Source of the DNA: Sinomonas sp. R1AF57
GTDB lineage: Bacteria > Actinomycetota > Actinomycetes > Actinomycetales > Micrococcaceae
Assembly (NCBI RefSeq): GCF_002224485.1
Contig: NZ_CP022463.1
Location: forward strand, 3,531,483 to 3,595,482
Direction of reading: 5' to 3'
Length of the DNA: 64,000 nucleotides
The notes under the pieces are model-generated. The model saw only the letters and a list, made by a program, of their open reading frames with translations. It was not told the DNA's origin and ran no database searches. Positions 1 to 64,000 of this stretch are shown here, piece after piece (position 1 is the stretch's first letter; each line of letters starts with the position of its first letter). Position numbers and translations under genes: made by a program.

Positions 1-225
1 AAGTTCCACCGCGGGGTGCACGTGGGCATGATCGGGGTCAACGTCCCGATCCCCGTCCCGGTCGCGTACCACTCCTTCGGCGGGTGGAAGAACTCCCTCT
101 TCGGCGACAAGCACATCTACGGCGAGGAAGGCGTGGCCTTCTACACCCGCGCCAAGGTCATCACCCAGCGCTGGCCCGAACCCACCCACGCCTCCGGCGC
201 CACCTACAGCTTCCCCTCCAACTAG
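1..225 (+). CDS. mmsA: Methylmalonate-semialdehyde dehydrogenase, C-terminal end (partial)
   Basis: This is the last 74 codons of a CoA-acylating methylmalonate-semialdehyde dehydrogenase, an aldehyde dehydrogenase superfamily enzyme of valine and inositol catabolism that makes propionyl-CoA or acetyl-CoA. The frame is open from base 1, so the start lies outside the window. The motif GVNVPIPVP, followed by [12 protein letters not shown] and a tail with [12 protein letters not shown], is the characteristic end of MmsA/IolA proteins. The gene ends in TAG and is followed by an inverted-repeat region. The family call is firm; whether the role is valine or inositol breakdown cannot be told from this fragment. 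Confidence 0.9.
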
Positions 226-232
226 CCACGCT

Positions 233-373
233 GGTTCAGCGGAGCCCGGCGGAGTCGGAACCCGCAAGTGGTTCCGACTCCGCCCAACCACCGCCTCGGC
301 CCGACCGCGCCGCTGGTTGAGCGGAGCGCAGCGGAGTCGAAACCCGTAAGTGGTTTCGACTCCGCTCAACCAC
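233..373. repeat. Two GGTTGAGCGGAG-type inverted repeats
   Basis: Two roughly 60-bp units (about 233-292 and 314-373) each contain a left arm ending GCGGAGTCG(G/A)AACCC, a short loop GCAAGTG or GTAAGTG, and a right arm GGTT(C/T)CGACTCCGC that pairs back to the left arm. The second copy is the more perfect. The same core, GGTTGAGCGGAGTCGAAACC, recurs in tandem at 42488-42655. These look like intergenic palindromes with terminator or REP-like character between mmsA and the P450 gene. Their function is not known from the sequence. Confidence 0.7.
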
Positions 374-464
374 CGGCTCGGCCCGACCACGCGCGCTCCT
401 TTTGGATGCCTCCCCACGGGGTAGTGCCTGCTCGACACCAACCTTCGACGGGAGGACCGGGTCC

Positions 465-1727
465 ATGGCGCCCTCAGCAACTCCACGGCTCCCCGACAGC
501 ACGCTCGCCTTCCGCAGGGAGGGCTACACGTTCATCTCCACCCGCTGCGACCGGCTCGGAACGGACCTCTTCGCCACGCGGCTCCTGCTGCGCCCGGTCG
601 TGTGTCTGCGCGGGGCCGAGGCGGCGGCCACGTTCTACGACCCGCTCAACTTCACCCGCGAGAACGCGGTCCCCCGCAGTGCACAGCACCTCCTCCAGGA
701 CGAGGGCAGCGTCCAGACCCTCACGGGCCTGGCCCACCACCGCCGCAAGCGCCTCTTCCTCGACCAGCTCACGGACCGCTCCGAGGAGCGCCTGGCCGAG
801 AGGTTCGCGGCTGCCTTCGACGCAGCCCTCAGCAGGCCCGACTGCCGGCGCTTCGTGCTCGACACCGAGGTGCGGGCCGTCCTGACGGAGGCGGCCCTCC
901 GCTGGGCAGGCCTCGAGGCCGCGCCCGCGGTCGTGCAGCAGCGCTCGGAGGAATTCGGGCTCATGGTGGACAAGGCGGGATCGCTGGGTCCACCGAACTG
1001 GAAGGCACGACGCCGGCGGGTCACCACCGAGCGCTGGGCCGCCGAGCAGATCGCCGGGCTCCGCGAGGACGGTGCCGGGGAGGACAGCGCAAGCCCAGCC
1101 GGCGCCGTCGCTCTCCACCGCGACGACCACGGCCAGCTCCTGCCGGAACCGGTCGCGGCGGTCGAGCTGCTCAACCTGCTCCGGCCCGTGGTCGCCGTCG
1201 GGCGCTTCATGGCGTTCGCCGTCGTGGCCCTCATCCAGCGCCCGCTCTGGCGGGCTCGGCTGGCGGAAGGCTCCGCCGAGGACGAGCTGCTCTTCTCGCA
1301 GGAGGTGCGGCGCTACTTCCCCTTCTTCCCCCTCGTGGGCGGGACGGCCTTGCGCCGGTTCACCTGGCGCGGCCACGAGTTCGACGCCGGGGACATGGCC
1401 CTCCTGGACCTGTACGGGACCAACCACGACTCCCGGGTGTGGCACGACCCGGAGAGCTTCGACCCCGACCGCTTCCGCGGGTGGAATCCCGACCCGAACA
1501 CCCTCATCCCCCAGGGAGGGGGCGACGTGGTCACGGGCCACCGCTGCCCCGGCGAGGGCGCCACCTTGAGCCTGATCAGCTCCGCGGCGCGCGTGGTCGG
1601 CGAGCACCCCGAGTTCGAGGCTCGCATCCAGGACCTCACGATCGACCTGCGGCACATGCCCGCGGCGCCGAGGAGCGGCGTCGTGCTCACCCGCAGGCAG
1701 CCACCCACCCGGACGAAGGGACATTGA
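465..1727 (+). CDS. Cytochrome P450 peroxygenase, CYP152 (fatty-acid hydroxylase) type
   Basis: The 420-residue product has the heme-binding loop with Cys361 in TGHRCPGE and the ExxR motif at E280-R283 (EVRRYFPFFP). It also has an Arg240-Pro241 pair in NLLRPVVAVGRF, which in CYP152 enzymes binds the fatty-acid carboxylate and lets H2O2 drive hydroxylation or decarboxylation without a redox partner. No ferredoxin or reductase gene lies nearby, which agrees. Gln84 in VQTLTG appears to sit where P450-BSbeta has Gln and the decarboxylase OleT has His, favouring hydroxylation; this alignment is by eye. The start at 465 is chosen because GGAGG lies 9 nt upstream; an in-frame ATG at 402 lacks such a site. 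The stop overlaps the next start by one base (TGATG), so the two are probably translated together. Confidence 0.88.
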   Translation: MAPSATPRLPDSTLAFRREGYTFISTRCDRLGTDLFATRLLLRPVVCLRGAEAAATFYDPLNFTRENAVPRSAQHLLQDEGSVQTLTGLAHHRRKRLFLDQLTDRSEERLAERFAAAFDAALSRPDCRRFVLDTEVRAVLTEAALRWAGLEAAPAVVQQRSEEFGLMVDKAGSLGPPNWKARRRRVTTERWAAEQIAGLREDGAGEDSASPAGAVALHRDDHGQLLPEPVAAVELLNLLRPVVAVGRFMAFAVVALIQRPLWRARLAEGSAEDELLFSQEVRRYFPFFPLVGGTALRRFTWRGHEFDAGDMALLDLYGTNHDSRVWHDPESFDPDRFRGWNPDPNTLIPQGGGDVVTGHRCPGEGATLSLISSAARVVGEHPEFEARIQDLTIDLRHMPAAPRSGVVLTRRQPPTRTKGH

Positions 1728-3202
1728 TGGGTCAGGAGAAGATGGACCAGACGAAGGCTCCGGTGCTCGAGGCCCTCGAGGAGTACCACCGGCTGGACCG
1801 GTACGGCTTCACGCCCCCGGGCCACCGACAGGGGCGCGGCGCGGACCCCCGCACGGTCGAGGCCCTCGGCCGGGACACGTTCCGCTCGGACGTCCTCGCC
1901 ACGGCCGGGCTCGACGACCGGAAGGCTTCCGGGGGCGTCCTCAGCGACGCCGAGAAGCTCATGGCCGAGGCCGTCGGCGCAGAGCAGGCCTTCTTCTCCA
2001 CGTGCGGCAGCTCCCTCTCGGTCAAGGCCGCCATGCTGGCCGTCACCCAGGGCGACGGGGAGATCCTCATCAGCCGCGACGCCCACAAGTCCGTCACCGC
2101 GGGGCTCCTCTTCTCGGGGCTGCGCCCGCAGTGGATCCCCGTGCGCTACGACGAGGACCTGCACCTCGCCCACCCTCCCGCGCCCGAGGCCGTCGAGAAG
2201 ATGTGGGAGCGGCACCCCGACGCCGCCGCCGCGCTCATCGTCAGCCCCACCCCCTACGGGACGTGCGCCGACCTCGAGACCATCACCGAAATCTGCCATT
2301 CCCGCGGGAAACCGCTCATCGTGGACGAAGCCTGGGGCGCCCACCTGCCGTTCCACGACGGCCTGCCCACCTGGGCGATGTCCGCGGGCGCCGACATCTG
2401 CGTCGTGAGCGTGCACAAGATGGGCATGGGGTTCGAGCAGGGCTCCGTCTACCACCTGCAGGGATCGCTCGTGGACCCGGTCCGGCTCCAGCAGTGCGCC
2501 GACCTCCTCGCGAGCACCAGCTCGAACGTCATGCTCTACGCGGGGATCGACGGGTGGCGCCGGCAGATGGCGCTCCACGGGACCGAGCTCCTGGACCGCG
2601 CCATCCAGCTCGCCCAGCGCCTGCGCACGGACATCGAGGCCCTCCCGGGCCTGCACGTGCCCCACGACGAGCTGCTCGAGGCCGAGGCCTCCCACGACCT
2701 GGACCCGCTGCACATCCTCATCGACGTGACCGGTCTGGGGATCAGCGGCTACCAGGCCTCGGACTGGCTCCGCGCCGAGCAGCGCATCGACATGAGCCTC
2801 GTGGACCACCGCCGCGTCGAGGCGGTGATCACGACCGCCGACGACGACGCGAGCGCCGAGCGTCTCCTCGCGGCCCTCGAGCAGCTCCTCCGTGCAGCGC
2901 CTTCGATGCCCACGCCGCCGAAGATCAGGCTGCCGCACGGGCCCGACTTCGAGCCGGAGATGGCACAGCAGCCGCGCGCGGCCTTCTTCGGCCCGGTGGA
3001 GGTGGTCCCCGTGGGCGAGGCCGCGGGCCGGATCGCCGCCGAGCAGATCACCCCGTACCCGCCCGGGGTGCCGGCGATCCTGCCGGGTGAGCGCATCAGC
3101 CAGACCATCCTGGACTACCTGCTCAGCGGCCTCGAGGCCGGGCTGTACCTGCCGGACCCCGCGGACCCGAAGCTCCAGACCGTCCGCGTCGTCCCCGAGT
3201 GA
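1727..3202 (+). CDS. PLP-dependent Orn/Lys/Arg decarboxylase family protein
   Basis: The 491-residue product belongs to the fold-type I basic amino-acid decarboxylases (short YaaO/SpeA-like group). Visible signatures are FFSTCGSSLSVKAA near residue 90, RDAHKSV near 118, the PLP-ring aspartate D200 in IVDEAWGAHLPFH, and the Schiff-base lysine K231 in SVHKMGMGFEQGS. A C-terminal domain follows from about residue 380. It lacks the receiver-like wing domain of long inducible enzymes. It is translationally coupled to the CYP152 gene and ends 3 nt from a convergent IclR gene. Substrate (lysine, arginine, ornithine or a modified amino acid) cannot be read from the sequence. The coupling to a peroxygenase suggests a joint pathway rather than plain polyamine synthesis, but that is inference. 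Confidence 0.85.
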   Translation: MGQEKMDQTKAPVLEALEEYHRLDRYGFTPPGHRQGRGADPRTVEALGRDTFRSDVLATAGLDDRKASGGVLSDAEKLMAEAVGAEQAFFSTCGSSLSVKAAMLAVTQGDGEILISRDAHKSVTAGLLFSGLRPQWIPVRYDEDLHLAHPPAPEAVEKMWERHPDAAAALIVSPTPYGTCADLETITEICHSRGKPLIVDEAWGAHLPFHDGLPTWAMSAGADICVVSVHKMGMGFEQGSVYHLQGSLVDPVRLQQCADLLASTSSNVMLYAGIDGWRRQMALHGTELLDRAIQLAQRLRTDIEALPGLHVPHDELLEAEASHDLDPLHILIDVTGLGISGYQASDWLRAEQRIDMSLVDHRRVEAVITTADDDASAERLLAALEQLLRAAPSMPTPPKIRLPHGPDFEPEMAQQPRAAFFGPVEVVPVGEAAGRIAAEQITPYPPGVPAILPGERISQTILDYLLSGLEAGLYLPDPADPKLQTVRVVPE

Positions 3203-3205
3203 CCC

Positions 3206-4021
3206 CTACTGCCCGTCTCCGCGCGGGCGCAGCCACGCCCTCTCGCCGTACGGGCGCCGCTCGGCACCCATCGCCCGCGAGAGCCCCCGGCCCGCGGAGA
3301 CCAGGACCGGGAGGACGAGCTCGGCCCGCTCGTCCTCCAGCGGCATGACCACGGCGATCGCGCCCACGACGGCGTTCCCCTCGCCGAAGACGGGCACGGC
3401 GTAGCCGACGTTCTCCTCGACGAGGACGCCCGCCAGCCGGCAGTACCCGGTGCGCCGCACCTCGGCGAGGGCCGCGCGGAGGCCGGGCGCGGCGTCGTGC
3501 GCGGACCCGCCCGAGTCCGCCGGGGCCGCGGGGGCGAGCGCCCGCTCGCGCACGTTGGGCGGGGAGAAGGCGAGGATCGCGAGGCCGGGCGAGGTCTCTG
3601 TCAGCGAGAGGCGCGCGGCGACCTCCCCGAGGTTCTTCACGGCATTGCCGTGCTGGTCGAGCCGCTCGACGTACAGGACCGTGCCGGTGTCCAGATCCGG
3701 CACGGCGAGGGAGACGTGCTGCCGCACGGCCGCGTGGACGCCCTCGAGGAAGGGCAGGCCCCGGCGGCGGAACTCCTCGAGCGGGGTGGAGCGCGCCGCC
3801 AGCTCCCACAGCCGGGCGCCGACGGCGAAGCGGCCGTCGGGAGTCCGGGCCAGGAGGCCCTCGGCGGCGAGGTCGGTGGCGAGGCGATGGGCGGTCGACG
3901 TCGAGAGGCCGGCTGCGCGGGCGAGCTCGGCCGGGGTGAGGGCCGGCTGGTCGCGGGTGAAGGCGTCCATGATCCGCACGACCCGGCGGATCACCGACTC
4001 GCCCGTGGAGCTGTTGGCCAT
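3206..4021 (-). CDS. IclR family transcriptional regulator
   Basis: The 271-residue protein starts with a winged helix-turn-helix (about residues 10-70, ALTPAELARAAGLSTSTAHRLATDL) followed by the IclR effector-binding domain, with the typical stretch LSLTETSPGLAILAF and a late YAVPVFGEGNAVVGAIAV segment. It lies one base downstream of the DHFR-like gene on the same strand, so the two probably form an operon. It converges on the P450-decarboxylase operon with 3 nt between stop codons, so any control of that operon would be in trans. Family assignment is secure; target and ligand are unknown. Confidence 0.9.
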   Translation of the reverse strand: MANSSTGESVIRRVVRIMDAFTRDQPALTPAELARAAGLSTSTAHRLATDLAAEGLLARTPDGRFAVGARLWELAARSTPLEEFRRRGLPFLEGVHAAVRQHVSLAVPDLDTGTVLYVERLDQHGNAVKNLGEVAARLSLTETSPGLAILAFSPPNVRERALAPAAPADSGGSAHDAAPGLRAALAEVRRTGYCRLAGVLVEENVGYAVPVFGEGNAVVGAIAVVMPLEDERAELVLPVLVSAGRGLSRAMGAERRPYGERAWLRPRGDGQ

Positions 4022-4022
4022 C

Positions 4023-4625
4023 TCAGCGGTCGTCGCGGCGGTAGACGCAGAGAACGATCCCGGACGGCAGGGCGCGGGACTCGGCCAGGGCGAACCGGGA
4101 GGCGGGGAACCCCTCGGCGAAGAGCCTCTTGCCGGTGCCCAGCACGAGCGGGTAGACGAGGAGCCGGTACTCGTCGACCAGGTCGTGCTCGGCCAGGGTC
4201 CTGACCAGCTGCGTGCTCCCCCAGACGCGGATCTCGCCGCCGGGCTGCGCCCGGAGCCTGCGCACCGCCTCCGGCACGTCGGGGCCGAGGAGCTGTGTGT
4301 TCTTCCAGGCGGCGTCCGCCAGCGTGCGGGAGGCGACGTACTTGGGGATGCGGTTGTACCGGCGGGTGAGCTCCCCCTGCAGGCCGGGTGCGTCCTCGTC
4401 CCACACGCCCCACGAGCCGGCGAAGATCTCGTATGTCACGCGCCCGAGCAGCAGCGCCTCGGTTTTGCTCTCCCACTCCCGGACGATCTCGGTGCCGAGC
4501 TCGTCGTCGTAGTCGTTCTGCCAGCCGCCGTAGGGGAAGCCCTCGTCACGGTCCTCGTCCCGGCCGCCGGCCGACTGGACGACGCCGTCGAGCGTCATGA
4601 ACGCCTGGACCACGATCGAGCTCAT
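4023..4625 (-). CDS. Dihydrofolate reductase family protein (RibD C-terminal-like)
   Basis: The 200-residue protein has the DHFR/RibD-reductase fold signatures: start MSSIVVQAFMTLDGVVQS, a central LLLGRVTYEIFAGSW (NADPH-binding region) and LVYPLVLGTGKRLF near the C terminus. Such YyaP/YwjB-like proteins are common in Actinobacteria and are usually predicted NADPH-dependent reductases. They are not the essential FolA, and their substrates are mostly unknown. It is the first gene of a two-gene unit with the IclR regulator. Eight bases separate its start from the stop of the upstream Pr6Pr gene on the same strand, so longer co-transcription is possible. Confidence 0.85.
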   Translation of the reverse strand: MSSIVVQAFMTLDGVVQSAGGRDEDRDEGFPYGGWQNDYDDELGTEIVREWESKTEALLLGRVTYEIFAGSWGVWDEDAPGLQGELTRRYNRIPKYVASRTLADAAWKNTQLLGPDVPEAVRRLRAQPGGEIRVWGSTQLVRTLAEHDLVDEYRLLVYPLVLGTGKRLFAEGFPASRFALAESRALPSGIVLCVYRRDDR

Positions 4626-4634
4626 GCGGACATC

Positions 4635-5369
4635 CTAGGAGGGGCGCCCGTGGTGGGCGCGCCCCAGATGCTCGGCACGCCGCCCCAGCGCCACCCGGAG
4701 GTTCCCGGCGAGGTGCACGAGCACGGCGACGACGAGGAAGCCGAGCAGCACCTGGCCGGTCGAGACGAACACGGCCGCCCACCCGCCGTCGAGCGTCGGG
4801 TCGAGGAAGTCGTAGACGTACCACCCGTCGATGGCGCCGCGGATCCACGAGAAGGCCAGGAACGCGGCCGGGTAGACCATCCATGCGAACGGGCGCCACC
4901 AGCGGCCGCGGACGGTCCGGTTGACGACGAGCCAGTCGAGCAGCGCGAACAGCGGGGCGATGCGGTGATGGAGCATCTGCGGCCAGTAGAGGTCCAGCGT
5001 CCACCACGGCTCATCGGGGGGCGCGACGAGCACGACGTACACGATGCCCGTCATGACGAGGTAGAACACGAGCGCCCCGAAGAGGTGGTCCCACCACGCC
5101 GGCAGCGCCGCCCGCGGGAACGCGGCCGAGGCGATGAGCACGACGCCGAGCGCCAGGTTGGACTGGATGGTGAACTCGGAGTAGAGCTGGGGGATGTCGA
5201 CATCGTTGGTCGGAAGCGTGGCGTCCAGCGTCTTCTGGACGAGGGCCACGAGGAGGGCGAGTCCGACCAGCGCGCGCAGCAGTCGGATCCACATCCGGTC
5301 CGGGTCCAGTGCGCCGATGAGGCTGTGGTTCCGCTCGACCGGGGGGTTCAGCGTCGATGGGCCGCTCAT
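4635..5369 (-). CDS. Pr6Pr family membrane protein (copy 1)
   Basis: The 244-residue hydrophobic protein has about six predicted membrane segments, the first around LLRALVGLALLVALV. Family-like conserved stretches include FTIQSNLALGVVL, FYLVMTGIVYVVLVAPP and WMVYPAAFLAFSWIRGAIDGW. These fit the Pr6Pr group, named for conserved prolines in six-helix proteins; no biochemical role is known. The ATG at 5369 starts MSGPSTLNPP, matching the start of the next gene upstream (MSGPATANPP), which supports the choice although the frame is open further upstream. It lies in tandem with a diverged paralogue at 5423-6184. Confidence 0.85.
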   Translation of the reverse strand: MSGPSTLNPPVERNHSLIGALDPDRMWIRLLRALVGLALLVALVQKTLDATLPTNDVDIPQLYSEFTIQSNLALGVVLIASAAFPRAALPAWWDHLFGALVFYLVMTGIVYVVLVAPPDEPWWTLDLYWPQMLHHRIAPLFALLDWLVVNRTVRGRWWRPFAWMVYPAAFLAFSWIRGAIDGWYVYDFLDPTLDGGWAAVFVSTGQVLLGFLVVAVLVHLAGNLRVALGRRAEHLGRAHHGRPS

Positions 5370-5422
5370 GCAGCCAGTGTCCGCCACCGCGCCCGGCCGC
5401 CCCAGAGGCGAAGGTCCGGGCG

Positions 5423-6184
5423 TCAGGCCGTTCTGCTGGCCGCCCTGCTCCCGCCGTGCATGCGACCGAACGGGCCCCAGCGGTGCGGGCGGCCCACCGC
5501 GAGCGCGGCCCTGGCGTTCCCCGCAGCGTGCACGACGACGCCGACCACGAGGAAGGCGGCCAGCACCTCGGCGGCAGCCACCAGCACGGCCGACCAGCCG
5601 CCGTCGAGCGTCGGGTTGAGGAAGTCGTACGGGTACCAGCCGTCGAGGGCGCCGCGGATCCACGAGAACGTGAGGAAGGCCGCGGGGTAGCCCATCCAGA
5701 CGAGCGGCCGCCACCACGGCCCGCGGGTGGTGCGCGTGACGAGGAGCCAGTCGAGGCCGGCGACCGCCGGCGCGATCTTATGGGTGACCATCCACGGCCA
5801 GTAGAGGTTGAGCGTCCACCACGGCTCGCCCGGAGGGGCGACCAGCACGGCGTACACGATGCCCGTCATCACGAGGTAGAACGCGAGCGCCCCGGACACG
5901 TGGTCCCACCAGCGCGGCAGCGCCTCGCCCCGCCGCGTCGCCGCGACGAGGAACATGATCCCGAGGACGAGGTTCGAGTGGAAGGTGAACTGGGAGAAGA
6001 GCTGCGGGATGTCCACCGAGTTGCCCGGCTGGGTCGCGTCGTAGGTCTCCTGTGCGAGCGAGGCGAGCATCGCGAGCCCGGTCGCTGCGCGGACCAGGCG
6101 GATCCACGGCCGGTCGGGGTGCAGCGCGTGGTTGAAGCCGAGGTCGCGCTCGAGGGGAGGGTTAGCCGTCGCTGGGCCGCTCAT
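5423..6184 (-). CDS. Pr6Pr family membrane protein (copy 2)
   Basis: This 253-residue paralogue of the downstream gene shares nearly the same block order: FTFHSNLVLGIMF, FYLVMTGIVYAVLVAPPGEP, WMGYPAAFLTFSWIRGALDGWYPYDFLNPTLDGGW. Six membrane helices are expected. Its C terminus is longer and basic (RPHRWGPFGRMHGGSRAASRTA). The start MSGPATANPP aligns with copy 1. The two genes lie head to tail with 53 nt between them, consistent with a local duplication. The function is unknown; a paired or heteromeric membrane role is possible but not shown. Confidence 0.85.
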   Translation of the reverse strand: MSGPATANPPLERDLGFNHALHPDRPWIRLVRAATGLAMLASLAQETYDATQPGNSVDIPQLFSQFTFHSNLVLGIMFLVAATRRGEALPRWWDHVSGALAFYLVMTGIVYAVLVAPPGEPWWTLNLYWPWMVTHKIAPAVAGLDWLLVTRTTRGPWWRPLVWMGYPAAFLTFSWIRGALDGWYPYDFLNPTLDGGWSAVLVAAAEVLAAFLVVGVVVHAAGNARAALAVGRPHRWGPFGRMHGGSRAASRTA

Positions 6185-6398
6185 GGGGCCCAGTCTGGTC
6201 CACGGCCGGCACTCTTTCCAGAGCCGAAGGTCCGCCTCGACAGCTTGAGCCGCTCGAGCGCCGAGCGTCGTTGCAGTGCTTCCCCAGCAGACTCTCACGC
6301 CCGGCATAACCCCTCGAAAGGTGAATGACAGGTTCGCCGGGCATCGTGGAGTGGACATCGCGGCAGACCACGCCGCGTGTGACCACAGGAGGCACACC

Positions 6399-7064
6399 AT
6401 GAAGATCACCCAGCGCATCGGCTACGCCGCGGCGTCGGCCGTCGCCGTCGCCGGGCTCATCGGGGGTGGGGCCGCGGTCGCGAACGCGGCGTCCACGCCC
6501 AGCCCGTCGCCGTCGTCGAGCGGCACCGCCGGCTCCGGAACGGCTCAGGGCCGTGGAGGGCACCAGCACACCGACGCGTCGGCCGACGAGACCGCCAGGG
6601 TCACAGCAGCCGTCCAGGCGAAGGACGCGAACGCCCAGGTCTCCAAGGTGATGAAGGACGAGGACGGGTCGTTCGACGCGATGGCGACGTCCAACGGCAC
6701 CACCGTCCGCTACGAGGTCAGCGCGGACTACGCGACCGTCACGGCAGACGACCACGCCGGCCGGGGCATGGGCGGTCAGGAGGCCGCCCTCACCGACGAC
6801 GAACTCGCCAAAGTCACGGCGGCCGTCAAGGCCAAGGACGCCGGCGCGACGATCGAGAGGTCGTGGAAGGACTCCGACGGCTCGTTCGACGTTGTCGCGA
6901 CCTCCAACGGCACCAGGGTGAAGTACGAGGTCAGCGCCGACTACGCGACCGTCACCACGGACACCGGGTTCGGCCAGGGCCACATGAACGACGGCGGCGG
7001 GTCGGATTCGTCGTCGAACGGCTCGAGCAGCCCGAGCGCCTCCAGCGGCACGACCCAGGGCTGA
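6399..7064 (+). CDS. Secreted protein with two PepSY-like repeats
   Basis: The ATG at 6399 follows AGGAGG by 6 nt. The 221-residue product has a signal peptide (basic MKITQR, a hydrophobic stretch to about residue 28, then cleavage near ANAAST), a Ser/Pro linker and two repeats of about 55 residues. Each repeat follows the pattern VTAAV(Q/K)AKDA, then a D-GSFD-ATSNGT core and Y-VSADYATVT. The tail is Ser/Gly rich. The repeats resemble PepSY domains, which often inhibit peptidases or sit at the cell surface. A strong terminator follows directly. Single-gene transcription is likely; the specific target is unknown. Confidence 0.8.
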   Translation: MKITQRIGYAAASAVAVAGLIGGGAAVANAASTPSPSPSSSGTAGSGTAQGRGGHQHTDASADETARVTAAVQAKDANAQVSKVMKDEDGSFDAMATSNGTTVRYEVSADYATVTADDHAGRGMGGQEAALTDDELAKVTAAVKAKDAGATIERSWKDSDGSFDVVATSNGTRVKYEVSADYATVTTDTGFGQGHMNDGGGSDSSSNGSSSPSASSGTTQG

Positions 7065-7080
7065 ACCATAACGGAGCCGC

Positions 7081-7108
7081 CCGCCCGACGGGACTCGTCG
7101 GGCGGCCG
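7081..7108. terminator. Bidirectional terminator hairpin
   Basis: A perfect 10-bp stem (CCGCCCGACG at 7081-7090 with CGTCGGGCGG at 7096-7105) closes a 5-nt loop GGACT and is followed by CCGGTTT. It lies between the stops of the PepSY-like gene (plus strand) and the small acidic gene (minus strand), so it can end both transcripts. Confidence 0.75.
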
Positions 7109-7123
7109 GTTTGCGTCCCGCCC

Positions 7124-7306
7124 CTACCCCGGCAGCGGCACGTCGGGAGCGTCGTCCTCGTCGCCGTAGGCCTTCTCCTCAAGGTCCCTGGCCTTTGCGT
7201 CGTTCTCGTCCGAGGCGATGCCGGTGTCGTGCTGGAACCCGTCCAGCCGTTCGACGTCGGGCTGCTCCTCGTCGGGGTGAAGACCCTTAGGCTGCTCTTC
7301 GCTCAT
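7124..7306 (-). CDS. Small acidic hypothetical protein
   Basis: This 60-residue reading frame starts MSEEQPKGLHPDEEQP and is rich in Asp and Glu throughout (ASDENDAKARDLEEKAYGDEDD). AAAGGAGAA lies at the right distance upstream of the ATG, supporting a real gene. No domain is recognised. Low complexity and strong negative charge suggest an intrinsically disordered protein. It shares a convergent terminator with the secreted protein gene. Function is unknown. Confidence 0.6.
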   Translation of the reverse strand: MSEEQPKGLHPDEEQPDVERLDGFQHDTGIASDENDAKARDLEEKAYGDEDDAPDVPLPG

Positions 7307-7405
7307 CCCGGTTCTCCTTTCCGCTGGGGGCGTCTGTCCTCCGGAAGCTACCCGTCACCGCGCGGGTCAACCCTGAACCGGGGGTGCGCTGCCCCGGAAC
7401 GGTCC

Positions 7406-8437
7406 CTACCGCCCGCCCTCGATCTTGCGGCTGCGCTGCTCGATGGCCCGGCCGCCGTACGGGTAGATGTCGAGCTCGGGCTCGCTGACCTTCGTGAGCT
7501 CGGCGGACTGCTCCTCGGTGAGCGTGAGGTCGGCGGCCTTGAGGTTGTCCGCGAGCTGCTCCCGCGTGCGGGCGCCGAGGATCACCGACGTCACTGCGGG
7601 CTGGTCCGCCACCCACCGCAGCGCGACCTGAGCCGAGGAGACGCCGTGCTCCCCCGCCACGGACGCGACCGCCTCGATGACCTCCCACGTCTTCTCCCGC
7701 GCGTTCCGCGGACCCCACGCCTCCATGCCGCGCTGCGGGTTCTCGCCCAGCCGCGTCGCGCCCGTTGGCTGGGTGTCGCGCTGGTACTTCCCGCTCAGCC
7801 AGCCCCCGCCGAGGGGAGACCAGGGCAGGAGGCCGAGGCCGGCGTCGAGCGCGGCGGGCACGATCTCGGATTCGATGCCGCGCACGAGCAGGCTGTACTG
7901 CGGCTGGAGCGTCACGGGAGCGGCCCAGCCGTGGGCCTTGGCCTCGTAGGCGGCCTTGGTGATCTGCCAGCCGAGGTAGTTGGAGAAGCCGTAGTAGCCG
8001 ATCTTCCCCGCCGAGACGGCGTCGTCGAGGAAGCGGAGCGTCTCCTCGATGGGCGTGTGCGGGTCCCACGCGTGCATCTGGTACAGGTCCACGTGGTCGA
8101 CGCCGAGCCGCCGCAGCGAGGCGTCGAGCGCGGTGCGGAGGTGGCGGCGGGACGTCCCGAGGTCGTTGGGCCCCTCCCCCATGGGGAACCGCCCCTTGGT
8201 CGCGATGACCATCTGGTCCCGCCGGTCGGGATTGGCCGCGAGCCAGCGCCCGATGATCTCCTCCGAGGTGCCCCGGCTGTAGACGTCGGCCGTGTCGAGG
8301 AAGTTCCCCCCGGCGGCGGCGTAGTCGTCGAGCAGGGCGTGCGACGTCGGCTCGTCGGCTTCCGCGCCGAACGTCATGGTCCCGAGGGCGAAGGCGGAGA
8401 CGGCGGCGCCGCTGCGCCCCAGTGTGCGGTACTCCAT
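7406..8437 (-). CDS. Aldo/keto reductase
   Basis: The 343-residue (alpha/beta)8-barrel protein is an NADPH-dependent carbonyl reductase of the Kv-beta/YajO/YccK-like class. The start MEYRTLGRSGAAVSAFALGTMTFG is typical. Catalytic residues are visible as Asp and Tyr in FLDTADVYSRGTSEEIIG, Lys in VIATKGRF and His in LYQMHAWD. The cofactor-binding end has SVILGARTREQLADNL. The ATG at 8437 was chosen because it opens the conserved N terminus; the frame runs on upstream into low-complexity Thr/Arg sequence. It lies 13 nt downstream of the small EAD-repeat gene and may be co-transcribed. Substrate is unknown. Confidence 0.92.
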   Translation of the reverse strand: MEYRTLGRSGAAVSAFALGTMTFGAEADEPTSHALLDDYAAAGGNFLDTADVYSRGTSEEIIGRWLAANPDRRDQMVIATKGRFPMGEGPNDLGTSRRHLRTALDASLRRLGVDHVDLYQMHAWDPHTPIEETLRFLDDAVSAGKIGYYGFSNYLGWQITKAAYEAKAHGWAAPVTLQPQYSLLVRGIESEIVPAALDAGLGLLPWSPLGGGWLSGKYQRDTQPTGATRLGENPQRGMEAWGPRNAREKTWEVIEAVASVAGEHGVSSAQVALRWVADQPAVTSVILGARTREQLADNLKAADLTLTEEQSAELTKVSEPELDIYPYGGRAIEQRSRKIEGGR

Positions 8438-8450
8438 GCGCGCGCCCTTC

Positions 8451-8720
8451 CTAGTCCTCGTACTCGTCGTTGCCCGCAGGCGGGTAGTCGTCGTCATCAT
8501 CAGGCAAGGGCTCGGCCTGTTCCAGCAGGTCGGCCTCGTTCGCCTCCGGATCCGTGCTGGCAGCGGGCGCGCCCCCGCCGGGCAGTGCGGAGGTGCGCTG
8601 CTCGAGGTAGTCGGCCTCGGAGGCCTCCAGCGGGGTGCCGGCGGCGGGTTCGTCGGGCGTGACGGGACCTGCGGGAATGCTCTGCTCCACTGCGTCTGCC
8701 TCAGGCACTTCGTCAGTCAT
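8451..8720 (-). CDS. Small acidic protein with three EADxxEQ repeats
   Basis: The ATG at 8720 is preceded by TAAGGAGG with a good spacing. The 89-residue product carries three copies of a short motif: PEADAVEQSIP near residue 6, SEADYLEQRTS near 36 and NEADLLEQAEP near 65, joined by Pro/Gly/Ala linkers. The C terminus is very acidic (DDDDDYPPAGNDEYED). The motif spacing of about 30 residues suggests repeated helical binding elements. No annotated family could be named with certainty. The downstream aldo/keto reductase is close enough to share a transcript. Confidence 0.65.
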   Translation of the reverse strand: MTDEVPEADAVEQSIPAGPVTPDEPAAGTPLEASEADYLEQRTSALPGGGAPAASTDPEANEADLLEQAEPLPDDDDDYPPAGNDEYED

Positions 8721-8786
8721 GTCCTGCCTCCTTAGGATCCTCATCGGCATACTCCAATGAGTCGGCGTACCCCCATGGGTCGGATC

Positions 8787-9383
8787 CTAAACGCCGGACC
8801 CCCCGACCTGACAGAGCCGGGAGACGGTGGAGCGCAGCTGCGCGGGAGTCGCCCGGCCCGTCCCCGCGGAGTAGGCGGCGTCGGCGTGCAGCATGAGCGC
8901 CGCGAAGACGAGCGCGACGGCGAGGCGCGCCGTCTCTGACGTCGCGCGCTGCTCGGCGAGGCGGATCACTCCCTTGCGCGCCCCCGAGGACCATTGGTGG
9001 AGGGCGGCGAGGAGGTCCGGCTCGAAGCCCATGAGCTCCTTGATGCGCGGGATGTCGCCCTCCGGGCCGCCGGCGATCCCGGCCACGAGCTCGCAGAGGT
9101 CGTCCACGAGGGTGCCGTGCGCCTCGAGGAACCGGCGTTCCTGCTCCTCGGACAGCGCCGTGGCGGGGAGTCCCAGGGTCGCGGCCGCCTTCGAGGGGAA
9201 GTAGTTGAAGAACGTCCGCTCGGAGATGCCCGCCTCCGCGCAGACGTCCGCGACCGTGACCTGCGCGAGGCCGCGCTCGGCGGCGAGGGCGAACGCGGCG
9301 TCGTGGATCGCCCGCCGCGTCCGCTCCTTCTTGCGCTCCCGCAGGGTTCCCGGCGCGTCGTCGTGCGCCGTGCCGCCCTCCAT
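8787..9383 (-). CDS. TetR family transcriptional regulator of the adjacent exporter
   Basis: The 198-residue protein has an N-terminal TetR HTH (about residues 13-60, ERTRRAIHDAAFALAAERGLAQVTVADVCAEAGISERTFFNYF by its helix pattern). A divergent all-helical ligand domain follows, ending AQLRSTVSRLCQVGG. It lies 5 nt downstream of the DHA2 exporter gene on the same strand, so exporter and repressor form one operon. An alternative GTG at 9392 would overlap the exporter stop by four bases; the ATG at 9383 is preferred for its GGGGGTG spacing. The likely operator is the TTGCAGA palindrome upstream of the exporter, giving self-limiting control. Confidence 0.88.
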   Translation of the reverse strand: MEGGTAHDDAPGTLRERKKERTRRAIHDAAFALAAERGLAQVTVADVCAEAGISERTFFNYFPSKAAATLGLPATALSEEQERRFLEAHGTLVDDLCELVAGIAGGPEGDIPRIKELMGFEPDLLAALHQWSSGARKGVIRLAEQRATSETARLAVALVFAALMLHADAAYSAGTGRATPAQLRSTVSRLCQVGGSGV

Positions 9384-9388
9384 CCCGC

Positions 9389-11512
9389 TCACCCCCGGTG
9401 GACCCGGATCACGCCGGTGTCGGGGCCGGTCGGCGAGCCGGTCTCGGCGGCGGCCAGGGCGGCGTCGGACTCGAGGTCCTCTGCGGTGCTGCGGGCGTCG
9501 GCCTGCTCCTGGAGCGCCGAGCGCTGGCGGAGCGGCGGGACCTTGAAGAACCACGAGAGCACGAACGCGAGGACCGTGATCCCGAACCCGACCCAGTAGA
9601 TGCTCACCGCGGAGTCGTTGAAGCCCACCATGAACGGCCGGGTGAGGCGTGCGTCGGCGCCCTTGAGGAAGGAGGTGTCCGAGGTGGTGGAGGACGAGGA
9701 CCCCTCGGACGAGGACCCGTCCTTGAGCTTGTCGACCATCGTCGGCACGAGCCTGTCCACGATCGCGGACCGCTGCGCCTGGTCGGAGTAGTCCACCACG
9801 AGGCGGCCGTTCTCGACGGCGGCGCCCGCCTTCTGCGCCGCGGCCTCGAGGGCCTGCTGCTCGGCGGCCGGCTTCGCAGCGGCGACCTGGCTGTCGATGA
9901 CACCCTGGGCGGCGGACTCCGGGAGCACCCCGGCGGCCACCTGCTTCTGGACGGCGGCGGTCACCTGCTGCGTCACCGCTTGATCAGCGGCCTGCTTGGC
10001 AGCCGTGGCGCCCTGGTCGAGCCCGGACTGCACCTGCTCCTTCACCGGGCCCACGATGGGGTTCCAGATCTTCTCCATGACGCCGCTGTTCGCGGGATTG
10101 GACGCGACCGAGGGCGTGAGGGCGGCGTCGAGGGCGCTCGTGAGGTCGTCCTTGTTCTGCATCGCGGAGCTGATGTTGGTCGACATCGTCGCGAAGAGGA
10201 CGGAGAGCAGCACGGCCGTGCCGAGCGTCCCGCCGATCTGCCGGAAGAAGGTGGCAGAGCTCGTGGCGACGCCCATGTCCCGCGGAGTGACGGAGTTCTG
10301 GGAGGCCAGGATGAGCGACTGCATGAGCTGGCCCATGCCGAGCCCGATGAGGAACATCGCGATCATGAGGTACCAGAGCGGCTTGTCGACCGTCATGGAC
10401 GTCAGGACGAGGTAGCCGATCGCGACGAGGAGTGTCCCCGTGACCGGGAAGATGCGGTACTTCCCGGTGCGGGAGACGATCTGGCCGGAGGCGATCGAGG
10501 CGATCATGAGGCCGCCGATCATGGGCAGCGTCGCGAAGCCGGACTCGGTGGGCGTGAGGCCCGTGACGAGCTGGAGGTACAGCGGGAGCGTGAGCATGGC
10601 CCCGAACATCGCGAAGCCCACGAGGAAGCCGAGGACGGTGGCCATCGAGAACGTGCGCGAGCGGAAGAGCCGCAGGGGGATGATCGCATCCGTGCCCATG
10701 GCTCGCTCGATAGCGATGAACGCGACGAGCCCGACGCCGCCGATCACGTAGCAGGCGATCGACGCCGCGGAGTCCCAGCCCCACTCGCGCCCCTGCTCCG
10801 CCACGAGCAGCAGCGGGACGAGCGTGACGACGACGGCGGTGGCCCCCCACCAGTCGATCCGCGGGGCCTCGTGCTTGTGGAACTTCGGCAGGTGCAGGAA
10901 CGCGAGGACCATGAGCAGCGCGAGGATGCCGATGGGCACGTTGATCAGGAACACCCAGCGCCAGCCGGAGATCCACATGATCTGGTTCGCGTCGGCGAAG
11001 ACGCCGCCGATCAGCGGGCCCACCACCGAGGAGACGCCGAAGACTGCGAGGAAGAAGCCCTGGTACTTGGCTCGCTCGCGCGGGGCGAGGATGTCGCCCA
11101 TGATCGCGAGCGGCAGCGACATGAGCGCACCGGCGCCGATGCCCTGGAACGCCCGGAACCCGGCGAGCATGATCATCGAGGTCGAGAACGAGGACAGGAA
11201 CGAGCCCAGGATGAACACCGCGAGGCCGAAGATGTACAGCGGGCGGCGGCCGAAGATGTCCGAGAGCTTGCCGTAGATCGGCGTCGTGATCGTCGAGGTG
11301 ATGAGGTATGCGGTGGTGACCCAGGCCTGCTGGTCGAGGCCGTGGAGGTCGTCCCCGATGGTGCGGATCGCGGTGCCGACCACGGTCTGGTCGAGGGACG
11401 AGAGGAACATCCCCGCCATGAGGGCGTAGATGACCAGCATGATCTGCCGCTGGGTCATGACGGCGTCCGACGGCGCAGCTGTCGCCGGGGAGCCTGCCGA
11501 TGCGTGAGACAT
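9389..11512 (-). CDS. DHA2 family MFS multidrug exporter with long C-terminal loop
   Basis: The 707-residue protein is a 14-helix drug:H+ antiporter of the EmrB/QacA class. It shows FLSSLDQTVVGTAIRTI in helix 1, the loop motif GKLSDIFGRRPLYIFG, and the antiporter helix GFRAFQGIGAGALMSLPLAIMGD. Unusual for its size is a loop of roughly 190 residues before the last helix (about residues 465-655), rich in Ala, Gln and Lys with predicted helical or coiled character and a Ser-rich end. Similar large loops occur in actinobacterial DHA2 proteins. The TetR gene follows immediately. Substrate is unknown; toxic lipophilic compounds are typical for the family. Confidence 0.9.
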   Translation of the reverse strand: MSHASAGSPATAAPSDAVMTQRQIMLVIYALMAGMFLSSLDQTVVGTAIRTIGDDLHGLDQQAWVTTAYLITSTITTPIYGKLSDIFGRRPLYIFGLAVFILGSFLSSFSTSMIMLAGFRAFQGIGAGALMSLPLAIMGDILAPRERAKYQGFFLAVFGVSSVVGPLIGGVFADANQIMWISGWRWVFLINVPIGILALLMVLAFLHLPKFHKHEAPRIDWWGATAVVVTLVPLLLVAEQGREWGWDSAASIACYVIGGVGLVAFIAIERAMGTDAIIPLRLFRSRTFSMATVLGFLVGFAMFGAMLTLPLYLQLVTGLTPTESGFATLPMIGGLMIASIASGQIVSRTGKYRIFPVTGTLLVAIGYLVLTSMTVDKPLWYLMIAMFLIGLGMGQLMQSLILASQNSVTPRDMGVATSSATFFRQIGGTLGTAVLLSVLFATMSTNISSAMQNKDDLTSALDAALTPSVASNPANSGVMEKIWNPIVGPVKEQVQSGLDQGATAAKQAADQAVTQQVTAAVQKQVAAGVLPESAAQGVIDSQVAAAKPAAEQQALEAAAQKAGAAVENGRLVVDYSDQAQRSAIVDRLVPTMVDKLKDGSSSEGSSSSTTSDTSFLKGADARLTRPFMVGFNDSAVSIYWVGFGITVLAFVLSWFFKVPPLRQRSALQEQADARSTAEDLESDAALAAAETGSPTGPDTGVIRVHRG

Positions 11513-11585
11513 GGAGGTGTCCGAATCTGTCAGAGGGGTTCAGGAGTCAGAGGGCCTGGGAGCGCAGTCGTTCGCCGAGGCAACT

Positions 11586-11617
11586 TTGCAGACTCTGCAA
11601 GTTTACACACTCTGCAA
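11586..11617 (-). promoter_or_regulatory. Candidate TetR operator upstream of the exporter operon
   Basis: A 15-bp palindrome TTGCAGACTCTGCAA (11586-11600) is followed 10 nt later by a second right half-site TCTGCAA (11611-11617). It lies about 75-105 bp upstream of the exporter start, where a repressor encoded in the same operon would act. The assignment to the TetR protein is inferred from position and symmetry. Confidence 0.6.
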
Positions 11618-11640
11618 GAATCCGTCACCACGCGCTGGCG

Positions 11641-11979
11641 CTACCCCTCGTCGATCCGCTTGAGCAGGTCGCCGAGGGCCTCGCGGATCTCGTCGTGGCC
11701 GTACTGCGAGGCGCGGCTCTCCCCCGAGATCACGGCGCACCGGTGCACCTTCGCGAGGTCGCTGAAGGGGAACTTGTAGCGTCCCTTCGTCCCGCCCTCG
11801 TCGTCGTCCACGCCGAGGAACCACTTCGCGTACTCGTCCTCGCCGTGCTTGTCGAGGTACGCACTGAGCTCCTTGGCCGACGGCGCATGCTCGCTCCAGT
11901 CGTCCCGCGAGTCCCGCACCACCTTGCCCTCGCGCACGAGCGCCTTCGCGTTCTCGTACGCCTTCCTGTTCAGCTTCAC
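11641..11979 (-). CDS. Conserved hypothetical protein (112 aa)
   Basis: The GTG at 11979 is preceded by GGAGGAACTGCG and opens VKLNRKAYENAKALVREGKVV. The product has an N-terminal helical part, then DKHGEDEYAKWFLGVDDDE and KGRYKFPFSDLAKVHRCAVISGESRA, ending in a helix EIREALGDLLKRIDEG. The pattern (KWFLGVD, KGRYKFPFSD, VHRCAV) resembles small uncharacterised proteins found across Actinobacteria and Proteobacteria. No enzymatic motif is seen. It stands alone between the exporter promoter region and a LysR gene. Confidence 0.75.
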   Translation of the reverse strand: MKLNRKAYENAKALVREGKVVRDSRDDWSEHAPSAKELSAYLDKHGEDEYAKWFLGVDDDEGGTKGRYKFPFSDLAKVHRCAVISGESRASQYGHDEIREALGDLLKRIDEG

Positions 11980-12032
11980 CGCAGTTCCTCCTTCCGAACG
12001 CACGACGCCGGGACGCGCCGTCCGCGGGAGGC

Positions 12033-12986
12033 TTACCCGGCGTCGGGGTGCTGAACCGGCCGCGACAGGTCCTGCCGGCTACGGCCCTGGGCGCGCCGCG
12101 CAGTCGAGCGGAAGACCACGGCGGCCTGCTGCCCTGCGGGGCTGAGGCGGCGGTTGGCGAGGTGGGCCAGGAGGATCCGGCGGTTGGGGGAACGCTCGAT
12201 GGGGACGGAGACGATGTCCGGGCGCAGGGCGGAGAGCGCAAGCTGGGGAGCGAGGGCTATCCCGATGCCCGCCGCCACCATGCCCTGCGTCTCCTGGTAG
12301 TCGTTGGCCGCGAAGGCGATGCGCGGTTCGAAGCCGGCGTCGCGGCAGACCCGGCTGAGGACGTCGGCCACCGGGTGCTCGTCGCGGACGACCCACTCCT
12401 GGTCCCGCAGGTCTGCCACGCGCACGGGCCCGGCGTCGGCGAGCGGGTGCTCGCGGGGCACGAGGAGCACGGTGGGGTCGCTCATGAGGGGCGTGACCGT
12501 GAGCTCGTCGTCTTCAATCCGCTCCCACGGATAGTCCCACAGGAGCGTCAGCTCGATGTCACGCCTCTTCAGCCGCTCGATGAGGCCGCCGCGGCGCGCG
12601 CTGACGACCGTGACGGCCACGTCAGGGTGGCGCGCGCGGAACGCGAGCACGACGTCGGGCATGAGGGAGGCGCCCACCGTGGGGAAAGTGCCCATCCGGA
12701 GCTGTCCGCGCCGCAGTCCCGCGAACTCGTCCATCTCCGCCCGCGCGGCGTCGATCGTCCTGTCGATGTCGTCGGCGTAGCGCAGCAGTGCCGTGCCGGC
12801 CTCCGTCAGGGCCACCCCCCGGGGGCGCCTCTCGAGCAGGGCCACGCCCATCTCCTGCTCGAGCTTGGCGATCTGCTGGGAGACCGCCGACGTCGTGAAG
12901 GAGAGCGCCGCCGCGGCGGAGGTCAGGGAGCCGAGGCGTGCCACCTCGCGCAGCAGGTGGAGACGGCGCAGATCGAGGTCAGCCAT
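12033..12986 (-). CDS. LysR family transcriptional regulator
   Basis: The 317-residue protein has the LysR winged HTH in residues 1-62 (LDLRRLHLLREVARLGSLTSAAAALSF by its layout, then SAVSQQIAKLEQEMGVALLERR). A periplasmic-binding-protein-like effector domain follows from about residue 90. It is transcribed divergently from the PrpF-type isomerase and symporter genes with 126 bp between the starts, the classical arrangement for a LysR activator that also represses itself. The expected inducer is a carboxylate handled by these genes. This role is inferred from position. Confidence 0.9.
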   Translation of the reverse strand: MADLDLRRLHLLREVARLGSLTSAAAALSFTTSAVSQQIAKLEQEMGVALLERRPRGVALTEAGTALLRYADDIDRTIDAARAEMDEFAGLRRGQLRMGTFPTVGASLMPDVVLAFRARHPDVAVTVVSARRGGLIERLKRRDIELTLLWDYPWERIEDDELTVTPLMSDPTVLLVPREHPLADAGPVRVADLRDQEWVVRDEHPVADVLSRVCRDAGFEPRIAFAANDYQETQGMVAAGIGIALAPQLALSALRPDIVSVPIERSPNRRILLAHLANRRLSPAGQQAAVVFRSTARRAQGRSRQDLSRPVQHPDAG

Positions 12987-13112
12987 ATCGAGACTTTAGC
13001 AGGAATAGACAGTGGTCGAATTCTTCGTGATTGTGCTGAAGGCTCGCCGCCCCGATCGTAGAAGGAGCAGGCGCTGTGAGGCGCAACACCCCACGACACG
13101 AAGGAGACGGCC

Positions 13113-14249
13113 GTGCAACTACGCGGTCACTGGTACCGGGGCGGCACGAGCAAGTGCTGGCTCTTCGACGCACAGGACATGGCCCAGCACGCGGACACCC
13201 GCGAGGAGATGGTCGGGCTGCTGGCCGACGCGTTCGGTGCGGCGGACGCCCGCCAGCTCGACGGCGTCGGCGGAGGCACCTCGACGACCTCCAAGGCCGC
13301 GATCATCACCGCCACCCCGGACGGCCCTGCCGATCTCGACTACCTGTTCGCGCAGGTGGGGATCGGGGAGCCGACCGTCGAGCTCGGGTCCAACTGCGGC
13401 AACTGCGCGACCGCGATCGCCCTGTACGCGGTCCAGGCCGGCGTTGTCGCCCCCGCGGAGGGCAGCACCCGCGTCCGGATGCGCAACCTCAACACCGGCG
13501 CGGTCCTGACCGGGACGATCGCGACCCCCGGCCGTCGGATCCCGACCTCCGGGCGGGCCACGGTGCCGGGCAGCGACGCTCCCGGCGTGCCGGTCAGCCT
13601 GTCCTTCCACGCTCCGTGGGGGCAGACGACGGGAGCGGTGCTTCCCACCGGCAGCCCGGCTGACCGGCTCGCCGTCGGCCACACGGTACTCACCGCCTCC
13701 ATGGTCGACGCCGGGGCTCCCGCCGTCTTCCTCCGCGCGGACGAGGCCGGGATCGACCTGTCCAGGATGGATTCCGGCCTGGCCGACCACCTGCCCCAGC
13801 TCCTCGCCGCCCGGGCCGCCGCCGGCGTCGCCATGGGGCTGCGGAGGCCGGAGGATCCGCCGCAGAACGCGATCCCGAAGGTCGGGGTCGTCGCCCCTGC
13901 CGCGGACTACACCGCGGCGGACGGCACCAGGATCGCGGCGGACAGCCACGACGTGCGGGTGCGGATGCTCTCGATGCTCGCACCCCACCCCGCGATCGGC
14001 CTGACCTCGGCTGTCGCGGTCTCCCTTGCGGGGGCGGTGGCCGGATCGGTGGTTGCCGACGCCCTGTCCCCGGTGGACACCGGAAGCAGCACGAGGCTCC
14101 TGCGCATCGGCACGCCGGCCGGGGTCATCACCACCGAAGCCATCACCGACGGCTCCGGAGCCGTCACTGAAGTCGCCCTCCACCGGGCGGCCCGCCAGCT
14201 CGCCGTCGCCGACATCGACGTCGCACGGCCGCTCGCCCAGACGGCGTAG
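13113..14249 (+). CDS. PrpF-family isomerase / 4-oxalomesaconate tautomerase-like protein
   Basis: The 378-residue protein belongs to the PrpF/GalD family (diaminopimelate-epimerase fold). Seen directly are the N-terminal RGGTSKCWLF, VGGGTSTTSKAAII near residue 50, SNCGNCATAI near 90 (conserved Cys of the active site) and a second half with VGVVAPAADY. Family members isomerise cis/trans-aconitate-type acids (PrpF) or tautomerise 4-oxalomesaconate in gallate and protocatechuate meta-cleavage (GalD). The GTG at 13113 has AAGGAG nine bases upstream. It precedes a DAACS carboxylate symporter by 57 nt, so uptake and isomerisation of an unsaturated tricarboxylate or dicarboxylate is the likely joint job. 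Confidence 0.85.
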   Translation: MQLRGHWYRGGTSKCWLFDAQDMAQHADTREEMVGLLADAFGAADARQLDGVGGGTSTTSKAAIITATPDGPADLDYLFAQVGIGEPTVELGSNCGNCATAIALYAVQAGVVAPAEGSTRVRMRNLNTGAVLTGTIATPGRRIPTSGRATVPGSDAPGVPVSLSFHAPWGQTTGAVLPTGSPADRLAVGHTVLTASMVDAGAPAVFLRADEAGIDLSRMDSGLADHLPQLLAARAAAGVAMGLRRPEDPPQNAIPKVGVVAPAADYTAADGTRIAADSHDVRVRMLSMLAPHPAIGLTSAVAVSLAGAVAGSVVADALSPVDTGSSTRLLRIGTPAGVITTEAITDGSGAVTEVALHRAARQLAVADIDVARPLAQTA

Positions 14250-14306
14250 CACCCATCACCAGCCCCCTGTCATCATGGACAGGGCAGAACTCCAGGAAGT
14301 TGTTCA

Positions 14307-15659
14307 ATGAAGATCAAAGCCATCCTCGGGCACCTCTACGTCCAGGTCCTCATCGGCGTCGGGCTGGGCATCCTCGTCGGCGCACTCTGGCCCGACCTCG
14401 GCGCAGACCTGAAGCCGCTCGGCGACGGGTTCGTGAAGCTGGTGAAGTTCATGATCGCCCCGATCGTGTTCTGCACCATCGTCAGCGGCATCACCTCCCT
14501 GACCGACACCAAGAAGATCGGCCCCACGCTGCTGCGCTCGCTCGGGCTCTTCTACGCCCTCACCGCGCTGGCGCTCGCCCTCGGCCTCGCCTCGGTCATG
14601 CTGTTCCAGCCGGGCGCGGGCATGCACGTCGACCCGGCCCACCTGGACGCCGGCGTCGCGGCGAAGTACACGAGCCAGATCCACAACAACACCCCGGTGG
14701 ACTTCCTCCTGAGCCTGATCCCGACCACCTTCGTGGGCGCCTTCGCCGACGGCGAGGTCCTGCCCGTGCTCCTGATCGCTCTCCTCTGCGGCTTCGCGTT
14801 CACCCGGCTCGGCTCAGCCGGCAAGCTCGCCCTGGATGTGGTCAACAGCTTCAACAAGCTCCTGTTCGTCATCTTCGGCTACCTCATGAAGGTCGCCCCC
14901 ATCGGGGCCTTCGGCGCCATGGCCTTCACCGTCGGCAAGTACGGCGCGCACTCCATCGGCAACCTCGGCCTGCTCATCCTGGCCTTCTACGCCGCCTGCA
15001 TCGCCTTCGTCGTGATCGGGCTGGGCATCCTCGCCAAGATGAACGGCGTCAGCCTCTGGCAGGTCCTGCGCTACTTCAAGGACGAGATCTTCATCGTCCT
15101 GGCCACCTCGTCCAGCGAGCCCGTGCTCCCGCGGCTGCTCTCGAAGCTCGAGCGCATCGGCTGCAACCGCGGCGTCGTAGGCCTCGTGGTCCCGACCGGC
15201 TACTCCTTCAACCTCACTGGCACCGCCGTGTACCTCACGCTCGCCTCGATGTTCATCGCCCAGGCCTGCGACATCCACCTCAGCTGGGACCAGATCCTGC
15301 TCATGCTCGGCATGATGCTCCTGACCTCCAAGGGCGCCGCGGGCGTCACCGGAAGCGGCTTCGTCGCCCTCGTGGCCACCCTCGCCGTCATGCCGACCCT
15401 GCCGGTCGCGGGCGTCGCACTCATCGTCGGCATCGACCGCTTCATGAGCGAGGCCCGCGCCCTGACCAGCACCATCTGCAACATCGTCTCCTGCATCGCC
15501 GTGGCGCGGTGGGAGAAGGCCCTGGACACCGAGGTCCTGCGGGCCGAGCTCAGCTCGGGCTTCGTGCCGACGGAGGCTGAGACGGAGTCAGCGACCGAGC
15601 CGCAATCACAGACGGAGGCGGAGAAGCAGGGCGCCGCAGTCCCCGTGGCCGCGCACTGA
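14307..15659 (+). CDS. DAACS family dicarboxylate:cation symporter (DctA-like)
   Basis: The 450-residue membrane protein matches the C4-dicarboxylate/glutamate symporters. Conserved elements are FVKLVKFMIAPIVFCTIVSGI near residue 40, a central FGYLMKVAPIGAFGAMAF, the Ser-rich hairpin region ATSSSEPVLPRLLSKLE, VPTGYSFNLTGTAVYLTLASMFIAQ, and the second hairpin LTSKGAAGVTGSGFVALVATL. The NLTG pattern agrees with dicarboxylate transport. The tail after residue 430 is Gln/Glu rich. With the PrpF-type gene it forms a two-gene operon ending in a strong hairpin. The substrate is likely a C4 or C6 carboxylate (succinate, fumarate, aconitate type). Confidence 0.92.
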   Translation: MKIKAILGHLYVQVLIGVGLGILVGALWPDLGADLKPLGDGFVKLVKFMIAPIVFCTIVSGITSLTDTKKIGPTLLRSLGLFYALTALALALGLASVMLFQPGAGMHVDPAHLDAGVAAKYTSQIHNNTPVDFLLSLIPTTFVGAFADGEVLPVLLIALLCGFAFTRLGSAGKLALDVVNSFNKLLFVIFGYLMKVAPIGAFGAMAFTVGKYGAHSIGNLGLLILAFYAACIAFVVIGLGILAKMNGVSLWQVLRYFKDEIFIVLATSSSEPVLPRLLSKLERIGCNRGVVGLVVPTGYSFNLTGTAVYLTLASMFIAQACDIHLSWDQILLMLGMMLLTSKGAAGVTGSGFVALVATLAVMPTLPVAGVALIVGIDRFMSEARALTSTICNIVSCIAVARWEKALDTEVLRAELSSGFVPTEAETESATEPQSQTEAEKQGAAVPVAAH

Positions 15660-15688
15660 CGCCCAGCAACCCACCGACGCCCAGCACC

Positions 15689-15725
15689 GAGTGCTCCGGG
15701 GCCCCCCAAGGGCTCCGGAGCACTC
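15689..15725 (+). terminator. Terminator hairpin after the symporter gene
   Basis: Perfect 11-bp arms GAGTGCTCCGG (15689-15699) and CCGGAGCACTC (15715-15725) enclose a 15-nt G/C-rich loop. The hairpin lies 30 nt after the symporter stop and just before the stop of the convergent amidohydrolase, so it may serve both directions. Confidence 0.7.
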
Positions 15726-15739
15726 CCGCGTTCGCCGCT

Positions 15740-16936
15740 CTAGGCGGAGGCCGCCGCGGCGAGTCGGAGGCGCCGCTCCGCGAGGGTCGCGAGGAAGAGG
15801 GCGTGGTCCGGAAGGACGCTGTCCTCGAAGACCGCCCGTGCGGAGTGGATCGGCGCCCAGTCCGCGGGGTCCATGTCCCGTGAACCGGCTCCGAGGTGCC
15901 CGTAGGAGCCTGGGACCTCCTGGAGGACCCTCGAGAAGTCCTCGGATCCCGCTTTGGGGTTGAGCAGGGTCTCGAAGCGGCTCCCGCCGAACAGGTCCTG
16001 CGCGGTGGATGCCCAGAACTCGGCGTGCTCCGCGTCGTTGATGGTGGCGGGGAGGGTGCGCCGGAACTCGGCCTCCGCGGTGAGCCCGTGGGCTTGGGCG
16101 ATCCCGGTGACCAGCTCGGGGAGCTCGCGCTCCAGACGGTCTTCGACCTCAGGGGTGAAGCAGCGGATGCCGGCCCTGAAGTAGGCGCTGTCCGGGATGA
16201 CGTTGGGCGCGGTCCCGCCGTGGAATTCGCCCACGGTGAGGATGACCGGGTCGAAGACGTCGAACCGCCGCGTGATGTAGGTCTGGAGGGCCCCGATGAT
16301 CTCGGCGCCGGCCTGGATCGGGTCGAGCGCCTGGAAGGGGCGCGCGCCGTGGCCGCCTCGCCCGTTGATGACGACGTCGAGCCGGTCGAAGGCCGCCATG
16401 TAGGGACCGGGGCGGTTGGTGAACACCCCGGCCACGGAGTCGGAGACGACGTGGAGGCCGTAGGCGCCGGACGGCCGGGGGCCGGCGGCGTCGAGGACGC
16501 CTTCCTCGATCATGACCTGAGCGCCGTTGAACCCTTCTTCTCCCGGCTGGAACATGAAGATGACGTCCCCCTGCAGCTGGGCGCGCCGGGCATGCAGGAG
16601 CCGGGCGGCACCGACCAGCCCGGCCATGTGCAGGTCGTGCCCGCAGGCGTGCATCGAGCCATTGCGCGAGGCGAACGACAGCCCGGTGCTCTCGGACAGC
16701 GGCAGGGCATCCATGTCCCCGCGCAGCAAGACGCAGGCCGGGGCGTCACCTGGGTTTTCGCCGCGCAGGACGGCTGTGACCGACGTCGTGCGCGTTCCCG
16801 TCGTGACGTCGAGGTCGAGGCCGCGGAGCGCCTCGAGGATGAGGCCCTGGGTCTTGGGCAGGTCGAGGCCGGTTTCCGGGACCTGGTGGAGTTCACGGCG
16901 CAGGGCCACCAGGTCGGCACCGTCTTCTTCGGACAC
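15740..16936 (-). CDS. M20 family metallo-amidohydrolase (hippurate/IAA-amino acid hydrolase-like)
   Basis: The 398-residue protein is an M20D peptidase-like amidohydrolase. It has the metal-binding motifs LLRGDMDALPL and HACGHDLHMAGL, the catalytic PGEEGFNGA and a downstream GLHV, plus the dimerisation-lid motif GGHGARPFQALDP. Relatives cleave N-acyl amino acids such as hippurate, indole-acetyl-amino acids or N-acetyl-diaminopimelate. The GTG at 16936 is chosen because AGGGGAG lies 6 nt before it; ATGs at 16975 and 16972 lack a good ribosome site. It converges on the PrpF-symporter operon. Hippurate hydrolysis would feed the benzoate genes elsewhere in the window, but this is only a suggestion. 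Confidence 0.87.
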   Translation of the reverse strand: MSEEDGADLVALRRELHQVPETGLDLPKTQGLILEALRGLDLDVTTGTRTTSVTAVLRGENPGDAPACVLLRGDMDALPLSESTGLSFASRNGSMHACGHDLHMAGLVGAARLLHARRAQLQGDVIFMFQPGEEGFNGAQVMIEEGVLDAAGPRPSGAYGLHVVSDSVAGVFTNRPGPYMAAFDRLDVVINGRGGHGARPFQALDPIQAGAEIIGALQTYITRRFDVFDPVILTVGEFHGGTAPNVIPDSAYFRAGIRCFTPEVEDRLERELPELVTGIAQAHGLTAEAEFRRTLPATINDAEHAEFWASTAQDLFGGSRFETLLNPKAGSEDFSRVLQEVPGSYGHLGAGSRDMDPADWAPIHSARAVFEDSVLPDHALFLATLAERRLRLAAAASA

Positions 16937-17029
16937 AGCCGCTCCCCTCGTGTGGGTTCTCGTGCTGCCCATCATGCACCCGGCAGCCTCCCCGCGCGCC
17001 GCACCCGTCCGCTGCCGCCCCAGGGACCT

Positions 17030-17851
17030 TCAGCCCGCGGGGCCCCGGACCTCCGCGATGGGGATGTCGAGGTCGCGGCCGAGCCGCACCCAATGCGCGG
17101 ACGTCTCCCCCGCGAACCGCCGGACGAGGTCCTCACGCGTGAGGCCCACGTGGGCCGCGAGCCGCTCAGCGAAGGGCCGCTCGAGGGCGGCGACGGCGAC
17201 GAAGCCGTCGCGGGTGGCGTAGACGCCGTAGCCGGCCAGGCCACCGGCGAGCACGCCGCCGGGGGCAGTGAGGCCGTGCCGTACCGCGGCGGCCGCGTCC
17301 CGGCCGGCGTCGTCGAGAACCACCCGGACGTGGCTGCCGTCCCCGCCCCGCTCCCGTTCGAGCAGGGCCAGCAGCGCCGCGGACACGGCGCGCTCGGCTC
17401 CGAGCAGGTCCGCCACCGGGACACGCGGCATCGACGGCGGGCTCAGCAGCCCGTGGAGGGCCTGGTAGGTGAGGTCGTGGCCGGGGCGCTCGGCGTCGTC
17501 GCCCTCGAAGCCCACGATCTCCACGTGGCCGAGCCGGAGGCGCCGCACCGCCTCCGGGATCCCGAGGCGGGCCAGGGCCGAGGGCCGCATCGCCGTGAGC
17601 AGAAGCCCGGCGCCGGCGAGGATCTCCGCGAACCGGTCGCGGCCGGCGTCGTGCCGGAGGTCCAGTGCCACGACGTCCTGGCCGGCCACCAGCTCCCGGT
17701 ACCAGTCCGGTGCGGCGGTCGCGAGGGGGTCTCCCTCCGGCGGTTCGACCTTGACGACGCGCGCGCCGAGAGCGGCCAGCCGCGCCGCGGCGAGCGGGCC
17801 GGGGAGGTTCACCGCCAGGCACACCACCGTGGTGCCCGCGAGCGGCTCCAC
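17030..17851 (-). CDS. Short CaiB/BaiF-type (family III) CoA-transferase
   Basis: The 273-residue product shows the family III CoA-transferase N-terminal fold (LAVNLPGPLAAARLAALGARVVKVEPPEGDP) and the catalytic-aspartate region ERPGHDLTYQALHGLL (D128). It is about 120 residues shorter than the usual 390-430 and ends soon after the small-domain return. The GTG at 17851 follows the stop of the deacetylase/glycosyltransferase gene by 2 nt, so it may be translated as the last gene of that operon. The transferase could be degenerate or specialised; its link to polysaccharide synthesis is unexplained. Confidence 0.72.
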   Translation of the reverse strand: MEPLAGTTVVCLAVNLPGPLAAARLAALGARVVKVEPPEGDPLATAAPDWYRELVAGQDVVALDLRHDAGRDRFAEILAGAGLLLTAMRPSALARLGIPEAVRRLRLGHVEIVGFEGDDAERPGHDLTYQALHGLLSPPSMPRVPVADLLGAERAVSAALLALLERERGGDGSHVRVVLDDAGRDAAAAVRHGLTAPGGVLAGGLAGYGVYATRDGFVAVAALERPFAERLAAHVGLTREDLVRRFAGETSAHWVRLGRDLDIPIAEVRGPAG

Positions 17852-17853
17852 GT

Positions 17854-20061
17854 CTACGCCTTCGCCGCCGGCGGGACCGTCAGGCTCCCGTAGCGCTCCA
17901 TGCGGTGCCAGCGCAGGTGGACACCGGCGAGGGCGGTGACGACGGACTGGATGACGACGAGGTACATGAGCTGACGGTAGACGGACTGCTGGAGCGGCAG
18001 CGTCCACAGCGGACCGAGCCGCTCCCGGTCGAGCCGGAACGCGTACGCGGCCATGAGCAGCTGGACCAGCAGGAAGACGAGCCACAGCGCCGCGATGCGG
18101 AAGGGGTCCAGGAAGATTAGACCGTAGACGGCGAACACGTCGACGATGGGTGCGAAGAGCGGCAGCAGGACCTGCAGCATGAGCAGGTATCCGAGCCCCC
18201 GCCGGCCGAGCTTCCCGGCCGCCCCGCGCTGGACGACGGCGCCGCGGTGCTTCCACATGGCCTGCAGCGTGCCGTAGCACCAGCGGTAGCGCTGCTTCCA
18301 CAGCGCGCCGAGCGTCGCGGGGGCCTCGGTCCAGGCCCGCGCGCTCTCCTCGTACACCACCCGCCAGCCGTGGCGGCACAGCGCCATGGTCAGGTCGGTG
18401 TCCTCCGCGAGCGTGTCGTCGCTGACGCCGCCGACGGCGAGGAGCGCGTCGCGCCGGAACGCACCGATCGCCCCGGGCACGGTCGGCATGCACTCGGCGA
18501 GGTCGAAGAGCCGGCGGTCCAGATTGAAGCCGACGACGTACTCGATGTGCTGCCACGCCCCGAGGATGCCGCCGCGGTTGGCCACCTTCGTATTGCCGGA
18601 GATGGCACCGATGCGCGGGTCCGCGAACGGCTGGATGAGCGCGTGGACGGTGTCCGGCTCGAAGACGGTGTCGCCGTCCACCATCACCACGATCTCGTGG
18701 CTCGCGGCGAGCAGGCCCTCGTTCAGCGCCGAGGGCTTCCCGCCGTTCTCCTTCCGGATCACGACGACGCCGGGCAGCCCGAGCGCGTCGACGAGGTCCG
18801 CGGTGCCGTCGGTCGACCCGTCGTCGACCACGATGATCTCGACCGGGTGCGTGGAGGCGGCGATCGAGCGGACGGCGGCCTCAATGCCGGCCGACTCGTT
18901 GTAGGCCAGGACGATCACGGTGACCGGTTCGGTAACCTCGGGGCGGCTCAGGACCCCGACCGTGCGCCGGCCCCGCCCAGCCCGCCGCCTCCGCCGGGCC
19001 TCGCGGCTGTGGCGGGCGGCGAAGCCGATCACGAGCACGGCCCGGGCGAACGTCACGGCGCCGGCGGCCACAAGGGCCCAGGAGATGGCGGTGACCACGC
19101 AGTCGCTCAGCCGCACGCCCCACACGAAGGCCGTGCCGCTCACCTCCTGGGCCAGGCTCGTCGGGCGGGTGCTCTCGACGCCGACGGCGTCGCCCGCCGT
19201 CGTCGCCCGGTACCCCCGGGCGGCGGCGTCCGTGAGGAAGGAATCGAGGGCGGCGACGGTCTGCGCACGGTCCCCGCCGCCGTCGTGCATGAGGACCACC
19301 TGGCCCGGGCGCTGCCGCGCGTCCGGACCGGGCAGGGCGAGGTTCTGCAGGATCGCCTGCTCGCCGGGACGCTGCCAGTCCTTGCTGTCGAGGGTGCTGA
19401 GGACGGTGAGGTAGCCCTGGTCGGCGGCGGAGCGGATGGCGGACCACGTGCCGTCACTGACCGACTCGTTGTCCGAGCTGTACGGGGGGCGCAGGAGCGA
19501 GGGGGACAGCCCCGTCACGCCGGCGATGGCCTGCTGGGCGCCCTCGATCTCGAGGTCTCGGCGCCAGGCGGGGGCGTTGCCGAGGTCCACGTGGGTGAGG
19601 GTATGGACGGCGACCTCGTGCCCCTCGTCCGTGATGCGGCGCATGAGGTCCGGGTGGTCGATCGCGGCCGAGCCGACCACGAAGAACGTCGCATGGACGT
19701 GGTGCTTGGCGAGGACGTCGAGGACCTGCGGCGTCCACACGGGGTCCGGGCCGTCGTCGAACGTGAGCGCGAGCGTGCCGTCGGCGGGGCCGGCCGTCTG
19801 GACCGCGCCGCCGCGCGCGTCGATCACCGGGCCGCCGTGCGAGACGGCGGTGGGCACGCTGGCGGCTCCGGCGTCGGCGCCGGTCGACTGGTCCGCATAG
19901 GTGGCCGAGCGCCCCACATACCCCTGGACCGTGAGAGCGAGGCCCAGGGCGAGCATCGTGATGGCGAGGACGAGCCAGTGCGCGCGGACTCGGGCCGGCT
20001 GCGCGCCCCGGCTGCCCCGCGCACGACGCCGCGTGGCCGGGTCGAGTGCCGGGGCCGTCAC
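17854..20061 (-). CDS. Fused polysaccharide deacetylase / family 2 processive glycosyltransferase
   Basis: The 735-residue membrane protein has one N-terminal helix (about 28-48) and an extracellular NodB-type deacetylase (about 95-290). That domain shows TFDDGPD at 100-106, zinc histidines in VAVHTLTHVD (H153, H157) and RPPYSSDNE. Further helices span about 312-350, and a cytoplasmic GT2 synthase follows from residue 380: AYNES, VDDGSTDG, DGDTVFEPD, AEDTDLTM and the QRYRW processivity motif. Three to four C-terminal helices complete it. The layout suggests a polymer such as a beta-linked N-acetylglucosamine chain that is extruded and partly deacetylated (PgaC plus PgaB roles in one chain). 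The GTG at 20061 overlaps the upstream stop by four bases (GTGA). Confidence 0.88.
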   Translation of the reverse strand: MTAPALDPATRRRARGSRGAQPARVRAHWLVLAITMLALGLALTVQGYVGRSATYADQSTGADAGAASVPTAVSHGGPVIDARGGAVQTAGPADGTLALTFDDGPDPVWTPQVLDVLAKHHVHATFFVVGSAAIDHPDLMRRITDEGHEVAVHTLTHVDLGNAPAWRRDLEIEGAQQAIAGVTGLSPSLLRPPYSSDNESVSDGTWSAIRSAADQGYLTVLSTLDSKDWQRPGEQAILQNLALPGPDARQRPGQVVLMHDGGGDRAQTVAALDSFLTDAAARGYRATTAGDAVGVESTRPTSLAQEVSGTAFVWGVRLSDCVVTAISWALVAAGAVTFARAVLVIGFAARHSREARRRRRAGRGRRTVGVLSRPEVTEPVTVIVLAYNESAGIEAAVRSIAASTHPVEIIVVDDGSTDGTADLVDALGLPGVVVIRKENGGKPSALNEGLLAASHEIVVMVDGDTVFEPDTVHALIQPFADPRIGAISGNTKVANRGGILGAWQHIEYVVGFNLDRRLFDLAECMPTVPGAIGAFRRDALLAVGGVSDDTLAEDTDLTMALCRHGWRVVYEESARAWTEAPATLGALWKQRYRWCYGTLQAMWKHRGAVVQRGAAGKLGRRGLGYLLMLQVLLPLFAPIVDVFAVYGLIFLDPFRIAALWLVFLLVQLLMAAYAFRLDRERLGPLWTLPLQQSVYRQLMYLVVIQSVVTALAGVHLRWHRMERYGSLTVPPAAKA

Positions 20062-20615
20062 GGGTGCGCGGGGGCGGTCGGGCGGGTGCTCTGGCCCGGA
20101 GCCGTGTCGCTCTTGCCGTTGACGGCCGACGCCGCGGCGGAGGGGGCCGGAGCCGCCGCGGCTGCCTGCACAGGGGGCGCCGGAGCCGCCGTGGTCGCGG
20201 GAGCGGGCGCCGCTGTCGCCGGCGCCTGGACCGCACCGGGCTGCGGAACCGCCGCCGGCTCGTTGCCCGCGGGATGGGCGGCCGCCTGCGCCCGGGCCAC
20301 GGAAGGGGGCTCCGGCGCGTCCGCGGTCGCCGCCGAGGAGGGAGCCGGGGACGGCGGGGCGGAGGGCGCGGGGGCGCCCACGGCCTGGCGGGGAAGGTAG
20401 GGGGCGGCGACGTTCGGGCCGCCGAGCAGCGCCACGGCAAGGAGCAGGGCATAGGCGGCCACGATGGCGAGGGCGAGGATCCAGATGGCCCGCACCCGAC
20501 GCAGCCTGCGTCCGGTGGAGTCGACGAAGATGGGTCCGGCCAGAGGGTCGGGCCCGGGGTCGGGAGTCTGCAGAACGGGCAGGGGGCTGGTCTGGGGTCC
20601 AGGGGATGCCGTCAT
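20058..20615 (-). CDS. Membrane-anchored Pro/Ala-rich protein of the polysaccharide operon
   Basis: The 185-residue product begins with a Pro-rich cytoplasmic segment, then RLRRVRAIW and one hydrophobic helix (about residues 43-66, ending LLAVALLGG). About 115 residues follow that are almost only Ala, Pro, Ser, Thr, Val and Gln. No enzymatic domain is visible. The stop overlaps the start of the deacetylase/GT2 gene by four bases, so both proteins are made together. It could be a periplasmic or cell-wall spacer that spans peptidoglycan, or a partner of the synthase. Role inferred only from coupling and composition. Confidence 0.7.
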   Translation of the reverse strand: MTASPGPQTSPLPVLQTPDPGPDPLAGPIFVDSTGRRLRRVRAIWILALAIVAAYALLLAVALLGGPNVAAPYLPRQAVGAPAPSAPPSPAPSSAATADAPEPPSVARAQAAAHPAGNEPAAVPQPGAVQAPATAAPAPATTAAPAPPVQAAAAAPAPSAAASAVNGKSDTAPGQSTRPTAPAHP

Positions 20616-20652
20616 CGGGCACCCATTCTAGGCGACGGCCCGCGGCGGACGC

Positions 20653-21213
20653 TCACCGCGGGGTCTCCGAAGACGGGACGAACGCTCGGACCACCGCCTC
20701 AAGAGGCGCGCGGACGTCCGCGTCCGGGTCCACCGCGATCCGCTGGAAGGTCATGCCCTCGCCGATCGCCGTGATCGCGGTGGCCGCCGCCACCGGATCG
20801 GGAGCTCCGAGGCGCGCCATGGCATTCTCGACGAAGGCCCGGAAGTAGACCCGGCCTGCGAGCAGGGGGCGCCGGACGTCCTCGTTGTGCGTGCCCTCGA
20901 GGAAGAGCACGTAGCGCGCGATGGTCCGGGTCCGGGACGCGGTGGTGATCGTCTCCACAGCCTGGGCCAGGAGATCGACGAAGGCGGCGACATCGGCTGG
21001 CGGGCTCGGCGGCGTCCCGAGCTCGGCCAGATCCTGCTCCGCGAGCCACTGCACCACGCCGGTCAGGAGCGAGGAGCGAGTGCGGAAGTAGTTGGACGTG
21101 GAACCCCTCGGCATCCCGGCCGCCTCATCGACGCGGGTGTGCGTGAGAGCTCTCAGTCCCTGTGTGCCGAGCAGTTCGGCAGCGGACTCCAGGACGCGTT
21201 CTCGCATCGACAT
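20653..21213 (-). CDS. TetR family transcriptional regulator
   Basis: The 186-residue protein begins MSMRERVLESAAELLGTQGLRALTHTRVDEAAG and has the TetR recognition helix region MPRGSTSNYFRTRSSLLTGV (residues about 35-55). The C-terminal domain resembles TetR_C regulators of small-molecule genes. A TATAGT hexamer lies 13-18 nt upstream of the chosen ATG on its strand and no Shine-Dalgarno is seen, so the mRNA may be leaderless. The start could also be the GTG at 21222. It is divergent from the SRPBCC-hydrolase gene and probably controls it. Confidence 0.87.
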   Translation of the reverse strand: MSMRERVLESAAELLGTQGLRALTHTRVDEAAGMPRGSTSNYFRTRSSLLTGVVQWLAEQDLAELGTPPSPPADVAAFVDLLAQAVETITTASRTRTIARYVLFLEGTHNEDVRRPLLAGRVYFRAFVENAMARLGAPDPVAAATAITAIGEGMTFQRIAVDPDADVRAPLEAVVRAFVPSSETPR

Positions 21214-21309
21214 GGTGACCACTATAGATGCAGTGATTTTCCACTAAAGAAGTAGTACCCTGTTTCCACCACCGGTGCAGCAGCTGGTCAGCCTCAAAGG
21301 GAGGATGCG
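21214..21309. promoter_or_regulatory. Divergent promoter/operator region between TetR and the SRPBCC-hydrolase gene
   Basis: The 96-bp gap contains TATAGT (minus strand, 21223-21228) as a likely -10 for the TetR gene. It also holds repeated CCACTA(T/A)AG elements at 21219-21227 and 21241-21249, with the opposite half AGTG between them (CAGTGATTTT at 21231-21240). The CACT/AGTG symmetry flanking the -10 fits a TetR-type operator. AT-rich sequence here contrasts with the surrounding GC-rich genes. The binding protein is inferred. Confidence 0.5.
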
Positions 21310-22636
21310 ATGTCTGCAGTAGAAGAAAGCGTGGTCGTTGCCCGACCCCAGCAGGAGGTCTTCGACTTCCTGGCAGAGTTCGGAAACCTCTCGCTCTACG
21401 ACGCCTTCGTGACTGCGTCCAGCCGGATCGGCGACGGCCCGCCGGGGCTCGGGACCCGCGGCCGGGGAACTACGCGGTTCATGGGCCGCGAGTTCGACTG
21501 GATCGTGGAGTTCACGGAGTTCGAGCCGCCCCGGCGGATGGTGTCGCGCACGGTCGGAGGAGAGAGGGACCTGACCGCGGCCTTCACCATCGAACCCTCC
21601 GACGGCGGCACCCGCGTCACCGAGCGGCTCGAAAGTGAGATGGGCGGCCTCGTGGGCAGACTGCCCGCCCCGCTGCTGAACCGGCTCCTGAGCCGTTCCC
21701 TCCGCGCGAACCTCAGGACCCTGTCCCGGGTGCTGGGCGAACGCCGCACCTCCATGGCTCCGCGCAGAGCGGCCATGCCCCGGCTCGACGGTGTCACACA
21801 CCGGTGGGTCGACGTGGGCGGGCTCAGCATGCACCTCGCCGAGGCAGGCGAAGGCGAGCCGCTCATCCTCCTGCACGGCTTCCCCCAGAACTGGTGGGAA
21901 TGGCACGGCCTGATCCCCCGCCTGGCCGAGAACTTCCACGTGATCGCCGTCGACCAGCGCGGCTTCGGCTGGACCGACGCCTCGGCGCGGGTACAACACC
22001 GCCACGCTCGTCGGGGACGTCATCCGGCTCATGGAACACCTGGAGGTCCCTCGGGCACGGTTCCTCACCCACGACTGGGGCGGCCTCGTCGCCCAGCTCC
22101 TCGCCATGGAACGGCCCGATCTCGTCGAGGCGCTCGTGGTCACAGGCTCTCCCGACCTGCACATCAGGCCGAACGCCCGGCTGCTCCCCCTCTTCCCCAA
22201 GCTCTGGCACGTCTTCGCCCTCGCGCTCCCGGCGGCTGGCCCACGCTTCCAGCGGAGCCGGAAGCTCGTGCGGCACCTCCTCACCGCCTTCGAACCGCCG
22301 GGGGGAGTCGCCGAGGAGGACATCGAGCTCTACCGCACCGGCATGGCGCAGCCGGACAGGGCCTACGCAGGCTCTGCCCTCTACCGCAGGACCATCCTCC
22401 CGGCCTTCATGGGCATCATCGTCGGCACGCACGCCAGACGGGAATTCACCACCCCGACCCTCGTCCTCGTCGGCGCGATGGAACCCTCTGGCACACTGCA
22501 GGAGATGGGCCACCGCCGCAGGCGCGGGAGCAATGTCACCGCCGAGATCCTGCCCGGCGAAGGCCACTTCCTCCCCGACCATTGCCCTGAGGCCGTGGCA
22601 GACCGAGCGCTGCGGTTCTTCGGGAAGGCCGCCTGA
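21310..22636 (+). pseudogene. SRPBCC domain fused to epoxide-hydrolase-like alpha/beta hydrolase, frameshifted
   Basis: Residues 1-150 form an SRPBCC (polyketide cyclase/START-like) domain beginning MSAVEESVVVARPQQEVFDFL. After about residue 160 an alpha/beta hydrolase starts with the oxyanion motif LLHGFPQNWWEW and DQRGFGWTDAS. The frame is then lost in CTCGGCGCGG at 21981-21990. One base fewer restores the frame RGYNTATLVGDVIRLMEHLEV, followed by the nucleophile motif THDWGG (Asp, as in epoxide hydrolases and dehalogenases) and the catalytic His in GEGHFLP, ending at 22636. Downstream codons show no other decay, so this may be a sequencing error or a very young mutation. The intact fusion would be about 441 residues. 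Confidence 0.8.
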
Positions 22637-22651
22637 GACGGTTGTGGGCGG

Positions 22652-24583
22652 TCAGCGCTGCCGTGCATGCTGGACGGCATGCTGGACCGCGTGCCGCACG
22701 GGCGCATTCGGGGCGCCGAAGCCGTCGTACCCGTCGATCCGCTGGACGACCTCGAAGAACACGCTGCCCACCGTGGCCGTGTAGAAGTGCAGGAACTCGC
22801 CCTTCTCGTCGCGGTCGTAGAGGAGGTCGAACTCGCGCAGCGCCGCGAGCTTGCCCGGCGGCAGCTCGAAGCGTGCGTCGAGGTCCTCGTAGTAGTTGTC
22901 GGGGATGGGCAGGAACGGCAGGCCGCGGCGGCGGCAGGCCTGGGCGTGGGCGATCAGGTCCGGGACCTCGATCGCGATGTGCTCGGCGAACGTGTCGAAC
23001 ACGGTCCCGCGCACCGAGTCCGCCCGGACCCATGGGGCCAGGTTCAGCGCGAGGCGCACCGCCCGGCCCCCGTCCGCGAGCGGGGTCTGCATGACCTGCG
23101 AGCGCACGAGGCCGCTCGGGCTCGACACGTCCTGCGAGGGCTGCGGCGTCAGGGCGAGCGTCGAGGAGTAGAAAAGGACGGCCTCGTCGTAGTGCTGCCA
23201 CGGCTGGGCGAGGTTGATGTGGTCGATCCTCGCCCGGCCACCGCGCGCGCCGGAGCCGACGGACGACGGCGAGCGGTCGCCGTCGTGCGCCGCCTCGCCC
23301 TCCCCGCCGCCGAACTCCCGGATCCAGCGGGCGTCCTGGCACAGGAACACCTCGGTGCCGTCGGGAGCGCGGACGGCCTGGAGGATCTCCTCGCCGGCCT
23401 GGGAGGCGCGCGCGACGGGGACGGCCTTGAGCTGGGCGGCGCGCGCGACGGCCTTGACGGCGTCGTCCACGTCGAAGGCCAGCGCAGAGATCCCCGGAGC
23501 GACGCCGCGGGCCCCCTGGCGGTTCAGGACGATCCGCGCATCCCCGAGCGTCCAGAGCGAGACGGGCTTGGTGCGGTGCTCGCCCTGGGAGGCGAACCCG
23601 AGCTGGGCGAGAAGCCGCTCGAGCGGGTGCGTGTCCTCGGCGGTGACCTCGGCGAAGTTCATGCCCGACGGCGGCGCGACCTCGGGGAGCGTGCGCAGGG
23701 GCATCGCGGGCTTCGCCGCAGGGGCGGCCAGGGCGGCGTCGTGCTCCGCGGCAACGCGTTGGGCCGCCACGTGCTGGGCCGTGCGCTCCTCGAGCCAGAT
23801 GAGCGAGCGCATCGCGTCCACGGCGGTGCGCTCCACGTCGGCCTGCCGGAACGTGTCGTTGAAGACCTCGAGCGAGACCGGGCCGTTGTAGCCCGTGTGT
23901 GCCACATGGCCGAGGAACTTGGGCAGGTCGAACTGGCCCTCGCCCGGGAAGACGCGGTAGTGGCGGCTCCAGTTGAGGACGTCCATGGAGAGCTTGGGGG
24001 CGTCGGCGACCTGGACGAAGAAGATCTTCTCCCCGGGGATCTTCTCGATGGGCTCGGTGTCCCAGCCGCGCGAGAGGATGTGGAACGTGTCCAGGCACGT
24101 CCCGAGGCTGGGGTGGTCGGCATCGGCGACGAGGCGCCACGCATGCTCGTAGTCGTTGACGTAGGTGCCCCACGCGAGGGCCTCGTAGGCGACCTTGGCG
24201 CCGTGGTCCGCGGCGAGCTCGGCGAGGCCGTGGAGCTGCTCGGTGCGCAGGGCATCGTCGTCGATGCTCGCGGTGCCCACGTTCGAGCACACGAGGATCG
24301 TGTCGATGCCGAGGCGGCCCATGAGCCGGAACTTCGCCTCGGCGCGGCGCAGGTTCGCCCGGTACAGGTCCTCGGGCACGGAGTCGAGGTCGCGGAACGG
24401 CTGGTAGAGGTCGAGGCCGAGGCCCAGGTCCTCCGCGAGCAGCCGCACGTCCTCGGGGCTCAGGGACGAGGTCACGAGGTCCGTCTCGAAGATCTCGACC
24501 CCGCCGAAGCCGGCCTTCGCCGCTGCGCGCAGCTTCTCCTCGAGGGTCCCGGACAGGCAGACGGTGGCGATCCCAGTGCGCAT
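22652..24583 (-). CDS. qsuB: 3-Dehydroshikimate dehydratase (QsuB type, with HPPD-like C-terminal domain)
   Basis: The 643-residue protein converts 3-dehydroshikimate to protocatechuate. Residues 1 to about 280 form a xylose-isomerase-like TIM barrel with the metal ligands E134 (VAYEALAWG), D165 (GTCLDTFH), Q191 (FFVQVADAP) and E239 (VSLEVFND), at the positions expected for QsuB. From about residue 300 two vicinal-oxygen-chelate modules resemble 4-hydroxyphenylpyruvate dioxygenase (DHINLAQPW, HIAIEVPDL, SVFFEVVQRIDGYDGFG). In QsuB this half has no proven catalytic role. The ATG at 24583 shares one base with the stop of the dehydrogenase gene (TGATG). Together they open the quinate/shikimate route into the protocatechuate branch. 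Confidence 0.93.
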   Translation of the reverse strand: MRTGIATVCLSGTLEEKLRAAAKAGFGGVEIFETDLVTSSLSPEDVRLLAEDLGLGLDLYQPFRDLDSVPEDLYRANLRRAEAKFRLMGRLGIDTILVCSNVGTASIDDDALRTEQLHGLAELAADHGAKVAYEALAWGTYVNDYEHAWRLVADADHPSLGTCLDTFHILSRGWDTEPIEKIPGEKIFFVQVADAPKLSMDVLNWSRHYRVFPGEGQFDLPKFLGHVAHTGYNGPVSLEVFNDTFRQADVERTAVDAMRSLIWLEERTAQHVAAQRVAAEHDAALAAPAAKPAMPLRTLPEVAPPSGMNFAEVTAEDTHPLERLLAQLGFASQGEHRTKPVSLWTLGDARIVLNRQGARGVAPGISALAFDVDDAVKAVARAAQLKAVPVARASQAGEEILQAVRAPDGTEVFLCQDARWIREFGGGEGEAAHDGDRSPSSVGSGARGGRARIDHINLAQPWQHYDEAVLFYSSTLALTPQPSQDVSSPSGLVRSQVMQTPLADGGRAVRLALNLAPWVRADSVRGTVFDTFAEHIAIEVPDLIAHAQACRRRGLPFLPIPDNYYEDLDARFELPPGKLAALREFDLLYDRDEKGEFLHFYTATVGSVFFEVVQRIDGYDGFGAPNAPVRHAVQHAVQHARQR

Positions 24584-25503
24584 CAGCGGGCCCCCGCCGT
24601 CGTCGCGCCGGCCGTCTCGGCCTCGGCGCGCTGCTCCGCCGCGATCAGCTCGAGGAAGTGCGCGCGCATGCGCTCGGCGTCGGGCTCGAGGCCCGTGAAG
24701 ATGCGGAACGCGTCGACGGCCTGGCCCACGGCCATGCGGCCGCCGTCCAGCACGCGGCAGCCGGCGGCGCGCGCGTCGCGGACGAGCTGCGTCTCGATCG
24801 GCCGGTAGACGATGTCCGCGACCCAGTGGCGCGGCGTCAGCAGCGACGTATCGAAGGGGGTCCCCGGGTGCGCCGCCATCCCCACCGGCGTGCAGTGCAC
24901 GACGCCGTCCGCGGCCTCCAGCAGCGAGGCGAGCTCCGCCGTCGTGCGCGCCTCGACCGACGCGGCCGGGAAGAGCCCGGCGAGCTCGGCGGCGCGGCCC
25001 TCGGCGCGGGAGCGGTCGACGTCGACGATCACCAGGTGCCCGACCCCGGCGGTGAGCAGCGCGTAGGCGACCGCGGAGCCGGCCCCGCCCGCGCCGAGCT
25101 GGACGACCCTGCCGAGCGCCGCGTCGGGCAGCCCGGCACGGAAGGCGGCGAGGAAGCCGGACATGTCGGTGTTGTGGCCCACGGTCCGGCCGTCGGCGCC
25201 GATGACGACGGTGTTGACCGCGCCGAGGCGGCCCGCGTCGGGATCGACCTCGTCGAGGTGCTCGATCACGAGCTGCTTGCACGGGTGCGTGATGTTGAGC
25301 CCGTTGAAGCCGAGGTTCCGGGCGGCGCGCACGAGCTCCCCCACGGACTCGGGGGCGAGGCCGAGGGCGGCGATGTCGATGGGCCGGTAGAGGTAGAGGA
25401 GGCCGTGCTCGGCGCCCTCGCGCTCGTGGAGCGAGGGGGTGAGGGACGGCGTGACACCGTCCCCGATGAGGCCGATCAGGTACGACTCCGTGGTGAGGCT
25501 CAT
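24583..25503 (-). CDS. qsuD: Quinate/shikimate dehydrogenase (AroE/QsuD family)
   Basis: The 306-residue enzyme oxidises shikimate and/or quinate. It has the substrate motif SLTPSLHEREG, the catalytic Lys76 in NITHPCKQ and Asp113 in HNTDMSGF. The glycine-rich loop GAGGAGSA spans 137-144. Asp161 at the end of the next strand (VIVDVDRSR) and no basic loop suggest NAD+ rather than NADP+ use, as in catabolic QsuD. The TPSLHE form of the usual SPSMHN motif is also typical of catabolic enzymes. AAAGGAAACC precedes the ATG. It is co-transcribed with qsuB and follows an IclR gene by 33 nt. Confidence 0.88.
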   Translation of the reverse strand: MSLTTESYLIGLIGDGVTPSLTPSLHEREGAEHGLLYLYRPIDIAALGLAPESVGELVRAARNLGFNGLNITHPCKQLVIEHLDEVDPDAGRLGAVNTVVIGADGRTVGHNTDMSGFLAAFRAGLPDAALGRVVQLGAGGAGSAVAYALLTAGVGHLVIVDVDRSRAEGRAAELAGLFPAASVEARTTAELASLLEAADGVVHCTPVGMAAHPGTPFDTSLLTPRHWVADIVYRPIETQLVRDARAAGCRVLDGGRMAVGQAVDAFRIFTGLEPDAERMRAHFLELIAAEQRAEAETAGATTAGAR

Positions 25504-25536
25504 GGTTTCCTTTCGGGCGATTGCCCGTCGTGGGGT

Positions 25537-26328
25537 CTAGTGGCGGGGCAGGCGCGCCGCGAGTTCCTCGGCGGCCTCGTGGAGTGCGGGCAGCTGGTCG
25601 ACGAGATCATCGGTGCCCATGCGGACGGTCGGGGCGGAGCAGGCGATGGCTGCGAAGGCGCGGCCGGCCTCGTCCAGGACGGGGACCGCGACGGCGCGCA
25701 TGCCCACCTCGTTCTCCTCGTCCATGAGCGCGTAGCCCAGGCTGCGGATGCGGTCGATCTCGGCGCGGAACGCGCCCCGGTCGGTGATGGACTTGGGCGC
25801 GACCGGCGCGAGCTCGAGGCTCTCGACGAGGTGCTCGCGGTCCTCGGGAGCGGCGAACGCGACGAGGGCCTTGCCGACGGCGGAGCAGTGCAGATGGCCG
25901 CGGTAGCCGGGGTCGCTCGTGACGCGGAAGGCCTTGGGGCCGTCCACCTTCGCGACGGTGAGGAACCTGTCCTCGTCGCGGACGGCGAGGATGCTCGCCT
26001 CCTGGGTCTTCTCGGTGAGGCGGGTCAGCACGGGATTCGCCGTGCCCGCGAAGCCGAGGCTGTTGGCGACGTAGAGGCCGAGCTGGAACACGCGCAGGCC
26101 GAGGCTGTACTTCTTCCCCTCCGGCTCGAAGTCCACGAAGCCCGCGCGCTGGAGCGACTGCAGCAGCCGGTAGGCGGTGCTGAAGGGCAGGTCCGCGCGG
26201 CGGGAGAGGTCCGCTGCGGTCGTCGCGCCTGGGGCGTCTCCGAGCATGACGAGGAGGCTCAGCGCCTTGCCGACCATGTCGGTCTTGCCCGGCTTCGGCG
26301 CCGGCTCGTCGGGGGTGAGCGGGGTCAT
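25537..26328 (-). CDS. IclR family regulator of the shikimate/quinate genes
   Basis: The 263-residue protein has the IclR winged HTH (about residues 18-80, TTAADLSRRADLPFSTAYRLLQSLQRAG) and effector domain (HCSAVGKALVAFAAPEDRE, MRAVAVPVLDEAGRAFAAIACSAPT). It is the first gene of an IclR-dehydrogenase-qsuB unit with only 33 nt to the dehydrogenase gene. A TGCCACA/TGTGGCA dyad lies just upstream of its start, suggesting autoregulation of the whole operon. IclR proteins often respond to aromatic or hydroaromatic acids. In Corynebacterium the equivalent regulator QsuR is a LysR protein, so the control differs here. Confidence 0.9.
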   Translation of the reverse strand: MTPLTPDEPAPKPGKTDMVGKALSLLVMLGDAPGATTAADLSRRADLPFSTAYRLLQSLQRAGFVDFEPEGKKYSLGLRVFQLGLYVANSLGFAGTANPVLTRLTEKTQEASILAVRDEDRFLTVAKVDGPKAFRVTSDPGYRGHLHCSAVGKALVAFAAPEDREHLVESLELAPVAPKSITDRGAFRAEIDRIRSLGYALMDEENEVGMRAVAVPVLDEAGRAFAAIACSAPTVRMGTDDLVDQLPALHEAAEELAARLPRH

Positions 26329-26338
26329 GTTTCGATGG

Positions 26339-26362
26339 TGCCACAGTTCTCACGATGTGGCA
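26339..26362 (-). promoter_or_regulatory. Candidate operator of the IclR-qsuD-qsuB operon
   Basis: Perfect 7-bp arms TGCCACA (26339-26345) and TGTGGCA (26356-26362) are separated by 10 bp and begin 11 bp upstream of the IclR start codon. A further half-like GATGTGGGAA lies at about 26374-26383. The position fits repression or autoregulation; binding by the IclR protein is inferred. Confidence 0.55.
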
Positions 26363-26430
26363 ACGGTCACCGAGATGTGGGAATAGGCCTGGCCTTCGGC
26401 ACTGCCCTGGCCGCTTGGCCCGGCCGCACG

Positions 26431-26775
26431 TCACGCTCTCCGGGTGAAGGGCTGCCCGGCTAGCGCGGCGCGGATGGCGTCGGTGAGCTGCCCGCCATCC
26501 GGCAGCGGGGCGGGTCCGCGCGGCGTCTGGAAGACCCGACAGGCCAGCCGTCCCGTCCGGACCCCAGGGAAGGGGTCCCTGCCCCCGACCAGGATGGTGG
26601 GCGACCCGGCGAAGCCCAGACGGAGCGCCTGCTGCCGGCTGCGGACCTCGATGGCGAACACGTCCACCTCCGCCGCCCCTGCCATGCGGGCGGCGGACCG
26701 GGCGAGATGAAGGGCGGCCTGCCACTGCGGGCAGTCCTCGATGTAGAGGACCTCGATCCTCGGCGGAAACATCAT
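26431..26775 (-). CDS. Thioredoxin-fold protein with a single-cysteine CPQW motif
   Basis: The 114-residue protein begins MMFPPRIEVLYIEDCPQWQAALHLAR: a beta strand then CPxW, as in small thioredoxin-like proteins related to alkylmercury lyase and MerB-associated proteins. A later cis-proline segment GFAGSPTILVGGRDPF supports the thioredoxin fold. Only one cysteine is in the motif, with another later in RLACRVFQTP, so a dithiol redox role is uncertain. The two adjacent ATGs at 26775 and 26772 follow GGAGGAGGGG. An AT-rich dyad sits about 40-65 bp upstream. Confidence 0.7.
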   Translation of the reverse strand: MMFPPRIEVLYIEDCPQWQAALHLARSAARMAGAAEVDVFAIEVRSRQQALRLGFAGSPTILVGGRDPFPGVRTGRLACRVFQTPRGPAPLPDGGQLTDAIRAALAGQPFTRRA

Positions 26776-26813
26776 CTCGACCCCTCCTCCTGCCAGGCCC
26801 GCGGAGCTGCCAC

Positions 26814-26840
26814 TCTAAAATCCTGTTTCTCAATTTTAGA
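26814..26840 (-). promoter_or_regulatory. AT-rich dyad upstream of the thioredoxin-fold gene
   Basis: TCTAAAAT (26814-26821) and ATTTTAGA (26833-26840) are perfect inverted repeats with an 11-bp spacer in an otherwise GC-rich sequence. They lie 39-65 bp upstream of the thioredoxin-fold gene, where a repressor or the RNA polymerase would bind. No regulator gene is adjacent on the matching side, so the binding protein is unknown. Confidence 0.5.
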
Positions 26841-26866
26841 CGTTGCCCATGCCGGGATCAATCGGA

Positions 26867-26929
26867 GCGCAATTGTCGGCTTGGCGCGGGCGACAAGGCC
26901 CCGCACCCGCTCCAACCCGACAATTGCGC
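26867..26929. repeat. Inverted repeat with 13-bp perfect arms
   Basis: GCGCAATTGTCGG (26867-26879) and CCGACAATTGCGC (26917-26929) are perfect inverted copies separated by 37 bp. They sit in a 225-bp gap between the enoyl-CoA hydratase stop and the thioredoxin-fold gene start. The interior is C/G rich, and the rest of the gap (26930-27000) is G-rich without clear coding signal. It could be a REP-like element or a long-loop terminator for neither neighbour. Function unknown. Confidence 0.55.
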
Positions 26930-27000
26930 GGTTGAGGGCGCGGGGGCTTTTGGGGCGCCGGGGGGTGAAGGCGGGGTTGGGGGGCGGGGAGAGGCAGGGC

Positions 27001-27773
27001 CTAGGCCTTCCGGCGGCGCAGGAACGCGGCGAGCCGGCCGGGGAACTCCTGGGGATCCGCCGCGGGCCGCGGAGGCTCGCGGCGGACTGGGGCCACGAGC
27101 GGGTCCAGCCCGCGGTCGACGGCGGCCTTCGCCGCCCGCAGCGACGCCGGCGAGAGCGGCCGCCACCTCGCGAGGAGCCCCTCCAGCTCGTCGTCGAGGG
27201 CGCCCTCGTGGGCCACCGTGGTGACGAGGCCGATCCGCTGCGCCTCCTCGGCGGAGAGCATGCGTCCTCCGTAGAGGAGGTCCTTGGTCCGCGAGGGCCC
27301 GATGCGCAGCGACATGCGGGTCGCGAACGATGCCGGCACGAGGATCCCGAGCCGCGAGATCGGCATGCCGAGGTGGGCGGTGGCGTCGGCGAGCTGGACG
27401 TCGCAGGCCAGGGCGAGCTGGCAGCCCCCACCCCCGCCACCCCCTCGACGACCGCGAGCGTGGGCATCGGCAGGTCCTCGATGGCCCGCAGCGCCGCCTC
27501 GAGGCGCCAGAAGCTGCGGTCGACCTCCGCGGAGCCGGCCCCATCCCACTCGCGCAGGTCCGATCCGGAGCTGAAGACGCCGCCGCGCCCGCGGAAGACG
27601 ACCGCGCGCAGCGTGCTGCGCCCGGCGAGCGCGGTCGCGGCCTCCCCGAGCTCGTCCCACTGCCCGGACCGGAGCGCGTTGAGCCGCTCCCCGGTGCCGA
27701 AGCTGACGACGGCGACCGAGCCGTCGTCGTCGACCCTCACCCCGCCCGCGGCCTCCACGGCAGGTCCCGTCAC
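27001..27773 (-). pseudogene. Enoyl-CoA hydratase/isomerase family protein, frameshifted
   Basis: The frame from GTG 27773 encodes VTGPAVEAAGGVRVDDDGSVAVVSF, the crotonase oxyanion motif RGRGGVFSSGSDLREW and LAVVEGVAGVG. It then shifts within a run of five C (27425-27429 on the plus strand). Adding one base restores GGCQLALACDVQLAD, RLGILVPASFATRMSLRIG and a normal end at 27001, giving about 257 residues. The second oxyanion region and the helices after it look intact. A one-base loss in a homopolymer is either a sequencing error or a fresh mutation. The start overlaps the CoA-transferase stop by four bases, so it is the third gene of the transporter/CoA-transferase operon. Confidence 0.82.
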
Positions 27774-29014
27774 CCCACCGCCCCGGCGGCGCGGAGCCGC
27801 TCGATGTCCGAGCGGCTGTAGCCGGCGGCGGCGAGGACCGCGTCGCTGTGCTCGCCCAGGCCGGGCGGCGGGGTGCGCACGGTGGCCGGCGTGCGCGTGA
27901 GCCGGATGGGGCAGGCCAGCGTCCGGAGGGGGCCGGCAGGATGGTCGAGCTCGGCGACCATGCCGCGGGCCAGGACCTGCGGGTCGGAGAGCGCCTCCGG
28001 CACCGTCTGGATCGGCCCGGCGGGCACCCCCGCGGCGTCGAGCCGCGCGACCCACGCACCGGTGGTCTCGGCGGCGAGGATCTCCTCGAGGAGCGGGATG
28101 AGCTCGCCGCGGTGCTCCACGCGCAGCGGGTTCGTGGCGAAGCGGGGGTCCCCGGCGAGGTCCGGCCGGCCCACCGCCTCGGCGAAGCGCCGCCACAGCC
28201 CGTCGTTGCCCACGGCGAGCATGAGGTGGCCGTCCGCCGTCGGGAACGCCTGGTACGGGGCGATCGTCGGGTGGGCCGAGCCGTAGCGCCGGGGCGTCTC
28301 GCCGCTCGCGAAGTACCCGCTGGCCACGTAGGTGAGCCACGCGACCGAGCCGTCGAGCAGGCTGATGTCCACCCACTGGCCGTGCCCGGTGCGCTCCTTC
28401 TCGTGCAGGGCGGCGAGGATCCCGATCACGGCCCACGTCCCGGCGATGAGGTCGGCGCTGCTGATCCCCACCCGCACGGGCGGACCGTCCGGCTCCCCCG
28501 TGACGCTCATGATCCCGCTGCGGGCCTGGGCGATCGCGTCGTAGCCGGCCCGGCCGGCGTCGGGCCCCGTCTGTCCGTACCCGCTGATCGAGGCGTACAC
28601 GAGGCCGGGGTTCCCGGCAGCGAGCTCCTCGTAGCCGAGCCCGAGCCGGGCGGCGGTGCCCGGGCGGAAGTTCTCGACGACGACGTCGGCCTCCCGCGCG
28701 AGCCGTCGCACGGCGTCGAGCCCCTCGGGCGACTTCAGGTCCACCGCGAGGCTCCTCTTGTTCCTGTTCACCGACAGGTAGTACGCCGCCTGCCCGCCTT
28801 GGAACGGCGGCCCCCACTGCCGTGTGTCGTCACCCTGCCCGGGCTGCTCGACCTTGATCACGTCCGCGCCGAGGTCGGCGAGGGTCATCGTGGCGAACGG
28901 TCCGGAGAGGATGCGGCTCAGGTCGAGGACCACGAGGTCCCTCAGGGGGCCGGCCGCCACGACGCCGCCCCCAGAAGCGGCGTCGGGGCGGACGTCGGTG
29001 CCGCGCAGGGTCAT
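27770..29014 (-). CDS. CaiB/BaiF (family III) CoA-transferase
   Basis: The 414-residue enzyme moves CoA between carboxylates. It shows LDLSRILSGPFATMTLADLGADVIKVE, RNKRSLAVDL, ENFRPG and the catalytic aspartate in GRAGYDAIAQA, with full family length. It overlaps the MHS transporter stop and the hydratase start by four bases each, so import, CoA activation and beta-oxidation-like hydration are made as one unit. Substrate is an organic acid brought in by the transporter; succinyl-CoA or acetyl-CoA is the usual donor. The acid itself cannot be named. Confidence 0.92.
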   Translation of the reverse strand: MTLRGTDVRPDAASGGGVVAAGPLRDLVVLDLSRILSGPFATMTLADLGADVIKVEQPGQGDDTRQWGPPFQGGQAAYYLSVNRNKRSLAVDLKSPEGLDAVRRLAREADVVVENFRPGTAARLGLGYEELAAGNPGLVYASISGYGQTGPDAGRAGYDAIAQARSGIMSVTGEPDGPPVRVGISSADLIAGTWAVIGILAALHEKERTGHGQWVDISLLDGSVAWLTYVASGYFASGETPRRYGSAHPTIAPYQAFPTADGHLMLAVGNDGLWRRFAEAVGRPDLAGDPRFATNPLRVEHRGELIPLLEEILAAETTGAWVARLDAAGVPAGPIQTVPEALSDPQVLARGMVAELDHPAGPLRTLACPIRLTRTPATVRTPPPGLGEHSDAVLAAAGYSRSDIERLRAAGAVG

Positions 29015-30339
29015 GCGTGGCGCACCCGGCCGCGGTGGCTCCGGCGCTCGCCCGGTTCGGCGGCCGCCGTGCTCCTCTTGGGAAGCAGCAGGAGCGCGCC
29101 CATGCTCACGGCAGCGCAGATGATGATGTAGATGGAGATGGCCGTGGACCCGCCGGTCCCCTGCAGCAGGGCGGCAGCGATGAGCGGCGCGGGGCCGCCC
29201 GCGATCACGCTGGCGAGCTGGTAGCCCATGCCGGCGCCGGTGTACCGGATGTCCGGGTCGAAGCTCTCCGCGATGAGCGCGGCCTGGGGCCCGTACTGGA
29301 TGTCATGGAAGATGAGGCTCACGACCACCGCGACGCCGATGAGCAGGGCGTCGCCCGTGTTGAGCAGGCCGAAGTACGGGAAGGCGTACAGCGCCGTCAG
29401 GACGACGCCGATGCCGTAGACGAGCTTCCGTCCGAACCGGTCCGACAGGATGCCGAAGACGGGAATGCTGATGAGCCCCAGCGACGCGGCGATGAGCGTG
29501 TCGACGAGGATCGCGTCGCTGCTGAACTTGAGCTGCCTGGTCGCATAGGTGATGACGAACGTGATGAACAGGTAGAACGGCGCCTGCTCGGAGGTCCGCA
29601 CGAGGGCGGAGAGGAGGATCTCCTTGGGCTGGCGGCGGATGGCCTCGATCAGCGGGACCTTGACGACCTTGTCGGCCTTCTGCACGGCTTCGAACTCGGG
29701 GCTCTCGACCACGCGCAGGCGGACGAAGAGGCCAACGCCCACGAGCACGATGCTCAGCAGGAACGGGATGCGCCAGCCGTAGGTGATGAAGTCGGCCCCG
29801 GTGGCGCCGGACGTGATGCGCACCAGGCCAGTCGAGAGGATCAGGCCGAGCGGCACGCCCATCTGGGGCCAGCTGGCAGAGAGGCCGCGGCGGTGCTGCT
29901 GGCCCCATTCCATGGCGATGAGCACCGAGCCGCCCCATTCTCCGCCGACGCCGATGCCCTGGATGATGCGCAGCAGCGTGAGGAGGATGGGAGCCCAGAC
30001 GCCGATGTTCTGGTACGTCGGAAGGAGGCCGATCAGGACCGTGCCGAAGGCCATGAGGAACAGGGTGACCATGAGCGTCGTCTTGCGCCCGATCCTGTCG
30101 CCGTAGTGCCCGAAGATGGCCGCGCCGACGGGCCGGGCCACGAAGCCGACGAACTGGGTGCCGAAGGCGGCGATGACGCCGGCGAAGCTGTCCTGCCCGG
30201 GGAAGAACAGCTGCGGGAAGACCAGGGCGGCCGCGGTGCCGTAGAGGAAGAAGTCGTACCACTCGATCGTGGTGCCGACGACGCTCGCGTAGGTGGCGCG
30301 CCGTACGGCCTGTTCCCGGGTTACTGCTGGTGCACTCAT
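29011..30339 (-). CDS. MHS family MFS transporter (organic acid/osmolyte:H+ symporter)
   Basis: The 442-residue, 12-helix protein has the metabolite:H+ symporter signatures ASVVGTTIEWYDFFLYGTAA in helix 1, GHYGDRIGRKTTL in the first loop, IQGIGVGGEWGGSVLIAMEW in helix 4 and SDRFGRKLVYGIG in the mid loop. Relatives carry shikimate, proline/betaine, alpha-ketoglutarate or citrate. GGAGGTAGTG precedes the ATG at 30339. It is the first gene of the operon with the CoA-transferase and hydratase, and an IclR regulator is divergent. The substrate is presumably the acid that the CoA-transferase activates. Confidence 0.9.
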   Translation of the reverse strand: MSAPAVTREQAVRRATYASVVGTTIEWYDFFLYGTAAALVFPQLFFPGQDSFAGVIAAFGTQFVGFVARPVGAAIFGHYGDRIGRKTTLMVTLFLMAFGTVLIGLLPTYQNIGVWAPILLTLLRIIQGIGVGGEWGGSVLIAMEWGQQHRRGLSASWPQMGVPLGLILSTGLVRITSGATGADFITYGWRIPFLLSIVLVGVGLFVRLRVVESPEFEAVQKADKVVKVPLIEAIRRQPKEILLSALVRTSEQAPFYLFITFVITYATRQLKFSSDAILVDTLIAASLGLISIPVFGILSDRFGRKLVYGIGVVLTALYAFPYFGLLNTGDALLIGVAVVVSLIFHDIQYGPQAALIAESFDPDIRYTGAGMGYQLASVIAGGPAPLIAAALLQGTGGSTAISIYIIICAAVSMGALLLLPKRSTAAAEPGERRSHRGRVRHA

Positions 30340-30503
30340 CACTACCTCCAGTGGCATGATGCGGGGCCTGCCGGGCCCTGAAATGTGGGTGCTCGATGCG
30401 GATAGAAGGCCGCTGCTCGTCGCAGGGTCGAAGGTGGCGGTTGCCGTCGGCAGCCCCCCACGTCGTCGTGGTAGCGCAAACCCGTATGCTGATTCCGGTA
30501 CCC

Positions 30504-30533
30504 ATAATCCGGATTTGGAAAACCAGCTGTCAA
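30504..30533 (-). promoter_or_regulatory. Promoter of the MHS/CoA-transferase operon with overlapping palindrome
   Basis: On the minus strand TTGACA (30533-30528) is followed after 18 bp by GATTAT (30509-30504), a good housekeeping-type promoter reading toward the transporter gene. The palindrome AATCCGGATT (30506-30515) overlaps the -10 element and a related ATTCCGG lies at 30492-30498. This would let the divergent IclR protein block transcription. The rest of the 221-bp gap holds only the ribosome site of the IclR gene at 30545-30551. Binding is inferred. Confidence 0.55.
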
Positions 30534-30560
30534 CGGTTTTTCGCAAGGAGGATCCAGCCG

Positions 30561-31343
30561 ATGGCCAAGGAACCGGGGGCAGCGGCGGCGCCGCTCCTCG
30601 TGCTCGTCAAGGTCGCCGCGATCCTCAAGTGCTTCTCCCTCGAGGACCCGGAGCCGACGCTCCAGCAGATCATCCGCAGGACCGGCCTGCCGGCGAGCAC
30701 GTGCCAGCGGCTCGTCCAGAACATGGTGCGCGAGGGCTTCCTGGACCGGGACGGGGACCGGTACCGGATCGGGATCCGCTTCGTGCAGTGGTCGGCGCCC
30801 GGGACCATCGGGCTGGACATCGTGCGGGCCATCCGGCCGGTCCTCCATGCGCTCCGGGACGAGACCGGGGAGACGGCATGCCTCTACGTCCGCGACGGCG
30901 CTCACCGCACGGTCGTCGCCGTCGCCGAGACCCGGCACGTCGTCATCCGCCCGTTCTACGTGGGCCAGGTGATGCCGATCCATGCCGGCGCGCCGGGGAA
31001 GATCTTCCTCGCCTTCGACCCGGAGGCGCGGGCGGCCATCGAGGCGAGCGAGCTGACCCGGTTCACCGAGAACACCCCCGGCACGTGGGCGGAGCTGGAC
31101 GCGCAGGTCGAGCTGGCCCGCTCGCAGGGCTTCTTCGCCGCGTTCGGCGAGCGCAACAGCGACGTCGGCTCGATCAGCGCCCCCGTCTACGACCACCTCG
31201 GCGATCTGGCCGCGGTGCTCGGCGTCGGCTTCCCGCTCCAGCGGATCGGCCCGCACGACGTCGAGTGGCTGGGCCCCGCGGTGGCCCGCGCCGCCCTCGC
31301 GGCGAGCGCGGCGATCGGCTACCGCTCCCCAGAGATGCATTGA
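30561..31343 (+). CDS. IclR family transcriptional regulator
   Basis: The 260-residue protein has an N-terminal winged HTH (PTLQQIIRRTGLPASTCQRLVQNMV, about residues 34-60) and an IclR effector domain with MPIHAGAPGKIFLAF and VGSISAPVYDHLGDLAAVLGVGFP. The ATG at 30561 follows AAGGAGG. It is divergent from the MHS transporter/CoA-transferase operon and probably controls it in response to the imported acid. The frame is open further upstream, but that sequence overlaps the opposing promoter. Confidence 0.9.
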   Translation: MAKEPGAAAAPLLVLVKVAAILKCFSLEDPEPTLQQIIRRTGLPASTCQRLVQNMVREGFLDRDGDRYRIGIRFVQWSAPGTIGLDIVRAIRPVLHALRDETGETACLYVRDGAHRTVVAVAETRHVVIRPFYVGQVMPIHAGAPGKIFLAFDPEARAAIEASELTRFTENTPGTWAELDAQVELARSQGFFAAFGERNSDVGSISAPVYDHLGDLAAVLGVGFPLQRIGPHDVEWLGPAVARAALAASAAIGYRSPEMH

Positions 31344-31352
31344 TGCAATGTG

Positions 31353-31382
31353 TTTCTGCAACACGTTGACGCGTTGCAGAAA
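31353..31382 (+). promoter_or_regulatory. Candidate LacI operator upstream of the LacI-MHS operon
   Basis: Perfect 10-bp arms TTTCTGCAAC (31353-31362) and GTTGCAGAAA (31373-31382) flank a 10-bp centre ACGTTGACGC. The centre includes TTGACG, a possible -35. An extra TGCATTGATGCA-like element lies at 31337-31348. The site is about 70-100 bp upstream of the LacI gene, as expected for autoregulation. The large symmetrical site fits LacI-type dimers; the link is inferred. Confidence 0.6.
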
Positions 31383-31450
31383 TGATGTCACTCTTAGGAG
31401 GTCGCTGTGACAGCGACCACAGCTGAACGTGACCGAACGAGGAGGTTCGC

Positions 31451-32428
31451 ATGGCGACGATCGCCGACATCGCGCAGGCCGCCGGCGTCTCCAAGTCCAC
31501 CGTGTCCCGCTCGTTCACGCGCCCCGACTCGGTCAACGCCGAGACCCGCGAGCGCATCCTGGCCGTGGCGGCGGATCTGGGCTACCGGCCCGCCCCCGCC
31601 AAGGCCGAGACCACCGGAACCATCGCGCTGTTCATCCCGGACATCGCGAACCCCTACTACCCCCCGCTCGTGAAGTCCATCCAGGCTGCGTGCCAGCGGC
31701 AGGCGCTCTCGCTGATCGTCGTCGACGGCGAGGACGACCCCGAGGCAGACGCCGAGGAGCTCGAGCGGGTCATCGGGCGCGTCGACGGGGCCATCGTCTT
31801 CGCCCCGAGGCTCGACGCCGGGCGCCTCCGCGCGCTCGACGCCGTCGCGCCCGTCGTGCTCATCAACCACGTCACCGAGGGCCTCCCCTCGGTGATCCTC
31901 TCGGCGCCCGAGGGTGCGCGGCAGGCGATCGAACACCTCGCGGCCCTCGGCCACCGGGCGATCGCCTACCTCGCGAGCCGGGAGGACAACTACTCGTCCC
32001 GCGTCCGCCTGGCGGCCGCGGAGGAAGCGGCCGACCACCTCGGCGTCACGCTCCGCGTGCTCACCCACGCAGAGCCGACCTACGCTGCCGGCGTCCGGGG
32101 CGCGGACCTCGTCCTCGCAGAACCGGTCACGGCAGTGATCGCGCACAACGACCTCATGGCCTTCGGGTGCATGAACCGGCTCATCGACCGCGGCGTCGAG
32201 GTCGGCAAGGAAGTCAGCGTCGTCGGCTTCGACGACATCTGGCTGGCCTCGGCCTCCCGGCCAACCCTCACCACGGTGACCACGCCGTACGAGCGGGGCG
32301 GCGCCGTCGCCCTCCGCATGCTCACCGAGCGGATCGGCGACCCCGACCGCCCGGCAAGCACCGTCCACCTGTCCGGGGACCTCGTGGTCCGCGGCAGCAC
32401 TGGCCCCGCGCCGGCCCAGCTCGACTGA
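31451..32428 (+). CDS. LacI family transcriptional regulator
   Basis: The 325-residue repressor starts MATIADIAQAAGVSKSTVSRSF, the LacI HTH, followed by the hinge helix (ILAVAADLGYRPAPAKAE) and a periplasmic-binding-like core (TIALFIPDIANPYYPPLVK, VIAHNDLMAFGCMNRL, VVGFDDIWLASASRP). GGAGG is 6 nt before the ATG. It precedes an MHS transporter gene by 57 nt on the same strand. LacI proteins in such pairs usually sense the transported sugar acid or hydroaromatic compound. Effector unknown. Confidence 0.93.
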   Translation: MATIADIAQAAGVSKSTVSRSFTRPDSVNAETRERILAVAADLGYRPAPAKAETTGTIALFIPDIANPYYPPLVKSIQAACQRQALSLIVVDGEDDPEADAEELERVIGRVDGAIVFAPRLDAGRLRALDAVAPVVLINHVTEGLPSVILSAPEGARQAIEHLAALGHRAIAYLASREDNYSSRVRLAAAEEAADHLGVTLRVLTHAEPTYAAGVRGADLVLAEPVTAVIAHNDLMAFGCMNRLIDRGVEVGKEVSVVGFDDIWLASASRPTLTTVTTPYERGGAVALRMLTERIGDPDRPASTVHLSGDLVVRGSTGPAPAQLD

Positions 32429-32485
32429 CCGGCCACCCCCCTTCCGTTCCACACTTCCGTCCCGCCCCGCATGAAAGGCGAGCAC

Positions 32486-33850
32486 ATGAGCAACCTGCCA
32501 GGCAACCTGTCCGGCATCGTCGACCCGGACGTCAAGACCCCCGAGGAGCAGGAGCGCCGGCTCCGCCGCGCCAAGAAGGCCGCGCTCGCGGCGTTCCTCG
32601 GCGGCGCCCTCGAGTACTACGACTTCTTCGTCTACGCGACAGCGGCGTCGCTCATCTTCTCCAAGATCTTCTTCCCGGCCGGAGACCCGGTCGTGGCGCA
32701 GATCTCGGCGTTCGCAACCTTCGGCCTCGCCTACGTGGCCCGCCCGTTCGGCGCGATCGTGTTCGGCCACCTCGGCGACCGGATCGGGCGCAAGAACACG
32801 CTCGTCATGACCCTGGTCCTCATGGGGGCCGCGACCTTCCTCATCGGCGTCCTGCCGGACTTCCACGCCGCCGGGTACCTCGCCCCGGTCCTCCTCGTCG
32901 CGCTGCGCCTCCTGCAGGGCCTCTCCGCCGGCGCCGAGACCGCAGGTGCCTCCGCGCTGACCATGGAGGAGTCCCCGATCGGGCGCCGCGCGTTCTTCCC
33001 GTCCTTCGCGATGAGCGGCATCTCGACCGGCATCGTCCTGGCCTCCCTCGTGTTCCTCCCGGTCGCCGCGATGAGCGAGGCCGACCGGCTCGCATGGGGC
33101 TGGCGCATCCCGTTCTGGTCCTCGCTCGTGGTCCTCATCGTCGCGTACCTCGTGCGCCGCTCGCTCGAGGAGCCCGAGGTCTTCGAGGAGAAGGCCCAGC
33201 ACAAGGACCTCGTGAAGCTGCCCTTCATGGACATGCTCAAGACGCACCCGGCCCAGTTCTTCCAGGTCGCGCTGATGTCCTTCGAGACCGTCACGAACAC
33301 GTTCATGCAGTCCTTCGGCCTCGCCTACGCCGTCTCCGTGGGCATCAACGCCCAGACCATGCTGTGGGTGAGCATCCTCGGGAACGTCATCGCGATCGCC
33401 ACCCAGCCGCTGTCCGCCTACTTCGCGGACAAGTTCGGCCGCCGGCCGATCTTCATCGCAGGCATCATCGGCTCCGGCGCGCTGATCTTCGTCTACTTCT
33501 GGGCGATCTCGACGGCGAACATCCCCCTCGTGTTCGTGGTCTCCACGCTCATCACCGCCGGCACCTACGCGATGTCCAATGCGATCTACCCGGCCTGGTT
33601 CGCCGAGCTGTTCAACGTCCGCGTCCGCTACTCGGGCATGGCGATCGGCCTGCAGATCGGCATCCTCTGCGCCGGCTTCACGCCGCTCCTCGGCACCGCG
33701 CTCGTCGGTGGCACTGCCGCCAACTGGGGGCCCGCCGCCTGGATCGTCGCCGGCTCGACCGTCCTGGCCCTCATCGGCGCCCTCTGGGCGCGGGAGACCT
33801 ACCGGACCCCGATCCACGAGCTGGGCAACCGGGTCCGCGGCTCGAAGTAG
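32486..33850 (+). CDS. MHS family MFS transporter (possible shikimate/quinate importer)
   Basis: The 454-residue protein has the MHS motif LGGALEYYDFFVYATAASLIF in helix 1, GHLGDRIGRKNTLVMT, LLQGLSAGAETAGASALTMEE in helix 4 and ADKFGRRPIFIAG in the middle loop. The ATG at 32486 is chosen because AAAGGCGAG precedes it; the ATG at 32471 overlaps that site. It follows the LacI gene and lies 7 kb from qsuB/qsuD, and MHS proteins such as ShiA and QsuA import shikimate or quinate. This substrate is a reasonable guess but the regulator differs from the IclR of the qsu genes. Confidence 0.88.
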   Translation: MSNLPGNLSGIVDPDVKTPEEQERRLRRAKKAALAAFLGGALEYYDFFVYATAASLIFSKIFFPAGDPVVAQISAFATFGLAYVARPFGAIVFGHLGDRIGRKNTLVMTLVLMGAATFLIGVLPDFHAAGYLAPVLLVALRLLQGLSAGAETAGASALTMEESPIGRRAFFPSFAMSGISTGIVLASLVFLPVAAMSEADRLAWGWRIPFWSSLVVLIVAYLVRRSLEEPEVFEEKAQHKDLVKLPFMDMLKTHPAQFFQVALMSFETVTNTFMQSFGLAYAVSVGINAQTMLWVSILGNVIAIATQPLSAYFADKFGRRPIFIAGIIGSGALIFVYFWAISTANIPLVFVVSTLITAGTYAMSNAIYPAWFAELFNVRVRYSGMAIGLQIGILCAGFTPLLGTALVGGTAANWGPAAWIVAGSTVLALIGALWARETYRTPIHELGNRVRGSK

Positions 33851-33891
33851 GGACCTGACCCCGCAACAGCAGGGACGCGACTCCGCAAGGG

Positions 33892-33939
33892 CAGGGAAAT
33901 GACCCCTCAACGCAACAACGTTGAGGGGTCATTTCCCTG
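33892..33939. terminator. Long perfect hairpin between convergent genes
   Basis: Two perfect 21-bp arms (33892-33912 and 33919-33939, core AATGACCCCTCAACG) enclose a 6-nt loop CAACAA. The hairpin lies between the stops of the MHS transporter (33850) and the GH15 gene (33950) and can end both transcripts. It is preceded by two degenerate copies of the same unit (CTGACCCCGCAAC at about 33855 and GACTCCGCAAGG at about 33879), so it may belong to a mobile or repeated intergenic family. Confidence 0.7.
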
Positions 33940-33949
33940 CGTTGGGGGG

Positions 33950-35761
33950 TCAGGCCTGTTGCTGCCCGTGGTTCTTCCTCACGGGCGCGTCGCTGTCGCG
34001 GGCGTCGCCCTGGTGCAGCTGGAGGGCCGTGGTGATGAGGGCGAAGTGGCTGAAGGCCTGCGGGGTGTTCCCCAGCTGGCGGGACGCCTGGGGGTCCCAC
34101 TCCTCGCTGAAGAGTCCCACGTCGTTGCGCAGGCTCAGGAGGCGTTCGAAGAGCTCGCCGGCCTCGTCGCGCCGCCCCGCGCCGATCAGCGCCTCGACGA
34201 GCCAGAACGAGCACGCCACGAACACGCCCTCGCGGCCGGGGAGGCCGTCGTCGCTGGCCTCGGGCCGGTAGCGCAGCACGAACCCGTCCTCGGTGAGCTC
34301 CCGCTGGACCGCCTCGATGGTGCCGACAACCCTCGGGTCGTCCTTCGGCAGGAAGCCCACGCGCGGGATCAGGAGCAGGCTCGCGTCGAGCTCGTCGCTG
34401 CCGTACGACTGGACGAACGTGTTGCGCTTCTCGTCGAACCCGTGGCGCATGACGTCGTCGTGGATCCGGTCGCGCAGCTCGGCCCACCGGTCCGCGGGAC
34501 CGGGCAGGCCGGACTTCCGGATCCCCTTCACCATGCGGTCCGCGCCCGCCCACGCCATCACCTTCGAATGGGTGAAGTGCCGCCGCGGTCCGCGCATCTC
34601 CCACAGGCCGTTGTCCGGCTGGTCCCAGATCTTCTCGAGGTGCTCCATGATCGCGGTCTGCAGGTCCCACGACTCGTCGTGGTCAGCCACGAGCGTGTTG
34701 CGGGTCAGGGCGAGGCCGTCCAGGACCTCGCCCCAGACGTCGAGCTGGAACTGGCCGGCGGCGGCGTTGCCCGTGCGGACGGGCTTCGACCCCTCGTAGC
34801 CCGAGAGCCAGCCGAGCTCCGCCTCCGGCAGCCGGCGCGCCCCGTGGAGCGAGTACATGATCTGGAGGTCCGCGGGATCACCGGCGACGGCGCGGAGCAG
34901 CCAGTTCCGCCACGCCACCGCCTCGTCGGTGTAGCCGCCGGCCATGAGGGACTGCAGGGTCCACGTCGCGTCCCGCAGCCAGCAGTACCGGTAGTCCCAG
35001 TTCCTCGGGCCGCCGATCTGCTCCGGCAGCGAGGTCGTCGCCGCCGCGACGATGCCGCCCGTGGGCATGTAGGTGAGCGCCTTGAGGGTGATGAGGGAGC
35101 GCTGGACGGCATCGCGGTGCGGTCCCCCCGCCTTGCTCTTCGACGACCACCCCGTCCAGTAGTCGGTGGTCCCCTTCAGGACCTTGTCCGGATCCACCGT
35201 CCGGGGCTGCTGCGCGTGGCTGGGCCCCCACGTGAGCACGAACGACGCCCGCTCCCCCTCGCCCACGGTGAACTCGCCGACGGTCCGCATGTGCTCGCCG
35301 TGGACCGGGACGTCGCTCGCCAGATAGACCGAGTCCGGGCCCGCGACCGCGTGCAGGCCCCTGTCGCTGCGGCGGACCCACGGCACGATGTGCCCGTAGT
35401 CGAACCGCAGGACGAGCTCGAGGGCCATCGTCACCGAGCCGCGGATGCCCTCGACGATCCTCACGAGGTCGGCCACCCCGTCCCTCGGTGGCATGAAGTC
35501 CAGGACCCGCACCGCGCCGTCGTCCGTCTCCCACTCGGTCTCCAGCACGAGGGTGCTGTCCCGGTACTGCCGGCGCGCGCACGTCGTGGCGCCCTTCGGG
35601 GCGAGCAGCCAGCGGCCGGCCTCGGGGTCCGCGAGCAGCGCGGCGAAGCAGGCCGGGGAGTCGAAGTTGGGCAGGCAGAGCCAGTCGATGGATCCGTCCC
35701 TCCCCACGAGGGCCGCCGTGTGGAGGTCGCCGATGATCGCGTAGTCCTCGATCCGGCTCAT
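33950..35761 (-). CDS. Glycoside hydrolase family 15 protein (glucoamylase or trehalase)
   Basis: The 603-residue protein starts MSRIEDYAIIGDLHTAALVGRDGSIDWLCLP, the conserved N-terminal beta-sandwich of GH15, and has the catalytic (alpha/alpha)6 barrel with GGPRNWDYRYCWLRDATWTLQSL near residue 260 and HFTHSKVMAWAGADRM near 400. No signal peptide is seen, so it is cytoplasmic. In Actinobacteria such proteins include trehalases as well as glucoamylases. It follows the glucose-dehydrogenase-like gene by one base, and release of glucose from trehalose or glycogen oligosaccharides would supply that enzyme. Confidence 0.9.
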   Translation of the reverse strand: MSRIEDYAIIGDLHTAALVGRDGSIDWLCLPNFDSPACFAALLADPEAGRWLLAPKGATTCARRQYRDSTLVLETEWETDDGAVRVLDFMPPRDGVADLVRIVEGIRGSVTMALELVLRFDYGHIVPWVRRSDRGLHAVAGPDSVYLASDVPVHGEHMRTVGEFTVGEGERASFVLTWGPSHAQQPRTVDPDKVLKGTTDYWTGWSSKSKAGGPHRDAVQRSLITLKALTYMPTGGIVAAATTSLPEQIGGPRNWDYRYCWLRDATWTLQSLMAGGYTDEAVAWRNWLLRAVAGDPADLQIMYSLHGARRLPEAELGWLSGYEGSKPVRTGNAAAGQFQLDVWGEVLDGLALTRNTLVADHDESWDLQTAIMEHLEKIWDQPDNGLWEMRGPRRHFTHSKVMAWAGADRMVKGIRKSGLPGPADRWAELRDRIHDDVMRHGFDEKRNTFVQSYGSDELDASLLLIPRVGFLPKDDPRVVGTIEAVQRELTEDGFVLRYRPEASDDGLPGREGVFVACSFWLVEALIGAGRRDEAGELFERLLSLRNDVGLFSEEWDPQASRQLGNTPQAFSHFALITTALQLHQGDARDSDAPVRKNHGQQQA

Positions 35762-35762
35762 C

Positions 35763-36812
35763 TCAGGCCGCCTTGAGGTCCAGGACCACCTTGACGTCAT
35801 GCTCCTGGTGGTCGAAGGCCTGCGCGAAGTCGACGAGCGGCACCCGCCGCGTGATCAGGCGAGCCAGCCAGTCGGCGTCGGCCTTCGCCAGGGCCGCGGC
35901 GGCGGCCTCGTAGTGGCTGCGGTTCGCGTTGACCGAGCCGAAGACGACGTCGTTGCCCAGGACGGCCTCCCGGTTGGCCGCCCCTACGTCCACGGGCAGC
36001 GTCTTCCCGATCGAGGAGACGCCGGTGAGGCACGTGATGGCGTCGAGCGCGTGCTCCGTGATCGTCTCCATCACCACGGAGGGGACGCCGGTGCACTCGA
36101 TGAGCACGTCCGCGCGGACGCCCGAATCCGTGAGCGAGTCCGTGTGGTAGGTCGCGCCGAGGTCCCGGACGAGGTCCGGCTTGGGGCCGTCGGTCACCCG
36201 GTCGTAGACGTGGACCTCGAGCCCACGCTGTGTGGCGAGCAGCGCGGCCAGCAGCCCAACCGGCCCGGCGCCGGTCACCACGGCGACCTTCGGATCGTAG
36301 AACGCGCGCTTGCCGATGGCCTCGGCGTGCTGCCACGCCTTGGCGACGATGGTCGTGGGCTCGAGGAGGACGCCGATCTGCTCGAGGCCCCGGTCCAGCT
36401 TCACGAGCGCATCGGCGTCGGCCCGGTAGCGTTCGCGCGCGAACCCATTCAGCCCCTTGATGCCATGCTCGGTGTACTTGCCGTTGCGGCACATGTCCCA
36501 CTGCCCCGCGGCGCAGGCCTCGCACGGCACCGGGTCGGGGCGCCGCACGATCCCGACGACGAGGTCTCCCTCGGCCAGGCCCGAGCCTTCGGGGGACGAG
36601 ACGACCCGGCCGAGGTTCTCGTGGCCGAGGACCAGGTGTTTGGCCCCCGGGGGGGCCTCGCCGTACTGGGCGGAGACGATCTCCTTGTCCGTCCCGCAGA
36701 GGCCGACCGCGAGGGTCTCGACCAGGACCTCCCCTTCCGACTCCGCAGGCTCGTCCATCTCGAGCAGTTCCAGGGAGTCCTTCACGCCCGGCGTCACACC
36801 CAATGCCTTCAC
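35763..36812 (-). CDS. Zinc-dependent glucose 1-dehydrogenase-like MDR enzyme
   Basis: The 349-residue protein belongs to the archaeal-type glucose dehydrogenase group of medium-chain dehydrogenases. It shows the catalytic-zinc region LCGTDKEIVSAQYGEAPPG with GHENLG, the modified structural-zinc lobe (VPCEACAAGQWDMC), EPTTIVAKAW and the NAD(P) loop VVTGAGPVGLLAAL. The GTG at 36812 follows GAGGTGAAT with good spacing; an upstream GTG at 36830 is possible. The start in LVKALGVTPG is typical. It forms an operon with the GH15 gene. Expected product is gluconolactone; substrate range is not certain. Confidence 0.85.
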   Translation of the reverse strand: MKALGVTPGVKDSLELLEMDEPAESEGEVLVETLAVGLCGTDKEIVSAQYGEAPPGAKHLVLGHENLGRVVSSPEGSGLAEGDLVVGIVRRPDPVPCEACAAGQWDMCRNGKYTEHGIKGLNGFARERYRADADALVKLDRGLEQIGVLLEPTTIVAKAWQHAEAIGKRAFYDPKVAVVTGAGPVGLLAALLATQRGLEVHVYDRVTDGPKPDLVRDLGATYHTDSLTDSGVRADVLIECTGVPSVVMETITEHALDAITCLTGVSSIGKTLPVDVGAANREAVLGNDVVFGSVNANRSHYEAAAAALAKADADWLARLITRRVPLVDFAQAFDHQEHDVKVVLDLKAA

Positions 36813-36925
36813 CAGATTCACCTCGCACACGATCGCGCTCGCACCTCTTGCGGACGCTCACGCCTTCCCCTGCGTGGGGTGCGGTGAAACGCATTCCCAG
36901 CCTCCGCGCAGGCGGCGCGGCCGAG

Positions 36926-37420
36926 TCAGGCCGAAGCGGGGTGCAGGATGCCCTCGAGCCAGCGCGCGTTGACCTGGCGCGCCTCGGCCTCGAGCAGGCC
37001 GCCCTCGACGCCGATCCCGGCGGCGCGGAGCGTCTGGGCACCGCCCCGGGCGAGCGGGTTCGGGTCGGAGAGCGCGTACACCACGCGGTCCACGCCCGCC
37101 GCGATGAGCGCCTGGGCGCAGGGTCCCGTGCGTCCGGTGTGGTTGCACGGTTCGAGCGTGACGAGTGCGATCGTGCCGCGGGCCGCCTCGCCGGCCCGTG
37201 CGAGCGCGTCCGCCTCGGCGTGGGCCGTCCCGGCGCCGCGGTGGAAGCCCTCGGCGACCAGCTCGCCGTCGTGCGTCAGCAGCACGCAGCCCACGCGCGG
37301 GTTCGGGCCGAGCGGGACGCCCGGGGTCGCGGCGAGCTGCAGCGCGCGCCGCATCGCCTCCTCCTCGCTGTAGCGCACGACGCCGGCCGCGGCCTCGGGC
37401 GGGGACAGGACCTCGGTCAC
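36926..37420 (-). CDS. RibD-like deaminase lacking the reductase domain
   Basis: The 164-residue protein contains only the N-terminal half of RibD: GPNPRVGCVL, zinc ligands H67 (HAE, catalytic E69), C92 and C101 in LEPCNHTGRTGPC. It deaminates the pyrimidine product of GTP cyclohydrolase II. The usual C-terminal reductase is absent and no riboflavin synthase genes adjoin. It overlaps the ribA stop by four bases (ATGA), so the two are translated together. It may be a second riboflavin source relying on a reductase encoded elsewhere, or may open a branch to another pteridine-like or deazaflavin product. Confidence 0.85.
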   Translation of the reverse strand: MTEVLSPPEAAAGVVRYSEEEAMRRALQLAATPGVPLGPNPRVGCVLLTHDGELVAEGFHRGAGTAHAEADALARAGEAARGTIALVTLEPCNHTGRTGPCAQALIAAGVDRVVYALSDPNPLARGGAQTLRAAGIGVEGGLLEAEARQVNARWLEGILHPASA

Positions 37421-38088
37421 GCGGTCACCCCCAGGGAGAAGGCTGCGTCGAGGTCGATGCTGTGGGAAGTGTGGTCCCGCTTCGCGGCGAGGTAGCGGAC
37501 GTTGGATGCCGAGACGTGGACGCCCGTGGGGACACGCTCCGCGACCGCGACGCCCAGCCGCTCGAGCTGGTCAGCCTTGTCCGGATTGTTGGAGAGCAGG
37601 CGGATCTGCCCGACTCCCACCGCGGCGAGCATCTGGGCGGCGGCCGTGTAGTCGCGCTCGTCCTCGCCGTGGCCGAGCGCAGTGTTGGCCTCGTAGGTGT
37701 CGAGGCCGGCGTCCTGGAGCGCATAGGCGTCGAGCTTGGAGTACAGCCCGATCCCCCGGCCCTCCTGGCGGAGGTAGAGGAGGAAGCCGCCGGCCTCGGT
37801 GATGCGCTCGGCGGCCTCGCGGAGCTGGGGCCCGCAGTCGCAGCGCTGGGAGCCGAACACGTCCCCGGTGAGGCACTCGCTGTGGGGGCGGACGAGCGGG
37901 ACGGGGGCCGCGGCGTCATGCGCCTCCCAGCCGCCGAGGCCGAGGAGCAGGTGCTCCTTGCCGTCGGCAAGGCCGTGGAACGTGAAGACGTCGGCAGTGG
38001 TCTGGTAGCCGTCGGGGAAGCGCAGTGGGACGCGGACGCGGGTGCGGACGGCGGCGGCGGAACCGTGCGGGGCGGCGGGCTGGGACAT
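37417..38088 (-). CDS. ribA: GTP cyclohydrolase II
   Basis: The 223-residue enzyme opens the imidazole ring of GTP, the first step of riboflavin synthesis. Zinc cysteines C72, C83 and C85 lie in HSECLTG and GSQRCDCG. RQEGRGIGL, NTALGHGEDERDY and LLSNNPDKADQL are the GTP-binding and catalytic blocks. It is monofunctional, with no RibB domain. The ATG at 38088 follows GGAGAG; the frame is open to 38118. It lies directly downstream of a large nested dyad and leads a two-gene unit with the deaminase-only RibD. Confidence 0.93.
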   Translation of the reverse strand: MSQPAAPHGSAAAVRTRVRVPLRFPDGYQTTADVFTFHGLADGKEHLLLGLGGWEAHDAAAPVPLVRPHSECLTGDVFGSQRCDCGPQLREAAERITEAGGFLLYLRQEGRGIGLYSKLDAYALQDAGLDTYEANTALGHGEDERDYTAAAQMLAAVGVGQIRLLSNNPDKADQLERLGVAVAERVPTGVHVSASNVRYLAAKRDHTSHSIDLDAAFSLGVTA

Positions 38089-38095
38089 GGACTCT

Positions 38096-38153
38096 CCAAT
38101 GCTTGAATCTTCAATCAATCCTACGGCGGATTGGTTGAGGCATCAAGCATTGG
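38096..38153 (-). promoter_or_regulatory. Nested dyad upstream of ribA
   Basis: Outer arms CCAATGCTTGA (38096-38106) and TCAAGCATTGG (38143-38153) are perfect inverted copies. Inner arms CAATCAATCC (38112-38121) and GGATTGGTTG (38128-38137) match in 9 of 10 positions around a 6-bp centre. The whole 58-bp element fills most of the 87-bp gap between the ATPase-gene stop and ribA. It could be a double operator (for example for a MarR-type protein), an RNA attenuator, or the ATPase terminator. It does not look like the conserved FMN riboswitch. Confidence 0.6.
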
Positions 38154-38175
38154 CGTTGTTCGTGACGTCGACGTC

Positions 38176-40884
38176 TCAGAACTCGCCCGAGCCCACCCTC
38201 TTGTCCGCGGCGACCACGACGCCCGTCGCCACTGCGGCCGCGAGGATTGCGAGCCAGGCCTGCCAGCCGATCGGCGCGGTCTGGAAGAGCGTGTTCATCG
38301 CCGGCACGTACGTCAGCGCGAGCTGCGCGACGGCCTGCACCGCGGCCCCGAGGATGAGCCACCGGTTGCTGAACGGCCCGCCCGGCTGCCCGAACCGGCG
38401 CAGCGACCGGCAGCCGAAGAGGTAGACCGCCTCGACCGCGACGAACAGGTTCACCGCGAGGGTGCGGGCCTCGGCGTCGGAGGCGCCCTGCCCCAGCGCC
38501 CAGTGGAACCCGGCCCACGCTCCGGCGAGGAGGAGCGCCGAGACGAGGCCGGTGCGCCGCAGGAGCGGCCACGTCAGCAGCGGACGGTCCGGCTCGCGCG
38601 GCTGCCGCGTCATGATGCCGGGCTCCTTGGGCTCGAACGCGAGCATGAGCCCCAGGGCCACGGCCGTGGTCATGTTGATCCACAGGATCTGGGTCGGGAG
38701 GATCGGCAGCGTGGTCCCGAGCAGGATGGCCACGAGGATCACGAGGCCCTCCGCCATGTTGGTCGGGAGGGTCCACACGATGAACTTCGTGAGGTTGTCG
38801 AAGACCCCGCGGCCCTCCTCGACCGCGGCCTCGATCGTGGAGAAGTCGTCGTCGGTCAGCACCATGTCGGCGGCCTCCTTGGCCACCTCGGTCCCGCCGC
38901 GTCCCATGGCGATCCCGATGTCGGCCTGCCGCAGCGCGGGGGCGTCGTTGACGCCGTCGCCCGTCATCGCCACGACGTTCCCCTGGGACTGCATCGAGGC
39001 GATGAGCCTGAGCTTCTGCTCGGGGGACACCCGGGCGAAGACCCTGGCACGCTCGACGGCGCGGTCGTAGTCCGCGCCCTCGAGCGCCTCGAGCGCGGGG
39101 CCGTTGAGGACAAGGCCCTGCCCGGCGGCATGGCCGGGCTCGCCGTCGAGCAGGCCCACCCGGTGGGCGATGGCGGCCGCGGTCGCCGCGTGGTCACCGG
39201 TGATCATCTTGACCGTGATCCCGGCCTCCCGGCACGCGCGCACGGCCGGGGCGACGGCGGTGCGGGGCGGGTCCTGCATGGCCACCATGCCGGTCAGGAG
39301 CATGGATTCGGGCAGGAAGGCCTCATCGAGCACGGCGTCGCCCTGCCGTCGCACCGCGGTCGCGAGGACGCGCAGCCCCTCGCCTGCTCGCCCGGCGGCG
39401 ACGGCGTGCACTGCCTCCGGGTCCAGCGGCTGGACGGCGCCGTCCGCCCCGAGCCGGCCCGAGCACAGGCGCAGGATGCTCTCCACGGAGCCCTTCGCGA
39501 ACACGATGCCGCCGCCCCCGGCCGGGTCGTGGTGGGCGGTGGCCATGAACTGCCGCTCTGAGCTGAACGGCACCGACGCAGCGCGCGGGTGGGTTCCCTC
39601 GAACTCCTCGCGCGTGACACCCGCCTTCGCCGCCGCGACCACCATCGCGATCTCGGTCGGGTCGCCCGAGGCGCGCCAGCCGCCGTCGTGCAGGGCCAGC
39701 GTCGCGTCGCCGCACACCGCCCCGGCGACGAGTGCGGCGCGGAGCGGGCCGCCGGCGTCGTGCGCTGCGAGGTCCACGGGCCGCCCGGACGCGTCGAGGA
39801 GCTGGCCCTCGGGGGTGTAGCCCGTCCCGGTGGCGGCGTAGGAGCCGCTGGGCGTCCAGACGTGGAGCACGGTCATCTGGTTCTCGGTGAAGGTGCCGGT
39901 CTTGTCGGAGCAGATCACGGTGGTGCTGCCGAGCGTCTCGACGACCGGCAGTCGGCGCACCACTGCGCGGCGGCGGGCCATCCGGCTCACGCCGATCGCG
40001 AGCGTGACCGTGACCGCGGCCTGCAGGCCCTCGGGGATGGCGCCCACGGCGAGCGCGACCGCAGCCGTGAACATGTCCGCGGGATGCTCGCCGCGCACCA
40101 CTCCGACCACGAACGTCAGCGCCGCGAGCGCCAGGATCGCGACGGTCAGGAACGCGCTGAAGCGGGCGAGCTTCTGCGTCAGCGGGGTCTCGACGCCGCG
40201 GACCGAGCCGACGAGCCGGTGGATCTGGCCGATCTCCGTCTCGGCGCCCGTCTTGACCGTGACCGCTGCACCCGTGCCCGCGGTGACGAGGGTGCCGCTG
40301 TAGACCATGTTGCTGCGGTCGGCCACCGGGGTGGGGATGGGCAGGACGGTCTCGTTCTTGGTGACGGGCTCGGACTCGCCCGTCAGCGCCGACTCGTCGA
40401 CGCGCAGCTCGGCGTGGGCCACGAGGCGCGCGTCCGCGGGCACGCGGTCCCCCGCCTCGAGCAGGAGGAGGTCGCCCGGCACGAGGTCCTCGGAGGGCAC
40501 GGTCTGCCGCCGGCCCGCGCGCACCACGGTCGCGGGGGTCGTCACCATGGTGCGGAGGGCGTCGAGCGCGGACTCGGCGCGGGACTCCTGGATGAATCCC
40601 ACCACCATGTTCACGAGCACGACGCCGAAGATCACCGTCGCGTCCACGGCCTCGCCGAGGTACGTGGTCACCGCCCCGGCGGCCAGGAGCACGTAGATCA
40701 GCGGGTTGTTGACCTGGCCCCACACCCGCCGCAGGGTCCCGTTGCCCCGGGCCCCGGGGAGGCGGTTCTCGCCGAACTGCCCGCGGCGGCGGGCGACCTC
40801 GGAATCGTCGAGGCCATCGCGCGGGTCGGTCTCGAGGAGCAGGACCACCTCATGCACGCTCAGGCCGTGATGGTTCTCGCTCAC
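38176..40884 (-). CDS. P-type cation-transporting ATPase (P2, Ca2+/Na+ type)
   Basis: The 902-residue pump has the cation-ATPase N-terminal domain (HHGLSVHEVVLLL), the actuator TGES at 168-171, the ion-site helix AIPEGLQAAVT at 283-293, and the phosphorylation site D327 in DKTGTFT. TGDGVNDAPALR forms the hinge, and ten membrane helices are expected. The PEGL motif is that of SERCA/PMR1-like P2 pumps, so Ca2+, Mn2+ or Na+ are likely ions. DKTGTFT instead of DKTGTLT is a variant seen in some members. The GTG at 40884 begins VSENHHGLSV; its ribosome site is weak. It stands alone between two hairpin elements. Confidence 0.9.
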   Translation of the reverse strand: MSENHHGLSVHEVVLLLETDPRDGLDDSEVARRRGQFGENRLPGARGNGTLRRVWGQVNNPLIYVLLAAGAVTTYLGEAVDATVIFGVVLVNMVVGFIQESRAESALDALRTMVTTPATVVRAGRRQTVPSEDLVPGDLLLLEAGDRVPADARLVAHAELRVDESALTGESEPVTKNETVLPIPTPVADRSNMVYSGTLVTAGTGAAVTVKTGAETEIGQIHRLVGSVRGVETPLTQKLARFSAFLTVAILALAALTFVVGVVRGEHPADMFTAAVALAVGAIPEGLQAAVTVTLAIGVSRMARRRAVVRRLPVVETLGSTTVICSDKTGTFTENQMTVLHVWTPSGSYAATGTGYTPEGQLLDASGRPVDLAAHDAGGPLRAALVAGAVCGDATLALHDGGWRASGDPTEIAMVVAAAKAGVTREEFEGTHPRAASVPFSSERQFMATAHHDPAGGGGIVFAKGSVESILRLCSGRLGADGAVQPLDPEAVHAVAAGRAGEGLRVLATAVRRQGDAVLDEAFLPESMLLTGMVAMQDPPRTAVAPAVRACREAGITVKMITGDHAATAAAIAHRVGLLDGEPGHAAGQGLVLNGPALEALEGADYDRAVERARVFARVSPEQKLRLIASMQSQGNVVAMTGDGVNDAPALRQADIGIAMGRGGTEVAKEAADMVLTDDDFSTIEAAVEEGRGVFDNLTKFIVWTLPTNMAEGLVILVAILLGTTLPILPTQILWINMTTAVALGLMLAFEPKEPGIMTRQPREPDRPLLTWPLLRRTGLVSALLLAGAWAGFHWALGQGASDAEARTLAVNLFVAVEAVYLFGCRSLRRFGQPGGPFSNRWLILGAAVQAVAQLALTYVPAMNTLFQTAPIGWQAWLAILAAAVATGVVVAADKRVGSGEF

Positions 40885-40966
40885 GCGGCCAGCTTCGCCC
40901 GGCCCGCGAGGGGTGTCAAAGGAGGGCGCGTGCGATCCTGCCCACACTGGCCGGGGGCTGGCACGG

Positions 40967-41000
40967 CCAGGCGGCGTGTCGTGTACGACACGCCGCCTGG
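40967..41000 (-). terminator. Terminator hairpin after the ADH-DUF779 operon
   Basis: Perfect 15-bp arms CCAGGCGGCGTGTCG (40967-40981) and CGACACGCCGCCTGG (40986-41000) enclose the tetraloop TGTA. The hairpin lies 32 nt after the DUF779 gene stop on the minus strand. No T-run follows, as is common in high-GC Actinobacteria. The rest of the 147-bp gap (40885-41031) shows no other clear element. Confidence 0.7.
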
Positions 41001-41031
41001 TGGGAGTCAATGCGAGCAGGAAGGAACGCGC

Positions 41032-41436
41032 CTACGGCACGTCCAGGATCTCGCTGCGGATCAGGAAGCGCTTCCCCTCGGGTGCCTCGAGGGAGAAGCC
41101 GCTCCCCCGCCCCGTCACCACGTCCACCGTGAGGTGCGTGTGGGACCAGTACGAGAACTGCTCCTTCGACATCCAGAACCCGAGCTCGCCCCGCCCAGGG
41201 AGGTCGAAGAGCCCGAGGAGCTCGTCGGCGTCGCCCGTGAGGAAGTCACCGGCGGGGTAGCACATGGGCGCGGACCCGTCGCAGCACCCGCCGGACTGGT
41301 GGAACATGAGCGGCCCGTGCCGCTCCCAGAGCGTCTCCAGCAGGTTCAGGGCCGGCTCGGTCAGTGCGACCCGGGAGAAGTCCTCCCCCGGGCGCACCGG
41401 CCGGGCCTGCAGCGCGTGGCCCATGGAACCGGTCAT
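41032..41436 (-). CDS. DUF779 protein (acetaldehyde dehydrogenase partner)
   Basis: The 134-residue protein shows the DUF779 core HGPLMFHQSGGCCDGSAPMCYP near residue 40 and FWMSKEQFSYWSHTHLTVDVV near 95. The CC pair and the histidines look like a metal or redox site. DUF779 genes are routinely found beside alcohol and aldehyde dehydrogenase genes, but their role is not established. Its ATG shares one base with the ADH stop (TGATG). It closes the aldehyde/alcohol dehydrogenase gene set and is followed by a strong hairpin. Confidence 0.9.
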   Translation of the reverse strand: MTGSMGHALQARPVRPGEDFSRVALTEPALNLLETLWERHGPLMFHQSGGCCDGSAPMCYPAGDFLTGDADELLGLFDLPGRGELGFWMSKEQFSYWSHTHLTVDVVTGRGSGFSLEAPEGKRFLIRSEILDVP

Positions 41437-42464
41437 CAGTACTTGATGACCACGCGGCCGTCGATCTTGGCGTGGTGCATCTCGTCGAAGACCTGGTTGA
41501 TCTCCTCCAGCTCCCGCGTGTGGAACGTGGGGTGGATGAGGCCGCGGGCGTAGAAGTCGAGCGCCTCCTCGAGGTCCTGCCGCGTGCCCACGATCGAGCC
41601 GCGGATCGTGAGGCCCTTGAGCACGATGTCGAAGATCGGGGCCGGGAAGTCGCCCGGGGGCAGGCCGTTGAAGACGATGGTTCCGCCGCGGCGGGTCATG
41701 CCGATGGCCTGGCCGAACGCGGCCGGGTGCACGGCGGTGACGAGGACGCCGTGGGCGCCGCCGGTGGCCTTCTGGATGGCCTCGGCCGGGTCCTCGGCGA
41801 ACGCGTTGACGGTGACCTCGGCGCCGTGCTTCTTCGCGAGCGCGAGCTTCTCGTCCGCGACGTCCACGGCCGCGACGCGCATGCCCATCGCGACGGCGTA
41901 CTGCACCGCGATGTGCCCGAGGCCGCCGATGCCGGAGATGACGACCCACTCGCCCGGGCGGACCTCGGTCTGCTTGAGACCCTTGTACACGGTGACGCCG
42001 GCGCACAGGACCGGGGCGACCTCGTACGGGTCCGAGCCCTCGGGGATGCGGGCGGCGAACTTCGTGTCCACCAGCATGTACTCGCCGAACGAGCCGTCCA
42101 CGCCGTAGCCGCCGTTCTGCTGCGACTCGCACAGCGTCTCCCAGCCGGTGCGGCAGTACTCGCAGGTGCCGCAGGCGCTCCACAGCCACGCGTTGCCGAT
42201 GAGGTCGCCCTCCTTCACGTCCGTGACGCCCTCGCCGACGGAGACGACCGTGCCGACGCCCTCGTGGCCCGGGACGAGCGGCAGCTTGGGCTTGACGGGC
42301 CAGTCGCCCTGGGCCGCGTGGAGGTCGGTGTGGCAGACGCCGCTCGAGATGAGCTTCACGAGCGCCTGGCCGGGGCCGGGGGTGGGGATCTGCAGCTCGT
42401 CGACAGTGAGCTCGTCGCCGAACGTGTGGACGACGGCGGCCTTGAAGGTGCTGGTCGTGGTCAT
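41436..42464 (-). CDS. adhP: Zinc-dependent alcohol dehydrogenase AdhP
   Basis: The 342-residue enzyme oxidises ethanol and similar alcohols with NAD+. Seen are the catalytic-zinc motif SGVCHTDLH and GHEGVG, the structural-zinc lobe CGTCEYCRTGWETLC, and the cofactor loop ISGIGGLGHIAVQYA. The ATG at 42464 is preferred because AGGGAG lies 8 nt before it; ATGs at 42470 and 42482 are less well placed. The gene lies downstream of the aldehyde dehydrogenase gene, separated by a 170-bp tandem repeat block, and is translationally coupled to DUF779. Confidence 0.93.
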   Translation of the reverse strand: MTTTSTFKAAVVHTFGDELTVDELQIPTPGPGQALVKLISSGVCHTDLHAAQGDWPVKPKLPLVPGHEGVGTVVSVGEGVTDVKEGDLIGNAWLWSACGTCEYCRTGWETLCESQQNGGYGVDGSFGEYMLVDTKFAARIPEGSDPYEVAPVLCAGVTVYKGLKQTEVRPGEWVVISGIGGLGHIAVQYAVAMGMRVAAVDVADEKLALAKKHGAEVTVNAFAEDPAEAIQKATGGAHGVLVTAVHPAAFGQAIGMTRRGGTIVFNGLPPGDFPAPIFDIVLKGLTIRGSIVGTRQDLEEALDFYARGLIHPTFHTRELEEINQVFDEMHHAKIDGRVVIKY

Positions 42465-42487
42465 GGTCATGCTCCCTTGCATGTTGC

Positions 42488-42655
42488 GGTGGTTGAGCGG
42501 AGTCGAAACCCCGGTGATTGAGCGGAGTCGAAACCCCGGTGGTTGAGCGGAGCCGGCGGTTGAGCGGAACCGGCGGTTGAGCGGAGCCGGTGGTTGAGCG
42601 GAGCCGGTGGTTGAGCGGAGTCGAAACCCCGGAGGATTGGGCTCCGCTCAACCGC
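42488..42655. repeat. Tandem GGTTGAGCGGAG repeats between ALDH and ADH genes
   Basis: Seven forward copies of (G/A)TTGAGCGGAG(T/C)CG or a one-base variant occur between 42490 and 42622, with unit lengths alternating between about 18 and 26 bp (the longer ones include AAACCCCGG). One inverted copy, CTCCGCTCAACC at 42642-42653, closes the block so that a long hairpin can form. The sequence is the same family as the repeats at 233-373. It may terminate or attenuate the ALDH transcript before adhP. The region between the two genes (42465-42663) holds nothing else. Confidence 0.75.
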
Positions 42656-42663
42656 CGTGCGCT

Positions 42664-44187
42664 CTAGAAGAAGCCGAGCTTGGACTCCGCGTAGGAGACG
42701 AGCAGGTTCTTGGTCTGCTGGTAGTGCTCGAGCATCATGAGGTGGGTCTCGCGGCCGATGCCGGAGGACTTGTACCCGCCGAACGCGGCGTGCGCGGGGT
42801 ACGCGTGGTAGTTGTTCACCCACACGCGCCCGGCCTGGATGTCGCGGCCGGCACGGTAGGCGGTGTTGCCGTCGCGGGACCAGACGCCGGCGCCGAGGCC
42901 GTAGAGGGTGTCGTTGGCGATCTCGAGGGCCTCCTCGTAGTCCGAGAAGCTCGTGACCGAGACGACCGGGCCGAAGATCTCCTCCTGGAAGATGCGCATC
43001 CTGTTGTTGCCCTCGAACACCGTGGGCTCGACGTAGTAGCCGCCCGCGAGCTCGCCGGGCAGCTCGGCGCGCTTGCCGCCGGTGAGGACCTTGGCACCCT
43101 CGGCCTTGCCGATCTCGATGTAGCTCAGGATCTTCTCGAGCTGGTCGTTGGAGGCCTGCGCGCCGATCATCGTCTCGGTGTCGAGCGGGTTGCCCTGCTT
43201 GATCTTCTTGGTGCGTTCGACGACGTCGCCCAGGAATCGCTCGTAGATGCCCTCCTGGACCAGGGCGCGGGACGGGCAGGTGCAGACCTCGCCCTGGTTG
43301 AGCGCGAAGAGGGTGAAGCCTTCCTGCGCCTTGTCGTAGAACGCGTCATCCTTGGCGGCGATGTCGTCGAAGAAGATGTTCGGGCTCTTCCCGCCGAGCT
43401 CGAGCGTGACGGGGATGAGGTTCTGGGACGCGTACTGCATGATGAGCCGGCCCGTGGTGGTCTCGCCGGTGAAGGCGATCTTGCGGATGCGCGGGGAGGA
43501 GGCGAGCGGCTTGCCGGCCTCGACGCCGAAGCCGTTGACGATGTTCAGCACTCCGGCCGGGAGGAGGTCGCCGATGATCTCGGCCAGGACCAGGACGCTC
43601 GCCGGCGTCTGCTCGGCGGGCTTGAGCACGACGGCGTTGCCCGCGGCGAGCGCGGGGGCCAGCTTCCACGTGGCCATCAGGAGCGGGAAGTTCCACGGGA
43701 TGATCTGCCCGACCACGCCGAGCGGCTCGTGGAAGTGGTACGCGGTGGTGTTCTCGTCGATCTGGGAGAGCGAGCCCTCCTGGGCGCGGATCGCGCCGGC
43801 GTAGTAGCGGAAGTGGTCCACGGCGAGCGGCAGGTCCGCGGCCAGGGTCTCGCGGACGGGCTTGCCGTTGTCCCAGGTCTCGGCGACGGCGAGGGTCTCG
43901 AGGTTCTCCTCGATGCGGTCCGCGATGCGGTGCAGGATGAGCGCGCGCTCAGCGACGCTGGTCTTGCCCCAGCCCGGGGCGGCCTTGTGGGCGGCGTCGA
44001 GGGCGAGCTCGATGTCCGCCGCCTGCGAGCGCGCGACCTCGCAGAACACCTTGCCGGTGACCGGGGTGACGTTCTCGAAGTACTCGCCGCCCACCGGAGC
44101 GACCCATTCGCCGCCGATGTAGTTCTCGTAGCGGTCCTTGAAGGTGACCTTGCTGCCTTCCGTGCCCGGGAATGCGTAGACGGTCAT
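42664..44187 (-). CDS. NAD-dependent acetaldehyde dehydrogenase (ExaC/AldB-like)
   Basis: The 507-residue enzyme oxidises acetaldehyde and related aldehydes to acids. It shows [21 protein letters not shown], the catalytic Glu in [13 protein letters not shown] and the catalytic Cys in [11 protein letters not shown], and the end [26 protein letters not shown] precedes the ATG at 44187, which starts [14 protein letters not shown]; the open frame upstream (to 44259) is not conserved. It precedes adhP and DUF779 on the same strand, giving an ethanol-to-acetate route. The 173-bp gap upstream (44188-44360) carries no recognised operator beyond GC-rich direct repeats of GGTTGC. Confidence 0.93.
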
Positions 44188-44360
44188 GGCGAAACTCCCT
44201 TGTCTCTGTGCCTGTGGCCGGTGGTGCCGGCCGAGGTGGCCGGTGGACCGGCGTTGCACTGAGCGTAGGAGCGGGGAGGTTGCGGACTGGTTGCACGGGT
44301 GTGGCGGGCGTCACAGCGGGCGTTGCGCGGGCCGGGCGCGGGAATGCCGCGCCGGCGGCC

Positions 44361-45560
44361 TCACTTGCACTTTCCGGGATTCGCCGTGCACCACTGCTGG
44401 TACTGCTCCACGTAGGTCTGGTGCTCCGCGTACGTCTTCGCGAACTTCGTCTCGCCGGTGTCGAGGTTGACGGTCACCCAGAACAGGTAGTCGTTCGCCG
44501 TCGGGTGTGCTGCCGCGGCCACCGCCTTCGATCCCGGCGAGCCGATGGGGCCCGGCGGGAGCCCGCCGTGGACGTAGGTGTTGTACGGGTTGTTCGCGTC
44601 CGCCTTCTGTTCCTCGGTGAGCTGGACGGTCTTCGTGCCGAGACCGTACGTCACCGTGGCGTCGGACTGGATGAGGCCCTTGGTCTCATCGTTCGGCTTG
44701 AGGCGGTTCTCAATGGCTCCGGCAACATTCCCGTAGTCGGCCCGGCCGCCCTCGGCCTGGACGATGCTCGCGACCGTCAGCACCTCGTACTGCTTCGCCG
44801 GGTCGGTGACGCCGGCCTGCTTGAGCTCGTCGAGGGTCGCCGAGACGAGCGAGGCGAGGATGTCCTTCGCCGGCGTCCCCACTGGGAAGCGGTACTCACC
44901 CGGTGCCAGATAGCCCTCGAGGGTCTTGGCCTGTGACGGGAGCCCGAACTGGGAAGGCTGGCTGTTCAGCGAGTCGAGCTCCTTCCTGTCGACGCCCGCA
45001 GACCTGGCGATCGCGTCGAGCGACTCGTTGATGCGCAGTCCGGCGCTCAGCGCGAAGTACATGACCTTAGCGCCGTCGCCTGCGAGGACCTGCGCGGCGT
45101 CCGACGCCTTCATCTCCTTCTTGAAGGTGAAGTCGCCGGGGTGGACCTTTCCGCCGGTGTCTCCGAATGCGCGGACGAAGGTGTCGGCGTCCGCGACCAC
45201 GCCCTGCTCCTGCAGTTCCTTGGCGACCGTGGCGAGGGCATCGCCCTGTTGGACCGTGACCGTGACCGGGTCGGTTCCGGGGCCCGGGTAGTCGGCGACC
45301 TTGTCCATCCCAAGGGCGGAGCGCAGGACCAGCGCAACGAGAACTGAGCCGGCTACCACGAGCGCTATGACGACGCCCATGGCGATGGCTGCGGTCCGGA
45401 GCGGACGACGGCGCCGCGGGCCTCCCCGGCCTCCCCCGCCGGCGACCGGATGGGCGCCAGGCTCTGGCGTCTCCTCCTGCGCGGCCAGGAGTCCGCCGAT
45501 GCCCACTGCCGTCGGCGCGTGGGCCGAAGACTGCTGGTCTTGACCCCCTGAGGTGATCAC
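44361..45560 (-). CDS. mltG: Endolytic transglycosylase MltG (YceG family)
   Basis: The 399-residue protein has a cytoplasmic Pro/Gly/Arg tail, one membrane helix (IAMGVVIALVVAGSVLVAL by position, about residues 57-80) and an extracellular YceG domain. That domain includes VQQGDALATVAKELQEQGVV (LysM-like subdomain) and the catalytic-Glu segment LTVASIVQAEGG, followed by SDATVTYGLG and PYNTYVHGGLPPGPI. MltG cuts nascent peptidoglycan and sets glycan length. The GTG at 45560 has AGGAG 11 nt upstream. Unlike the usual mltG, it is not beside ruvX or aroE in the typical chromosomal cluster, so it may be an additional copy. Confidence 0.88.
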   Translation of the reverse strand: MITSGGQDQQSSAHAPTAVGIGGLLAAQEETPEPGAHPVAGGGGRGGPRRRRPLRTAAIAMGVVIALVVAGSVLVALVLRSALGMDKVADYPGPGTDPVTVTVQQGDALATVAKELQEQGVVADADTFVRAFGDTGGKVHPGDFTFKKEMKASDAAQVLAGDGAKVMYFALSAGLRINESLDAIARSAGVDRKELDSLNSQPSQFGLPSQAKTLEGYLAPGEYRFPVGTPAKDILASLVSATLDELKQAGVTDPAKQYEVLTVASIVQAEGGRADYGNVAGAIENRLKPNDETKGLIQSDATVTYGLGTKTVQLTEEQKADANNPYNTYVHGGLPPGPIGSPGSKAVAAAAHPTANDYLFWVTVNLDTGETKFAKTYAEHQTYVEQYQQWCTANPGKCK

Positions 45561-45629
45561 GGTGTCCGAGCTCCTGTCCCTGATGCGGCGCGGCGGGCAT
45601 GGCCCCGCCACACGGTCTCTGGGAAAGTA

Positions 45630-45659
45630 CCCTTTCGTTCGCTCGGTGAAACGAAAGGG
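45630..45659 (-). terminator. Hairpin after the small gene pair
   Basis: Perfect 10-bp arms CCCTTTCGTT (45630-45639) and AACGAAAGGG (45650-45659) enclose a 10-nt loop. It lies 8 bp beyond the stop of the 78-residue gene on the minus strand and about 70 bp upstream of mltG. It can end the small-gene transcript, or serve as an operator for mltG. Confidence 0.6.
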
Positions 45660-45666
45660 AGCGCGG

Positions 45667-45903
45667 TCAGCGGCGGATCCGGTGGGGGCCCTCGAGCTGG
45701 TCGGGCGGGATCGGCAGGCCCCTCCAGGGAAGCTCGGTTCCCGGCACGAAGACATGCTCGGCACGGAAGCCGCGCTGGCGGCGTCGGCCAGACGCGACCT
45801 CCCAGACAACGTAGACGCGGCCGCCGCCGGACGCTACGGCATACCCGTGGATCTCATTGCCGCGCTCCCTGACGATGACCATCTGCACGTCGGATCGGCT
45901 CAT
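45667..45903 (-). CDS. Hypothetical protein (78 aa) of a coupled small-gene pair
   Basis: The product starts MSRSDVQMVIVRERGNEIHGYAVASGGGRVYVVWEVASGRR, a short beta-rich segment, and ends with FVPGTELPWRGLPIPPDQLEGPHRIRR. No known family was recognised. Its ATG overlaps the stop of the upstream 68-residue gene by four bases (ATGA), which supports both frames being real. The hairpin directly after its stop also fits a genuine transcript end. Confidence 0.6.
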   Translation of the reverse strand: MSRSDVQMVIVRERGNEIHGYAVASGGGRVYVVWEVASGRRRQRGFRAEHVFVPGTELPWRGLPIPPDQLEGPHRIRR

Positions 45904-46106
45904 GCGTGTTCCACGCCTTGGGCGTGGAACGGCAGGCCGTGTTCGTGCAGCGCCTGGACGATGGCCTGTTCCTGCGCGGCGAGGGCCGCCGCTGCCCCGT
46001 TCGGAGCGTCGCTGCCCGTGTGGCGCATGGCGTCTTCGACCTGGGCAAGCTGGACGATGAGCTCCCGCACAGTGGCGCGCTCGGATTTCGCTGATGTCGA
46101 GGACAT
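45900..46106 (-). CDS. Hypothetical helical protein (68 aa)
   Basis: The 68-residue product, MSSTSAKSERATVRELIVQ at its start, is mainly helical (VRELIVQLAQVEDAMRH, then AALAAQEQAIVQALHEHGLP), suggesting a small coiled-coil or helix pair. It is coupled to the next gene by ATGA overlap. It is divergent from the orphan response regulator with 75 bp between starts, and the shared gap contains a TCACCC/GGGTGA dyad. Function unknown; possible control by the divergent regulator is inference. Confidence 0.55.
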   Translation of the reverse strand: MSSTSAKSERATVRELIVQLAQVEDAMRHTGSDAPNGAAAALAAQEQAIVQALHEHGLPFHAQGVEHA

Positions 46107-46141
46107 GCCTTGAGCCTACGGGTGGGTAGACAGCCCTGTCT

Positions 46142-46175
46142 TCACCCGGAGGGGTGAGGCGGCGGGTTCTACAGT
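46142..46175. promoter_or_regulatory. Divergent regulatory region with dyad and leaderless-type -10
   Basis: TCACCC (46142-46147) and GGGTGA (46152-46157) form a perfect 6-bp dyad with a 4-bp spacer. TACAGT at 46170-46175 lies 6 nt before the GTG start of the response regulator. That spacing and the lack of a ribosome site suggest a leaderless mRNA, common in Actinobacteria. The dyad is a candidate binding site for the regulator itself. Confidence 0.5.
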
Positions 46176-46181
46176 AGACCT

Positions 46182-46844
46182 GTGGGTGCTCTGCGCGTTG
46201 CTCTCGTCAACGACTACGAGGTTGTCGTCCAGGGGTTGGCTGCCATGCTCCGGTCCTATCGCGACTCGCTGCATGTCGTCGAGCTGGATCTCAACAGGGA
46301 CGTGGGCCAGCCGGTCGACATCACGCTCTACGACACCTTCGCGGCGCCCCAGGGCGATGCCGAGGATGTGCGGCGGCTTGCAGCGAATCCGCTGGCAGGC
46401 AAAGTGGTGGTCTACTCGTGGAACCTCGACTCCGATCTGGTCTCCGCCGCACTCGCCAACGGCGCCAGCGCCTACCTGTCCAAGGGCCTGACCGCGAAGG
46501 AGCTCACGACCGCCCTGCACGCCGTGCACCGCGGAGAGCTCGGGGCGGTCGCCGCGGCCCATGGGTCGGCGAAGGTGGTGGGCGGGGACTGGCCCGGCCG
46601 GGAGGAAGGGCTCACCCAGCGCGAGGCCGAGATCCTCGCGCTCATCACGCAGGGGCTCAGCAACCTCGAGATCGCGGACCTCACCCATCTATCGATCAAC
46701 TCGGTCAAGACGTTCATCCGCAGCTGCTACCGCCGGATCGGAGCGGCGAACCGGCCACAGGCCATCCTGTGGGGCGTCGAGCACGGCTTCCGGCCGGATC
46801 GTGCGCGGATCCGGCTGAGCGAGCCGGAAGACGCCTCGCGCTAA
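46182..46844 (+). CDS. Orphan NarL/LuxR-type response regulator
   Basis: The 220-residue protein has a receiver domain (LRVALVNDYEVVVQGLAAMLRS, phosphoacceptor Asp in ITLYDTF, conserved Lys in YLSKGLTAKEL) and a C-terminal LuxR HTH (GLTQREAEILALITQGLSN, then SINSVKTFIRSCYRRIG). The first acidic pair is reduced to ND and the receiver is somewhat short, but the key Asp and Lys remain. No sensor kinase gene is next to it. The GTG at 46182 probably starts a leaderless mRNA. It ends overlapping the convergent SRPBCC gene by four bases. Confidence 0.87.
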   Translation: MGALRVALVNDYEVVVQGLAAMLRSYRDSLHVVELDLNRDVGQPVDITLYDTFAAPQGDAEDVRRLAANPLAGKVVVYSWNLDSDLVSAALANGASAYLSKGLTAKELTTALHAVHRGELGAVAAAHGSAKVVGGDWPGREEGLTQREAEILALITQGLSNLEIADLTHLSINSVKTFIRSCYRRIGAANRPQAILWGVEHGFRPDRARIRLSEPEDASR

Positions 46845-47281
46845 TCCGCTTGCCCGCCCAGCACGCGGTCGATCCGGGACAGGACGCCCGGCCAGCCGTT
46901 GCCCATGCCTTCGATCGCACGGGCGCCCAGAGGGGTGTCGAGGCGGAACCCGGCGTGTTCGAGCGTGAGGAGGGTGCCGCCGTCGACCGCTTCGAGGCTC
47001 CACGTGATGATCGTGTCCAGCATGCCTTCGGCGAAGGTGAAGCGGATGGACACGCCGGGCTCGACGGCGAGGACCTCGCACTTCTGCTGGCCCCATTCGG
47101 CCATGTCCATGGTGAAGCGGTGGCCGACGACGGGGGCGATGTCTCCCGGCGCCCACCAGCGCGCGAGGAGTTCCGGCGTCGTGAGCGCAGCCCACACGGC
47201 GGCCGGCGGGTGGTCGAACCGCCGCTCGAGGCGGATCGCGTTCTCGGCGGGAGCGGTCTCGGCGGGAGCGGTCTCGGTCAT
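46841..47281 (-). CDS. SRPBCC (AHSA1-like) domain protein
   Basis: The 146-residue protein has a short acidic Ala/Glu/Thr leader with the repeat ETAPAE, then RLERRFDHPPAAVWAALTTPELLARWWAPGDI. The pattern of a bulky Trp pair and late SLEAVDGGTLLTLEHAGF is that of the AHSA1 (activator of Hsp90 ATPase homologue) group of START-like proteins. These usually bind hydrophobic ligands. The ATG overlaps the stop of the ArsR gene by four bases; ArsR-SRPBCC pairs are widespread and the regulator probably controls both. Confidence 0.88.
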   Translation of the reverse strand: MTETAPAETAPAENAIRLERRFDHPPAAVWAALTTPELLARWWAPGDIAPVVGHRFTMDMAEWGQQKCEVLAVEPGVSIRFTFAEGMLDTIITWSLEAVDGGTLLTLEHAGFRLDTPLGARAIEGMGNGWPGVLSRIDRVLGGQAD

Positions 47282-47592
47282 GGGGTTCTCTCCTCTTCCA
47301 GAAGGTCGGCCAGCGCGTCGAGGCGCTCGCCCCAGTAGTGCTCGAAATGCTCCACCCAGTCCCGCACCTCGAGGAGGCCCGCAGCCTGGAGGTGGTAGAC
47401 GCGATTGCGCCCGCGACGCTCCTCTCGGACCAGCCCGGCGTCGCGGAGGACCGCGAGGTGCTCTGAGGCGGCGGAGCGGCTGAGGTCGAGCAGCCCGGTG
47501 AGCTCTCCCGCCGTCCTCGGCCCGGCGCGGAGCGCGTCGAGGACGGTGCGCCGCGCGGAGTTCGCGAGGGCACCGAAGACGTCGGTGAGCAT
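47278..47592 (-). CDS. ArsR family regulator coupled to the SRPBCC gene
   Basis: The 104-residue protein starts MLTDVFGALANSARRTVLDAL and has the winged HTH GELTGLLDLSRSAASEHLAVLRDAGLV (about residues 29-55). There is no ELCVCDL-type metal-binding box, so it is probably not a metal sensor. It is the first gene of the ArsR-SRPBCC pair, and a GTCGGA/TCCGAC palindrome stands 14 bp before its start. Its product is expected to repress its own operon. Confidence 0.9.
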   Translation of the reverse strand: MLTDVFGALANSARRTVLDALRAGPRTAGELTGLLDLSRSAASEHLAVLRDAGLVREERRGRNRVYHLQAAGLLEVRDWVEHFEHYWGERLDALADLLEEERTP

Positions 47593-47605
47593 GGGCCCAC
47601 AATAC

Positions 47606-47621
47606 GTCGGAAACATCCGAC
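47606..47621 (-). promoter_or_regulatory. Candidate ArsR operator
   Basis: GTCGGA (47606-47611) and TCCGAC (47616-47621) are perfect inverted 6-mers with the 4-bp centre AACA, 14 bp upstream of the ArsR start. It also lies 47 bp before the divergent LysM gene, so both promoters could be affected. Binding is inferred from position and symmetry. Confidence 0.55.
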
Positions 47622-47667
47622 AGATCAAGCCGGTGACAGCGTTCGGGCGACCGCCGACACTGGTGCC

Positions 47668-48171
47668 ATGTCGATCCTGCCGCAGATCAGCCTCCGCACT
47701 CCCCTCCCCTTCGACATCCTGGGCGCCCAAGTGGTCGTGGCGGGCCTGGGCTCCGCCTTCGAGGGGGTCTATGGCTCGGTGATCGTGCGCGACGCCGGCG
47801 GTCACGTCGTCGCCGAATCGCACCTTTTGGGCGGAGGCAACGGCTTCTCGCTTTTCCACGCCGCGTTCGGGCTCGGCACGCCCACGACGCCGGAGGGCAC
47901 CGTGACGGTCCAGGGGGCCAACCCGAGCGGCCTGGCCGAGAACGACGCGTCCGTCACGGTGCCGGTGACCTTCGGGCGGCAGCTCATGGGCGGCACCTAC
48001 TCCGGGTTCTCGCTGCACACTGTCGCCGACGGTGACACCCTCTCCGGGATCGCGCAGCAGTACTACGGCGACGGGGGCAAGTACGGGCTCATCTTCACCG
48101 CGAACCGGGACATCCTCTTCGACCCGGACGTGATCTATCCGGGCCTGGCGCTGCGGGTCCCGCTGGCGTGA
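47668..48171 (+). CDS. Gmad2 immunoglobulin-like domain plus LysM domain protein
   Basis: The 167-residue protein has an immunoglobulin-like Gmad2 domain (residues about 8-105: SLRTPLPFDILGAQVVVAGLGSAFEGVYG and VTVQGANPSG) followed by a LysM peptidoglycan-binding domain (about 115-167: HTVADGDTLSGIAQQYYG, FTANRDILFDPDVIYPGLALRVP). No signal peptide is visible, although both domains usually act at the cell envelope. This tandem layout is known from spore-germination-like and phage-tail-like proteins. It is divergent from the ArsR gene and followed by the benR-like gene in the opposite direction. Confidence 0.85.
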   Translation: MSILPQISLRTPLPFDILGAQVVVAGLGSAFEGVYGSVIVRDAGGHVVAESHLLGGGNGFSLFHAAFGLGTPTTPEGTVTVQGANPSGLAENDASVTVPVTFGRQLMGGTYSGFSLHTVADGDTLSGIAQQYYGDGGKYGLIFTANRDILFDPDVIYPGLALRVPLA

Positions 48172-48233
48172 CGGGGCGGGTCGGACCGCGGGGACGCTCC
48201 TGCGCGACCCGCTCCCCTCGCCAACCCCTCCCC

Positions 48234-51098
48234 TCACAGCGCCTCCTCCTCCGCCGCTCCCCCGCGGTACACGGCCGCGAGCTCCGACCGTGAGCCAATC
48301 CCGAGCTTCGCGTAGATCCGGGTGAGGTGGTACTGCACAGTCTTGACGGACACGAACAGCTCGCGTGCCGCCTCCCGGTTGCTGCGACCGCCTGCCACGA
48401 GCCGGGCGACGGCCTCCTCCTGGGCGGTGAATGCCGCGGGCGCCGGAACCGGTGCATGCACCCGCGTCTCCTCGGAGTCGGCACGGGAACCGGCACGGGA
48501 CCGGAACACTCCGGTCCCGGCAGCCTGCAGCTCGCGCTCGCACCGTGCCACGTAGACGCTCGCGCCCAGGACGGCGAACGCGTCCCTGGCCGCGGCGAGG
48601 ACGCCGCTCGCGTCACGGCGCCGCCCGGCCCGGCGCAGCGTCTGCCCGTAGGCGAACCGCACCCTTGCGGCGCCCCAGGGCAGCGGCAGCCCCTCGATCG
48701 CGGCCAGCGACTCCTCGAACACCGCCACGGCCTCGTCCAGCCGGCCCTGCGCCCCGAGCAGCCGCCCGCGGACGGAGCCGAGCCGCGCCGTCGTGCTGCG
48801 GTGCCCGGCGCCGCGCGCGGCCTCCTCGAGCGGCGCCAGGAAGGCGTCGGCGCGGTCGAGCTCGCCGGCCATCACGAGCGCGTTGGCGTAGACGTCCTGC
48901 CAGGGCCAGAATCCGGGCTCGTCGACCCACGGCGTACGGTCCATGTGCACGATGGGGTCGAAGGCGCGCAGCACTGCGGCGTAGTCTCCGGCGCTCTCGG
49001 CCACGGCCGCGGCCGCCATCGCGCCGCTGAGCCGCATGACGGGGTAGGCCTCGGGTCCCGCCTGGGCGTGCTGGCTGTGTTCCGCGGCCTCGGCGGCCTG
49101 GCCCCTCAGGGCGCAGACCTGGGCGGCGGTCAGGCGCAGCACGGGCTCGACGAGGCTGATCCCCACGGGGTCGTTGAGCGCGAGCCCGGCACGCGCCGTC
49201 GCGAGCGCGTCGTCCCAGCGGCCCACGGCGAACTCGGCGCGGGCGAGCCACGCGTGCGCCCAGAGCGCGATGCGCAGCGAGCCGGGGCGCCGTGCCGGCG
49301 GGATCGCGGCGCGGAGCTCGAGCCGCGCCGTGTCCATGTCGTCGACGGCGAGCGCGACCCATCCCCGGCCGAGGCGGAGCCGCTGGTCGCGTCCCCCAAG
49401 GTGCGCGGAGGACGAGAGCTCGTCGTACGCCCGCCGCGCCTCCTCGTGGCGCCCCATGAGGCCGAGGGCGAGCCCGAGCATCGCGCGGGCCTCGATCCCG
49501 GCGGTGCTGTCGGGGCCGGCAATCCGCACGGCGGTCTCCGTCCAGGCCAGCATGGCCTCCCCGTCCCAGTTCCCGAGGGCGTCAAGGACCCGGTACTGCG
49601 CGATGCGTGCGGACAGGTCGGCGGGGGCCGTGGGCGGCCGCGTCTCCCAGGCCCGCGCGAGGAGGGCACCGGCCCGGCGCGCCTGCCCGGTGTGGATGGC
49701 GTGGTAGGCGAGCGCGGCGTCGCGCTCGGCGCCCTGCGGCAGCGACTCGATCTGCCGGGCGAGCGGCGCGGCCCGGGTCAGGTCTCCGGCCCCGATCATC
49801 GCCTCCGCCGCCCGCACAAGACGGTCCTCGCGCAGCGCCGGGTCGACGTGGAGCCGTGCGGCAGCGACGAGTGCATCCGCCGCGGCCCCCCAGTCGCCCT
49901 TGGCCGCCTCCGCCTCGGCGAGGGCGTCCACGGCGGCGGCGAGGTCGCCGTCGGGCATCGCCGCAGCGGCGACAAGGTGGCGGACCCTGTCCCGGGTCGA
50001 TTCGGAGAGCTCGGCGGCGCGCGCGTGGAGCGTCGACCGCCGCAGCGGGCCGAGGCCGGCGTGCACCGCGTCGCGGACCAGCGGGTCGCGGATCGTGACC
50101 TGGAGGCTTCCGGCGACGGTGCGGCACTCGAGCAGCCCGGCCGCCCACGCGGCGTCGGCGGCGGCGAGCAGGGCCTCCGCATCGCCTTCGGGGAGCCGCG
50201 CGAGCTGCGCGGCCGCAGCGGCGCTCGGGGTGCCCCCGAGCACGCTCACCGCCTCGACCAGGGCGCGCGACGGCGCGGGGAGCCCCGCGAGCGCGGCCTC
50301 CGCACGCTCGGCAACAGAGCGCACGACGGCGCGCGGCCCCTCTGCTGCGAGCGTCTCCGCCCCGAGGGCCTCCGCTCCGTCCGCGAGCGCCTCGAGGGCG
50401 AGCCCCGGGTTCCCGCCCGTCGCGCGCCATAGCGCCTGGACGGCATCCGGTCCCAGGTCCACGCCGGCGCGCGCGAGCGCGAGTTCGCGCAGGGCCTCGT
50501 GCGTGAGGGGGCCGAGCCGGAGGCGCCGGGCCCGGACGGCGCCGGCGAACTGGGCGGCGGGGCTGGCCGGGCGTGTCCCGGCTGGCCCGCATGCGGCGAG
50601 GACCAGGACGGGGCCGCGGAGCCGGCGGAGGGCGAAGGCGAGGGCTTCGAGGGAGAGCTCGTCGGCGTCCTCGAGGCCGTCGAGCACGATGAGGGCGGGG
50701 CCGCCTTCCGCCGGAGCGCCGTCCCCCGTCAGCCCCGCGAGCCACTCCCCCGCGGCGCGGCCGGCGGGCAGCCACGCGGGCTGGTCGCCGTCGGGCCCCC
50801 ACGCCTCGGCCCCGGAGCCCTCCTCATCCAGCCGGCCGGAGCCCGGCGGCGACGCGACCCCGAGCTGGGCAAGGATGCCGCCTCGCAGCCCCCGCTCCCA
50901 CGGCGTGCCCTCCGCGCGGCGCACCGGGAGGTCGGGGTGGAGCGCGGCGAACGCCTCGCACAGGGCGGTCTTGCCGATGCCGGACGGTCCCTCGACGATG
51001 ACGCACTGCGGGCCCGCGGACGCGGCAGCGCCCAGGAGCGCATCCAGTTCGGACAGCTCCTGGGCGCGCGCGACCACGCCGTCGTGGGGATTCAGCAT
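48234..51098 (-). CDS. benR: Large ATP-binding LuxR-type regulator (LAL), BenR-like
   Basis: The 954-residue protein has an N-terminal AAA-type ATPase with Walker A GPSGIGKTA (37-45) and Walker B ALIVLDGLEDADELS near 128. A long helical TPR-like region follows (about 350-860), then a C-terminal LuxR HTH (FTAQEEAVARLVAGG, then SNREAARELFVSVKTVQYHL). This is the MalT-like LAL architecture. In Corynebacterium glutamicum a LuxR-type BenR is encoded within the ben cluster, and the gene here directly follows the benK-like transporter on the same strand. Activation of ben genes by an aromatic effector is therefore likely but inferred. Confidence 0.8.
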   Translation of the reverse strand: MLNPHDGVVARAQELSELDALLGAAASAGPQCVIVEGPSGIGKTALCEAFAALHPDLPVRRAEGTPWERGLRGGILAQLGVASPPGSGRLDEEGSGAEAWGPDGDQPAWLPAGRAAGEWLAGLTGDGAPAEGGPALIVLDGLEDADELSLEALAFALRRLRGPVLVLAACGPAGTRPASPAAQFAGAVRARRLRLGPLTHEALRELALARAGVDLGPDAVQALWRATGGNPGLALEALADGAEALGAETLAAEGPRAVVRSVAERAEAALAGLPAPSRALVEAVSVLGGTPSAAAAAQLARLPEGDAEALLAAADAAWAAGLLECRTVAGSLQVTIRDPLVRDAVHAGLGPLRRSTLHARAAELSESTRDRVRHLVAAAAMPDGDLAAAVDALAEAEAAKGDWGAAADALVAAARLHVDPALREDRLVRAAEAMIGAGDLTRAAPLARQIESLPQGAERDAALAYHAIHTGQARRAGALLARAWETRPPTAPADLSARIAQYRVLDALGNWDGEAMLAWTETAVRIAGPDSTAGIEARAMLGLALGLMGRHEEARRAYDELSSSAHLGGRDQRLRLGRGWVALAVDDMDTARLELRAAIPPARRPGSLRIALWAHAWLARAEFAVGRWDDALATARAGLALNDPVGISLVEPVLRLTAAQVCALRGQAAEAAEHSQHAQAGPEAYPVMRLSGAMAAAAVAESAGDYAAVLRAFDPIVHMDRTPWVDEPGFWPWQDVYANALVMAGELDRADAFLAPLEEAARGAGHRSTTARLGSVRGRLLGAQGRLDEAVAVFEESLAAIEGLPLPWGAARVRFAYGQTLRRAGRRRDASGVLAAARDAFAVLGASVYVARCERELQAAGTGVFRSRAGSRADSEETRVHAPVPAPAAFTAQEEAVARLVAGGRSNREAARELFVSVKTVQYHLTRIYAKLGIGSRSELAAVYRGGAAEEEAL

Positions 51099-51155
51099 GC
51101 CTCGACCGTATCCCCCGCCGACGTGACGCGCATCATTGCCCCGCCTTCGGCGAGC

Positions 51156-52523
51156 TCACTGCAGCGCCGGCTCCGCCTCGCCGTCGTGCGCCGGGGCCGC
51201 GCCGAGCGCCTCCTCGTGCGCCGCCGGCCGCGGGACGAGGGCGGTGACCACCGCGCCGAGCAGCGCGACGACCGCGAAGATCCAGAATGCGGCCTGGCCG
51301 GTCACGCCCGCCGAGAGCAGAAGCCCCCCGGCCAGCGGGCCGAGGATGCCGCCGAGCCGCCCGAACCCGGCGCACCACGCGACTCCGGCCGCGCGGGTCT
51401 GCGTCGTGTAGAAGTTCGAGACGAACCCGTACACGAGCACCTGCGTGCCGATCGTGCCGACCCCGGCCACACCGACGGCCGTCAGGAGCACCGCGAACGG
51501 CATGTGGAACGTCAGCAGCACGAGGGCGAGGGCGGCGAGCGCGAACGTGCCGGCGATGATCCGCTTGGGCCCGGTGCGGTCCACGGTCGCCGCGGCGACG
51601 AGCCCGCCCACGATCGCGGCCGCGTTGAGCACGAGCAGGAACGTCAGCGAGTACGCCTTCCCGAACCCGTACTGGCCCATGATCTCGGGCAGCCACGTGT
51701 TGAGCCCGTACGTCAGCAGGAGCCCGGCGAAGCTCATGAGCCCGAGCAGCGCCGTCGGGAGGGCGAAGCGGCGCGTGGCCAGCCCGGCGAACCCGGCGCG
51801 CTCGCGCGGGGCGCCGGCGGCGGCGGCCGGCGGCCGGCTCGTCTCGGGGAGCACGACGCCGGTCCGGCGGCTGAGCTCCTCGGCCTCCTCGCGCCGGCCC
51901 CGCGAGAGCAGCCACATGGGCGACTCGGGCAGCTTGGCGAGCGCGAGCGGGAGGATCGTGACGAGCGGGACGGCCCCGATCCAGAACAGGGGGCGCCAGT
52001 CGAGCCCGTTGCCGAACCCGAGTGCGAGGAGTGAGGCGAGCACGCCGCCGGCGGGGACGCCGGAGTAGACGATGGCGTTGCAGAGGTTGCGCCGGTTCTT
52101 GGGCGCGAATTCGGCGACGATGGCGCCGGCAGTGGCCACGAGGGCCCCCACGCCGATGCCGGTGAAGAACCGGAACGCGCCGAACAGGGTGACGCTCGTG
52201 GTCAGGGCGGTCGCGGCCATGCCGACCGAGAACCAGGCGAGGGCCAGGAGCATGACCTTGCGGCGGCCCACGAAGTCGCCGATCGCTCCGCTCGCGAGCG
52301 CGCCGACCATGACGCCGATGAGCGCGTAGCTGCCGAGGGCGCCGGCGGTGGCGGGATCGAGCTGGCCGATCTGGCTCGGGTCGCGGAGGAGGCCCGAGAC
52401 GACCGTGCCGTACACGACGAGGTCATAGCCGTCGAAGGTGAGGGCCGCCGCACCGAGGGCGACGACCCACACCAGGGTGGTGCGCTGTCGCTGCGAGGGC
52501 GCAGCCAATGCTGAAGATGACAT
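51156..52523 (-). CDS. benK: Aromatic acid:H+ symporter (AAHS family, BenK/PcaK-like)
   Basis: The 455-residue 12-helix transporter has the AAHS signature AALTFDGYDLVVYGTVVSGLL in helix 1, DFVGRRKVMLLALAWFS in the first loop, GIGVGALVATAGAIVAEFAPKNRR in helix 4-5 and the DRTGPKRIIAGTF loop. The Asp in helix 1 and the DGYD motif are hallmarks of PcaK/BenK. The start at 52523 follows GGAGTCTTGC. It lies downstream of benABCD, so benzoate is the likely substrate. A dyad and a hairpin lie in the gap from benD. Confidence 0.9.
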   Translation of the reverse strand: MSSSALAAPSQRQRTTLVWVVALGAAALTFDGYDLVVYGTVVSGLLRDPSQIGQLDPATAGALGSYALIGVMVGALASGAIGDFVGRRKVMLLALAWFSVGMAATALTTSVTLFGAFRFFTGIGVGALVATAGAIVAEFAPKNRRNLCNAIVYSGVPAGGVLASLLALGFGNGLDWRPLFWIGAVPLVTILPLALAKLPESPMWLLSRGRREEAEELSRRTGVVLPETSRPPAAAAGAPRERAGFAGLATRRFALPTALLGLMSFAGLLLTYGLNTWLPEIMGQYGFGKAYSLTFLLVLNAAAIVGGLVAAATVDRTGPKRIIAGTFALAALALVLLTFHMPFAVLLTAVGVAGVGTIGTQVLVYGFVSNFYTTQTRAAGVAWCAGFGRLGGILGPLAGGLLLSAGVTGQAAFWIFAVVALLGAVVTALVPRPAAHEEALGAAPAHDGEAEPALQ

Positions 52524-52591
52524 GCAAGACTCCGATGTCTGTGCTGGGATCTGGAGCTGGACAACTGCTGGTGGTGGTGCTGGGTGACGCT

Positions 52592-52609
52592 GATCACACA
52601 GGGGTGATC
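52592..52609 (-). promoter_or_regulatory. Candidate operator upstream of benK, shared with benA
   Basis: GATCAC (52592-52597) and GTGATC (52604-52609) form a dyad with a 6-bp centre, about 70-87 bp upstream of benK. The 12-mer GATCACACAGGG (52592-52603) matches GATCACACTGGG upstream of benA (56635-56646) at 11 of 12 positions. This suggests one regulator, probably the BenR-like protein, at both promoters. Confidence 0.55.
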
Positions 52610-52614
52610 CGAAA

Positions 52615-52645
52615 CCGCCCCCGGGCCTGGCAGGCCCGGGGGCGG
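52615..52645 (-). terminator. Hairpin after benD
   Basis: Perfect 15-bp arms CCGCCCCCGGGCCTG (52615-52629) and CAGGCCCGGGGGCGG (52631-52645) surround a single central G, so the real loop is a few bases larger. It lies 21 bp after the benD stop on the minus strand. It would end or attenuate the benABCD transcript before benK, matching the separate operator of benK. Confidence 0.7.
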
Positions 52646-52666
52646 CAACGCGAGGGGGGAGGAGCC

Positions 52667-53494
52667 TCAGCCGAGGTCGCCTCCGGCCACAGGCAGGATG
52701 GTGCCCGTGATGTAGGACGCCTCGTCCGAGGCGAGGAAGCAGATCGCGGCGGCCTGCTCGTCGAGGGTGCCGTAGCGCTTCAGGAGCGAGGACTCCACGG
52801 TCTGGTCCACGATCTGCTGGTACCAGGCCTTCTCCTGCTCGGTGGCGGGGAGCGGCCCGCGCTGGACGGCGCGCGGCGGCGCCTCGGTCCCGCCGGGCGC
52901 GGTCGCGACGACGCGCACGCCGTGCGGGGCGGCCTCGAGCGCGAGCGCGGTGGTGATGGCGCGGACGCCGCCCTTCGACGCAGCGTACGGGACGCGGTTG
53001 ACGCCGCGGGTCGCGACCGAGGAGACGTTCACGATCGTCCCGGACTGCTGGGCGATGAGGTGCGGCAGCGCGGCCCGGCACATCCACAGCGTCGGGAACA
53101 GGGAGCGGCGCACCTCCTTCTCGATCTCCTCGGGCGTGTAGTGCTCGTACGGCTTGGCCCAGATGGTCCCGCCCACGTTGTTCACGACGACGTCGATGCG
53201 CCCCGCCGCGGCGAGCGCGCCGTCGGTGGCGGCCAGGGCGCCGTCGTACGTCTCGAGATCTGCGGTAACGCTGTGCGCCTTGCCGCCGGCCTCGCGGAGC
53301 GCGCTGGCGACCTCGTGCACGAGCTCGGCCCGGTCGGCGAGGACCACCTCGCCGCCCTCCGCCGCGATGCGCTCGGCGACGGCGCGGCCGATCCCCTGGG
53401 CGGCGCCGGTGACGATCACAGCCTTGCCCGCGAAGCGGGCGGCGAACGTCGCCGGGCGCTGTGCTGTCTCGGTCTCGGCCTGCGCCGGGCTCAT
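52667..53494 (-). CDS. benD: 1,6-Dihydroxycyclohexa-2,4-diene-1-carboxylate dehydrogenase
   Basis: The 275-residue short-chain dehydrogenase converts the cis-diol of benzoate to catechol with release of CO2 and NADH. It shows the cofactor loop VTGAAQGIGRAVAERIAAEGG, NNVGG in place of NNAG, the catalytic Ser in VNVSSVAT and the YAASK motif. The start at 53494 overlaps the benC stop by four bases. Length and the NNVGGTIWAKP stretch agree with BenD/XylL proteins. It is the fourth gene of the benABCD operon. Confidence 0.93.
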   Translation of the reverse strand: MSPAQAETETAQRPATFAARFAGKAVIVTGAAQGIGRAVAERIAAEGGEVVLADRAELVHEVASALREAGGKAHSVTADLETYDGALAATDGALAAAGRIDVVVNNVGGTIWAKPYEHYTPEEIEKEVRRSLFPTLWMCRAALPHLIAQQSGTIVNVSSVATRGVNRVPYAASKGGVRAITTALALEAAPHGVRVVATAPGGTEAPPRAVQRGPLPATEQEKAWYQQIVDQTVESSLLKRYGTLDEQAAAICFLASDEASYITGTILPVAGGDLG

Positions 53495-54552
53495 GCGGCC
53501 TGCCCGGGGTGCACGGCGTGCTCGTGAGGCACACCGACGGCGAACCGCTCGTAGTAGAAGTTCGTCGGCGTGATGCCCTCGGCCGCGAAGTACTTCCGAA
53601 CAGCGTCCACCATCGCCGGCGGACCGCACAGGTAGACGTCCACGTCGCCGTCGTTGAGGTGCTCTGCCAGGAGGTGCTGCGTGACGTAGCCCTTCTTGGG
53701 GTGCTCGGACTCGGCGTCGGCCACGATCGTGTCGAACGTGAACCCCTCGATCGAGGCGGCATAGCGCTCGAGGGCCTCGACCTCGACGAGGTCCTTGTCC
53801 CACGTGGCGCCGTACGCGAGATGGATCGGGAACGCGGGCGCCTCGCCCGAGGCCGAGAGCTTCTCGAGCATCGCCAGCTGCGGGGCGATCCCGGTGCCGC
53901 CGGCCAGCATGAGGACCGGGCGCTTGACATCGCGCAGGAAGAAGCTGCCGATCGGCCCCTCGAGCACGAGGCGGTCTCCCTCTGCGGCGCGCTCCTTGAG
54001 GTACGTGGTCATGACGCCGTCGGGCGCGGTGCGGACCAGGAAGGTGAGCTTCTCCGCGCCGGGGCCGCTCGAGAACGAGTAGCTGCGCTCCTCGTCCGTG
54101 CCGGGCACCTTGACGTTCATGTACTGGCCCGGCAGGTAGTGCAGCTTCTCGCGGTCGTCGACGGCGAGCGTGAGGCCGGCCGTGTTGTCGGCGTACCAGT
54201 GCAGCTTCTCGAGTGTGGCCGTGAACTGGCCGATGCTGCTCTTCGCCATGTCCGCCGTGCCCGAGATCCGAAGCACGAGGTCGCTCTCGGGCTGCATCTG
54301 GCACGGCAGGCAGAAGCCTGCGTCGGCCTCCTCCTCGGTCAGCGCCTCATCGATGTAGTCGCCGCCGTCATACGTGCCCGACTCACAGAAGGCCTTGCAG
54401 GTCCCGCACGCGCCGTCGCGGCAGTCCAGAGGGATGTTGATCCGGGCCCGGTAGGACGCATCGGCGACGGTCTGCCCCGGGGGAACGGTGATGAACTGCG
54501 TGACGCCGTCTTCGAAGGCGAGGGCAACCTTGTGTCCGGTCGCGGTGGTCAT
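53491..54552 (-). CDS. benC: Benzoate 1,2-dioxygenase reductase subunit
   Basis: The 353-residue electron-transfer protein has an N-terminal plant-type [2Fe-2S] ferredoxin (CRDGACGTCKAFC with the last Cys in CLPC, about residues 42-83). A FAD domain follows (RSYSFSSGPGAEKLTF) and then an NADH domain (VLMLAGGTGIAPQLAML and VYLCGPPAMVDAV). This is the BenC/XylZ order. The ATG at 54552 follows GAGGAG; the frame is open to 54588. It lies between benB and benD with short or overlapping junctions. Confidence 0.95.
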   Translation of the reverse strand: MTTATGHKVALAFEDGVTQFITVPPGQTVADASYRARINIPLDCRDGACGTCKAFCESGTYDGGDYIDEALTEEEADAGFCLPCQMQPESDLVLRISGTADMAKSSIGQFTATLEKLHWYADNTAGLTLAVDDREKLHYLPGQYMNVKVPGTDEERSYSFSSGPGAEKLTFLVRTAPDGVMTTYLKERAAEGDRLVLEGPIGSFFLRDVKRPVLMLAGGTGIAPQLAMLEKLSASGEAPAFPIHLAYGATWDKDLVEVEALERYAASIEGFTFDTIVADAESEHPKKGYVTQHLLAEHLNDGDVDVYLCGPPAMVDAVRKYFAAEGITPTNFYYERFAVGVPHEHAVHPGQAA

Positions 54553-54562
54553 AGGAATCTCC

Positions 54563-55081
54563 TCAGATGTGGTAGATGTCCACCACATGGTGGATGTAGT
54601 CGTTCTTGAGGACGACCTTCTTCTTGGTGATCACCGGCTGCGTGCCGGAGAAGTCGATCGTGTAGAAGGAGTCGCCGAAGTACGTGTCGACCGTGTTGTA
54701 GCGGTAGTAGAGGGTGAACCAGTTGAAACGGACGTCCACGACGTCGCCGTTCTGGGCCACGATCTCGACGTTGGTGATGTTGTGGCCCGTGCGCGGGTCG
54801 GGCAGGCTCGTCGCACCCGAGCGCTCCGTCTTGATGCGGAAGACGCGGTCCTCGAGGCCACCTCGGTTGGGGTAGTAGATGAGCGAGATCTCGCGCTGGG
54901 GGTCCTCGGTGAGGCTGTGGTCGTCGGCCCAGGCCGGCATCCAGAACTCGGCTTCGGGGTGGTAGCAGTCCACCCAGCGGTCGAACTCGCGGTCATCAAG
55001 GAAGCGGGCCTCGCGGTAGAGGAATTGGCGCACGTCCTCGAGCCCGATGGTCCCGGGCACGATGGTGGTCATGAGGGTCAT
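54563..55081 (-). CDS. benB: Benzoate 1,2-dioxygenase small (beta) subunit
   Basis: The 172-residue subunit has the ring-hydroxylating dioxygenase beta fold: FLYREARFLDDREFDRWVDCYHPEAEFWMPAW, SLIYYPNRGGLEDRVFRI and NWFTLYYRYNTVDTYFG. These are the BenB/XylY hallmarks. It forms the alpha3beta3 oxygenase with BenA. AAGGAGAGAATCCC precedes the ATG at 55081. Its stop is 10 nt from the benC start. Confidence 0.95.
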   Translation of the reverse strand: MTLMTTIVPGTIGLEDVRQFLYREARFLDDREFDRWVDCYHPEAEFWMPAWADDHSLTEDPQREISLIYYPNRGGLEDRVFRIKTERSGATSLPDPRTGHNITNVEIVAQNGDVVDVRFNWFTLYYRYNTVDTYFGDSFYTIDFSGTQPVITKKKVVLKNDYIHHVVDIYHI

Positions 55082-55125
55082 GGGATTCTCTCCTTGAAGG
55101 AACTGGCGAAGGATCCGTGCCTGGA

Positions 55126-56556
55126 TCAGTTGGACTCGGCGTGGTGCGAACACGCGGACTGCAGGTGCCCGTCCGGGTGTGCGGCACCGTCGGGCGCGGC
55201 ACCCTCGAGTCGCTCCTCGGAAGCGACCGCTGCGCGCATCGCCTCGCGCCAGTAGCCGTGCTGGATCGGGTACAGGCCCTCGTCCTCGGTCTTGACCCCG
55301 CTCGAGATCGGGTTGAGGCCCAGGCCCTTGGCAGTCTCGTCCGGACCCGTGATCTGGTGGGTCTGGCCGCGGCTCATGTCGTTCCACGGGGCGGCGGAGG
55401 CGAGGTACGTCTTCTGGCAGGAGCGGAACTCCTCGAGGTCGTCCGGGGTGGCCATGCCGGTGGCATTGAAGAAGTCCTCGTACTGGCGGATGCGGTTGGC
55501 GCGGGCCTCGGCGGACTCGCCCTTGGGGGCGATGCAGTAGATCGTGACCTCGGTCTTGTCCACGGAGATCGGCCGGAAGTGGCGGATCTGCGAGCTGAAC
55601 TGGTCCATGAGGTAGACGTTCGGGTAGAGGCACAGGTTGCGGGAGGCGCCGATCATGAACTCCGCGCGCTCGGCGCCGAACTTCTCGGTCCACTCGTCCT
55701 TCATGTCGAAGTTGGGGCGGTCCTGCGGGTTGCCCCACCACATCCACAGCAGGAGGTGGCCGTGCTCGAACGAGTAGTAGCCGCCGCCCTGCTTGCCCCA
55801 CGTGCCGGCGTCCATGGCCTTGGTCTCGTTGGCCGACTCGCCGGTGCCGCGGCGGGCGGTGGTGGCGGCGTAGTTCCAGTGGGTCGCCGAGACGTGGTAG
55901 CCGTCGGCGCCGTTCTCGGCCTGGACCTTCCAGTTGCCGTCGTACGTGTAGGTCGAGGAGCCGCGGAGCACCTCGAGGCCCTCGGGCGACTGGTCCACGA
56001 TCATGTCGATGATCTTGGTGGACTCCCCGAGGTGCTCCGTCAGCGGCTTGACGTCGGGGTTGATGCTGCCGAACAGGAAGCCCCGGTAGCTCTCGAAGCG
56101 GGCCACCTTCGTGAGGTCGTGCGAGCCCTCCTTGTTGAACTGCTCGGGGTAGCCGGCGCCCTTCGGGTCCTTGACCTTGAGCAGCTTGCCGTTGTTCGAG
56201 AAGGTCCAGCCGTGGAATGGGCAGGTGAAGGTGGTGCGGTTGTCCGTCTTGCGGCGGCAGAGCATCGCACCGCGGTGGCTGCAGGCGTTGATGTGGGCGT
56301 GGAGCTGCTCGTCCTTGCCGCGCGAGATGACGATCGGCTGGCGGCCGATGTAGGTGGTGAAGTAGTCCCCGACGTTGGGGATCTGGCTCTCGTGGGCCAG
56401 GTAGACCCAGTTGCCCTCGAAGATGTACTTCATCTCGAGCTCGAACAGCTCCTCATCGGTGAAGATGCTGCGCTTGGCTCGGTAGGTCCCGGTCGACGCG
56501 TCTTCGATCAGTGCGTCGGAGAGCTGGGCGCGGACGTGGTCCAGGGTTTCCGTCAT
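55126..56556 (-). CDS. benA: Benzoate 1,2-dioxygenase large (alpha) subunit
   Basis: The 476-residue catalytic subunit has a Rieske [2Fe-2S] site (C92-H94 in [10 protein letters not shown] and C112-H115 in TCPFHGW) and a mononuclear iron site with [13 protein letters not shown] near residue 220. The C terminus is long and His rich ([13 protein letters not shown]). Overall spacing and [21 protein letters not shown] match BenA/XylX. It is the first gene of benABCD, reading away from catA across a 275-bp regulatory gap. Confidence 0.95.
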
Positions 56557-56634
56557 TGGTTGTCTCCCTTTGCCTGTGGCTTTCCACGACGTCGTCGTCG
56601 CGGGCTGTGAAAGATCCTGTCAAGCCGTGAGGCC

Positions 56635-56732
56635 GATCACACTGGGCTTTTGCCTAGGGTCGGCCAAGGGTGCTTTTCAAACGCACTGAATATCAATGAG
56701 ATGTAACTAGGTATTTGTGCGCACGCAATACC
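56635..56732. promoter_or_regulatory. benA-catA intergenic operators
   Basis: Two candidate sites are visible in the 275-bp divergent gap. GATCACACTGGG (56635-56646), preceded by GTGA at 56627-56630, is almost identical to a site before benK and lies 79-90 bp upstream of benA. Nearer to catA, GGTATT (56710-56715) and AATACC (56727-56732) flank a core with the palindrome GTGCGCAC (56717-56724), forming a 23-bp dyad. The first may bind the BenR-like protein, the second a catA regulator encoded elsewhere. The sequence between is AT-richer than average, as expected of promoters. Confidence 0.6.
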
Positions 56733-56831
56733 GAGGCCTAGCGTGAAGGGCAACGCGACCGACTGTGCCGCCCATCACGCCGACGGCTGATCAGCCAGCC
56801 CCCACCCGGCCCATCATCGAGGAGGATGACC

Positions 56832-57692
56832 ATGAGCCAGACCACCACGGAATTCGACGCCAAGGCTGCCGAGTCCGGCAACAAGGCCACCGAGCGCTTC
56901 AAGTCCAGCGGCAAGCGCGCCGCCCTCGACGTTCCGAAGGAACGCGTCTCGCTGCTTGCCCGCGAGGTGCTCGAGGCCGTCTACGCCACCATCCGCAAGC
57001 ACAAGGTCACGTACGCCGAGTACAACGCCCTCAAGGACTGGCTGATCAGCGTCGGCGAGGACGGCGAGTGGCCGCTCTTCCTCGACGTGTGGGTCGAGCA
57101 CGTCGTTGAGGAGGTCGCGACGGAGAACCGCAAGGGCTCCAAGGGCACCATCGAGGGCCCGTACTACGTGCCGGACTCCCCCGCCCAGAAGACCCCGGCC
57201 CGCCTGCCGCGCCGCGACGACGAGCCCGGCACCGAGCTGACCTGGAAGGGCCAGATCCGCGACCTCGACGGCAACGGCCTCCCCGGCAAGGTGGAGATCT
57301 GGCACGCCGACGCCGCGGGCTTCTACTCGCAGTACGCCCCGGGCCTGCCCGAGTGGAACCTCCGCGGCACCGTCCTCGCCGACGAGAACGGCAACTTCGA
57401 GATCCAGACGATGCGCCCGGCCCCGTACCAGATCCCGACCGACGGCGCCTGCGGCAAGCTGATCGCCGCCGCCGGCTGGCACGCGTGGCGCCCGGCGCAC
57501 ATCCACGTCAAGGTCTCGGCTCCGGGCCACGAGCTCATCACCGCGCAGCTCTACTTCCCGGGCGACGCCCACAACGACGACGACATCGCCTCGGCCGTCA
57601 AGCCCGAGCTCATCCTCGACCCGAAGCCCGCTGCGGACGGCAAGGGCGAGGAGATGGTGTACGACTTCGTCCTCGACCCCGCCGAGGGCTGA
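56832..57692 (+). CDS. catA: Catechol 1,2-dioxygenase
   Basis: The 286-residue intradiol dioxygenase opens catechol to cis,cis-muconate. Non-heme Fe(III) ligands are visible as Y165 (GFYSQYAP), Y199 (RPAPYQIP), H223 and H225 (RPAHIHV). The N-terminal helical linker precedes the GPYYVPDSP segment typical of CatA. The ATG at 56832 is chosen because GGAGG is 6 nt upstream; the ATG at 56826 abuts that site. It is divergent from benABCD and followed by a strong terminator, so catB and catC, needed next, are not in this unit. Confidence 0.95.
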   Translation: MSQTTTEFDAKAAESGNKATERFKSSGKRAALDVPKERVSLLAREVLEAVYATIRKHKVTYAEYNALKDWLISVGEDGEWPLFLDVWVEHVVEEVATENRKGSKGTIEGPYYVPDSPAQKTPARLPRRDDEPGTELTWKGQIRDLDGNGLPGKVEIWHADAAGFYSQYAPGLPEWNLRGTVLADENGNFEIQTMRPAPYQIPTDGACGKLIAAAGWHAWRPAHIHVKVSAPGHELITAQLYFPGDAHNDDDIASAVKPELILDPKPAADGKGEEMVYDFVLDPAEG

Positions 57693-57725
57693 ATCGCGGC
57701 CTGATCCGACCAGCCACCGTGCTGC

Positions 57726-57764
57726 AGGAGGGCCTCACCCGTTCAGGGTGAGGCCCTCCTGCGC
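57726..57764 (+). terminator. Terminator hairpin after catA
   Basis: Perfect 17-bp arms (57726-57742 and 57748-57764, core GGGCCTCACCC) enclose the 5-nt loop GTTCA, starting 33 bp after the catA stop. The stem length and small loop make it a strong terminator even without a T-run. It separates catA from the DUF1622 gene. Confidence 0.8.
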
Positions 57765-57861
57765 GCCCCCGCACCCCCGGCGTCCCGCCGCCGAGTGCGG
57801 CGTTTCAGCCCTGCGTGCCCCGGGCAACGTCCCAGCGGACGACGGCGACGAGGAGACGCGC

Positions 57862-58230
57862 GTGGACTACCGGGCAGTGATCGAGGCAATTGGCCAATAC
57901 GTGGACGTCGCCGGGGTGACCGTGATGGTCATCGGGGCGCTGGTGTCGATTCCCCTGGCCCTCCGGAAGCCAGGTCCGGCCGGCAAGAGCGTGTACCGCT
58001 CCTACCGGCAGCTGCTGGGCAGGTCGATCCTCCTCGGGCTCGAGCTCCTGGTCGCGGCGGACATCATCCGCACGGTGGCCGTGACCCCGACCCTCCAGAG
58101 CGTTGCGGTGCTCGCCGTGATCGTCCTCATCCGGACGTTCCTGAGCTTCTCCCTCGAGCTGGAGATCACCGGCCGCTGGCCGTGGCAGAAGGAGACACCC
58201 AGCGCCCCTCAGCCGATCCGCCAGGCGTAG
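57862..58230 (+). CDS. DUF1622 membrane protein
   Basis: The 122-residue protein has three likely membrane helices (VDVAGVTVMVIGALVSIPLAL, LGRSILLGLELLVAADIIRTV and SVAVLAVIVLIRTFLSFSL) and the LELEITGRWPWQ end typical of DUF1622. The GTG at 57862 follows GAGGAGACGCGC. It ends within the 3' end of the convergent S8 protease gene, a 22-bp overlap of coding sequences. The function of the family is unknown. Confidence 0.85.
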   Translation: MDYRAVIEAIGQYVDVAGVTVMVIGALVSIPLALRKPGPAGKSVYRSYRQLLGRSILLGLELLVAADIIRTVAVTPTLQSVAVLAVIVLIRTFLSFSLELEITGRWPWQKETPSAPQPIRQA

Positions 58231-60275
58231 GCGTACGGCTGCGGGAACCGCGTGATGCGGAACGCGCGGACCACCACCGTGGCCTTCCCCGGCGGCATGT
58301 TCTGCCAGAGCACCTGCTCGACGTTGTTGCGGCGGTCGAAGCCGTCGGAGGTGCCCATGTTGCCGTGCCGCTCCGTGCCGTCCGCAGCCCGCACGATGAG
58401 GTCGAGGTCGTTCTGGAGGGCCGCCCCGGGCGGGTCGGACCAGACGAGGGTGACCTTGAACGTCGCCGAACCGGCAGCGGCAGGCGAGGCGCCGGCGTCG
58501 CCCTTTCCCGGGATGTCGACCGTGAAGCTCTCCTCCTCGCCCTGCTTGAGCGGGCCGCCCTCGCCGAAGCCGCCGTCCGAGCTCGGGCCCGGGATGATGA
58601 CGGACCCGGCGAGGTCCACCCTGCCCCAGCCGGAGCTGCCGTTGGGCGAGGCGCCCGCCTCGGTGGGGACATACTGCCCGGCGAGCTCGACCGCGCCGTT
58701 GATGAGCAGTGCCTTCACCAGGGCGGCGCTGGGCGTCGCCGTGCCGTTCTTCACGAGCGTCTCCCGGAGGACGGCAACGCACCCCGCCACGAGCGGCGTG
58801 GCCATGCTGGTGCCGCTGTCGAAGAACCACAGCGGGTCCGTGGAGGTCCCGAAGTCGGTCGATGGCGACGCGACCTGCCGCGACAGCGTGGAGAGGATGC
58901 AGGTCCCGGGGGCGACGACGTCGGGCTTGATGCGCTGCTCCTTGGTCGGGCCCCGGCTGCTGAAGGCGACCATGCCGTCGGTGCGGTTGGCCTGCCGGTC
59001 GCTGCGCACGGGGTTGCTGGGGAAGTCCGCCGGCCAGTACTGGCCGTAGGTGGGGGCGAACGCCGGCCGGTCCCCCTCGCTCGCCCCGACCGTGATGCAG
59101 TTCTTCGCCGCGGACTGGGACCCGATCGAGCCGCCGTCCACGAGTCCGTCCCGGTCCTTGTCGGCTCCGTCGTTGCCGGCGGCGAACGTGATGACCATGT
59201 CCTGGTGGGTCCAGACGAAGTCGTCGATCTCCTGGGAGCTCGAATCGTACGGTAGTCCCGGCGTCGTCGAGCCCCACGAGTTGGTGTGCACCCGGGCGCC
59301 GTCGGTGTCATAGGGCGGCCGGAACAGGTCGTGGAGGTCCGCAGGGAGGCCGCCGAGCTGCCCTGCGGAGTCCAGCGTCGACTGCAGGACGAGCCTCGCG
59401 GCCGGCGCCGTCCCCTGGATCGCGCCGCCCATCGTGGCGGAGGTGCCGTCCCCGAGGACGGAGCCGGCCACGTGGGTCCCGTGGCCGTGCGGGTCGTCCG
59501 CGTTGGCCGGGTTCGGCCGGCCGAGCGCGTACAGCTTCTCGACCCGCCCCGTGAACGCCGGGTGGACGTCCGTCGTCGAGCCCTTGTCGAAGCCGGTGTC
59601 CGCGACCGCCACGACCTCGCCGTCGCCCTTGTACTCGGTCCCATTGACGAGCACGTCGGCGTGCAGGATCACCCGCGAGTGGTTGTTGAACAGCTGGCGC
59701 TGCGGGACCTCCTCGATGTGCCGCACCTTGTCCACGGCGGCGATGCGGTCGAGCACGCCCTGCTCGACCGTGATGCGGACCTTGTGCCGCCCAGGCTCGA
59801 GCGAGCTCGGGTCCAGTTTGGCCGCGGCCGCGATCTGCTCGAGCACCCCCGCCGAGGCGGGGTCGACGTCGTCGTGCAGCACGACGTCGACCGTCCGCGG
59901 CTTGCGCGAGGGCCGCGGTCCGACCTCCCGCGGCACGATCTCGCGTGCCACGGCGGGCGGCTCGTCGCGGAGCGCGGGATTGACCTTGAAGCCGCGCAGG
60001 TAGACGCCTGCCCACGTGACGAACGGGAGCGCCCGCACCGGCCCGAGGTCCTTGGGCTCGAAGCCGCACAGGTACGTGTCGTCGGGGACGTACTCGTGCA
60101 CGACGGCGCCGGTCGCCTCGAGCTGGGCGCGCTGGTCCTCGGTGAGCGGTTCGGCCGTCTGGACGAGGATGTAGTCCGACGACGCCGCATCGGTCACCTC
60201 GCGCGCGTGCGCCGCGGGGGCCGCCGCCTCGGCGGCCGGGTCGAGGGACACGCCATTGATCGTGATCTGCGTCAT
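58209..60275 (-). CDS. S8 family serine peptidase (subtilase) without signal peptide
   Basis: The 688-residue protease has the catalytic triad motifs VAVADTGFD (Asp), DPHGHGTHVAGSV (His) and SGTSMATPLVAGC (Ser), plus oxyanion Asn in TFAAGNDG. An N-terminal domain of about 205 residues with EPLTEDQRAQLEATGAVV resembles an inhibitor-like prodomain. A C-terminal beta-sandwich (FTVDIPGKGDAG, FKVTLVWSDPPGAALQNDLDL) is a jelly-roll of P-proprotein type. The start MTQITINGVSLDP has no secretion signal, so it may act inside the cell or be exported otherwise. It converges on DUF1622 with a 22-bp coding overlap. Confidence 0.9.
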   Translation of the reverse strand: MTQITINGVSLDPAAEAAAPAAHAREVTDAASSDYILVQTAEPLTEDQRAQLEATGAVVHEYVPDDTYLCGFEPKDLGPVRALPFVTWAGVYLRGFKVNPALRDEPPAVAREIVPREVGPRPSRKPRTVDVVLHDDVDPASAGVLEQIAAAAKLDPSSLEPGRHKVRITVEQGVLDRIAAVDKVRHIEEVPQRQLFNNHSRVILHADVLVNGTEYKGDGEVVAVADTGFDKGSTTDVHPAFTGRVEKLYALGRPNPANADDPHGHGTHVAGSVLGDGTSATMGGAIQGTAPAARLVLQSTLDSAGQLGGLPADLHDLFRPPYDTDGARVHTNSWGSTTPGLPYDSSSQEIDDFVWTHQDMVITFAAGNDGADKDRDGLVDGGSIGSQSAAKNCITVGASEGDRPAFAPTYGQYWPADFPSNPVRSDRQANRTDGMVAFSSRGPTKEQRIKPDVVAPGTCILSTLSRQVASPSTDFGTSTDPLWFFDSGTSMATPLVAGCVAVLRETLVKNGTATPSAALVKALLINGAVELAGQYVPTEAGASPNGSSGWGRVDLAGSVIIPGPSSDGGFGEGGPLKQGEEESFTVDIPGKGDAGASPAAAGSATFKVTLVWSDPPGAALQNDLDLIVRAADGTERHGNMGTSDGFDRRNNVEQVLWQNMPPGKATVVVRAFRITRFPQPYAYAWRIG

Positions 60276-60432
60276 CGCTGGCTCCGTTCGTCAGATGCCT
60301 CACTCGCTGGACACGGCAAGATTGCGCGTCCTGTCACGAAGGTTCAAGGGTCCGTGACGGCGTGACAGGAACCGAAGAGTTGCCAACACCGGACCACGGG
60401 GTTGCGTTCCGCGGCGCGGGGCTTCCCCGAGG

Positions 60433-61371
60433 TCAGCGCCAGAACGCCGCGAGCCGGCCGGCCAGGGCCGTGCCTTGGCTGTGGCCGGCACGCGCGGCCA
60501 TCGGGCGCAGGGTGTGGTCCATGGCGTTGGCCCCGAACAGGTGCTCGGCGCTGCTGTCCGGGAAGACGGTCTCGACCCTGCTGCCGCCGGCACGGAGCTC
60601 GTCGACCTGTGCCGCGAGCTGCATGCGCCACTCCATTGGATGCCGCGTCCTGCCCCCGAACGGCGACAGCACCAGCACACGCCGGTATCCGGCTGCCAGA
60701 TCGGCGTTCTCGTTCCGTCGGTATCCGCCGTCGATGTAGCGGCTGGTGCCGACGGCGTAGGCGAAGCCGCTCGAGCAGCTTGCGGCGACGGCGTCCACCA
60801 GCTCGACTCCGGCGTCGCGGTCGAACACGGCGGGCTCCCCCGTCACGGCGTCGACGGCGGTGATCAGCAGCCGCCGGTCCGGCCAGCCCTGGCTCGGGAG
60901 GCGGCCGGCGACGACGGCGCGCCACCGGGCGTGTGCCGTGCCGTCCATTCCTGCGTCCCTCTTGAGCGCGAACACGCCCATCCTGCGGCGCATGTCCTCG
61001 GGATCCTGGGCGGCGGCGATGATCTCCGCGGTCCTCTCGAGCTGGCCGGCCACCCTCCCGGTCGCGGCGCGCCCGCCCTCAGGCTGCGGCGTTGCGGGCC
61101 TTGCGTGCTCGGGGGCGGCGAGGACGGCGGCGTAGAGCTCGGCGGGGCTGGCGCCGATGATCTGGGCGGCCGCGGTTGAGCCCGCGGAGGTTCCGACGAT
61201 CAGGTCGGCGTCGGTGACGTCGAGTCCGGCCTCGGACAGGCCGGCGATGACGCCGATCAGCCAGGCGTTGCCCGTCGACCCGCCGCCGCCGAGGACCAGG
61301 GCCCTCTCGGCTGGGGCATCGGGGGCGTGACGAGGTGAAGACGGTGCTGTGTTCAAAGGTGCTGTGTTCAT
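60433..61371 (-). CDS. Patatin-like phospholipase
   Basis: The 312-residue lipid acyl hydrolase shows the oxyanion loop GGGGSTG (28-34), the nucleophile motif GTSAGS with Ser62, and the dyad aspartate in YIDGGYRRNENADLA. It lacks a signal peptide. Such RssA-like proteins act on membrane lipids or as intracellular esterases. The ATG at 61371 is preceded by AAAGGCGACTCCC; the frame extends upstream through the repeat array but only as low-complexity sequence. It lies alone, 157 bp before the protease start on the same strand. Confidence 0.88.
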   Translation of the reverse strand: MNTAPLNTAPSSPRHAPDAPAERALVLGGGGSTGNAWLIGVIAGLSEAGLDVTDADLIVGTSAGSTAAAQIIGASPAELYAAVLAAPEHARPATPQPEGGRAATGRVAGQLERTAEIIAAAQDPEDMRRRMGVFALKRDAGMDGTAHARWRAVVAGRLPSQGWPDRRLLITAVDAVTGEPAVFDRDAGVELVDAVAASCSSGFAYAVGTSRYIDGGYRRNENADLAAGYRRVLVLSPFGGRTRHPMEWRMQLAAQVDELRAGGSRVETVFPDSSAEHLFGANAMDHTLRPMAARAGHSQGTALAGRLAAFWR

Positions 61372-61570
61372 GGGAGTCGCCTTTCGCGAACGTGCCTCTC
61401 GGGCGCTCCCGGTGGCGACTAGCTCAATCGCGCGATCGTGGACTGCGGGGGAGCACCCACTGCGGATACTGCGTTCATGGGTCTCACCTCCTGCCGATGC
61501 GTCACGATCGCCCGAAACGTAGCACGGCACCATACGGCCGCACAATGCTCCCCGCCCCCACTCCGCCGAG

Positions 61571-61800
61571 GTCACCCCCTGTGAGCCCGAAGTCACCCCG
61601 TGTGGGCGCGAGATCACCCCCTGTGAACGCGACGTCACCCCCTGTGGGCACGAGATCACCCCCTGTGAACGCGACGTCACCCCGTGCCTCGTCTGAACGG
61701 CGTGACCTCGGCGGCACACGGGATGACCTCGGCGGCACACGGGATGACCTCGCGCCCACACGGGATGACCTCGGCGGCACACGGGGTGACCTCGGCGGCC
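61571..61800. repeat. 21-bp tandem array that reverses orientation in the middle
   Basis: The 598-bp gap between the patatin and PRC-barrel genes holds six units of exactly 21 bp at 61571-61696, each starting (G/A)TCACCCC(C/G)TGTG. After a short centre (61697-61705) the reverse complement follows in 21-bp steps to about 61800 (CACACGGG(G/A)TGAC ends at 61706, 61727, 61748, 61769 and 61790). The two arms are complementary, so single strands could fold into a long stem. The rest of the gap (61372-61570 and 61801-61969) shows no gene; a weak AT-poor promoter region precedes the PRC gene. Confidence 0.85.
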
Positions 61801-61969
61801 ATGTTTTGGCCGGGGAAGCCTTGGGTACTGGTGAGTCATTCGCGCGCCGGACAGCGGCTGCCGATGATCACGGTCGGCGCGGCTGGCGCGAGAACAGCCA
61901 CTTCCCTCAAGACACGGGGGTACCGGAGAAGGTATGGCACGATCCAGCAGACCAAAGGAGAAAATCACG

Positions 61970-62848
61970 ATGGTCACACGCGAACAGTTCGACACCATTA
62001 CGCCCGGCAACGGGGACGTCATCGGCCAGGACGGCGAGAAGATCGGACGGATCGGGGACCTCTACCTCGATGACGACACCAACAGCCCGAACTGGGTCAC
62101 GGTCAAGACCGGGCTCTTCGGCACGCACGAGTCCTTTGTCCCCCTGCACGACGCGAGCGTGCGCGGCGAGGACATCGTGGTGCCCTACACCAAGGACCAG
62201 GTGAAGGACGCCCCCCGGGTCGATCCCGACGGGCACCTCGAGCGCACCGAGGAGGACCGGCTCTACACCCACTACGGCCGCACCGCGCCGTCCTACGGCA
62301 CCGGCGAGGGCATTGGCGGCGACGGCCTCCGCGGCGACGGGCGCACCGACGCGCGGGCAGCCGGCGGCGTGGAGCCGGGCTACGACGAGGGCACCGGCAC
62401 GCGCCGCGCTGACGAGGTCACCGGCACCGAGGGTCGCGACACCTCCGGCCCGACGACCGACGACGCCATGACCCGCTCGGAGGAGCGGCTCAATGTCGGC
62501 ACCGAGCGGCAGGAGACGGGCCGTGCCCGCCTGCGCAAGTACGTGACGACCGAGAACGTCACCAAGACGGTCCCGGTCCAGCGCGAAGAGGTCCGCGTGG
62601 AGCGCGAGCCCATCACGGACGAGAACCGCGGCGCCGCGATGGACGGCCCGAACCTCTCCGAGGAGGAGCACGAGGTCACCCTCCACGAGGAGCGGCCCGT
62701 GGTCGACAAGGAGACTGTCCCTGTGGAGCGCGTCAAGCTCGGCACAGAGACCGTCACCGACAAGGAGACCGTGAGCGAGGACGTCGCGAAGGAGCACATC
62801 GACACCGAGGGTGTCGAAGGTGAGGGCCTGCGCCGGCGCGACCGCTAG
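61970..62848 (+). CDS. PRC-barrel and DUF2382 domain protein
   Basis: The 292-residue protein has an N-terminal PRC-barrel (about residues 8-80: NGDVIGQDGEKIGRIGDLYLDDD, WVTVKTGLFG, FVPLHDASVRGEDIVVPY). A Gly/Asp/Thr-rich linker follows, then a C-terminal DUF2382 region (SEERLNVGTERQETGRARLRK, VQREEVRVEREP, LHEERPVVDKETVPVERVKL) and an acidic end. DUF2382 proteins (YsnF-like) are linked to stress responses in Firmicutes and Actinobacteria. The ATG at 61970 is chosen because AAAGGAG lies 11 nt before it. A strong terminator follows. Confidence 0.88.
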   Translation: MVTREQFDTITPGNGDVIGQDGEKIGRIGDLYLDDDTNSPNWVTVKTGLFGTHESFVPLHDASVRGEDIVVPYTKDQVKDAPRVDPDGHLERTEEDRLYTHYGRTAPSYGTGEGIGGDGLRGDGRTDARAAGGVEPGYDEGTGTRRADEVTGTEGRDTSGPTTDDAMTRSEERLNVGTERQETGRARLRKYVTTENVTKTVPVQREEVRVEREPITDENRGAAMDGPNLSEEEHEVTLHEERPVVDKETVPVERVKLGTETVTDKETVSEDVAKEHIDTEGVEGEGLRRRDR

Positions 62849-62861
62849 CGGCAACGCACGG

Positions 62862-62907
62862 ACGACGGCGGGTGGGCGGCGCAGCAGCGTCGCCCACCCG
62901 CCGTCGT
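62862..62907. terminator. Terminator hairpin between convergent genes
   Basis: Perfect 17-bp arms (62862-62878 and 62891-62907, core GGCGGGTGGGCG) enclose a 12-nt loop. It lies between the stops of the PRC-barrel gene and the Fe-S oxidoreductase gene, and can end transcripts from both sides. Confidence 0.8.
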
Positions 62908-62913
62908 GCGTGC

Positions 62914-64000
62914 TCAGGCCCGCGCCCGCAGCGCCTGGGCGAGGACCTGCACGAGGTGGCTGCTCTCCAGGCCGGCGAGGTCGCGGACCTGGGTGCGGCA
63001 CGAGAAGCCGTCGGCGAGGATGGCCCGGTCCGGCGCGTCCGCGGCCTTCGCGAGGATCCCGCCCCGGGCGATCCGCTCGGACACCTCGTAGTGCCCCGCT
63101 TCCATGCCGAAGTTCCCCGCGAGGCCGCAGCACCCGGCCGAGACCTCCGCGTCGCATCCCATGGCCTCGAGGAGCGCGCGGTCGGCGCCGTAGCCCATCA
63201 CCGAGTAGTGGTGGCAGTGCGGCTGGACGAGCAGCCTCTCCCCCACGTGCGGCGGGTCCCACCCGATGCCGGTCAGGAACTCGGCGACGGTCTTGACGGC
63301 CCCCGCGAGCTCGGCGGCGCGGGGATCGTCCGGGAGGAGCTCCGTGAGGTCGGAGCGCAGGGTCGCGGTGCAGCTCGGCTCGAGCCCGACCACCGTCCGT
63401 CCGCCCCTCACGTGCGGCACGAGCACGTCGAGGGTCCGCCTCAGGCGCGCCTTCGCTGCGGTGAGCTGCCCGGTCGAGATGTACGTGAGCCCGCAGCACG
63501 CCCCGGCGCCGGCGACCTCGACGTCGCACCCCGCGGCCCGCAGCACCTCGAGAGCGTCGCGCGGGACTGCCGGGTCGAGCGCGTCGGAGAACGAGTCCAC
63601 CCACAGCAGCACGCGCGGCGCCCCCGCGGGGGAGGGCGCACGACGCCGCGCGGCCGGGTCCCAGCGGAAGGGCGCCGCGGGCAGCCGCGGGAGCGAGCGG
63701 CGGCGGTCCGCCCCCATGAGCGCGAGCGCGGCCCGCCGCAGCGGCGCGACCCGCGCGGCGGCATTGAGGAGCAGTGCGAAGGGCGCCGCGACGCGGAGCC
63801 ACTGCGGCAGCCGGCCCAGGGTGTAGTGGCTGCGCGGGCGGATCCGGCCGCGGTAGGCCTCGAACAGGGTCTGGGACTTGTAGGCCGCCATGTCGATCCC
63901 TGTCGGGCAGTCCGTCGCGCAGGCCTTGCAGCTCAGGCACAGGTCGAGGGCGGCGTGCACCTCGGGCGACCGCCACCCCAGCCGGACCACGCCCCCGTTG
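62914..64000 (-). CDS. FAD/Fe-S oxidoreductase, C-terminal part (partial)
   Basis: This is the 3' portion of a gene that continues past the window edge. It contains half of a ferredoxin-type Fe-S motif (LDLCLSCKACATDCPTGIDMA) and two CCG (cysteine-rich) domains with AGACCGLTY and SAGCCGLAGNFG, like the C termini of glycolate oxidase GlpC-type and YdiJ-type proteins. The segment WRSPEVHAALDLCLSCKAC is typical of fused FAD-binding/Fe-S dehydrogenases of about 950 residues, and no start is seen in the window. A GTG at 63990 is an internal codon, not the likely start. D-lactate or 2-hydroxyglutarate type substrates are usual for the family. Confidence 0.85.
   Translation of the reverse strand, partial: NGGVVRLGWRSPEVHAALDLCLSCKACATDCPTGIDMAAYKSQTLFEAYRGRIRPRSHYTLGRLPQWLRVAAPFALLLNAAARVAPLRRAALALMGADRRRSLPRLPAAPFRWDPAARRRAPSPAGAPRVLLWVDSFSDALDPAVPRDALEVLRAAGCDVEVAGAGACCGLTYISTGQLTAAKARLRRTLDVLVPHVRGGRTVVGLEPSCTATLRSDLTELLPDDPRAAELAGAVKTVAEFLTGIGWDPPHVGERLLVQPHCHHYSVMGYGADRALLEAMGCDAEVSAGCCGLAGNFGMEAGHYEVSERIARGGILAKAADAPDRAILADGFSCRTQVRDLAGLESSHLVQVLAQALRARA

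Follow-up and report, generated by a model that had tools for sequence, protein, structure and literature searches.

The window analysed here is a 64,000-nucleotide stretch of the genome of a Sinomonas strain (Micrococcaceae), which is assembled as one contig of 3,939,870 bp and is labelled G000 below. At 61567-61794 it carries an array in which a 15-bp centre separates six 21-bp units in forward orientation from five in inverted orientation, listed as L080 in our family scan. The array and its neighbours, with genes placed by a codon-usage caller whose runs differ in detail, are as follows.

60433..61371, minus strand: patatin-like phospholipase gene (Pfam PF01734, 2.9e-11, and gene calls)
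61567..61683, plus strand: left arm, six boxes (CGAGGTCACCCC and variants) at 21-bp spacing with five complete linkers
61684..61698, no strand: centre of 15 bp where the strand changes, placed from the sequence and from the spacing of 18 across the switch
61699..61794, minus strand: right arm, five inverted boxes at 21-bp spacing, three of them with the TCATCCC variant
61934..62848 (start perhaps 61970), plus strand: PRC-barrel/DUF2382 protein gene (Pfam PF05239 and PF09557, and gene calls)

Both flanking genes turn their 5' ends towards the array, the patatin gene from about 195 bp away, so that the array lies upstream of both and is intergenic, as a first-pass annotation had it. In the unit scan, plus-strand units start at 61567, 61588, 61609, 61630, 61651 and 61672 and minus-strand units at 61690, 61711, 61732, 61753 and 61774, giving five spacings of 21, one of 18 at the switch and four more of 21. 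Tandem Repeats Finder reports period 21 at 61567-61683 (5.6 copies) and 61703-61799 (4.6 copies), as well as period 42 at 61567-61686 (score 198), and inverted arms at 61563-61662 and 61699-61798 are 78% complementary. The constant period and the six-plus-five arrangement described in the first-pass annotation are thus confirmed. Its motif, TCACCCC(C/G)TGTG, does not hold for all of the units: three right-arm units read TCATCCC and the innermost box of each arm lacks TGTG; the strand switch that it put near 61700 is real and lies at 61684-61698. An Rfam search of 60300-63100 returned two matches far below the gathering score, both outside the array, and an Rfam-known RNA was rejected on that basis; a plasmid origin was rejected for want of a match. 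Elsewhere in the window, at 229-397 and 42487-42620, there is another, GGTTGAGCGGAGTCGAAACC-like tandem repeat with periods of 82, 25 and 17.

Judged by its sequence, the focal array is certainly one member of a family. The pattern GTCACC, three times at 21-bp spacing with one mismatch allowed, matches G000 147 times (61 + 86) as against 0 + 2 for the reversed pattern, and controls of this kind rule out chance as the origin of the arrays. A position-weight scan of 47 stretches around listed matches found at least 55 arrays (a lower bound), with at least 298 units and at least 69 arms of two or more units. Each unit consists of a conserved box of about 12 bp, CGAGGTCACCCC, and a variable 9-bp linker, and an array has a box at both ends, in the form (CGAGGTCACCCC + 9-bp linker)n + CGAGGTCACC(CC), usually with CGC before it. 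There are 186 box matches; among the 100 listed, most stand at 21-bp spacing, and no array was present in the stretches around four isolated matches that we followed (L081, L083-L085). The same 9-bp linkers are met again both inside one array and in different arrays, and the arrays are indeed not CRISPR-like. A further 21-bp-spaced motif, GGGACATGACCCCTCAA, occurs beside or apart from the main family, at G000:C1:242219, 331052 and 618080 and also in L027 (G012) and L208 (G002).

The first-pass annotation was right to name the Micrococcaceae, to which Sinomonas belongs. A pattern scan of named genomes gave eight stretches, every one from Sinomonas sp. ASV486. Among 15 genomes of the genus the GTCACC pattern has 147 matches in G000, 162 in G003, 133 in G014, 112 in G011 and 72 in G008, from one to six in six others and none in four. 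Across 396 genomes of the order it has at least one match in 170, with 147 and 112 in two of the three Sinomonas genomes included; outside the genus the maximum is nine per genome, and the reversed control reaches six in one genome. The 112 matches in G011 belong to a different 21-bp unit, CGGGGTCACCTCCCAGCGATG, and a narrower pattern gave zero there; the narrower pattern therefore counts one unit form only, and 'absent in many species' had to be rejected as a reading of it.

Conservation of the array at this locus, which the first-pass annotation had proposed to check, was not found. Eighteen stretches were compared, ten around patatin orthologues and eight around relatives of the PRC-barrel gene (which has paralogues, so that orthology is not certain), and none has an array beside either gene. 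In the six genomes with both genes, either the two are on separate contigs or more than 1 Mb lies between them. Homology to relatives stops short of the array by 42-73 bp (by 265 bp in G008) and begins again 105-224 bp past its other end, which together with the missing arrays places the focal array at a junction seen only in G000. Recombination between arrays may have produced this junction. The strand switch itself is the ordinary layout of the family: the same convergent arrangement is found at 20 other close pairs in G000, so that an assembly artefact at the focal switch is very unlikely and was rejected. Two observations concern the patatin side: 61356-61509, upstream of the gene, is 88-89% identical in G003 and G014 where the gene-side match is about 71-72%, and is a putative conserved leader or promoter region; and in G007 a 54/135-bp tandem repeat lies near the patatin orthologue (L091:1325-1701), at a contig end.

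Where the arms lie was determined for 134 of them in four genomes (69 in G000, 27 each in G003 and G014, 11 in G008). Intergenic arms number 94, while 34 are inside predicted ORFs and six overlap ORF ends; the first-pass description of the sequence as non-coding is thus correct for the focal array and wrong for the family. Fifty-seven arms start within 30 bp of the 3' end of a gene, which is 57 of the 71 whose box-first end points towards a 3' end (median distance 13 bp), and in 23 of the 94 intergenic arms, as at the focal locus, the box-first end points towards a 5' end (median 68 bp). In 85 of the 94 intergenic arms (40 of 48 in G000 alone) the end closer to a gene is the box-first one and not the tail. 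These counts are not independent because G003 and G014 are sister species and arms are paired; among arms without a close partner the rule is followed by 22 of 28 in G000, G003 and G008 (p = 0.004) and by 15 of 20 in G000 (p = 0.04; 14 of 19 under a slightly different pairing rule). It is weaker for the G011 unit (17 of 26), and L171 and L187 are arranged < >. Of 22 consecutive arm pairs in G000 with a gap below 1.3 kb, 21 are convergent and one is divergent, the gaps ranging from about 0 to 1.1 kb. A strand polarity by contig half was rejected, with 13+/13- and 20+/23- in halves that were set without a located origin or terminus.

The arms inside ORFs fall mostly between domains. A Pfam scan of ten array-bearing proteins put the arrays in linkers or termini in eight: the E2 acyltransferase (after the lipoyl and after the E3-binding domain), LigD, DnaX, a kinase-PabB fusion, a LUD protein, a DUF4194 protein, a PRTase-TRSP-StiP-type fusion and an AidB-like acyl-CoA dehydrogenase. 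In MoeA and an HrpA-like helicase the array is an insertion inside the Pfam match; in TilS, an eleventh case, it lies between the PP-loop and TilS domains. The array in the AidB-like dehydrogenase occurs in G000 only; an alignment with 13 relatives shows the linker that holds it to be variable. The DUF4194 gene (L076:2942-3885) has an array at each end and is flanked by DUF3375 and AAA_29 genes, the three of which we take to be JetB, JetA and JetC of a Wadjet system.

It might be argued that the repeats are in essence protein features, with selection for flexible spacers acting on linkers and tails of heptapeptides (AEVTPSG, GVTSAPQ) and the intergenic arms left as relics after stop codons moved upstream. 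In our own reading, 10 of 15 species have seven-residue repeats in the first as well as the second E2 linker, and both the short median distance to 3' gene ends and an in-frame C-terminal tail in an aldehyde dehydrogenase speak for this account. We nevertheless consider this improbable: the two E2 linkers share one DNA unit in opposite orientation and their peptides differ, several frames are in use (GDLGATR, KSPRVDP), and the 23 arms that face 5' gene ends, the focal one included, are not accounted for.

Evidence on how the arrays change comes from the sister species G003 and G014, whose best flank matches are 96-99% identical. At all ten distinct loci that they share (12 rows, less one mis-paired and one duplicate locus) the array is kept, and at all ten the unit number differs in at least one arm, for instance 12 against 4, although counts vary with the scan rule's treatment of off-phase units and some in the drafts G014 and G008 could reflect assembly error. 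In the aldehyde dehydrogenase (family assigned by Pfam) the in-frame tail has seven heptapeptide repeats in one sister and two in the other. Growth by local duplication is therefore well supported.

Places are kept over longer distances as well. Of 40 stretches from G003, G008 and G014, sampled by similarity to the focal array and not at random, 27 have, as judged by eye, a G000 arm at the corresponding place and in the same orientation; among the other 13, two share the gap and not the arm, nine have no counterpart among the G000 stretches and two have a counterpart without a matching arm. A rule-based recount gives 29 of 40, the two gap-only stretches included. Flanking DNA at kept places is 70-89% identical across species. 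Where a GT4 glycosyltransferase gene neighbours the gene for formate-tetrahydrofolate ligase, the intervening gap has arms in G000, G003, G014, G008 and G004 (two boxes), two boxes on the other side in G013, a short inverted pair of its own unit in G002 and other, GGGTCACC repeats in G007; the family unit was not seen there in G001, G005, G006, G009, G010, G011 or G012. Short repeats of the GTGACCCCC type lie directly upstream of the ligase gene in G007 (L216) and G000 (L059:11690-11730). Between the same two genes, G003 (L162:6600-14000) and G014 (L163) have a block of about 7 kb, among family arms, with genes for an MFS transporter, a DHDPS-family protein, an aldehyde dehydrogenase, an MR/MLE-type enzyme and others (by Pfam), which is missing at that place in G000. 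As for what defines a VNTR, copy number does differ between close relatives, and the place is fixed for the family and not for the focal array.

That so many places are conserved between species bears on another explanation, a REPIN- or MITE-like mobile element moved by a transposase in trans, which the dispersed, mostly intergenic inverted pairs would suggest. We regard it as extremely improbable. The Y1 transposase of the RAYT family (PF01797), the one transposase family searched for, matched none of 15 Sinomonas genomes and 5 of 14 in the control, and a RAYT-moved element was rejected on this result; gaps between paired arms extend from about 0 to 1.1 kb, and paired arms are not near-copies. 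A cargo transposon with array ends was also rejected, since the DNA between the arms in E2, which includes the E3-binding domain, is native. For six of the more widely spaced arm pairs, checked by eye in an all-against-all BLAST of the masked stretches, the intervals between the arms gave one weak 66-bp match.

Kept places do not imply a kept unit. Two classes occur in E2, the GCCGAGGTCACCCC form (ACCCC class) in G000, G003 (with its sister G014), G008, G012 and G013, and GCCGAG(G/A)T(C/G)GGG (GGG class) in G002, G007, G010 and G011. In these nine species, compared without the near-copy G014 and without G004, whose linkers are degenerate and of no clear class, both linkers are mainly of one class, ACCCC in five and GGG in four; linkers in G001, G005, G006 and G009 have other repeats or none. 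As noted, linkers 1 and 2 use one DNA unit in opposite orientation. Their mean identity is 0.70 within a species and 0.42 between species (the latter excluding pairs within the ACCCC group), and the match to a species' own other linker exceeds the best foreign one in only two of the four GGG-class species, clearly in G010 and narrowly in G011. Linker 1 ends in a single GGG-class unit in G008, G013 and G004, as if one class had replaced the other there. In tilS, too, the ACCCC class of G000 and the GGG class of G002 both lie between the PP-loop and TilS domains.

Comparison of the 9-bp linkers gives a mixed result. Within arms their similarity is 0.817 (61 G000 arms). Between G008 and G000 (nine arms), orthologous arms are at 0.501 and unrelated between-species arms at 0.500, with different loci at 0.559 within G008 and 0.645 within G000; between G003 and G000 (18 arms), orthologous arms are at 0.619 and different loci within G003 at 0.521. 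Homogenisation within species has the support of E2, of tilS and of the comparison with G008, and not of that with G003; no exchange event between arrays was observed.

Within units, the box changes least. Differences per site in intergenic arms are 0.108 for the box, 0.073 for its GTCACC core and 0.249 for the linker, the constraint figures being based on 647 units over all arms, eight of them recovered by spacing alone. At the T and C of the core, which hardly vary, an effect of the scan threshold is unlikely; at weaker positions it may play a part. The conservation could reflect selection or, alternatively, a process in which only units with an intact box get copied, and it fits a putative binding site without proving one. 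It is worth weighing whether the box is the site of a sequence-specific DNA-binding protein, with arms serving as polar barriers or insulators where genes border on one another and protein and site coevolving so that the class shifts across a lineage. Box conservation within intergenic arms, the box-first orientation (85 of 94, and 22 of 28 without a close partner), the 21 of 22 convergent close pairs and the conserved places all speak for such a protein. On the other side, no candidate protein was found, arms inside ORFs occur in both orientations, which is hard to square with insulators, off-phase spacings are tolerated and the G011 unit follows the orientation rule less closely. Ten of the 15 genomes have from zero to six GTCACC-pattern matches, so that the binding system would have to be dispensable or use another unit there. 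We consider this account possible, if doubtful.

The idea that the 21-bp period places every unit on one face of the helix is not supported. Spacing is exactly 21 in 351 of 364 intergenic steps and in 142 of 142 steps inside ORFs (p = 0.02), where the reading frame requires it; the 13 off-phase intergenic spacings, to be set against a minimum of 472 within-arm substitutions, mean that 21 bp may simply be the inherited unit length.

Nor did the proposed cruciform fare well. The focal array is predicted to fold strongly (RNA -153.8 kcal/mol, z -10.7; DNA -85.6, z -8.95), and the opposed arms might on that account be taken for a cruciform or a bidirectional RNA hairpin terminator. Yet linker similarity is lower between paired arms (0.536, n = 15) than between different loci (0.621), so that hairpin pairing is not maintained and coevolution of the two arms was rejected, and the one single arm tested, the focal left arm, has an unremarkable fold (z +0.44). 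Moreover, 20 of 48 intergenic G000 arms have no intergenic partner within 500 bp, and the focal array, 5' of both genes, does not qualify as an intrinsic terminator. This role is very improbable, and the strong predicted fold is best read as a by-product.

Termination might instead involve Rho, if the arrays were rut-like loading sites that end transcripts leaving genes. The box-first orientation after stop codons and a box C/G of 1.94 would agree with this, but the linker has a C/G of 0.46 and the whole unit 1.05, so that there is no net C-over-G bubble, and a rut composition was rejected on the whole-unit value. In addition, a CACGACG/CGTCGTG motif, which we take to be terminator-like, occurs on the tail side, no more than 150 bp past the arm, in 26 of 100 arms, against 11 of 100 beyond the head and 13 of 125 array-free gaps in the same stretches; transcripts may thus end further on. 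We find Rho loading very hard to credit.

The reading that we consider probable is that of a dispersed minisatellite (VNTR) family that grows by local duplication, is partially homogenised within species and is somewhat constrained in its box. Arms lengthen and shorten through local tandem duplication, as the unit-number differences between sister species show, presumably by slippage or unequal exchange. Members would settle at sites that can accommodate additional DNA: directly downstream of stop codons, in other intergenic positions, and in linkers between domains, in which a 21-bp unit, being seven codons, keeps the frame. Many places are long inherited while unit sequence appears to be swapped between places within a species, and a lineage may switch unit class at several sites (both E2 linkers and tilS), probably by ectopic gene conversion. 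The focal locus would then consist of two independently grown arms, tail to tail, between divergent genes that lie apart in relatives, and a strong function there in particular is unlikely. Some constraint on the box, through a binding protein or a need for intact boxes in copying, is likely but unproven.

One point against a minisatellite family of this kind is the convergent pairing (21 of 22), which neutral growth does not explain. It is tempting to speculate that a trans-acting sequence-specific factor, either a binding protein or a copying enzyme, rewrites the 21-bp sites jointly within a lineage, its specificity drifting (GCCGAGGTCACCCC as against GCCGAG-TCGGG or -TGGGG) while the places stay fixed, and imposes the convergent, box-first layout where genes border on each other and in domain linkers. 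We think this rather unlikely, but if true it would show concerted evolution of dispersed sites in a bacterium, with a protein coupled to it. Descriptions of bacterial minisatellites usually treat each locus singly; here, one family in gene flanks and in-frame linkers, with kept places and a class that differs by species, makes it possible to test in a bacterium whether short dispersed repeats evolve in concert. The arrays also offer a natural series of linker-length variants in the core enzymes E2, LigD and TilS and a possible VNTR typing system for Sinomonas.

We found no account of these arrays in the open-licence PMC literature, including Sinomonas repeat and genome papers as represented by their titles and the starts of their abstracts, and in a word search neither 'Sinomonas' nor 'tandem' occurs in a REP survey (PMC12306157). 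REP/REPIN elements (PMC3116915) are likewise dispersed intergenic inverted pairs; the Sinomonas arrays differ in having no RAYT match, no special fold in a single arm, tandem arms and many kept positions. Borg repeats (PMC9879509) evolve fast, occur in gaps and in ORFs, where their units are divisible by three and often form disordered regions, and are said to arise independently on archaeal extrachromosomal elements. The fast evolution, the occurrence in gaps and ORFs and the divisibility by three are shared with Sinomonas, whose unit family, in contrast, is common to many chromosomal sites. The TAACTGA direct repeats of Beggiatoaceae (PMC4679880) are similar in being one short tandem unit dispersed through the genome, mostly between genes; their unit is 7 bp and lies mostly just upstream of start codons, whereas that of Sinomonas is 21 bp, more often follows stop codons and forms inverted pairs. 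A system of 25-residue coding repeats spread between taxa shares dispersal and variable numbers of repeats in ORFs, but the Sinomonas unit is 21 bp, mostly non-coding and of one genus. The DNA uptake sequence dialects of Neisseriaceae are short, dispersed, lineage-specific sequences with inverted pairs near gene ends, present as single copies in very high number; lineage-specific versions and inverted pairs are the likeness, and the tandem arrays of Sinomonas are the difference. The reading preferred here corresponds to bacterial VNTRs, of which the MIRU-VNTR loci of M. tuberculosis are one example. Another minisatellite is the 57-bp VNTR of leuA (PMC2704214), and such loci share with the Sinomonas arrays a tandem structure, fixed loci, changing unit number and, for some, a location within genes. 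The Sinomonas arrays stand apart from them as one 21-bp family at no fewer than 55 places, in which inverted pairs are frequent, the box is constrained and other species can have a different unit class at a corresponding place.
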